From Paracoccaceae bacterium (GTDB taxonomy: Bacteria; Pseudomonadota; Alphaproteobacteria; Rhodobacterales; Rhodobacteraceae): a stretch of 41,395 nucleotides of DNA. Made by a program: the position numbers and the translations under genes. The notes below the pieces were generated by a model. The model saw only the letters and a list, made by a program, of their open reading frames with translations, did no database searches and was not told where the DNA came from. The stretch lies in contig SKRW01000067.1 of the NCBI GenBank assembly GCA_007118295.1, positions 1-41,395 of the forward strand, read 5' to 3'. Shown piece by piece: positions 1 through 41,395 of the stretch (position 1 is the stretch's first letter; every line of letters starts with the position of its first letter).

Positions 1-179
1 AGGGGGCAGGTCAACTGCAACCTCCATGCGCGGACGGCGCATCGTGGATGGCGAAAAGCTGCGAGTTCACTCCGTCGCATCGGCAATCAACCGCGCGTCA
101 AGCGACCGCAAGGCCGCGAGAGCGGCGCAATCAACGGTTGCAGGCAAGGTTTCGCCCGCCGGGCCCTCATCTCTGCGGG

Positions 180-1940
180 TCAGGCGGTCACGCGTTCCGA
201 GTCGCCTCGCGGCTCTGACAGGCAGGTGCGGGTCATCTCGGGCGAGAGCGCCTCCATCGCGTCGAACTGGGTCAGAAAGACCTGTCCCGTCAACTCTTCC
301 AGCAGATGGCTGCGGCGCAACTGGTCCATCACCGGACCCTTCACCTCGGACAGGTGGAACTGCACCCCGGCTGCATTCAGCCGGTCATTGATCGCCTCCA
401 GACTCTCCAGCGCCGAGGCGTCGATATAATTGATCGCGGTCGCCTGCAGCACGACATGGCGCAAGTCCGGGGTGTCTGCCAGGGCCTGCACGATCCGGTC
501 TTCCAGCGCGCGGGCATTCGGGAAATAGAGCGACTCGTCCACCCGGATTGAAAAGACCTGATCATCACACATGACGACATGCCGGTCGATATTGCGGAAA
601 TGCTCGGTTCCGGGCACCTGACCGACAACGGCCATATGCGGGCGCGACGTGCGGTACAGATACAGCACCAGCGACAGCCCCACGCCTGCCAGCAACCCCT
701 GTTCGACCCCGACCAGCAGCGTGACCGCCATCGTCGCCGCCATCGCGGCCCCATCGGCGGGCGAATAGGCCCATGTCCGAGGCAGGGCGCGGAAATCGAG
801 CAGCGACAGAACAGCCACGATGATGATGGCCGCCAGCGTCGCGCGAGGCAGATAGAACATCAACGGTGTCAGCGCCATGACCGCTACCGCGATCATGAGT
901 GCCGTTATCGCCCCCGCCGCAGGCGTTTCCGCACCTGCGTCATAATTGACGATGGTGCGCGACAGCCCGCCCGTGACCGGCATCGCATTGCTGAACCCGG
1001 CCCCCAGATTGGCCAGCCCGAGTGCGACCAGTTCCCGATCCGGGTCTATGGCTTCGCGTTTCTTTGCGGCCAGTGTCTGCGCGATGGAAATGGATTCGAC
1101 ATAGCCCACGATTGCAATCATCAGGGCAGGGGCCGCAAGGATCTGGATCAGCGACAGGTCCATCTCGGGCAGGCCGAATTCCGGCAATCCGCGCGGAATA
1201 TCACCAAGGACAGCCACCCCATGCGCGTCCAGTCCCAACACCCAGACCAACACGGTCGAGGCCACAACTGCAATCAGCAGTGCTGTCTTGCCCAACAGCT
1301 TTGCCAGCGGTGCAGAAATCCCAAAGCGTTGCAGCAGCTGCGCCAACCCGGCCCGCGACCAGAACAGGAAGGCCAGCAAGGACACTGAAAGCAGCGTGGT
1401 CGCAACCGAGAGCGCCCCAAGGTTCGCAAAAAGCGACGGGATCACCTGCAGCAGCGTCTTGCCCGAGATATCTGCACCAAGAAGGTGGCGTAACTGGCTG
1501 GCTGCAATCAGTAATCCCGCGGCCGTGATGAAACCTGAAATGACCGGATGCGACAGAAAGCTCGCGATGAATCCCAACCGGAACACGCCCATCAGGAACA
1601 GCATCGCCCCCGACAGCAGCGCCAGCCACAGCGCCGCAAGGTGAAATCCCGGATCGCCGATATCGGCCACGGTTCCGGCAGCCGCCGCCGTCATCAGCGC
1701 GACAACGGCGACAGGGCCGACAGCCAGACTGCGCGAGGTGCCAAACGCGGCGTACAGCAACAAGGGCAGCATCGCACCATACAGACCCGCTTGCGGGGGC
1801 AATCCCGCCAGCATCGCATAGGCCATGCCTTGCGGCACCAGCATGATGGTCACGACCGATGCGGCGATCAGGTCATTGGTCAGGCTGGACCGGTCATAGC
1901 CCCGAGCCCAGCTCAGAAACGGCAGAAACTTTGTGAGCAT
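180..1940 (-). CDS. SulP family inorganic anion (sulfate) permease with C-terminal STAS domain
   Basis: Multi-TM SulP signature (LVPQGMAYAMLAGLPPQAGLYGAMLPLLLYAAFGTSRSLAVGPVAV) and a C-terminal STAS-like segment (LRHVVLQATAINYIDASALESLEAI). Start placed at MLTKFLPFLSW; the ORF extends upstream to 2048. Confidence 0.93.
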   Translation of the reverse strand: MLTKFLPFLSWARGYDRSSLTNDLIAASVVTIMLVPQGMAYAMLAGLPPQAGLYGAMLPLLLYAAFGTSRSLAVGPVAVVALMTAAAAGTVADIGDPGFHLAALWLALLSGAMLFLMGVFRLGFIASFLSHPVISGFITAAGLLIAASQLRHLLGADISGKTLLQVIPSLFANLGALSVATTLLSVSLLAFLFWSRAGLAQLLQRFGISAPLAKLLGKTALLIAVVASTVLVWVLGLDAHGVAVLGDIPRGLPEFGLPEMDLSLIQILAAPALMIAIVGYVESISIAQTLAAKKREAIDPDRELVALGLANLGAGFSNAMPVTGGLSRTIVNYDAGAETPAAGAITALMIAVAVMALTPLMFYLPRATLAAIIIVAVLSLLDFRALPRTWAYSPADGAAMAATMAVTLLVGVEQGLLAGVGLSLVLYLYRTSRPHMAVVGQVPGTEHFRNIDRHVVMCDDQVFSIRVDESLYFPNARALEDRIVQALADTPDLRHVVLQATAINYIDASALESLEAINDRLNAAGVQFHLSEVKGPVMDQLRRSHLLEELTGQVFLTQFDAMEALSPEMTRTCLSEPRGDSERVTA

Positions 1941-2134
1941 GCGTGCGCAACTTTCTGAGATATATAGGTAATGCAGGGCAGCGAACTTTGTATGTCGCGA
2001 CCTTTTCTGCGGCGCAATATAGTCAGTTCTAAATATATTGCAAGACATGAATATGTTTTACTGGATATGCAGTGTAAAGCTGTGTTGATCTTGAGGCTTT
2101 CAAATGTCACGATAACGTCAAGAGGGGTTCTGAC

Positions 2135-4009
2135 ATGAAATTCAGTTCCAGACTGCGTTTCTGGCGTCGCGCGATGACTTTTTCGGTCTTGTGCACAACG
2201 ATTTTGCTTGTGTCACTGACAGGTCCGCGACCCGCATCGTCGAGTGCGATCTCCCTGAGCTTTACTGATCCGGAAGTTACGGCGCAGTACCAGCTTCTGC
2301 TCTCGCAGTTGCAGGCGTCAATGGCGCTCCCTGCGATTGGCGATCACACCGGAAAGCGCGCAGAGGGCGCACGCAAGGCGCTTGTTATTGGCATAGACAG
2401 CTACCGTGAGCTTGAACCGCTCTACAAGGCAGAGAACGACGCACATGCGGTCGCGGAAGCACTCGCAGCGCTGGATTTCGATGTGGCGCTGGAATTCGGC
2501 CTTGATGTCGATGCGTTCGACACAGCGCTTGATGCGTTCTACCAGCGGCTTGATCCCGGTGATGTCGCCGTCTTCTTTTTCGCCGGGCATGGTGTGGCCG
2601 ATGGTGCCACGAACTACCTGCTGCCCGCGGATATGCCCCGACTGGACACGACCGAAAACCCGCGGCTAGCGCGAAATGCCATTGACGCAGGTCAGGTGGT
2701 CAACGAGATCAAGGCGCGGGGGGTAGAGCTCGCGCTGGTTGTGCTCGACGCATGTCGTGACAGCCCTTTCGCCCATGAAACCGTCCGCGGTGGAACCCCG
2801 ACATTTCGTGGTCTTGTGCGGATAGAACCACAGCAAGGGGCGTTTGTGATCTACTCAGCGGGAATTGGGCAGACTGCGCTGGACCAGTTGGCCCCTGCCG
2901 ATCCGGACCCGAATTCAGTCTTTACACGCAAATTCCGGCCAATACTGGAAACGCCCGGTTTGCCACTGGTCGAAATCGCGAAACGCACGCAAACCGAAGT
3001 GCGGGCACTGGCTGAAACAATCCGTCATCCGCAAGCCCCGGCTTATTACGATCAGGTGATAGGGCAGTTCTATTTTCAGCCGCCTGCGCCGCGAATTTTC
3101 GGGCTGTCGATTGGGATTGACGCCTATGAGTCCAAGCAACTCGTGTTGCGGGGCGCTGTCAATGACGCCCGCAATCTGCACGATGCGCTGCTGGGTGTCG
3201 GTGCGCAAGAGGTGACGCTGATCACGAATCGGGATGCGCGTCGCCAGTTCATCAGCTTTGCATGGGCACAGATGGTGGCCCGTGCTGCACCCGGTGATAC
3301 AGTTGTGCTGACCTTTGCGGGGCAGAGTTTCGCACCTCGTATCCGCACCGAAGAGGGGGATGGGAAGCGCTCGATGCTGCTGCTTGCAGAGGCCAGACTG
3401 GATGACTCCGCGCTGAGCACCTATGCGTCCGATGAGGCGATTGAAGAAGAGGCCTGGATTGCGCATCTGGAACAGGTGATCACCGCGCGGGACATGACCG
3501 AATGGATGGAAATGGCAGCGGCGCGCAACCTGAATGTCGTGGTCTTTGTTGATGGATGCCATGCCGGGGGCATGTTGCTGCGGGAGTTCAGCAATGTCAC
3601 CTTCATCGCAGCGACGGATATTGATGGGCTTGCAATAGAAAAAGAGGTCGATGGCCAGCAACAGGGCATTGCCAGCGCAGCCTTTGCTGAAGCGCTCAAG
3701 GGGGCCGCAGACAGCAATGGCGACGGGCTGATCACGCGCTCCGAGCTTTTTGCCTGGATGGATGCGCGGGTTTCTGTCCTCAGTTCCCAGGTGGGTCAAG
3801 CGCCACTGCAGCGCCCGGTAGTTCAGCCCGATCTGCCCAGCGCGAGCTTTGTCGATCTGCCGCTGTTCACGACGCCGCAGAACACGGATATGAAACAGCA
3901 CGCCGAGGAGAGGCGCTTGGGCTTGCTCGACGACCTGACGTTGCGAACGCAACCCCAAAGCAATGTGCGTCCATTGCGGCCGGGGGCGATAGGCGGGCAG
4001 ACCCGCTAA
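2135..4009 (+). CDS. Secreted caspase-family (peptidase C14-like) protein with two caspase-like domains and an EF-hand-like loop
   Basis: N-terminal signal-like segment; first domain KALVIGIDSYRELEPL, VFFFAGHG (His) and LVVLDACRDSP (Cys); second domain GLSIGIDAYESKQLVLRGAVNDA, TFAGQS, VVFVDGCHAGG; DSNGDGLITRSE loop. Confidence 0.88.
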   Translation: MKFSSRLRFWRRAMTFSVLCTTILLVSLTGPRPASSSAISLSFTDPEVTAQYQLLLSQLQASMALPAIGDHTGKRAEGARKALVIGIDSYRELEPLYKAENDAHAVAEALAALDFDVALEFGLDVDAFDTALDAFYQRLDPGDVAVFFFAGHGVADGATNYLLPADMPRLDTTENPRLARNAIDAGQVVNEIKARGVELALVVLDACRDSPFAHETVRGGTPTFRGLVRIEPQQGAFVIYSAGIGQTALDQLAPADPDPNSVFTRKFRPILETPGLPLVEIAKRTQTEVRALAETIRHPQAPAYYDQVIGQFYFQPPAPRIFGLSIGIDAYESKQLVLRGAVNDARNLHDALLGVGAQEVTLITNRDARRQFISFAWAQMVARAAPGDTVVLTFAGQSFAPRIRTEEGDGKRSMLLLAEARLDDSALSTYASDEAIEEEAWIAHLEQVITARDMTEWMEMAAARNLNVVVFVDGCHAGGMLLREFSNVTFIAATDIDGLAIEKEVDGQQQGIASAAFAEALKGAADSNGDGLITRSELFAWMDARVSVLSSQVGQAPLQRPVVQPDLPSASFVDLPLFTTPQNTDMKQHAEERRLGLLDDLTLRTQPQSNVRPLRPGAIGGQTR

Positions 4010-4133
4010 GATGGACCGTCCGAATTGCCCATAATCAGTATTATGTTAATTTAATGGATGGGCGAGCATAGCTTGCGGCCTGCGTGCGCAGCCAGTATGA
4101 CGCGCGCAACCCGCCAAACCAAGAGGCTCGCCC

Positions 4134-5438
4134 ATGATCCCGCGTTATTCCCGCCCCGAGATGGTTGCCATCTGGTCGCCCGAGACGAAGTTCCGCATCT
4201 GGTTCGAGATCGAGGCCCATGCCTGCGACGCGCAAGCCGCCCTCGGTGTGATCCCAAAGGCCAGCGCCGAGGCAGTGTGGAAAGCGCGCGAGGTGGAATT
4301 CGACGTGGACCGTATTGACGAGATCGAAGCCGTCACCAAACATGATGTCATTGCCTTTCTGACGCATCTGGCCGAGATCATCGGCCATGACGAGGCGCGC
4401 TTTGTTCATCAGGGCATGACCAGTTCGGATGTGCTGGACACGACGCTGAACGTGCAGCTTGTGCGGGCAGCAGACCTGTTGCTCGCGGATATGGATGCGC
4501 TTCTGGCAGCCCTCAAGCGGCGCGCGCTGGAACACAAGTTCACTGTGCGGATCGGGCGCAGCCATGGTATCCATGCCGAGCCCACCACAATGGGCCTGAC
4601 CTTCGCGCGCTTTTACGCCGAGATGAAGCGCAACCGCGACCGTCTGCTGGCGGCACGCGCCGAGATCGCCACGGGTGCCATTTCAGGCGCGGTCGGCACG
4701 TTTGCCAATATCGACCCAGCCGTGGAAGCCCATGTCTGCGCGCAGTTGGGCCTGACGCCCGAACCGATCAGCACGCAGGTCATCCCGCGCGACCGGCACG
4801 CAATGTTCTTTGCCACGCTGGGTGTGATCGCGTCCAGCATCGAGAATATCGCCATAGAAATCCGCCACATGCAGCGCACCGAAGTGCTGGAAGCGGAAGA
4901 GTTTTTCAGCAAGGGTCAGAAAGGCTCCAGCGCGATGCCGCACAAGCGCAACCCGGTGCTGACCGAAAACCTGACGGGCCTTGCGCGGTTGGTGCGCATG
5001 GCGGTGATTCCAGCCATGGAGAACGTGGCGCTGTGGCATGAGCGTGACATCTCGCATTCTTCGGTCGAGCGCATGATCGGCCCCGATGCCACTGTGACGC
5101 TGGATTTCGCCCTCGCCCGCCTGACCGGCGTGATCGACAAGCTGGTGGTCTATCCTGACACGATGATCGCCAACATGAACAAGTTTCGTGGCCTGATCCA
5201 TTCGCAACGGGTTCTTCTGGCGCTGACACAGGCCGGGGTCAGCCGCGAGGATGCCTATGTGCTGGTCCAGCGCAACGCGATGAAGGTCTGGGAACAGGGC
5301 CGCGATTTTCTGGAAGAATTGCTGGCCGATGCGGATGTGCACGCGGCGATGTCCGAAGACGAGATCCGCTCAAAATTTGATCTCGATTACCATACCAAGC
5401 ATGTCGAGACAATTTTTACGCGAGTTTTTGCCGGATAA
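4134..5438 (+). CDS. purB: Adenylosuccinate lyase
   Basis: MIPRYSRPEMVAIWSPETKFRIW..., HQGMTSSDVLDT, and the family signature GSSAMPHKRNP. Confidence 0.97.
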   Translation: MIPRYSRPEMVAIWSPETKFRIWFEIEAHACDAQAALGVIPKASAEAVWKAREVEFDVDRIDEIEAVTKHDVIAFLTHLAEIIGHDEARFVHQGMTSSDVLDTTLNVQLVRAADLLLADMDALLAALKRRALEHKFTVRIGRSHGIHAEPTTMGLTFARFYAEMKRNRDRLLAARAEIATGAISGAVGTFANIDPAVEAHVCAQLGLTPEPISTQVIPRDRHAMFFATLGVIASSIENIAIEIRHMQRTEVLEAEEFFSKGQKGSSAMPHKRNPVLTENLTGLARLVRMAVIPAMENVALWHERDISHSSVERMIGPDATVTLDFALARLTGVIDKLVVYPDTMIANMNKFRGLIHSQRVLLALTQAGVSREDAYVLVQRNAMKVWEQGRDFLEELLADADVHAAMSEDEIRSKFDLDYHTKHVETIFTRVFAG

Positions 5439-5506
5439 TGTCGCAGACGGGGTTGCTTTCGCAATTTTCGTGCTATCCTCCGTCCTATCGCAGAAGGAGA
5501 GAGTTC

Positions 5507-5671
5507 ATGAAACTGAAAGTAACCCTCGCTGCTCTGGTGTTGGGCTTTACCCCTGCCCTCGCGTCGGCCATGTGCTCCAGCATGAAGCCGGAGCAAACAG
5601 CCTCGGCCTGTGCAGAAGGTCAGGTCTGGGATAATGACAGCGCAACCTGCATCGAGCCGGTCTCAAGCTGA
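5507..5671 (+). CDS. Small exported Cys-containing protein (54 aa)
   Basis: MKLKVTLAALVLGFTPALASAMCSSMKPEQTASACAEGQVWDNDSATCIEPVSS; signal peptide, GGAG-type RBS (aaggagagagttcATG), terminator downstream. Confidence 0.8.
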   Translation: MKLKVTLAALVLGFTPALASAMCSSMKPEQTASACAEGQVWDNDSATCIEPVSS

Positions 5672-5705
5672 CTCAAACCACCACAGCAAACTGATAGTCT
5701 ATGTG

Positions 5706-5737
5706 CGCCCCGTGCTTCGTGCCTCGGGGCGTTTTTT
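5706..5737 (+). terminator. Rho-independent terminator after the small exported protein gene
   Basis: CGCCCCG tgcttcgtgcct CGGGGCG followed by TTTTTT. Confidence 0.85.
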
Positions 5738-5828
5738 CAGTGCGGTGCAGGCAGTACGGGCGGGTAAACCCTTTCTTGACGCCTTGATGCGACGATCACC
5801 CAGCAGAATCGCTCGGGGCGCTTACCGC

Positions 5829-6947
5829 ATGTCGCAGGACCGCACGCAACTTGTCATGGCACCGGCACGCAGCGCGGCAACGGCTTCGCGTGGCGCGTCG
5901 CCCGGTTCTGCGCCACTACTGCCACGCGCCAGCACCGACCATCTGTCTGGCGCGCAAAAGGCCGCGATCATCGTGCGCGTTCTGCTCGCCGAAGGGATGC
6001 AGACACCCGTTTCATCCCTGCCGCCCGAAATGCAGGCCATGCTGACCCAGACATTGGGCAGCATGCGGTTGGTGGACCGGGCCACCATGACCGCCGTGGT
6101 CGAGGAATTTGTCCAGACATTGGAACAGGTCGGCGTGGCCTTTCCTGACGGGGTGGAAGGCGCGTTGTCCCTGCTGGAAGGCAATCTTGACGAACGCGCG
6201 ACCCGGCAGTTGCGGGCCATGACGCGCGGGGACGGAAAGGATGACCCGTGGACAAGGCTGGAACTGGCCGAAGATGATGACCTCCTGCCCCTGTTGCAGG
6301 CAGAGGCGCAGGTGGTGGGTGCGGTGATGCTATCAAAACTAAGCACGGACAAGGCCGCGCGGTTGCTGATGCACCTGCCCTCTGAACACGCCTATGCGCT
6401 GGCCATCGCGATTTCCCGGACCGAGGATATCGCCCCCGATACAGTCGCCCGGATCGGCGCGACACTGGCCGATCAGGTCAGCACCAAACCGCCGCGTGCC
6501 TTTGGCACACCGCCCACCAAGCGGATGGGTGAGATCCTGAATGCCTCGCCTGCCGGACTGCGCGACGCGCTGCTTGGTCAACTCGCCGCCGAGGATGAAA
6601 GCTTTGCAACCGGCGTCCGGCAGGCAATCTTTACCTTTCACGACATCCCGCAGCGGGTTGAGGCGCGCGATGTTCCTGCAATCATGCGCATGATCGCGCC
6701 CGAGGATATGACAGCGATCATCGCCGCCGCGCGCGCCGATGACACTGCGGCGCTTGGCTTTCTGCTGGACAACATGTCAAAGCGTGTGGTCGAGACATTG
6801 CGCGAAGATGCCGAAACCCGCGCCAAACCCGACACGCGCACTTGCGAGGCAGCGTTGAACCGCGTGGCGGCCCTTGTGCGCAACCTTGGCGATACCGGGC
6901 AGATCACCCTGAAACGGACAGATGCCACCAGTGCGAGCCAGGCATAG
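5829..6947 (+). CDS. FliG-like flagellar motor switch protein, no other flagellar genes nearby
   Basis: SGAQKAAIIVRVLL, LMHLPSEHAYALAIAIS and C-terminal IFTFHDIPQRVEARDVPAIMRMIAPEDMTAIIAAARADD...LDNMSKRVVETLREDAE match FliG middle and C-terminal domain patterns. Confidence 0.78.
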   Translation: MSQDRTQLVMAPARSAATASRGASPGSAPLLPRASTDHLSGAQKAAIIVRVLLAEGMQTPVSSLPPEMQAMLTQTLGSMRLVDRATMTAVVEEFVQTLEQVGVAFPDGVEGALSLLEGNLDERATRQLRAMTRGDGKDDPWTRLELAEDDDLLPLLQAEAQVVGAVMLSKLSTDKAARLLMHLPSEHAYALAIAISRTEDIAPDTVARIGATLADQVSTKPPRAFGTPPTKRMGEILNASPAGLRDALLGQLAAEDESFATGVRQAIFTFHDIPQRVEARDVPAIMRMIAPEDMTAIIAAARADDTAALGFLLDNMSKRVVETLREDAETRAKPDTRTCEAALNRVAALVRNLGDTGQITLKRTDATSASQA

Positions 6948-7039
6948 CGCCACGCGGGGATGCGCGCCCCCTGCCCTGTCGCGCGCCCCGGTGGCGCAAC
7001 CGCAAAGGCCCGTATCTGGTGTTTCCGAGATGCAAAAGT

Positions 7040-8821
7040 CTAGGCCAGCATCTGCGCTGCAACAGGGGCAATCTCGCCTTCGGTCGCGCCCTGTATTCCG
7101 GCGGCATTGGCCTCGTCCGTGTCGATATGCATCTCGGTAAAGGCGTTCTCGGATACGCGGATCAGCACATCGGCAAAGGTCAGCCCGCGCCCGGTCGCAT
7201 CCAGCCGGACATCCACCCGGTCACCATCGTTCAGTCCGGATGCCTGCGCATCGGCCTCATTCATGTGGATATGGCGCGCGGCGATGATCAGCCCGTCCGT
7301 GTCGAACTGCCCGGCGGGGCCGATCAGGCGGATCTGAGGCGTGCCGTCCAGCGCACCGCTCTGGCGCACAGGCGCGTCGATCCCCAGCGCAAACCCGTCG
7401 GTGCGCGAGATCTCGATCTGCGTGCGGTCGCGCAATGGTCCCAGAATCGCGACATTGGCAATCTCGCCGCGCGGCCCGTGCAGTGTAACCCGCTCTTGTG
7501 CGGCCCAATGCCCCTTCTGGCGCAGGGGCTTGCCGGGCGTCAGGGTGTAACCTTCGCCAAACAGGGCCGCGACGGCGCGCGCGCACAGATGCACATGCCG
7601 CGCCGACACGGCCACAGGCACCCGCAGCGCGGGCCCCTTTGCCGCCGCCATGGCGCTTGCCACATCATGCGCGATCATCAACTGCTCGGCGGTTTCGGTC
7701 ACCAGCACATTGACCCGCGCACCATAAGCCTGAATTTGCGGCGCGGCCCGCCCGGTCAGGTCCACGCTCAGATTGCGGTCATGGTCCAGCTTCAGGCCCA
7801 TGAACTCCAGACCGTCACAGATACGCCGCCGCATCGAGGGGGAATTCTCGCCAATCCCACCCGTGAACACCAGCGCGTCCAGCCCACCCATCGCCGCCGC
7901 ATAGGACCCGATATATTTGCGCGCGCGGTAGGCATAGACATGGATGGCAAGCTGGGCATCCGCGTCGCCATCGGCAGCGCGCGCCTCGACATCGCGCATG
8001 TCAGACGATCCCGTCAGCCCCGACAGCCCGCTGTCACTGTAAAGTGCAGCCTCGATCCGGGAAATGCTCAACCCCAGACGGCGCTCCAGATAGCCGAACA
8101 GCCCCGGATCGACATCGCCCGAGCGTGTGCCCATGACCAGCCCTTCCAGCGGGGTCATGCCCATCGAGCTGTCGATGCTCTGGCCAAATGCGACGGCACA
8201 GGCGCTGGCCCCGTTCCCCAGATGCAGCGACAGGATCCGCAGCGCGCGCACATCCTGCCCAAGCGCCTCTGCCGCGCGCCCGGCAACGTATTTATGCGAT
8301 GTGCCGTGAAACCCGTAGCGCCGCAAACCCGCCTTGCGCCATTCGGCAGGCACGGCATAGGTTGTGGCGCGCGCCGGGTTCGTCAGGTGAAAACTGGTGT
8401 CAAACACGGCCCATTGCGGCAGGTCTGGCCAGATTTTGACCGCCAGATCAAGTGCTTCCAGATTGGCCGGGTTGTGCAGCGGTGCCAGCGGGGTCAGCTC
8501 TGCGATCTGCGCGCGAATTTCGGGCGTTATCTGCGCAGGCCCGGCAAAAGCGTCGCCACCATGCGCGATGCGGTGGCCAATGGCCGTTAGCCCGTCCACC
8601 CCGGCCAGCGCCTCAGGCACGGCGCAGATCGCTTCTGACAGGCTGGTATGGGGCGCGCGCCCCTTGGTCGACCCTGCACTGTAATCGCATCCATCCGGGC
8701 CAAAGCGGTCGAAACTGCCCTTGAACACCTGTTCGGCCTGCGACAATTCCGCCCCCGGCTTCAGATCGAACACGCCGAATTTCAGCGACGAACTGCCTGC
8801 ATTGAATACCAGTATCCGCAT
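7040..8821 (-). CDS. Acetate kinase fused to PduL-type phosphotransacylase (bifunctional AckA-PduL)
   Basis: N-terminal AckA motifs (NAGSSSLKF, GHRIAHGG, FDTSFH, YGFHGTSHKYV, HLGNGAS, GTRSGDVDPG, FTGGIGENS). C-terminal ~196 aa PduL motifs (VPVAVSARHVHL, QIEISRTDGFALGIDAPVR, AARHIHMNEADA). Confidence 0.93.
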   Translation of the reverse strand: MRILVFNAGSSSLKFGVFDLKPGAELSQAEQVFKGSFDRFGPDGCDYSAGSTKGRAPHTSLSEAICAVPEALAGVDGLTAIGHRIAHGGDAFAGPAQITPEIRAQIAELTPLAPLHNPANLEALDLAVKIWPDLPQWAVFDTSFHLTNPARATTYAVPAEWRKAGLRRYGFHGTSHKYVAGRAAEALGQDVRALRILSLHLGNGASACAVAFGQSIDSSMGMTPLEGLVMGTRSGDVDPGLFGYLERRLGLSISRIEAALYSDSGLSGLTGSSDMRDVEARAADGDADAQLAIHVYAYRARKYIGSYAAAMGGLDALVFTGGIGENSPSMRRRICDGLEFMGLKLDHDRNLSVDLTGRAAPQIQAYGARVNVLVTETAEQLMIAHDVASAMAAAKGPALRVPVAVSARHVHLCARAVAALFGEGYTLTPGKPLRQKGHWAAQERVTLHGPRGEIANVAILGPLRDRTQIEISRTDGFALGIDAPVRQSGALDGTPQIRLIGPAGQFDTDGLIIAARHIHMNEADAQASGLNDGDRVDVRLDATGRGLTFADVLIRVSENAFTEMHIDTDEANAAGIQGATEGEIAPVAAQMLA

Positions 8822-8874
8822 TGCGTCCTTCCTTGCCCGTTTTCAGGCAAAATTGCATCATCTGGGCGCCATGA

Positions 8875-10589
<1,715 letters not shown>

Positions 10590-10590
<1 letters not shown>

Positions 10591-10611
10591 AAAAGGGGGC
10601 TGACTGCCCCC
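10590..10611 (-). terminator. Terminator between convergent pgm and the scaffold-protein gene
   Basis: GGGGGC tgact GCCCCC with a flanking A tract that gives a T tract on the minus strand. Confidence 0.65.
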
Positions 10612-10661
10612 TCTTGGCCTGCGGCCAATTCACCCCCGTGAGTATTTGGGGCAAGATGAAA

Positions 10662-11114
10662 TCAGTCCGTCGGGGTGGTGTCGAGTTGGCGCGCGGCCTC
10701 GACCGTCGCGTCGAGTGCCAGCAGGATCGAGGCGTGGCGATTGCGATAATCGCGCGCGGGCGTCAGCACCTCATAACCGTCAAAGGGGGCATCGGGGACC
10801 GGGCCGCCCTCAGCAAGCATGGCGCGCAACTGGTCGCGCGCGCGCGCAAGGTCCTGAAACGTGCGCCCCAGCACCACCTGCCCCAGCACCGCCGCGGCCG
10901 CCTGCCCCAGCGCACAGGCCTTTACATCCTGCCCGAAACGCGAGACGCGCCCCTCGGCCATGTCCAGATCCACGGTGACGGTTGAACCGCACAGGGGCGA
11001 GCGGCGCTTGACACTGGCCTGAGGCGCGTCAAGCCGCGCCAGATGCGGAATATCGGCGGCCAGTTCCAGGATGCGGCTGGAATAGAGTTTCATCAGGTCT
11101 GCATTTTCGGCCAT
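10662..11114 (-). CDS. U-type iron-sulfur cluster assembly scaffold protein
   Basis: MAENADLMKLYSSRILELAADIP...RRSPLCGSTVTVDLDM...KACALGQAAAAVL...RNRHASILLALDA; NifU/SufU N-terminal domain pattern. Confidence 0.82.
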   Translation of the reverse strand: MAENADLMKLYSSRILELAADIPHLARLDAPQASVKRRSPLCGSTVTVDLDMAEGRVSRFGQDVKACALGQAAAAVLGQVVLGRTFQDLARARDQLRAMLAEGGPVPDAPFDGYEVLTPARDYRNRHASILLALDATVEAARQLDTTPTD

Positions 11115-11177
11115 CGCGGGTTTTCCTTGGCTCGGGTCTGCGCTATCACCAGCGCGTCTTTCAAGGTGAGATAGCGC

Positions 11178-11543
11178 ATGTCCTTCGATCCGCAAACCCT
11201 GCGATATGATGAAAAAGGCCTGATCCCTGCGATTGCGCAGGACCATGCCAGCGGTCAGGTGCTGATGGTGGCCTGGATGAATGCCGACGCCGTCGCCCGC
11301 ACGCTGGAAAGTGGGCGCGTGACCTATTGGTCGCGGTCGCGGCAGGCGTTCTGGGTCAAGGGCGAGAGTTCTGGCCATGTACAGAAACTGATCGATTTCC
11401 GGATCGATTGCGACCGCGACTGCCTGCTGGTGCTGGTCGAGCAGACCGGCCCTGCCTGCCACACGATGCGGCAAAGCTGTTTCTACACGGCAGTGCGCGA
11501 CGGGGTCGAAGTGGAATTGATGACGCCCCTTACAGACCCGTAA
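11178..11543 (+). CDS. hisI: Phosphoribosyl-AMP cyclohydrolase
   Basis: GLIPAIAQDHASGQVLMVAWMNADAVARTLESGRVTYWSRSRQAFWVKGESSGH...DCDRDCLLVLVEQTGPACHT. Confidence 0.97.
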   Translation: MSFDPQTLRYDEKGLIPAIAQDHASGQVLMVAWMNADAVARTLESGRVTYWSRSRQAFWVKGESSGHVQKLIDFRIDCDRDCLLVLVEQTGPACHTMRQSCFYTAVRDGVEVELMTPLTDP

Positions 11544-12375
11544 GCGCGCGGATACCCTGCGGGGTGACACCCTGGGCGCGGTAGAGCGCAATCGCGCGCG
11601 CATCATCGCGCTTGGCAAGGCGCTTGCCAGACTCATCCCGAATTAGGTCATGGTGATAATAGGTTGGGCGCAGTAGTTCAAGCAATGCCTGAAGAAGCAC
11701 ATGGATGCCGGTCGCGTCAAACAGATCTGCGCCGCGGGTGATTTCGGTTATGCCTTGCGCCGCGTCATCCACCACCACCGACAGGTGATAGGATGTGCCC
11801 ATGTCGCGCCGTGACAGCACGACATCGCCCACATTGTGGATCATCCACTCCGGATCGACGACATGCCTGCCGGGCTGTAGCGGTCCGCGCTCTTCGAATG
11901 CCAAACCCCCAGCGAGGGCCAGTGCACTGCGCATGTTCAGGCGAAGGGCGTCATCCGGGTGGGCCTCGGCCATGCTGCGCGTGCGGCAGGTGCCCGGATA
12001 GACCAGCCCGTCCGGCCCGAGCAGGGGTGCGCCCTCTTGCGGGGCCGACAGGGCCGCGCGAATATCGGCGCGGGTGCAGCGACAGGGATAGAGCACCCCC
12101 TTTGCGGCCAGTTGCCCCAGTGCGGCACGATAGGCAGGCATCCGATCGGACTGGCGCATCACGGGGCTTGGCCAGGACAGGCCGAGCCAGCACAAATCGT
12201 CATAAATCTGCGCCTCGTATGCGGGGCGGCAGCGGCTTTGGTCGATATCTTCGATACGCAGCAGAAAACGCCCTGCGCCGGCGCGATCTGCGGCAATCAG
12301 CGCGGCATAGGCGTGACCCAGATGCAATGGCCCCGTAGGCGATGGTGCAAAGCGGGTTATGCGCTCAGGCGGCAT
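11530..12375 (-). CDS. gluQRS: Glutamyl-Q tRNA(Asp) synthetase
   Basis: [35 protein letters not shown] zinc-site pattern, KRLAKRDDA (KMSKS-equivalent region); shortened C-terminus. Confidence 0.93.
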
Positions 12376-13717
12376 CGCGGCGCTGCGTGCCCAACCAGTC
12401 GGCAAAGGCCGCTTTGGCGCGGTCGGTATAGGCCTTGTAGCGGTCGCGCCTCCCACGGCGCCCGCCGCGTGCGTCAATGGGCGGGAACAGCCCGAAATTG
12501 ACATTCATCGGCTGAAAGGTCTTGGCCTCGGCCCCGCCCGTGATGTGATGCACCAACGCACCCATCGCAGTGTCGCGCGGCGGGGCCGCCAAGGGCTGGC
12601 CATGCATCTCGGCTACGGCCAGACGCCCGGCCAAAAGCCCCATGGCGGCGGATTCCACATAGCCTTCGACGCCGGTGATCTGACCTGCGAAACGGATATG
12701 GGGGCGTGTGCGCAGGCGAAGTTGATCATCCAGCAGCGTGGGCGAATTCAGGAACGTGTTGCGGTGGATGCCGCCCAGACGTGCAAAAGACGCGTTCTCC
12801 AGGCCCGGTATGGTTTTGAAAACAGCCGCTTGCGCGCCATACTTCATCTTGGTCTGAAAGCCAACGATGTTGTAGAGCGTCCCCAGAGCATTGTCGCGGC
12901 GCAACTGCACCACAGCATGGGGTTTTACATCTGGGGCATGCGGGTTGGTCAGGCCCACAGGCTTCATCGGGCCGTGGCGCAGGGTTTCGCGCCCGCGTTC
13001 GGCCATTACTTCGATCGGCAGGCAACCGTCAAAGTAGCCTGCAGTTTCACCTTCGTGAAACTGGGTCTTGTCAGCAGTCAGCAGCGCGTCGATGAAGGCC
13101 TCATACTGATCGCGCGTCATCGGGCAGTTCAGATAGGCTTTTTGTTCTTCCTCGGTCTCGCCCTTGTCATAGCGCGACTGGAACCAAGCCTGCGACATGT
13201 CGATACTGTCGAAATAGACAATCGGGGCAATGGCGTCGAAAAAGGCCAGCGCCTCGGCCCCTGTCTCGCGGGCGATTGCCTGCCCCAGCGCATCCGAGGT
13301 CAAGGGACCTGTCGCGATGATCCAGTGGCCACTCTCGGGCAGCGCGTCGATCTCGCCGCGCTCCACGCGGATATTGGGATGCGCCAGCACGCGTTCGGTC
13401 ACGGCCTGCGCAAAGGCATCGCGGTCCACGGCCAGCGCACCGCCTGCAGGCAGCGCATGGCGGTCGGCCATTTCCATGATCAACCCGCCCGCTGCGCGCA
13501 TTTCCCAATGCAAGAGGCCCACGGCGTTCTGTTCGTCATCATCCGAGCGAAAGGAATTGGAGCAGACCATTTCGGCCAGATGGTCGGAGTGGTGCGCGAA
13601 AGTGCCGCGCGTGGGGCGCATTTCATGCAGAACGACCTGCGTGCCTGCATTTGCGGCCTGCCATGCGGCCTCTGCCCCGGCCATGCCGCCGCCCACGATA
13701 TGTAATGCGTTTGTCAT
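12365..13717 (-). CDS. trmFO: Methylenetetrahydrofolate--tRNA-(uracil-5-)-methyltransferase
   Basis: [60 protein letters not shown]; TrmFO signature, full length. Confidence 0.97.
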
Positions 13718-13783
13718 ATGGCCTCTCCTGTCTGACGCCCCTCAGATAGCCAGTCCTGCGCGGCTTGGCAAACAGCGGGGACG

Positions 13784-13818
13784 AAAAAAACGCCGCGCAT
13801 GCGGGTAGCATGGCGGCG
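13784..13818 (-). terminator. Rho-independent terminator (minus strand) after the 33-aa small-protein gene
   Basis: Minus strand CGCCGCCATG ctacccg CATGcGCGGCG followed by TTTTTTT. Confidence 0.8.
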
Positions 13819-13851
13819 AGAGGCTTGGGTCAGGCAGTGAGCGAGCAGTGC

Positions 13852-13953
13852 TCAGGCAAACAAGGGCAGATGAAGCATAGCCACGACCAGCACTGTCAAC
13901 GCCAGACCACCGGCCAGATCGCGCCAGAAATCAGAGGGAACATTGCGGAACAT
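13852..13953 (-). CDS. 33-aa single-pass membrane small protein, putatively SOS-regulated
   Basis: Hand translation MFRNVPSDFWRDLAGGLALTVLVVAMLHLPLFA*; SD GGAG 8 nt upstream of ATG; flanked by its own promoter and terminator. Not listed in the ORF track. Confidence 0.75.
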   Translation of the reverse strand: MFRNVPSDFWRDLAGGLALTVLVVAMLHLPLFA

Positions 13954-13982
13954 GGCAGTCTCCATCGCTTGTTTGTTGCCAT

Positions 13983-14012
13983 ATTGTTCTCATATGTCCG
14001 CAGGCCTGTCAA
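13983..14012 (-). promoter_or_regulatory. Putative sigma70 promoter for the 33-aa small-protein gene
   Basis: Minus strand TTGACA (14012-14007), 18-bp spacer, AACAAT (13988-13983). Confidence 0.55.
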
Positions 14013-14027
14013 GAACATTTATGGAAC
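14013..14027 (-). promoter_or_regulatory. Putative alphaproteobacterial LexA (SOS) box GTTC-N7-GTTC
   Basis: Minus strand GTTCCATAAATGTTC abutting the -35 element; perfect match to the alphaproteobacterial LexA direct repeat. Confidence 0.6.
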
Positions 14028-14028
14028 A

Positions 14029-16119
14029 TCAGCCAATCGAGAGATAGCGGATCGCCCGGTCCTGTTGCATCAGCCACAGCAGCACCCGTGCTGCCTGCCC
14101 ACGTGGACTGGACAGGTCGGGGTCATCGGCCAGCAATTTGCGGGCATCCGATTGCGCCAGCGCCATCAACCCGGTCTGACGTTCCAGATCGGCCACGCGA
14201 AACCGGGGCAGACCCGATTGCGCCGTACCGATCAGATCGCCCGCACCGCGAATGGCCATGTCCTCTTCGGCAATGCGAAAGCCATCTTCGGTATCGCGCA
14301 GCAGCTTCAGGCGGCGCGACGCTGTCTCGCCCAGGGGGGCCTCATAGACCAGCAGACAGGTCGATGCCGCCGCCCCGCGCCCGACGCGCCCGCGCAACTG
14401 GTGCAACTGTGCCAGCCCGAAACTCTCGGCCCGTTCGATCACCATGATCGAGGCATTGGGCACATTCACCCCCACTTCGATCACGGTTGTCGCGACCAGC
14501 AGCTTGGTATCGCCTGCGACAAACCGGGCCATTGCGGCGTCTTTCTCGGCAGGGGGCAACTGACCGTGCACCAGCCCGACCACCCCCTCGCCCAGTTCGG
14601 CGCGCAGATGGGCAAAGCGTGCCTCGGCTGCGGTCAGGGTGCTGACCTCGGATTCCTCGACCAGCGGACAGACCCAATAGGCCTGCCGCCCCTCGGCAAT
14701 TGCCTTTCGCAGATGCTGCACCACTTCGGCCAACCGCGCGGTCGAGACCAGCGCCGTGGTCACGGGCTGGCGACCGGGGGGCTTTTCGTCCAGCACTGAC
14801 ACATCCATATCGCCATATTGCGCCAGCGCCAGCGAGCGCGGGATGGGGGTTGCCGTCATGACCAGCATATCGACATTGTCGGCCTTGCCTGCGAGCGCCG
14901 CGCGCTGCGCCACACCAAAGCGGTGCTGTTCGTCGATGATCGCCAGCCGCAGATCGGCAAATTCGACGCCTTTCTGAAACACGGCATGCGTGCCCAGAAT
15001 GATCTGTGCGCGCCCTTCTGCCACATCGTCGCGTTTGGCAGCACGCTCGACCCCCTTGTCACGCCCGGTCATCAGCGTCAGCGTGACACCTGCCGCCTGT
15101 GCCAGCGGGGTCAGGCTTTCCAGATGCTGGCGCGCAAGGATTTCGGTGGGGGCCATCATCACCCCCTGCCCGCCTGCCTCGACTGCAGTCAGCAGCGCCA
15201 TGAACGCGACCAGTGTCTTGCCCGCGCCGACATCGCCCTGCAGCAGTCGGTTCATGCGCCGTTGCGCGGCCATATCTGCCGTGATCTCGGCAATAGCGCG
15301 GGTCTGCGCGCCCGTGGGGGCATAGTCCAGCAGCGCCAGAACGCGCGCCTGCAATGCGCCCGTGCCCCGGCTGGCCTGTCCCGGCTTGCGGCGCTGGCGC
15401 GCGCGGGCCAGCGCAAGGGTCAGTTGATGGGCCATCAATTCGTCATAGGCCAGTCGCTGGCGCGCGGGGCTTGCGGGGCTGAGATCGGCCAGGCTCTCGG
15501 GCGCGTGGGCGGCGCTCAGGGCTGTGCGCCAGTCGGGCCAGCCTTCGCGCGCGATCAGGGCCGTGTCGATCCATTCCGCCAGATCCGGCGCGCGCGCCAG
15601 CGCAGCACTTGCGGCCTTGGCGACCAGTTTCTGCGTCAGACCTGCCGCCAGTGGATAGACCGGCTCGACCTGCGGCAGGGTGTCGCCTTCGTCGGAGCGC
15701 AGGATGTAGTCGGGATGGACCATCTGCGCGATGCCGTCGAACAACTCGACCTTGCCCGAGACCAGGCGATTTTGCCCGGTGGGCAGGATTTTTTGCAGGT
15801 AATCCCCCCGCGCCTGAAAGAACACAAGCTGAAATTCCTGCACCGAATCGTGCACCTGCACGCGGTAGGGCCGCCCGCGCGTGCGCGGGGCCTGATGCGC
15901 ACCGATCGTGACCTCGACCGTCGCCATGGCCGGAAAATCCAGACCCCGGATCGTGTCGCGCCGCGTGCGGTCGATCAGATTATGCGGCAGATGAAACAGC
16001 AGGTCGCGCGGGGTTTCGATCTGCAACGCTTCAAAATTTCTGGCCGTTTTCGGGCCAATCCCATCCAGCGACTCCAGCCCCGCAAAAAGCGGAAACAGGA
16101 TTTCAGGCCGCGCGGCCAT
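14029..16119 (-). CDS. recG: ATP-dependent DNA helicase RecG
   Basis: LLQGDVGAGKTLVAFMALL, IIDEQHRFGVAQR (DEQH), MTATPIPRSLAL, HQLRGRVGRG. Confidence 0.97.
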   Translation of the reverse strand: MAARPEILFPLFAGLESLDGIGPKTARNFEALQIETPRDLLFHLPHNLIDRTRRDTIRGLDFPAMATVEVTIGAHQAPRTRGRPYRVQVHDSVQEFQLVFFQARGDYLQKILPTGQNRLVSGKVELFDGIAQMVHPDYILRSDEGDTLPQVEPVYPLAAGLTQKLVAKAASAALARAPDLAEWIDTALIAREGWPDWRTALSAAHAPESLADLSPASPARQRLAYDELMAHQLTLALARARQRRKPGQASRGTGALQARVLALLDYAPTGAQTRAIAEITADMAAQRRMNRLLQGDVGAGKTLVAFMALLTAVEAGGQGVMMAPTEILARQHLESLTPLAQAAGVTLTLMTGRDKGVERAAKRDDVAEGRAQIILGTHAVFQKGVEFADLRLAIIDEQHRFGVAQRAALAGKADNVDMLVMTATPIPRSLALAQYGDMDVSVLDEKPPGRQPVTTALVSTARLAEVVQHLRKAIAEGRQAYWVCPLVEESEVSTLTAAEARFAHLRAELGEGVVGLVHGQLPPAEKDAAMARFVAGDTKLLVATTVIEVGVNVPNASIMVIERAESFGLAQLHQLRGRVGRGAAASTCLLVYEAPLGETASRRLKLLRDTEDGFRIAEEDMAIRGAGDLIGTAQSGLPRFRVADLERQTGLMALAQSDARKLLADDPDLSSPRGQAARVLLWLMQQDRAIRYLSIG

Positions 16120-16120
16120 C

Positions 16121-18295
<2,175 letters not shown>

Positions 18296-18350
18296 TCAGA
18301 GTGATAGGTCGCGCAGGGGCGCAGGTCCAGCCCCCGAGACACAGACAGGG

Positions 18351-19079
18351 TCAGGCCGACATGGCCTTGCCGGTCGCGCCGGGTGCAATGGCCAGGGTTT
18401 CAGGCGCGGGGTCGCGCAGCACATAACCCCGCCCCCAGACCGTATCGATATGGCTGTCGCCGCCTGTTGCCTCGGACAGTTTCTTGCGCAACTTGCAGAT
18501 GAACACGTCGATGATCTTGAGTTCCGGTTCATCCATCCCGCCATAGAGGTGGTTGAGGAACATTTCCTTGGTCAGTGTGGTGCCCTTGCGCAGGCTCAGG
18601 AGTTCGAACATCTGGTATTCCTTGCCGGTCAGATGCACGGTCTTGCCCTCGACCTCGACAGTCTTGGCGTCCAGATTGACAGCTATCTTGCCGGTTCGGA
18701 TCATGGATTGTGCGTGCCCCTGACTGCGGCGGATGATGGCGTGAATGCGCGCGACCAGTTCCTCGCGGTGAAAGGGCTTGGTCAGGTAGTCATCTGCCCC
18801 GCCGCCAAAGCCGCGCAATTTGGTGTCGGTATCCGCCTCGCCCGTCAGGATCAGAATCGGCGTGTCCACCCGCGCCAGCCGGATCTGGCGCAGCACATCC
18901 AGCCCGGCCATGTCCGGCAGATTGAGGTCCAGCAGGATCAGGTCATAATCATACAGCTTGCTGAGTTCGACCGCATCCTCGCCCAGATCAGTGCAATAGA
19001 CGTTGAAGTTTGAATGCGTCAGCATCAATTCGATACTGCGAGAGGTCGTGGGATCGTCTTCAACAAGCAGGACGCGCAT
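18351..19079 (-). CDS. ctrA: Cell-cycle response regulator CtrA
   Basis: [67 protein letters not shown]...[29 protein letters not shown]; very close to canonical CtrA. Confidence 0.96.
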
Positions 19080-19126
19080 CAGGGTTCTCCTCTTTCGCTG
19101 TTAACCTTGACAGTCTCGCAAAAAAG

Positions 19127-19141
19127 TTAACTCCACGTTAC
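19127..19141. promoter_or_regulatory. Putative CtrA-binding site upstream of ctrA
   Basis: TTAACTCCACGTTAC = TTAA-N7-TTAC, one mismatch to TTAA-N7-TTAA, in the ctrA 5' region. Confidence 0.5.
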
Positions 19142-19168
19142 CGTGCACGATTCTGAAAAGGAAACAAC

Positions 19169-19447
19169 TCATAGTTGACGATATTTCTGCAATGATGTGA
19201 CTTTCAGCGCGTCAATACCGTGGTCCTGTATGGCTTTTGACCACAAATCGAACTCTTCCTCGGACAGCGCGTAGCGTTCGAGGGCCGCTTTCCGTGTGAG
19301 CAGGCCGCTTTCGACAGCCTGAATGACAATCGCCTTGCGGCTGGCCACCCAGCGCCGGGTTTCCTTTGGCGGCAGATCGGCCAGTGTCAGAATCGTTCCA
19401 TCCTGCAACGTTACGGCGCGCGGCCCTTCCACTCTCTTGATATACAT
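19169..19447 (-). CDS. sciP: DUF1153 protein, SciP-type CtrA inhibitor
   Basis: MYIKRVEGPRAVTLQDGTILTLADLPPKETRRWVASRKAIVIQAVESGLLTRKAALERYALSEEEFDLWSKAI; located immediately upstream of ctrA. Confidence 0.92.
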   Translation of the reverse strand: MYIKRVEGPRAVTLQDGTILTLADLPPKETRRWVASRKAIVIQAVESGLLTRKAALERYALSEEEFDLWSKAIQDHGIDALKVTSLQKYRQL

Positions 19448-19503
19448 TTTCGCGGTCCTTCTTCACCCATACCCTTGTGAGGACCCAGAATCGCGCGATG
19501 TGT

Positions 19504-19518
19504 TTAAGGCAAAGTTGA
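19504..19518. promoter_or_regulatory. Putative CtrA-binding site upstream of sciP
   Basis: TTAAGGCAAAGTTGA = TTAA-N7-TTGA, one mismatch to consensus, in the sciP/mnmA divergent region. Confidence 0.4.
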
Positions 19519-19593
19519 TCAAACCCGTTTCTGACCCTTGAGAATACCTAGCATTTTCTTATATTTTGCGCGGACGTTTCCCGGAGAGACCTG

Positions 19594-20733
19594 ATGCCCT
19601 ATGATACGCCGCTCAATTCGCTTGGGCTTGCGAAGCCGCCTGCAGAGACGCGCGTCGTCGTGGCCATGTCGGGCGGCGTGGACAGTTCCGTTGTCGCGGC
19701 AGAACTGGCGCGCGAGGGTTATGATGTCGTCGGCGTCACCCTGCAGCTTTATGACCATGGTGCGGCGCTGGCAAAAAAGGGGGCCTGTTGCGCCGGGCGC
19801 GACATCCATGATGCGCGTCGCGTGGCCGAGGACATGGGCTTTCCGCATTATGTGCTGGATTACGAATCTCATTTTCGCGAATCCGTCATTGATGACTTCG
19901 CAGATGCCTATCTGGCTGGGGCAACACCTGTGCCCTGCATCCGCTGCAACGAACGGGTGAAGTTCCGGGACCTGCTGGAAACGGCGCGTGATCTGGGTGC
20001 GGATTGCATGGCGACAGGGCATTATATCCAGCGCAAGATGGGCGCGTCGGGGCCAGAGTTGCACCGCGCGGCGGACCCGGTGCGCGACCAGAGCTATTTC
20101 CTGTTCTCGACCACGCGCGAACAGCTTTCCTACCTGCGGTTCCCCCTCGGTCATCTGGAGACCAAGGCAGAGACACGCGCGCTGGCCGCGCGTCACGGGC
20201 TGAGCGTGGCCGACAAGCCCGACAGTCAGGATATCTGCTTTGTGCCCGATGGAAATTATGCCGCAGTGATCGAAAAGCTGCGTCCCGGTGCGGCCGATCC
20301 GGGCGAGATCGTGGATCTGCAAGGCGCGGTGCTGGGCCAGCATGACGGCGTGATCCATTACACGATCGGGCAGCGCAAGGGGCTTGGCATCGGCGGGTTG
20401 GCAGAGCCGCTCTATGTCGTGCGTCTGGACCCGGATGCGCGCCGCGTGATCGTGGGGCCAAAATCGGCGCTGGCGACGCGCATCGTGCCCGTGCGTGAGA
20501 TCAACTGGCTGGGCGACACAGCTTTTACCTCGCAGCCCGAATGGGAACTGGAGGTCAAGCTGCGCTCGACCCGCCCGCCTGCGCCAGCCCTGATCCGGCC
20601 CCTGTCGGACACCGAGGCAGAGGTCGAGTTGCTGGTGCCCGAACAGGGGGTCAGTCCGGGACAGGCCTGTGTGTTCTACGCCCCCGAGGGCAGCCGCGTC
20701 TATGGCGGCGGCTGGATCTGGAAGGGCCGCTAA
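19594..20733 (+). CDS. mnmA: tRNA-specific 2-thiouridylase MnmA
   Basis: [52 protein letters not shown]. Confidence 0.97.
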
Positions 20734-20856
20734 CAGGCACGCATGTGCCGACAGCCCCTTTTCGGGGCGGGCAGAAGCGGGTAGGCTTTCAATCCGGGGC
20801 ATGGACCATGCCCTTGCTTGCCCTGCTCACCTGTTATTTCAACGAAAGGATTGCCG

Positions 20857-21357
20857 ATGTCCGCGCCCCTGTTTTCCGCCCGTTCTGCCCTTTTGGGGGG
20901 GTTGTCCGCCGTGATCATGCTGGCGGCCCCTGCACTGGCCCTTGCCGATGACGGGCGCGCTGCGCGCCTGACAGTCGCGCAGGCCTATGTGTCGGCAACA
21001 CTTGAGGATATGGATCTCGATGAATTGGTGCGGTCGATGTACCGACCCCTGCTGGCCCAGATCCGCGCCGGTGGGCAAGAGGTCAGCGCCGAACAGGAGG
21101 CCGAGATCGAGGCGCTGTATCTGCAAGAGTTGACCGGACCCATGCGCAATATGCTGCGGGCACAGGACGAGATCATGGCCGATCTGCTGACCCTGCCCGA
21201 GATCGAGGCTCTGTACGCGTTCTACAACACCCCGACCGGACGCACCGTCTTGCAGAAACTGCCCCAGATCGTCGAGGCGCAGATGCCCATCACCATGGCC
21301 ATGATCGAAGACCGGATGGAAGTCATCGTGCCGCGGATGATGGAAATTCTGGACTAG
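20857..21357 (+). CDS. Exported DUF2059-like protein
   Basis: Signal peptide (LSAVIMLAAPALALADDG) and LLTLPEIEALYAFYNTPTGRTVLQKLPQI, typical of DUF2059. Confidence 0.8.
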   Translation: MSAPLFSARSALLGGLSAVIMLAAPALALADDGRAARLTVAQAYVSATLEDMDLDELVRSMYRPLLAQIRAGGQEVSAEQEAEIEALYLQELTGPMRNMLRAQDEIMADLLTLPEIEALYAFYNTPTGRTVLQKLPQIVEAQMPITMAMIEDRMEVIVPRMMEILD

Positions 21358-21379
21358 GCGCAGGACGGCGGACCCCCTC

Positions 21380-22348
21380 ATGCAGACAGGCCCTGTGCTG
21401 GTGATGACCTGCGGCGATCCCTCGGGCATCGGTCCCGAGATTGCAGTGCGCGCGCATCAGGACGGGGCAGCGCCCTTTGTCTGGCTGGGGGACCCCGCGC
21501 ATCTGCCTGGGGGCACGCGCTGGCATCGCGTCGAGCACCCGGATGAGGCACGGGCACAGGCGCGCGATGTTCTGCCTGTGCTGCCGCACCCCTTTCCCGC
21601 CCCGGCCCGCCCCGGCCTGCCCGACCCGGCCAATGCCCGCGCCATCATTGACGTGATCGCGCGGGCGGTCACGCTGGCGCAATCGGGTGCCGCTGCCGGG
21701 GTTGTCACCTGCCCGATCAACAAGGCGGCGCTGAAGACAGGTGCCGGTTTCGGCTTTCCGGGCCATACGGAATATCTGGCCGATCTGGCGGGCGGGGTGC
21801 CCGTGGTGATGATGCTGGCCTGCAATGCGCTGCGTGTCGTGCCCGCAACCATCCACATTCCGCTGGCCGAGGTGTCGCGCGCCCTGACACAGGAGGTGCT
21901 GGAAACGACCTTGCAGGTGACGCATGCGGGGCTGATCCGTAATTTCGGCATCGCGCGCCCGCGTATCGCCGTGGCCGGGCTGAACCCGCATGCAGGCGAG
22001 AGTGGCACGATGGGGCGCGAGGAAATCGAAATGATCATCCCGGTGCTGGAGCGTTTGCGCGGCGAAGGGATGGATATTTCGGGCCCCCGTTCCGCCGACA
22101 CATTGTTTCACGCAGGCGCACGGGCGGGCTATGATGTGGCCATCTGCATGTATCACGATCAGGCGCTGATCCCGATCAAGACCGTGGATTTTGCAGGGGG
22201 GGTGAATGTGACGCTGGGCCTGCCCTTCATCCGCACATCGCCCGATCACGGCACCGCTTATGACATTGCCGGACAAGGGCGGGCCGACCCGACCTCGCTG
22301 ATCGCGGCACTTGCGATGGCGCAGGACATGGCAGGGCGTCGGTCATGA
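21380..22348 (+). CDS. pdxA: 4-hydroxythreonine-4-phosphate dehydrogenase
   Basis: MTCGDPSGIGPEIAVRA, GVVTCPINKAALKTGAGFGFPGHTEYLADL, GLNPHAGESGTMGREE, YHDQALIPIKT, RTSPDHGTAYDIAG. Confidence 0.97.
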   Translation: MQTGPVLVMTCGDPSGIGPEIAVRAHQDGAAPFVWLGDPAHLPGGTRWHRVEHPDEARAQARDVLPVLPHPFPAPARPGLPDPANARAIIDVIARAVTLAQSGAAAGVVTCPINKAALKTGAGFGFPGHTEYLADLAGGVPVVMMLACNALRVVPATIHIPLAEVSRALTQEVLETTLQVTHAGLIRNFGIARPRIAVAGLNPHAGESGTMGREEIEMIIPVLERLRGEGMDISGPRSADTLFHAGARAGYDVAICMYHDQALIPIKTVDFAGGVNVTLGLPFIRTSPDHGTAYDIAGQGRADPTSLIAALAMAQDMAGRRS

Positions 22349-22398
22349 CATGTGTGAGTGCTGCATCAGAGGCTGGCAGGGAAGACGGTGCCAGCGGA

Positions 22399-22474
22399 GG
22401 CAGCGCGCTGCGCGCGCTGCTTGGCTCGCTTGCAGGCGGTTCGCGCAGGGGCGCGAGGGGTGAGGCGAGCAGCC
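22399..22474 (+). repeat. 76-bp GC-rich repeat unit, copy 1
   Basis: ggcagcgcgctgcgcgcgctgcttggctcgcttgcaggcggttcgcgcaggggcgcgaggggtgaggcgagcagcc; ungapped match to 22576..22651 with 8 mismatches by hand alignment. Confidence 0.9.
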
Positions 22475-22575
22475 GGGGGCTGCTGTGCGTCGCGGCTTCT
22501 GACGCAGGATCCGGGTTTGGGATGAGGGTCAGATCGGTGCGCGCGATGTCTGCAAGGGACCTCGTGCTATGGGAG

Positions 22576-22651
22576 GGCAGCGCGCTGCGCGCGCTGTTTG
22601 GCTGGATTGCAGGCGGTTCGCGCAGGGGCGCAGGAAGTGAGGCGGGCAGCC
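22576..22651 (+). repeat. 76-bp GC-rich repeat unit, copy 2
   Basis: ggcagcgcgctgcgcgcgctgtttggctggattgcaggcggttcgcgcaggggcgcaggaagtgaggcgggcagcc; partner of 22399..22474. Confidence 0.9.
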
Positions 22652-22741
22652 TGTCTGCACCCTTGCCGCCCGTTCGGGACATCATGGCGTGCCCGGTGTG
22701 CAGGCAGTCAGACTGGCACGATACAGGTTTGGCGCACACGC

Positions 22742-23587
22742 ATGATTGATGCCCTGCCCCCCTTGCGCGATGTGATCCGCACGCATGATCTGCGCGCGAA
22801 AAAGAGTTTCGGCCAGAATTTCCTGCTGGACCTGAACCTGACCGCGCGGATTGCGCGCGCGGCGGGTGATCTGAGTGCCGCCGATGTGCTGGAGGTCGGT
22901 CCCGGTCCAGGAGGCCTGACGCGCGGGTTGCTTGCGACAGGGGCGCGGCGGGTGCTGGCGATCGAGAAGGACCCGCGTTGCCTGCCCGCACTGGCCGAGA
23001 TTGCTGCCGCCTGTCCGGGGCGGTTGCAGGTGATCGAGGGGGACGCCTTGCAGGTGGACCCGCTGGCGCATCTGACCCTGCCGATCAAGGTTGTGGCCAA
23101 CCTGCCCTATAATGTAGGCACGGAACTTCTGATCCGCTGGATGACCCCGCGCGACTGGCCGCCATTCTGGCAAAGCCTGACCCTGATGTTCCAGCGCGAG
23201 GTCGCCGACCGGATTGTCGCGCGCCCCGGATCAAAGGCCTATGGGCGACTGGCCCTGATGGTGCAATGGCGGGCCGAGGCGCGGATCGTGCTGCACCTGC
23301 CGCCCGAAGCCTTTACCCCGCCGCCCAAGGTCTCGTCGGCAGTGGTGCATATCACCCGGCTGGAGGCCCCGCGCTACCCGGCAGATGCCGCGACGCTGGA
23401 GCGGCTGGTCGCGGCAGGTTTCAACCAGCGCCGCAAGATGCTGCGCGCTTCCTTGCGCGGGCAGCACCCGGATATCGAGCGTTTGCTGCAGGGCGTGGGC
23501 ATCCCGCCCACGGCACGGGCCGAAGAGATTGATCTGGAGCGCTGGTGCAGGCTGGCACGCGCCGTGGTGCATGGGCTGGAGGGGTAG
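22742..23587 (+). CDS. rsmA: 16S rRNA (adenine1518/1519-N6)-dimethyltransferase
   Basis: [96 protein letters not shown]. Confidence 0.97.
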
Positions 23588-23807
23588 GTCAGGCCGGGAT
23601 GACCGGGGCTGAAACGATCGCTGGTGCGACGGCCATATGTTGCGGGCGCGGGCGCGCAAACCCAGCCCATCCCTGGCGGTTATCCGGGTGCCGTGCTGCA
23701 ACGCTCCGGCCCGTTGTGAAATGCGATACCCGGACGGATGCAGATGCGGCAGGAGCATTCATTCAACCGGGATGCGTTGCTATTCAGGATGGTCTCTTGT
23801 TCCGGAC

Positions 23808-24191
23808 ATGCCGGACCGGGATGTAACGCCGCGCTCGGATGCCGGGCCGATTGCGCGGGTTGCCAAGGTGCTTGCGCATCCGGCCCATGTGCGGATCATC
23901 TGATGTCTGCTGTCGCGCTCCGGCTGTTCCGGGAGCGCGTTCGTCGATCAGGTCGGGCGGGCGCAATCGACCGTGTCCGAGCATCTGCGCTTTCTGAAAG
24001 CGCCCGCTCTGGTTGTCGGCGCGATTGAACGGCCCCGGATTTGCGATGTGCTCGTATCCTGCGGCACTGACGGCCAGATGGCCGCTGCGATGCCCCACCC
24101 AGACCGGAAAGGCGTGCCAGTCCGGTCACAACACTCAGTCAACAACACTCAGTCAGGCACGATCGGGCTGGGGCGCAGTCCGGGATGGTAG
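23808..24191 (+). pseudogene. ArsR-family (winged HTH) regulator interrupted by an in-frame TGA
   Basis: One frame reads MPDRDVTPRSDAGPIARVAKVLAHPAHVRII*CLLSRSGCSGSAFVDQVGRAQSTVSEHLRFLKAPALVVGAIERPRICDVLV...; ArsR pattern on both sides of the TGA at 23901..23903. Confidence 0.72.
24128..24155. repeat. Perfect 14-bp tandem duplication
   Basis: ACAACACTCAGTCA repeated exactly twice head to tail. Confidence 0.9.
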
Positions 24192-25138
24192 CTGCGGTAT
24201 TCCGCGCGCAGCCAGTCGGCGGCGCAGATGTCAATCTCGGACAGCCGGGTGTAGGTCATCTCGCGGACCCGCGCCGAATGCATCAGCGTGATCCGGCGTG
24301 CGACTGCCTGACGCCCGCGCGGGCTGACGGCAAAACTGTCTTCCGAGACCAGCGCCACACTCGGGCTGCCAATCATGGCGAGGCTGTGATAGCTGCCAAG
24401 CGCCTCATAGAGTGCAAGCGTGCACATATCAGTGCTGTCGCCACATTCCGCCGCGCAAGCCGCGCGCAGCGGCAGCGCCAGCGGCGCGCTCTGCAGCCAG
24501 TCGCGCAGGTCGTCCTGCGCCAGTGGCTGGCCTGCAAACTGGCGCAGCGGGTGGCCCCGCGGCAATGCCTCTGCCTCGTCCAGGGCCAGCGCGCGTGCAG
24601 TGGTCAGATGGCGCAGGCTCTCGGGAAACCACGGCTGGGCGATCAGGTCGGCATCAAAGCCGCTCTCTTGCCGGCTGACCTGAACCAGCAACGATTCGCG
24701 GCAGGCGCGCTTTTCATCATGGGCGGCAAACCCTTTTGCGACCTCGATCCCGCCCTGCATCTGCCACAGATCAAGCCAGAGGGCGGCGCGTGGCGATGTC
24801 TGCGCGGCCGCGTGCATCCAGCTTTGACCCGACAATCCGCCGGGCTGACGCAGCAGGGCAATCCGTTCGGCGCGTGGCAGATTGGTCAGATACGGTCCTT
24901 GCAGGGCAGCGGTCTTGTCGATCAGGCCCAGCAGGATCTGAGCAGCCGTATTCCCCTGCGCCGCAAGTCCGGCAAAGGCAGGCAGGGACTCCGTCTCGTC
25001 CGTGTCTAGCCACATCGACAGGGCCTGCAGGAATTCAGGGTCCTGGCTGCCCTTGACCGTATCGGCAAGAAGCGGGCTTGCGGCAAGCAACAGTACAGCA
25101 AGGCTGGCGGAGCAGATGCGCGACAGCAGGCAGGCCAT
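24149..25138 (-). CDS. Conserved hypothetical exported protein
   Basis: Signal peptide MACLLSRICSASLAVLLLAASPLLA and a long ORF; alternative upstream starts reach 25201. Confidence 0.65.
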   Translation of the reverse strand: MACLLSRICSASLAVLLLAASPLLADTVKGSQDPEFLQALSMWLDTDETESLPAFAGLAAQGNTAAQILLGLIDKTAALQGPYLTNLPRAERIALLRQPGGLSGQSWMHAAAQTSPRAALWLDLWQMQGGIEVAKGFAAHDEKRACRESLLVQVSRQESGFDADLIAQPWFPESLRHLTTARALALDEAEALPRGHPLRQFAGQPLAQDDLRDWLQSAPLALPLRAACAAECGDSTDMCTLALYEALGSYHSLAMIGSPSVALVSEDSFAVSPRGRQAVARRITLMHSARVREMTYTRLSEIDICAADWLRAEYRSYHPGLRPSPIVPD

Positions 25139-25236
25139 TCGGTTCTTCAGGACGCCTGCACACAGGCGATTGCGACTCACTCCCATAGCAACAGTATGCA
25201 ATTGCGTGCCGCGCTCAGCAAGGGCTGTTGCGGCCA

Positions 25237-25280
25237 GTCTGCGCCAGTTCAGCCGCCGGTCTGCCCCAGTTCAGTCGCCG
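25237..25280. repeat. 22-bp tandem repeat, two units
   Basis: GTCTGCGCCAGTTCAGCCGCCG / GTCTGCCCCAGTTCAGTCGCCG, 2 mismatches. Confidence 0.8.
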
Positions 25281-25318
25281 GTCGGAACCGCAGAGCGAAA
25301 CAGGCTATGGACCAAGTG

Positions 25319-25346
25319 AAAAAGCCACCCCTTCGAAAGGGGTGGC
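25319..25346 (-). terminator. Strong Rho-independent terminator, minus strand
   Basis: 10-bp perfect stem GCCACCCCTT/AAGGGGTGGC followed by TTTTT on the minus strand. Confidence 0.85.
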
Positions 25347-25416
25347 AGGCAACCCGCGCCAGCGCGGGACAGGGAGGAAAATGTTTTCGGAAAATGCACA
25401 AAAGCTTACGAAAACA
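25319..25416 (-). ncRNA. Candidate FNR-activated sRNA (~98 nt) with three hairpins
   Basis: Minus strand: hairpin ATGTTTTCG-N19-CGAAAACAT, single-stranded TTTCCTCCCTGT, hairpin CCCGCG-CTGG-CGCGGG, terminator GCCACCCCTT-TCG-AAGGGGTGGC-TTTTT. Perfect FNR box ~41 bp upstream of the inferred 5' end. Confidence 0.55.
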
Positions 25417-25450
25417 TGATTTTGAATAACATCATTTCGTGACCACAACC

Positions 25451-25464
25451 TTGATCTGGATCAA
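25451..25464. promoter_or_regulatory. FNR/FnrL-type binding site
   Basis: TTGATCTGGATCAA, perfect TTGAT-N4-ATCAA. Confidence 0.75.
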
Positions 25465-25674
25465 ATTGCCGACATCATCCTGGCTAGAGCGCGCGCGGCT
25501 GAACGTGAACAATCTGCCCAAGTTCAACTGTTTGGCATTGAATCGGAAACAACGCGGCGGCCCGTGTCGCGAATTCGGCCTCTGCCGCTTGCGCAGTGTC
25601 AACACGCCTCTTTGAACCGGTCGCGGATTTGTCTAGGCTGCACGCCAGTGCAATGATCAAGGCTGCAGGTGCGT

Positions 25675-26613
25675 ATGGCAGACAAGAGCGACATCTTTCA
25701 CGAGATCGACCTGACCCGCGCCCAGACCGAAGCCGAATGGCTGGCCCGTCTGGACGAGATTGGCGACGAGTTGGGCGCTTTCACATCGCTGGGTGCGCAT
25801 CATGCCTCATTCTTTGCGGATGGCGGCGACACGCTTCTTGTCAGCTTTGAACAGGTCAGCGACATTCGCACTGCGCGCGCCGACCAGCGCCCGCATGGCC
25901 TGTCGGTCGCAATGCGCCATGGCTGGTCGAACCTGACGCTTCTGGCGCGCGCGCCGCGCTGGTATCGCGACGCGGAAGTGCTGGATTTCTTCGACGCGCA
26001 GATCGACGCGTCCTTTTTCGACAGTTTCGCGCGTGTGCTGTTCTATGGGGCGGGCATGGCGGGCTATGCGGCCTGCACCTTCAGTCTGGCGGCCCCCAGT
26101 GCGACCGTGCTGGCCATCGCCCCGCAGGCCACACTCGACCCCGAAATCGCGCCATGGGAACGGCGCTTTCGCTTCGGGCGGCGGTTCGATTTCCGCGCGC
26201 GGTTCGGCTATGCTCCGGCGATGCTGGAAGGCGCGCGCAATGCCTTTATCGTCTATGACCCGACGCAGCGCGGTGACGCGATGCACGCGACCCTTTACCG
26301 CCAGCCCTTTGTCACGCTGTTGCGCAGCCCCGCGCTGGGGCGCTCGACCGTTGCCGGGCTGGACCGGATCGGCGCGCTTGATACGCTGATCGAGACGGCA
26401 GCGCGGGGCCGCATGACACCTGCGCGCTTTCATGACCTGATGCGCAAGCGGCGTCAGGATGCGGCCTATCTGGATGCGCTGGTCAAACGCACTGCGCGCA
26501 CGGGTCATCCGGCCCTGACCGTGGTCGCCGCCAAAGCAGCGATGGCGCAAGGGGGCCGTGCGGGCAAGCTGCGCAAACGCCTGCGTCAGGCCGAGGCAGA
26601 ACTGGCCGACTGA
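25675..26613 (+). CDS. Conserved hypothetical protein
   Basis: Long ORF with alpha/beta-fold-like region (FARVLFYGAGMAGYAACTFSLAAPSATVLAIAPQATLDPE); no confident family assignment. Confidence 0.7.
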   Translation: MADKSDIFHEIDLTRAQTEAEWLARLDEIGDELGAFTSLGAHHASFFADGGDTLLVSFEQVSDIRTARADQRPHGLSVAMRHGWSNLTLLARAPRWYRDAEVLDFFDAQIDASFFDSFARVLFYGAGMAGYAACTFSLAAPSATVLAIAPQATLDPEIAPWERRFRFGRRFDFRARFGYAPAMLEGARNAFIVYDPTQRGDAMHATLYRQPFVTLLRSPALGRSTVAGLDRIGALDTLIETAARGRMTPARFHDLMRKRRQDAAYLDALVKRTARTGHPALTVVAAKAAMAQGGRAGKLRKRLRQAEAELAD

Positions 26614-26865
26614 CCTGAACGCCGCCTTGGCAAGTTGGGACACAGGTGCGGACGGATCGCGCCTGCGCCTCGATTACAACCCTGTCCCTTTATCTGGCCT
26701 CTGGCGCAGTTGGGGGTCACGTTGCCGCAAGCGGGCATTATTGGTGAGTATGATCGCGGGCTAATGCGCGACATAACTTGATTACCCCGACAAATCAGGC
26801 AAGTTTGCTCTGGCACGACAGACGGTCGGGAAATGGCCGGGTTACAGGGAAAGTTTTGGCAGGCC

Positions 26866-28467
26866 ATGGAGTTTGACTATGTCATCATTGGCGGTGGCTC
26901 TGCCGGTTGCGTGCTGGCCAACCGACTGTCCGAAGACCCCGGCACACAAGTCTGCCTGATCGAGGCTGGTGGCGAGGGGCGCGCCTTCATGGTGCGTGCC
27001 CCGGCCATGGTGGCGGCCATGATCTCGGGTCGGCCCAGAATCAACAACTGGGCGCTGTGGACAACACCGCAGCCGGGGCTGGGCGGTCGCCGCGCGTTCC
27101 AGCCACGGGGGCGCGGGCTGGGTGGGTCGTCCGCGATCAATGCGATGCTGTATATCCGGGGCCATCCGTCCGACTATGACGGATGGGCCGATGCCGGTGC
27201 CGAAGGCTGGGATTGGCAATCCGTCCTGCCGTGGTTCCTCAAGGCTGAAGGCAACATGCGCGGCGCGTCGGCATGGCATGGGGCCGACGGTCCGCTACAG
27301 GTGTCGGACCAGCGCCAGCCCGCCGCGATAACCCGCGCCTTTGTCGAGGCCTGCTCCGAGAACCAGATCCCGGAGAACGCCGATTTCAACGGAGAAGCAC
27401 AGGACGGCGCGGGTCTGTATCAGGTGACCCAGTTCCACACAGGCCCGCAAAAGGGAGAGCGCTGTTCAGCAGCGGCGGCCTATGTGCACCCGGTCATGAT
27501 GCGGCCCAACCTGACCGTGCTGACCCGCGCGCGCGCCGAACGTCTGACCCTGCAAGAACAGCGCGCCACAGGTGTGATGATCCGCCACCGTGGCCGCAGG
27601 CGGCATATCCGCGCGCGGCGCGAGGTGATCCTGTCAGCGGGGGCTTTCGCCTCGCCGCATCTGCTGATGCTGTCGGGCATCGGCCCTGCCGAGGAATTGC
27701 GCGCCCATGGCATCGACGTGGCGCAGGATCTGCCCGGTGTCGGACAAAACCTGCAGGATCATCTGGATTACATCCTGTCCTATGTCTCGCTCCGCGCCGA
27801 TGTGGTGGGGTTCAATCCGGCGGGGCTGATGCGTCTGGCACGCGCCGGACTGGACTGGCGCCACAGTGGCGAGGGGCTGTTCGCGTCGCCCATGGCCGAG
27901 GGCTGCGCCTTTCTGCGCTCGGACCCCGCATGCGACAAGCCGGATCTGCAGTTGCATTTCGTGATCGGCATCGTCGATCAGCACATGCGCAAGATTCATC
28001 TGGCGAATGGTTACTCCTGCCATGTCTGCCTGCTCCGGCCACATTCGCGGGGCAGCGTGGGGCTGAGCAGCGCCAATCCGTCCGCCCCGCCGCGTATTGA
28101 TCCCGCCTATCTGTCCGACCCCCGCGATCTGCAGCACATGATGCAGGGGGCCCGGATGATGGAGCGGATCCTTGAAAGCCCCGCGCTGGCACCATGGCGC
28201 GGGCGCAGGCTGTATCCGCATGATGGTTCGGACACGGCACTGCAAGCAGATATCCGCGCCCGCGCCGACACGATCTATCATCCAGTAGGGACCTGCCGCA
28301 TGGGGCGGGATGACATGGCTGTGACTGACCCGCAGTTGCGCGTTCATGGTATTGACGGGCTGCGCGTGGTCGATGCCAGTGTGATGCCCGGCCTGATTGG
28401 CGGCAACACCAACGCCCCCACGATCATGATCGCCGAACGCGCTGCCGATCTTATCCGCAGGGGCTGA
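26866..28467 (+). CDS. GMC-family FAD-dependent oxidoreductase (choline/alcohol dehydrogenase-like)
   Basis: [107 protein letters not shown]. Confidence 0.95.
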
Positions 28468-28574
28468 CACCAGCGGCGCGCGTCTGGGCTGTCGGACCAT
28501 GCGGCGCGGATTGCGGGCCATCAGCGCAGAATCCGTCTGGAACTGCGCGCGCTGTTTCGTGTAGGACATGGCGC

Positions 28575-29624
28575 ATGACAACACGCCTCACCCTGCCCCG
28601 CCCCGATGACTGGCATCTGCACCTGCGCGATGGCGCCATGCTGGCCGGTATCGCGCCCGAGAGTGCGCGCCATTTCGCCCGCGCGATCATCATGCCCAAT
28701 CTGGTGCCCCCCGTCGTGACCGGGCGCGAGGCGCAAGCCTATCGTGACCGGATTCTGGCGGTGACAGGTGCGGGATTCACCCCGCTCATGACGCTCTATC
28801 TGACCGAGGCGACCGACCCCGCCGATGTCGTGGCGGCGCATCGCGACGGAATCATCACGGCGGTCAAGCTCTACCCGGCGGGGGCCACGACCAATTCGGC
28901 CTCGGGCGTGCGCGATTTCGACCGGGTGCGCGGTGTGCTCGACGCGATGGCCGAGGCGGGCATTCCGCTGCTGTGCCACGGCGAAGTGACCGACCCCGAG
29001 ATCGACATTTTCGACCGCGAGGCCGTGTTCATCGACCGGGTGCTGGACCCGATCCGCCGCCGCACACCAGAGCTGCGCGTGGTGATGGAACATATCACCA
29101 CCTTAGATGCTGTTGCCTATGTGCGCAGCCAGCCCGAGCGGTTGGGGGCCACGATCACCACGCATCATCTGGTGATCAACCGCAATCATATCCTCGTAGG
29201 CGGTATCAGGCCGCATTACTACTGCCTGCCCGTGGCGAAGCGCGAGACGCACCGTCTGGCGCTGGTTGAGGCCGCAACGTCAGGCGATGCGCGGTTCTTC
29301 CTTGGCACGGACAGTGCACCCCATGCCGATGACGCCAAGGAATCCGCCTGTGGCTGTGCCGGGTGCTTTACCGCGACGAACACCATGTCGGTTCTGGCGC
29401 AGGTGTTCGATCAGGCAGGCGCGCTTGACCGGCTGGACGGGTTCGTGTCGCGCAACGGGGCCGCATTTTACGGCCTGCCCGTGAATGAGGACACTCTGAC
29501 ACTGGAAAAGACCGACAGCCGCGTGACCTATCCTGCCCGGATCGAGACCGGCGCGGGTCCGGTGACCGTGTTTGACCCCGGCTTCCCGCTCTACTGGCAG
29601 GTCGCCCAAGACGCACGATCCTAG
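28575..29624 (+). CDS. pyrC: Dihydroorotase
   Basis: [62 protein letters not shown]. Confidence 0.97.
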
Positions 29625-29695
29625 CTCCCGCTTCATCTTGCCAAAAATACTCCACTTCCCGGCCCGCCCACAAGCCAGACGCCCAAGAGGACAGC

Positions 29696-30367
29696 ATGAT
29701 CCCTGCCACCTATCCTGACCGCGCCACCGTGGCCCGCCTGACGGCGCGGATGCTGCTGGATATCAAGGCCGTGCATTTCAATGCGACCGAGCCTTTCACC
29801 TTTGCCAGCGGGCTGCGCGCGCCCACCTATATCGACTGTCGCAAGCTGATCAGCTTTCCGCGCATCCGCTCCAGCCTGATGGATTTCCTGACCTGCCGGG
29901 TGATGGAAGATGCAGGGTTTGAGGCGTTTGACAATATCGCGGGCGGCGAAACGGCGGGCATTCCCTTTGCAGCCCTTGTGGCCGAACGCATGGCCCTGCC
30001 GATGACCTATGTGCGCAAGAAGCCCAAGGGCTACGGGCGCAATGCCCGGATCGAGGGCGCGATGGCGCCGGGCCAGCGCGTGCTGCTGGTCGAGGATCTG
30101 ACCACCGATGGCGGATCGAAACTCAGCTTCGTCGATGCGATCCGCGAGACGGGTGCAGAATGTGGGCATACGGCCGTGATCTTCTATTACGGCATCTTCC
30201 CCGAAACCGAGCCGCGCCTGGCCGAACATGGGGTCAGGTTGCACTATCTGTGCACATGGTGGGATGTGCTGGCCGAAGCCCGGCGCGGTCAGGATTTCGA
30301 GACGGCCACGCTGGACGCGGTCGAGGCGTTCTTGCGCGCACCGCGTGACTGGGGCGCCGGGCTCTGA
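29696..30367 (+). CDS. pyrE: Orotate phosphoribosyltransferase
   Basis: [69 protein letters not shown]. Confidence 0.96.
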
Positions 30368-30370
30368 TCT

Positions 30371-30445
30371 GTAGGGTGGGTGCTCTGTACCCACCGGCTG
30401 TTTCGGATGGCCACGGGCGGGTGGTGGGTTAATCACCCACCCTAC
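30371..30445. repeat. 75-bp composite palindrome (REP/MITE-like)
   Basis: Outer arms GTAGGGTGGGT...ACCCACCCTAC; inner hairpins GGTGGGT-gctctgt-ACCCACC and GGTGGGT-taatc-ACCCACC. Confidence 0.85.
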
Positions 30446-31818
30446 GACCCAGCCCCGCTGTCCTTCCCGAATTCCAGCCAGATCCCGTCTTTCGCCCGCA
30501 CAGTCAGTTGCGCCACGGGCACAGGCACCCGACCAGCGACAGGCGTCACCTGCCAGTCGCACAATATCCTCGCAAGGATCAGCACCGCTTCGGCCATCGC
30601 AAACCCGGCCCCCGGACAGACTCGCGGCCCCGCCGAAAACGGCAGATACGCGTCGCGGGCGCAAGCGCGCGTGCCCTCTTGCTGCCAGCGCTCGGGGCGG
30701 AATTCGTGCGGATCGTCCCAGATATGTTCATTGCGCCCCATATGCCAGGGCGAGACAATCACCTGCGCGCCCTGCCCCAGTTTGCGCCCGCGGAATGTCT
30801 CGGGGCCAGCCGTCTCGCGCACCAGCATCGGCACGGGCGGGTAGAGCCGCAGCGCCTCACGGAATGTGTCGCGGATCAGGGGCAACTGGCGCAGCAGGCC
30901 GAATTCGGGCGCAGCCCCGCCCAGATGCGGGCGCAGGACCTGCGCCTCGCTGCGCAGGCGCACCTGCCAGTCGGGATGGGTGGCAATCAGATACAGCGCC
31001 CAGGCCAGCGCCGAGGCGCTGGTTTCATGCCCCGCCAGAAAGAAGATGGCGACCTGATCGACCATTTCTTCGGTGCTGAATGTCGCGCCCGTTTCGGGGT
31101 CGCGTGTCGTCATGATCTTGGTGGCCAGATCATCAGGGGCGGTTCCGGCCTCGATCTGCGCCATGCGCGCCGCTGTCATCTGTGTGATCAGCGTGCGGAT
31201 ATGCGCAGCGGTTTCGCGCGTCTGGCGGGGGAAGTAGCGCGGCACCCAGTCGGGCAGCGGGATCAGGGCCGCGATGTTCAGGATCGGGCTGGAGCGTTGA
31301 TGCGCGCGAAAGCCGCGATAGACATCGCTTGCAGTCGTATCCTCGATCGGGACCGAAAAGAGCGTGCGGAAGATCACATCCGCGGCGGCGTGGCTCATCA
31401 CCTCTTCGACCTCGGCCTCACCGGGGTGCAGGCGGGTGGCCATCGCTTCGGACGCGGCCCACATGGCCGGAAAGGTATCGCGCAGCCGCCCCCCCTCAAA
31501 GGCCGGGTCGATCATGCGCCGCTGGCGCGCCCAAGTCGCGCCATTCGTGACAAAGACCGAATTGCCCAGCAGCAGCCGCAACCCTTCGCGCACGCGCCCG
31601 GATTTCGGAAAATCCTGAGGCCGGTCCTGCAACACCAGCCGCACCAGATCGGGCGTGTTGACCATGACCGACTGCAGAAAGGGCAGTTTCACTTCGGCCA
31701 TCTTGGCGCGGTACAGGCGCGCGGGCTGGGTCGACAGGATATCGCGCCGGAACATCGCCAGATGCCGCCAGAGCGGCACCCGGTCGGGGCGATGGTCGGG
31801 CATGGGTGGGCGCGTCAC
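30442..31818 (-). CDS. Cytochrome P450
   Basis: I-helix FLAGHETSASALAW, K-helix EALRLYPPVPMLVRE, heme loop FSAGPRVCPGAGFAMAE. Confidence 0.96.
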   Translation of the reverse strand: MTRPPMPDHRPDRVPLWRHLAMFRRDILSTQPARLYRAKMAEVKLPFLQSVMVNTPDLVRLVLQDRPQDFPKSGRVREGLRLLLGNSVFVTNGATWARQRRMIDPAFEGGRLRDTFPAMWAASEAMATRLHPGEAEVEEVMSHAAADVIFRTLFSVPIEDTTASDVYRGFRAHQRSSPILNIAALIPLPDWVPRYFPRQTRETAAHIRTLITQMTAARMAQIEAGTAPDDLATKIMTTRDPETGATFSTEEMVDQVAIFFLAGHETSASALAWALYLIATHPDWQVRLRSEAQVLRPHLGGAAPEFGLLRQLPLIRDTFREALRLYPPVPMLVRETAGPETFRGRKLGQGAQVIVSPWHMGRNEHIWDDPHEFRPERWQQEGTRACARDAYLPFSAGPRVCPGAGFAMAEAVLILARILCDWQVTPVAGRVPVPVAQLTVRAKDGIWLEFGKDSGAGS

Positions 31819-33068
31819 GACAGCCTCTCATGCGCGAGCAGATAGCAGGCATGGCTGACCGAGGCCGAGGGTTTGCGGTTCTCATAGCGGTCTGCCAGTG
31901 CAACCGGGCCTGCGGTGATCAGGAAGTAATCATAGTCGCGCGGCGCATCAAAGGCGCAAAGATACTGGAAATGCAGCCGGAAATAGCGGCGACGGTATTT
32001 GCGGTATGTCTCGGGCGTCAGGCTCTGGGTAAAGGCCGCCGAAATCACCAGTGGCCAGCGCTTGCCCGTCTGCGGGGCCGCGCCCGAACTGGAGACCGGA
32101 TCGCACAGCGCGTAGCTGCACCCGTCGCCGGGCGCGGTCACATCCAGCCAGAAAATCTCGTCGCGCGTGGACAGATAGCGCAAATCCTTGCGCAGTTCCT
32201 GCGCTTGCGGCAGGTAGGATTGCATCGGCACGGCGTGGCCCAGCGACAGAAAAGCCAGCCGCGCGCGGCGCGGCCCGTCGGCATGGCCCGCGCGGATCAG
32301 CTTGGCCAGCATGCTGACCCCCAGATGCACGCCCGAAGAATGGCCGACCACCAGAACCTCGTCCAGATCAGGCTCTTGCAATGCCGCGCCGATCAGGGTG
32401 GCGAATTCGTCCAGCCGCTGGTCCAGTTCGGGCGGGTTGCGGCCCCGGTGCTTGGCGGTGAAAGCGAAATCCAGCAGCAGGTAATGCACAAAGAACTTGC
32501 CGTCGACCTTGCGAAAGCCTTGCAATATGGGCGGTATGACCAGCGCACCAAGCGCATAGGCCACCCAGCCGGGCAAGAGCACCGACAGCGCCCAGCCGAT
32601 GCCCGCGGCTGCCAGCAGCGCGATCGCCAGTTGCCCCAGAAGCATCACCACCGGATACATGGCCGCAATCCCCGGTCCGGCGCGCAGCCGGAACAGGCGA
32701 AACAGCACACCGGTCGACAGATAGATCCACGCTGTCTTCACCAGCAGCAGATAGGTCGCAAGGATCCCGGCTGTCATCGAGGTGCGCACGATATCGGACC
32801 ATTCGAGGATGTTGACCTCGCTTTCGGTCACCATGCCTTTGACCTCGGATGTGACAATCCAGCCGTAAGGGCCATCGCCCGGCTTGGGGCGCTGGCTGAT
32901 GCTGTAGCCGGAAATCCGCGCCTGATCGGTGGATTCGCAGCGATACAGTTCGCGGTAGCGGCGCGGGGGAAACGGGTCATAGCCGGGAATATAGTAGACC
33001 CGCCGCTTGCGCACGGTCTGGCGGGTGTCCTGTGTCTGCCCGTCTGCTTGTTCTGTGCGCTCTGCCAT
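31815..33068 (-). CDS. Membrane-associated alpha/beta hydrolase-like protein
   Basis: Nucleophile-elbow motif VVGHSSGVHLG (GxSxG), N-terminal RRVYYIPGYDPFPPRRYRELYR, central TM segments; 4-bp overlap with the P450 start. Confidence 0.72.
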   Translation of the reverse strand: MAERTEQADGQTQDTRQTVRKRRVYYIPGYDPFPPRRYRELYRCESTDQARISGYSISQRPKPGDGPYGWIVTSEVKGMVTESEVNILEWSDIVRTSMTAGILATYLLLVKTAWIYLSTGVLFRLFRLRAGPGIAAMYPVVMLLGQLAIALLAAAGIGWALSVLLPGWVAYALGALVIPPILQGFRKVDGKFFVHYLLLDFAFTAKHRGRNPPELDQRLDEFATLIGAALQEPDLDEVLVVGHSSGVHLGVSMLAKLIRAGHADGPRRARLAFLSLGHAVPMQSYLPQAQELRKDLRYLSTRDEIFWLDVTAPGDGCSYALCDPVSSSGAAPQTGKRWPLVISAAFTQSLTPETYRKYRRRYFRLHFQYLCAFDAPRDYDYFLITAGPVALADRYENRKPSASVSHACYLLAHERLS

Positions 33069-33163
33069 GACGCCTGCCTGATTTTCGCGCGAGCATAGCG
33101 GCAAAACGCGGCGAGATTAAGCCATTCCTCGGCGCGGCCGGGCGCGACGCACCCGTCCCCGCC

Positions 33164-33883
33164 CTAAAGCCGCACCTGCGCCAGAATATCAAGCAGCAGC
33201 GTTGCAAACCCGTCATAGCCGTCATTGGCATGGAATCGGCGCAGATGGCGCTCGATCATCCCGCTAAAGGCCACTTCGTCACAGGCTGCAATGTCGAAAT
33301 CGATGACCGAGACATGACCATCGGAGGCCACACTCAGGTTGCGGCCATCCGGGTGCATGTCCAGATGAATGACCGATGCCGCGCGCATCTGCGCCACGAT
33401 CCGGGCCACCTGCCCTGCCATGTCCGGCACCTCTAGGCGCGTGCCCTCCTGCACCAGTTGCAACACTGTCGGCCCCTGATGGGTGATCTCGAAGGCGTGA
33501 TCCTGCGGCTTTATGGCGATGATCTGCGGGAAGTGCGGGCGCGTTTCCCCTGTCACACGCGCAAGACGCTGCAGGCACTCGCATTCCAGATACAGCGCCT
33601 GATCGGCGGTCAGCCCACTCCACAGCAGGCGGTCGCGGGCCGATTTCCACAAGGTCGCGCGCCCCTTGCGGGGCTGCATCTCGGGGACAAGGGCGTCAGC
33701 CTGCAGCATGATCGGCGGTTGCGGGCCGTGACGTTCGACGGTCTGCAGACGCGCGCGCAGGAACCCGATCTCGCGCAAGGCCGCCAGATGGCGCTGCTTG
33801 AGTTTCGCCTTCTTGCGCGTGAGCGCCCGAACGCGCCGGTTCAGCCTGCGTTCGGCATCGGTTTCCGGCGGCGCGTCAGTCAC
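33164..33883 (-). CDS. Small protein-kinase-fold-like protein
   Basis: [31 protein letters not shown] resembles a kinase catalytic loop (HxDxxxxxxN) plus a DFD metal-binding motif; coiled basic N-terminus. Confidence 0.6.
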
Positions 33884-34587
33884 GAGGCAAAGGCAGCCGT
33901 AAGGGCGATCTCGATCATCTCGCCAAAGCTCTGCTCGCGCTCAAGCGCAGGCAGCGCTTCATGCGTCAGCAGATGGTCCGATATGGTCAGCACCGCCAGC
34001 GCGCGCACCTTGTGCCGCGCGGCAAGGATATACAGCTCTGCCGCTTCCATCTCGACGCACAAGATGCCGTGGCGCTGCATGATCTCGTTCAGGTCGGGGC
34101 GTTCGTCATAGAACACATCGGAGGAATAGATCCCGCCGACATGCGTGCGCGCGCCCTTGTCCAGCGCCGCCCCATGCGCCGCACTCAGCAAACCGAAATT
34201 GGCACAGGGCGCAAAGCCGATCTCGCGCAGCATCCCGCGTGACGGGGTCGAGAGGGTGCTGGCCGTCTGCGCCAGCACGATGTCGCGGATCCCGACATGG
34301 GGTTGCATCGCACCGGCGGAGCCGACACGGATCAGCGTCTTTGCACCAAAGTCGCGGATCAGTTCATTGGCATAGATCGACAACGACGGCATGCCCATGC
34401 CCGAGCCATGGATGGTCACGCGGTGGCCCTGCCATGTGCCGGTGAACCCCAGCATGCCGCGCACCTGATTGATGCAGACGGGATTTTCCAGAAATTTCTC
34501 GGCGGCCCATCGGGCGCGCATGGGGTCGCCCGGCATCAGGACAGTTTCTGCGATCTGGCCCGGTTCGGCCCCGATATGGATGGTCAT
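33880..34587 (-). CDS. deoD: Purine-nucleoside phosphorylase DeoD-type
   Basis: [60 protein letters not shown]. Confidence 0.96.
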
Positions 34588-34687
34588 GCCTGCCTCATGT
34601 ATTGTGATGGGGCCAGATTGCCCCCTTCCCCCGCGCGGCGCAAGCGCCTATAGGTCAGCGCGCGCACAAGCAAAGGATACCCGCCCC

Positions 34688-35275
34688 ATGCGTCAGGCTA
34701 CCCTCACCCGCAAGACTGCCGAAACGGATATCACGGTCAGCGTCAATCTGGACGGGACCGGCCAGTATGACTGCCACACGGGCGTTGGGTTTTTCGACCA
34801 TATGCTGGACCAGCTTGCGCGCCATTCGCTAATTGACATCAGCTTGCGCGCAACAGGCGATCTGCATATCGACGACCACCACACGGTCGAGGATTGCGGC
34901 ATCTCGCTGGGGCAGGCCATCGCGCATGGTCTGGGCGACAAGCGCGGCATCCGGCGCTACGGGGCGTGCCATCTGGCGATGGATGACGCCCTGTTGCGCT
35001 GCGCGCTGGACCTGTCGGGGCGGCCCTATCTGGTGTGGAATGTCGATTTCCCGACTGCAAAGATCGGACAGTTCGACACCGAACTGGTGCGCGAGTTCTT
35101 TCAGGCGCTGTCGACCCATGGCGGGATCACGCTGCATGTGGACATGCTGCACGGGATCAACGCGCACCATATCGCCGAGGCGGCGTTCAAGGCGGTTGCG
35201 CGCGCCCTGCGCGAAGCAGTCGAGCCGGACCCCCGCCAGTCGGGCGCGATCCCGTCCACCAAGGGGGCATTGTAA
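34688..35275 (+). CDS. hisB: Imidazoleglycerol-phosphate dehydratase
   Basis: [59 protein letters not shown]. Confidence 0.97.
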
Positions 35276-35281
35276 GGGCCC

Positions 35282-35920
35282 ATGCTGACGGTTCTGGTCG
35301 ATTACGAGAGCGGCAACCTGCACTCTGCCGAGAAGGCCTTTCAGCGCATGGCGCAAGAGGGTGGCGGCAGCGAGGTGATCGTCAGTGCGCGCACTGAGGA
35401 TGTCGCGCGCGCGGACCGGATCGTGCTGCCCGGTGACGGGGCCTATCCCGCGTGCCGCCGCGCGCTGGGCGCGGTCGACGGAATGATCGCGGCGCTGGAA
35501 GAGGCCGTGTTGCACCGGGGTGTGCCGTTCATGGGCATCTGTGTGGGCATGCAGATGCTGGCGACGCGCGGACATGAATACGAGGATGTGGCCGGTCTGG
35601 ACTGGATCGGCGGCGATGTGGTGCGCATCGCGCCTGCGGATGGCAGCCTGAAAGTGCCGCATATGGGCTGGAATGATCTGGTCATCGATCAGGCCCATCC
35701 GGTGCTGGACGGGGTCACAAGCGGCGATCACGCTTATTTCGTGCATTCCTATCAGATGCAGGTCGCGGACCCCAGGCATCTGCTGGCGCATGTCGACTAT
35801 GCGGGGCCAGTGACTGCGATTGTCGCGCGCGACAATATCATCGGCACGCAGTTTCACCCCGAGAAGTCGCAGGCCACAGGGCTGCGGATGATCGCCAATT
35901 TTCTGCGTTGGCGACCTTGA
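35282..35920 (+). CDS. hisH: Imidazole glycerol phosphate synthase subunit HisH
   Basis: [65 protein letters not shown]. Confidence 0.96.
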
Positions 35921-35921
35921 T

Positions 35922-35965
35922 CCATGGAGCGTCAGGGGGGGCTTTGCCCCCCTGCCGCGCCATGG
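35922..35965 (+). terminator. Long hairpin right after hisH, terminator-like
   Basis: CCATGGaGCGtCAGGGGGG...CCCCCCTGcCGCgCCATGG followed by ATATTTTT. Confidence 0.6.
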
Positions 35966-35991
35966 ATATTTTTGCAAAGATGAAAGCCACC

Positions 35992-37146
35992 ATGAGCAAG
36001 TCAGATCCTGAAAACACGGCGAGAGAGGGCGCGCGCATCGCCAAGGTGCTGGCGCGCGCAGGTGTCGCGTCGCGGCGCGAGGCCGAGGTGATGATCCTGG
36101 CCGGTCGGGTTTCGGTCAATGGCAAGCGCATCGACAGCCCCGCGCTGAATGTGGGGCCGAATGACCGGGTGCTGGTCGATGGCAAGCCCCTGCCCGAGGC
36201 AGAGCCTGCGCGCCTGTGGCTGTATCACAAACCCTTGGGGTTGGTGACGACCACCAGTGACGAGAAAGGGCGCGACACCGTGTTTGACGCGCTGCCCGAG
36301 ACGATGCCGCGCGTGATGTCGGTGGGGCGGCTGGATCTCAATTCGGAAGGGTTGTTGCTGCTGACCAATGATGGCGGGCTGAAACGCAGGCTGGAATTGC
36401 CCTCGACCGGGTGGTTGCGCAGATACCGGGTGCGGGTGAACGGCACGCCCTCGGACGCGATGCTGGCCCCCTTGCGCGAGGGACTGGTGGTCGAGGGCGA
36501 GCGGTTTCAGCCGATGATCGTCTCGATCGACCGTCAGCAGGGCGCGAATGCCTGGCTGACCATCGGCATCCGCGAGGGGCGCAACCGCGAAATCCGGCGC
36601 GCGCTCGACCAGGTGGGGTTGAGTGTGAACCGGCTGATCCGGGTCAGCTATGGCCCCTTCCAGCTTGGCACCTTGCCCAAGGGAGAGGTCGAGGAGGTCA
36701 AGGCGCGCGTGTTGCGCGACCAGTTGGGCGAAAGCACCGACGCGGCACCTGCCCGCCCCGCGGCCAGGACGCGGCCAGTACGGGACCGGAACGCGGCGCA
36801 AAAGGCATCGTCGCGGACCGCGCCGCGCGCCGAGCCGAGTTCGGCACCCCGCCCAGCCCCCGCGCGCAAGCCGGGACCGGACCGGCGCGCGGGGGCGGGT
36901 CCCGCACCCGGCGGTGCAAAGGACGCGCGCAGGCCAGATGACGCGCGCCGCGAGGACCGAAGCCAGGGCAAACCACCTGCCAAGCCATATGACCGCAGCG
37001 GTGCGCGCCCCCGGAGAGAGGCCGCCACAAGCGACGCAGAGAACAGGCGCAGCGATCCGCGCCCCTCGGCCGGCCCATCTACAAAGCGGCGCACGCCATC
37101 GGACCCTGCGCGCAAACCATCCGGACCCCGCCCCCGCAAGGGTTGA
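35992..37146 (+). CDS. 23S rRNA pseudouridine synthase (RluB/RsuA family) with long basic low-complexity C-terminal tail
   Basis: S4 domain [85 protein letters not shown]. Confidence 0.93.
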
Positions 37147-37261
37147 ACCGCGCAGCGGAAGGCCCCGTTCGCAGGTTTTCCCGGTCTGCGAGGCGCGGCA
37201 TCTTTCAAAGCGGTTTTTCTTGGCCTATAGTCTGGGCAGCACAGGAATGGAGCGCGTCTGC

Positions 37262-37342
37262 ATGTCGCCGACAGGATTGCAGAAAACCTCGTTCGCGCTC
37301 TTGATGGCGCTTATGGTCTATGTTGCGATTGTTGGGGGTTAG
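37262..37342 (+). CDS. 26-aa small membrane protein
   Basis: MSPTGLQKTSFALLMALMVYVAIVGG*; GGAG upstream, TATAGT -10-like box at 37226, ends 3 bp before the XpaC-like gene. Confidence 0.6.
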   Translation: MSPTGLQKTSFALLMALMVYVAIVGG

Positions 37343-37345
37343 TCG

Positions 37346-38209
37346 ATGAGCAAGCGCTTTGGCGGACGCTACAGCCCTGACGCAGCACCCGATGCGCCCG
37401 CGCCCGTGGCCCGCCCGCACCCGGTTGGAGCGCGGGTCAACCTGCTGTTCGTGCTGCCCTTTGCCTTTGCCATTCGCGCATTCTTCAACGACCCGGCGGG
37501 GCTGGCCCTGAATCTTGCGGCTTTCGGCGTGTTGATGCTGGCGGCGTGGCTGACGCGCGAGGGGGTGCTGGCGCAGGCGGCCTATGAGGCGCGCAAGGTC
37601 GCGCGCCGACCCGCCATCCCGCGCAAGATCTTTGCCTCGGTCCTGACTGGGGCGGGACTGGGGCTGGCGGCAGTGACGGGCGGGGTTGCCGCGGCACTGA
37701 TCTTTGCGATTCTTGGGGCAGTGCTGCATTTCGGGGCCTTCGGGCCGGACCCGCTGCGCGACAAGGGGATGGAGGGGATCGACACCTTTCAGAGCGACCG
37801 CGCCGCGCGCGCGCTGGAAGAGGCCGAGACCTACCTGTCCGAAATGAGTTCAAGCATCCGGCGCTCTAATGACCGCGCGCTGGTGCAACGGGTCGAGACC
37901 TTCGGTGCGAATATCCGGCAGTTGTTCCGGGTGATCGAGAATGACCCGCGCCGCCTGAACACGGCGCGCCGGTATCTGGGCATCTACCTGATCGGGGCGC
38001 GCGATGCGACGGTGAAATTCGCCGATCTGTACGCCCGCAGCCGGGATGACGGCGCACGCGCCGAGTATGAGACCCTGCTGGATGATCTGGAAAGCCGCTT
38101 TGCATTGCGGCGCGAGGCCCTGCTGGCCGATGACCGGACCGAACTGGACATTGAAATCGAGGTTTTGCGCGAACGGTTGGAGCGCGAGGGCTTGCGCCCG
38201 AGCGCGTGA
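37346..38209 (+). CDS. XpaC-like (5-bromo-4-chloroindolyl phosphate hydrolysis family) membrane protein
   Basis: Two TM segments followed by a helical domain (LEEAETYLSEMSSSIRRSNDRALVQRVETFGANIRQLFRVIENDPRRLNTARRYLGIYL); immediately precedes a TelA gene. Confidence 0.82.
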   Translation: MSKRFGGRYSPDAAPDAPAPVARPHPVGARVNLLFVLPFAFAIRAFFNDPAGLALNLAAFGVLMLAAWLTREGVLAQAAYEARKVARRPAIPRKIFASVLTGAGLGLAAVTGGVAAALIFAILGAVLHFGAFGPDPLRDKGMEGIDTFQSDRAARALEEAETYLSEMSSSIRRSNDRALVQRVETFGANIRQLFRVIENDPRRLNTARRYLGIYLIGARDATVKFADLYARSRDDGARAEYETLLDDLESRFALRREALLADDRTELDIEIEVLRERLEREGLRPSA

Positions 38210-38269
38210 CGCCACATCTGCAACCGACAGGACGCGTTTACGAGTATACATCACAGAGAGGGAAATTTC

Positions 38270-39448
38270 ATGTCCGATACAATTCGCCAACAGGCCGAAA
38301 CATTGACTGACGAAATCAATGCACTGGTAGAAACGCCACTGGCCGACCCCTCGACTGCGCTTGTGGTTCTGGATGATGCCCCCGCCGAAGAGGCCGAGGC
38401 CATCCGCGCGCGGATGAGCGAGATCGACATGAGCCAGACCAGCAGCATCATCGGCTTTGGGTCGCGCGCGCAGATGGAACTGCAGACGATCAGCCAGGCG
38501 ATGCTGGCAGATGTCAAAAACAAGGACCTTGGCCCCGCCGGCGACGGGCTGCGCGAGATGGTCAGCACACTGCGCGGCTTTTCGGTGTCGGAACTGGACA
38601 CACGCCGCAAGCGGAGCTGGTGGGAGCGTCTGACCGGCAAGGCCGCGCCGCTGGTCAAGTTTCAGGAACGCTATTCCACGGTGCAAGGCCAGATCGACCG
38701 GATCACCGGCAACCTGCTGAACCACGAAACAACGCTGCTGAAGGATATCAAGGCGCTTGACATGCTCTATGACAAGACGCTGGAATTCTATCACGAACTG
38801 GCACTGTATATCGCGGCGGGCGAGGCGCGGATCAGGGATCTGGACGCGACCGACATCCCCGCCAAGGAGGCCGAGGTCAAGGCTGCCCCCGAAAATGATC
38901 AGGTGCTGAAAGCGCAGGAGTTGCGCGACCTGCGCGCCGCGCGGGACGATCTGGAACGCCGGGTGCATGACCTGAAACTGACGCGGCAGGTGACGATGCA
39001 GAGTCTGCCCTCGATCCGGCTGGTGCAGGAAAACGACAAGTCGCTGGTCACCAAGATCAACTCGACACTGGTGAACACGGTGCCCCTGTGGGAAACCCAG
39101 CTTGCACAGGCGCTGACCATCCAGCGCTCGCGCGAGGCGGCGCAGGCCGTGCGCGCAGCCAATGACCTGACCAACGAGTTACTGACCGCCAATGCCGAGA
39201 ACCTGCGCGAGGCCAACCGCGAGGTGCGCGAAGAGATCGAGCGCGGCGTTTTCGACATCGAGGCCGTCAAATCGGCCAATGAGACATTGATCGCCACCAT
39301 CGAGGACAGTTTGCAGATCGCCGACGAGGGGCGCGCGAAACGTGCCGCCGCCGAGCAGGAACTAACTCGCATGGAGGCCGAACTGCGCCAGTCCCTGACA
39401 TCCGCGCGCGCACGTGATGACCGCGCGATCCAGGCCAGCGACGTTTAA
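38270..39448 (+). CDS. Toxic anion resistance protein, TelA family
   Basis: DMSQTSSIIGFGSRAQMELQTISQAMLADVKNKDLGPAGDGLREMVSTLRGF...LTGKAAPLVKFQERYSTVQGQIDRITGNLLNHETTLLKDIKALDMLYDKTLEFYHELALYIAAGE. Confidence 0.94.
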   Translation: MSDTIRQQAETLTDEINALVETPLADPSTALVVLDDAPAEEAEAIRARMSEIDMSQTSSIIGFGSRAQMELQTISQAMLADVKNKDLGPAGDGLREMVSTLRGFSVSELDTRRKRSWWERLTGKAAPLVKFQERYSTVQGQIDRITGNLLNHETTLLKDIKALDMLYDKTLEFYHELALYIAAGEARIRDLDATDIPAKEAEVKAAPENDQVLKAQELRDLRAARDDLERRVHDLKLTRQVTMQSLPSIRLVQENDKSLVTKINSTLVNTVPLWETQLAQALTIQRSREAAQAVRAANDLTNELLTANAENLREANREVREEIERGVFDIEAVKSANETLIATIEDSLQIADEGRAKRAAAEQELTRMEAELRQSLTSARARDDRAIQASDV

Positions 39449-39452
39449 GCGC

Positions 39453-40445
39453 ATGTTCCGGGCAGAATGCATATTCCACCATTGCCCGGACCCTCGACAG
39501 ATCGGGGCAGGCCTGCTTGCGGCCTGCCTCGCGCTGGCAGGGTGCGAGATGGGGCCGACGGGAACTGCGCCAGTTCAGGTCGAAAGCGCGCGCCCCGCCG
39601 CACCTGCACCCGCCACCGAGATCCAGCTTCCGCCGTCTGATCTGTCACAAAGTGCCATCGCGGCGCATTTCGTCCAGAAAGAGGCGCAGCGCCTGTCCAA
39701 CGGGTTGCTGCGACGCGAGCGCAGCCCGCGCGACCTGCCCTTTTCCGCCCGCGATGTGGAAGAGGCCTTCGTGCGCGTGGCCCTGTTCGAAGAGTATTCC
39801 TTCATGAACGGGCGCATTGTCGAGCGTGCGACCCCTGCCGCATTGCGCCGCTGGCAGGTGCCAGTGCGCATGCGGCTGGAATTCGGCGACTCGGTCCCGT
39901 CCGCAATGCAGCGCGCCGACACATCCTTTGTGCGCAGCTACGCCACGCGACTGGGTCGGCTGAGCGGGCATCCGGTCACGCTGGTCGACACGCGCGCGAA
40001 TTTCCATGTGCTGGTCCTGTCCGAAGAGGAACGTCGCGCAATCGGACCTCGCTTGCAGGAACTTGTGCCCGGCATAGACCCGGTCACGCTGGACCTGGTG
40101 CGCGACCTGCCGCTGACCGTGTCCTGCCTTGTGCTGGCCTTTTCGCGCAGCGGCACCAATGTCTATACCGATGCAGTTGCCGTGATCCGCGCCGAGTTGC
40201 CCGACCTGTCGCGCCGGGCCTGCTATTACGAGGAACTCGCGCAGGGCATGGGCCTGCCCAATGATAGCCCGCGCGTGCGCCCGTCGCTGTTCAACGATAC
40301 AGCGGAATTCGCAGTGCTGACCGCACTGGACGAAAATCTGCTGCGCCTGCTGTATGACGACCGCCTGCGCCCCGGCATGCGCGAACCCCAGGCCCGCCCG
40401 ATCATCCGCGAGATCGCTTCCGAGTTGATGGGCGGCGAGAGTTAG
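39453..40445 (+). CDS. DUF2927-like lipoprotein
   Basis: Lipobox-like LACLALAGCEMG; RWQVPVRMRLEFG...FHVLVLSEEERRAIGP, resembling DUF2927. Confidence 0.72.
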   Translation: MFRAECIFHHCPDPRQIGAGLLAACLALAGCEMGPTGTAPVQVESARPAAPAPATEIQLPPSDLSQSAIAAHFVQKEAQRLSNGLLRRERSPRDLPFSARDVEEAFVRVALFEEYSFMNGRIVERATPAALRRWQVPVRMRLEFGDSVPSAMQRADTSFVRSYATRLGRLSGHPVTLVDTRANFHVLVLSEEERRAIGPRLQELVPGIDPVTLDLVRDLPLTVSCLVLAFSRSGTNVYTDAVAVIRAELPDLSRRACYYEELAQGMGLPNDSPRVRPSLFNDTAEFAVLTALDENLLRLLYDDRLRPGMREPQARPIIREIASELMGGES

Positions 40446-40490
40446 GCGATACTGCGCCTGAATTTGCACACCAGACAAAAAGGTGACGCC

Positions 40491-41395
40491 ATGGTTTTCA
40501 GCTTCCTCAAGGGTCAGTTCATCGATGTCATCGAATGGACCGATGACACCAGAAACACGATGGTCTACCGCTTCGAGCGCTATGGCAACTCGATCATGTA
40601 TGGCGCGAAACTGACCGTGCGCGAGGGTCAGGTTGCCGTGTTCATCCATGAAGGCCAGCTTGCCGACGTGTTCGGTCCGGGGCTGTATCAGCTTGAAACC
40701 AACAACATGCCGCTGCTGACTACATTGCAGCACTGGGACCACGGGTTCAACTCGCCCTTCAAGTCGGAAATCTATTTCATCAACACGCGCCGGTTTCCGG
40801 GGCTGAAATGGGGCACGCAGAACCCGATCATGCTGCGCGACCCGGAATTCGGGCCGCTGCGGCTGCGCGCCTTCGGGTCCTATGCGATCCGGGTGCAGGA
40901 CGCGACCCCCTTCATGCGCGAGATCGTGGGCACGGATGGCGATTTCACACAGGACAAGATCGCAGGACAGATCCGCAATATCGTGGTGCAAAAGGTCAGC
41001 CGCGTGCTGGCGGCCAGTGGTATTCCCGCACTTGATATGGCGGCAAACACCAAGGACCTGTCCGATGTCGTGGCCAAGGCCATAGCACCCACATTGGCCG
41101 AATATGGGCTGGAAATGCCCGAATTGTATATCGAGAATATCTCGTTGCCGCCCGAGGTCGAGAAAGTGCTCGATCAGCGCACCAGCATGGGAATCGTGGG
41201 CGATCTGAACAAGTTCACGCAGTTTTCGGCCGCGCAGGCGATGCAGAAAGCCGCCGAAGGCGGGGGCGAGGGCGGCATGGGGGCCGGACTCGGCGCTGGT
41301 ATGGGCATGGGCATGGGAATGGCCATGGCGCAAGGGATGGCACAGGGCATGGGCGCGCAGGGCGCAGCCCCACAGGCGGGGGGGGCGGCTGCGCC
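40491..41395 (+). CDS. SPFH/YdjI-like domain protein (runs off window end)
   Basis: Hand translation MVFSFLKGQFIDVIEWTDDTRNTMVYRFERYGNSIMYGAKLTVREGQVAVFIHEGQLADVFGPGLYQLETNNMPLLTTLQHWDHGFNSPFKSEIYFINTRRFPGLKWGTQNPIMLRDPEF. No stop before the window end. Confidence 0.92.
   Translation, partial: MVFSFLKGQFIDVIEWTDDTRNTMVYRFERYGNSIMYGAKLTVREGQVAVFIHEGQLADVFGPGLYQLETNNMPLLTTLQHWDHGFNSPFKSEIYFINTRRFPGLKWGTQNPIMLRDPEFGPLRLRAFGSYAIRVQDATPFMREIVGTDGDFTQDKIAGQIRNIVVQKVSRVLAASGIPALDMAANTKDLSDVVAKAIAPTLAEYGLEMPELYIENISLPPEVEKVLDQRTSMGIVGDLNKFTQFSAAQAMQKAAEGGGEGGMGAGLGAGMGMGMGMAMAQGMAQGMGAQGAAPQAGGAAA

Follow-up and report, generated by a model that had tools for sequence, protein, structure and literature searches.

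A conserved microprotein gene under predicted LexA control adjoins recG in the Rhodobacteraceae and may encode an SOS-induced division inhibitor

Members of the Rhodobacteraceae rank among the commonest bacteria of marine and alkaline waters. No account of the way in which they pause division when DNA is damaged was found in the open-licence literature. A short locus from a Paracoccaceae bacterium (GCA_007118295.1, contig SKRW01000067.1, 41,395 nt, hereafter the window) raises this question, together with the more immediate one of what a LexA-type box set against the promoter of a very small gene might control. The initial annotation had described, between recG and trmFO, a 33-aa membrane protein with a LexA-type box and a transcription unit of its own, and had likened it to the division inhibitor SidA of Caulobacter. 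A near-universal SOS gene without a model in the family libraries would provide one testable candidate for the way in which these bacteria delay division.

All elements of the locus lie on the minus strand of the window, and the box, promoter, GGAG, 33-aa ORF and hairpin with T7 tract were each found where the initial annotation had placed them. LexA operator 1 (GTTCCATAAATGTTC, 14013–14027), an exact GTTC-N7-GTTC match, begins 1 nt past the stop codon of recG (ORF at 14029–16119), the conserved upstream neighbour that adjoins the peptide gene throughout the family. The operator abuts a −35 hexamer, TTGACA (14007–14012), which is separated by an 18-nt spacer from the −10 hexamer AACAAT (13983–13988); with 10 of 12 matches, this promoter is the sole call of the promoter scan in the region, against 0.1 expected in shuffles. 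A second, inverted box (GAACAATATGGCAAC, 13975–13989), with the form GAAC-N7-CAAC and one mismatch, overlies the −10/start region as a probable LexA operator 2. The sequence further reveals a GGAG ribosome binding site (13960–13963), followed by the ORF MFRNVPSDFWRDLAGGLALTVLVVAMLHLPLFA and its stop codon (13852–13953; ATG at 13953, TGA at 13852), which encodes a single predicted membrane helix. Folding identifies an intrinsic terminator at 13784–13818, composed of an 11-pair hairpin with one bulge and a T7 tract (−19.5 kcal/mol, z = −5.0), left uncalled by a simple terminator scan. The promoter and terminator scores agree with the earlier proposal of an independent transcription unit, and gene, operator, promoter, terminator and predicted helix, as well as the conservation described below, are established by computation.

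The box taken by itself is not significant and proves nothing. GTTC-N7-GTTC occurs twice in the window, with 0.76 occurrences expected, and 96 times genome-wide, compared to 118 for a reversed control pattern, in line with the caution originally attached to an 8-base motif. The second exact match in the window (33839–33853, plus strand) has a GC-rich spacer and falls within a minus-strand ORF (33164–33883), off any promoter, in keeping with a frequency close to chance level. That the motif alone does not outnumber its control pattern is what would be expected if a meaningless ORF happened to lie beside a chance 8-base motif. Such a coincidence, however, does not account for a peptide, an operator, a second box and a position that have all been kept in about 270 genera, or for the coding-type substitution seen in the peptide. 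We regard it as extremely improbable, and as ruled out by the conservation of peptide and operator.

It is the conservation of the operator that sets this site above chance. An exact GTTC-N7-GTTC box is found upstream of the gene in all 79 loci selected by the peptide alone, including the 20 taken last, which were mid-ranking and previously unexamined matches (20/20), as opposed to 1 in 140 control windows of equal size from the same loci; among the peptide-selected loci, the stretch GTTCTT(G/T)AC is nearly invariant. The reverse approach, in which GTDB genomes were scanned for GTTC-N7-GTTC-TTNAC-N14-20-GAGAACA, returned at least 118 stretches. Among the 118 matches listed, 107 are situated no more than 150 nt from a recG 3′ end, and about 110 are followed by an ORF of suitable size that encodes D-x-x-G. 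The named genomes among the listed matches are nearly all Rhodobacteraceae, including Roseovarius, Sulfitobacter, Ruegeria, Paracoccus, Celeribacter, Rhodobacter and Planktomarina, as well as "Rhodobacteraceae bacterium GEM2.Bin58" (L104). Two listed matches outside the family (Eubacterium and an actinomycete bin) lack such an ORF and are attributed to chance. None of six viral matches to the operator pattern carries such a peptide, and a phage or plasmid origin was rejected, the peptide being found in none of the phages or plasmids searched.

The identity of the box as a LexA target is further indicated by its distribution in the source genome, where copies of it stand immediately before lexA, recA, uvrA, and UvrD-like and MmcB-like genes. 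The identity of lexA was confirmed by profile TIGR00498, and the remaining genes are what we take them to be from reading their sequences, rather than from profiles. The box of the MmcB-like gene, presumably encoding a DNA-repair protein and recognised by eye, lies near position 1242 of L074 (contig C246), and two further boxes with AT spacers, on different contigs of this genome, share the sequence GTTCACTTTATGTTC (L072 at 1492, contig C235; L073 at 1501, contig C298). With one box on the promoter of the peptide gene and others before SOS genes, the gene has the features of a LexA regulon member. GTTC-N7-GTTC is the published LexA motif of Caulobacter (PMC12700426), and the lexA and recA genes of Dinoroseobacter shibae have been reported with such sites (PMC6473078). 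As judged from comparative genomics, LexA control of the gene is near-certain, and there is very good support for calling its product a LexA-controlled membrane microprotein; from this conservation one would infer that LexA binds the site and that DNA damage induces the gene.

The second, inverted box had gone unnoticed in the initial annotation. A GAAC-N7-NAAC sequence lies downstream of the first box in 79 of 79 loci, at a fixed distance of 23 nt in 70 of them, and is recovered in 0.9% of shuffles of the same stretch. It usually takes the form GAAC-N7-CAAC, one mismatch from an inverted LexA box, and becomes a perfect GAAC-N7-GAAC in four diverged loci (L226, L228, L231 and L234), making it a probable LexA operator in its own right. 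Furthermore, in 93 of 116 pattern-selected loci among those listed, though not in the window, an additional GTTC half-site precedes the first box by 10 nt. A single box is the rule in Caulobacter, where it is found at about 97% of SOS promoters (PMC12700426). The combination of a double operator and an upstream half-site suggests unusually tight repression, as would befit a product that is harmful in undamaged cells.

The peptide is broadly distributed in the Rhodobacteraceae, understood here in the GTDB sense. Among 35 other genomes of the same genus, it was detected in 34 (E ≤ 0.003, one of them doubtful), with recG and trmFO on either side in every case where both were readable. A first profile, built on 30 sequences, matched 178 of 296 genomes of the order, and a broader profile matched 271 of 299 Rhodobacteraceae genomes in a sample of about one genome per genus, amounting to ~91% of the genera sampled. 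Family members span 31–47 residues and lie directly 3′ of recG. Neither of two outcomes that the initial annotation had named as refuting, a peptide or a LexA box that is not conserved in relatives, therefore applies. Of the recG–trmFO arrangement, the link to recG is conserved across the family, and trmFO as the next gene within the genus. Outside the Rhodobacteraceae, no credible profile match was obtained in a 289-genome sample of the class; a wider class distribution was rejected, the matches being weak and short and mostly inside long unrelated frames. Among 20 profile-negative genomes of the family that were examined, the recG 3′ end was readable in 15. In eight of them (L226, L227, L228, L230, L231, L234, L237 and L238), a GTTC-N7-GTTC box still precedes a small hydrophobic ORF that has diverged, and the profile count therefore understates how widespread the locus is. 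One (L236) is doubtful, and the other six have neither the box nor such a peptide after recG, so the locus can be lost. L236 and L238, from very AT-rich genomes with RecG proteins 40–44% identical, retain LexA-like half-sites and a small hydrophobic ORF next to recG, with a peptide that has drifted past the profile.

The constancy of the recG linkage invites the interpretation that the peptide is a RecG-linked membrane factor or, more generally, a membrane protein that is induced in the SOS response and works with another system, for example by modulating a membrane kinase (CckA-CtrA), a protease or an envelope-stress sensor. A connection between SOS and CtrA signalling in the Rhodobacteraceae lends this some plausibility, since LexA of Rhodobacter capsulatus represses cckA according to work cited in PMC6473078. 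The gene, however, has a promoter and a terminator separate from those of recG, and the 28 recG 3′ flanks inspected in other families contain neither a linked box nor a small membrane ORF (0 of 28 in each case). A role of this kind, taking RecG and the other systems named together, is unlikely.

The gene evolves in the manner of a constrained protein-coding sequence. Entropy by codon position (0.63, 0.29 and 1.22) follows a coding pattern and, as read from a dN/dS of about 0.27 in the less saturated pairs, the peptide is under purifying selection. Across 60 sequences from the family, D12 and G15 are invariant, L19, L27 and P30 are near-invariant, and a uniformly hydrophobic core separates the conserved D from the conserved H; most relatives are 38–42 residues long and carry K and R ahead of the helix. 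AlphaFold2 models a single helix over residues 8–32 (mean pLDDT 90.5), and a single-pass membrane location is predicted. The original description of a 33-aa membrane protein fits both the ORF and the predicted helix with its apolar core. A one-sided conserved face of the helix was rejected, the conserved positions defining no significant single face (p = 0.22). No credible match for the peptide was found in Pfam, NCBIfam, PHROGs, PADLOC or the PDB, and no paper naming the gene was found in the open-licence literature.

The best mechanism for this peptide is, by analogy and with somewhat better than even confidence, that of a division inhibitor resembling SidA and YneA, both of which are small, SOS-induced single-TM inhibitors of division acting on FtsW (PMC4211646; PMC13396833). 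On this model, LexA bound to the double operator, over the −35 and the −10/start region, would keep the gene silent. Upon DNA damage, active RecA would promote LexA self-cleavage, allowing the independent promoter to fire a short monocistronic mRNA. The peptide would then enter the inner membrane through its one helix, with the N terminus probably inside, given the conserved basic residues ahead of the helix in most relatives. There its most likely binding partner would be one of the proteins of the complex that synthesises the septal cell wall (FtsW, FtsI or FtsN), and binding would halt division until repair is finished. Division arrest and its target are proposed by analogy only. The LexA-type operator, the double box, the presence in ~91% of genera, the purifying selection and the invariant D and G all speak for this reading; the six readable profile-negative genomes without box or peptide and the lack of a significant helix face speak against it.

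The known inhibitors provide both precedent and contrast for the proposed division inhibitor. SidA, at 29 aa, acts through FtsW and DidA through FtsN (PMC4211646), and YneA binds TM7 of FtsW, as SosA, ChiZ and SidA are predicted to do (PMC13396833). Like the peptide, SidA of Caulobacter crescentus is an alphaproteobacterial, LexA-controlled small protein of the inner membrane (PMC4211646; PMC12700426), a location that is predicted for the peptide. The likeness is one of description (control, size and predicted topology), and the peptide is not assigned to the SidA family; the double operator and the recG linkage, on the other hand, are features of the Rhodobacteraceae family. YneA of Bacillus subtilis, SosA of Staphylococcus aureus and ChiZ of Mycobacterium tuberculosis, which are induced by DNA damage and stop a late step of division, share with the peptide their small size and single TM, but a LysM domain is present in YneA and ChiZ and an extended region in SosA, whereas the peptide is almost helix only. 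The YneA TM alone binds FtsW yet leaves division unblocked (PMC13396833), a result that counts against a division role because the peptide is nearly all helix, although it is not fatal, since SidA has just 29 aa. SulA is likewise an SOS-induced division inhibitor, the role proposed here by analogy, but it is a soluble inhibitor of FtsZ. The peptide has no Pfam match to SulA, and profile PF03846 gave no match in 21 relatives, with a positive E. coli control; with SulA missing from these relatives, no known inhibitor appears to fill the role. In its broadest form, the proposal is that an uncharacterised microprotein family is the central SOS checkpoint on division throughout the Rhodobacteraceae, governed by a conserved double LexA operator, contacting the divisome through one helix and having evolved independently of SulA, YneA and perhaps SidA; we consider this evenly balanced between true and false. 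If division arrest is correct, the family would supply an independent case for SOS inhibitors acting on the septal synthase via one membrane helix, with the emerging one-helix rule satisfied in almost the smallest form possible.

A peptide of this kind could instead act on the membrane itself, in the manner of TisB and DinQ of Escherichia coli, lowering membrane energy and leading to dormancy rather than to a specific arrest of division. The helix of TisB is charged and amphipathic, and this feature was not seen across the 60 sequences of the family, with their uniformly apolar helix core, invariant D and G and near-invariant P. TisB and DinQ do resemble the peptide in size, single membrane helix and LexA control (PMC8145889; PMC3567139), and a tight double operator would suit a toxic product. 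Both act by depolarising or modulating the membrane and are held in check by antisense RNAs, whereas in the peptide family the core is apolar, D, G and P are conserved, and no antisense RNA is known. Membrane depolarisation is for these reasons an unlikely function, and division arrest is retained as the preferred one.

Whatever the target of the peptide, the conserved double operator lends itself to studying how the arrangement of LexA operators determines when toxic SOS genes are switched on. A further arrangement of half-sites is apparent within the gene itself, where the first codons of the ORF (13938–13951, minus strand) contain GTTCCGCAATGTTC, a GTTC-N6-GTTC sequence that may be either a LexA half-site pair or a coincidence.
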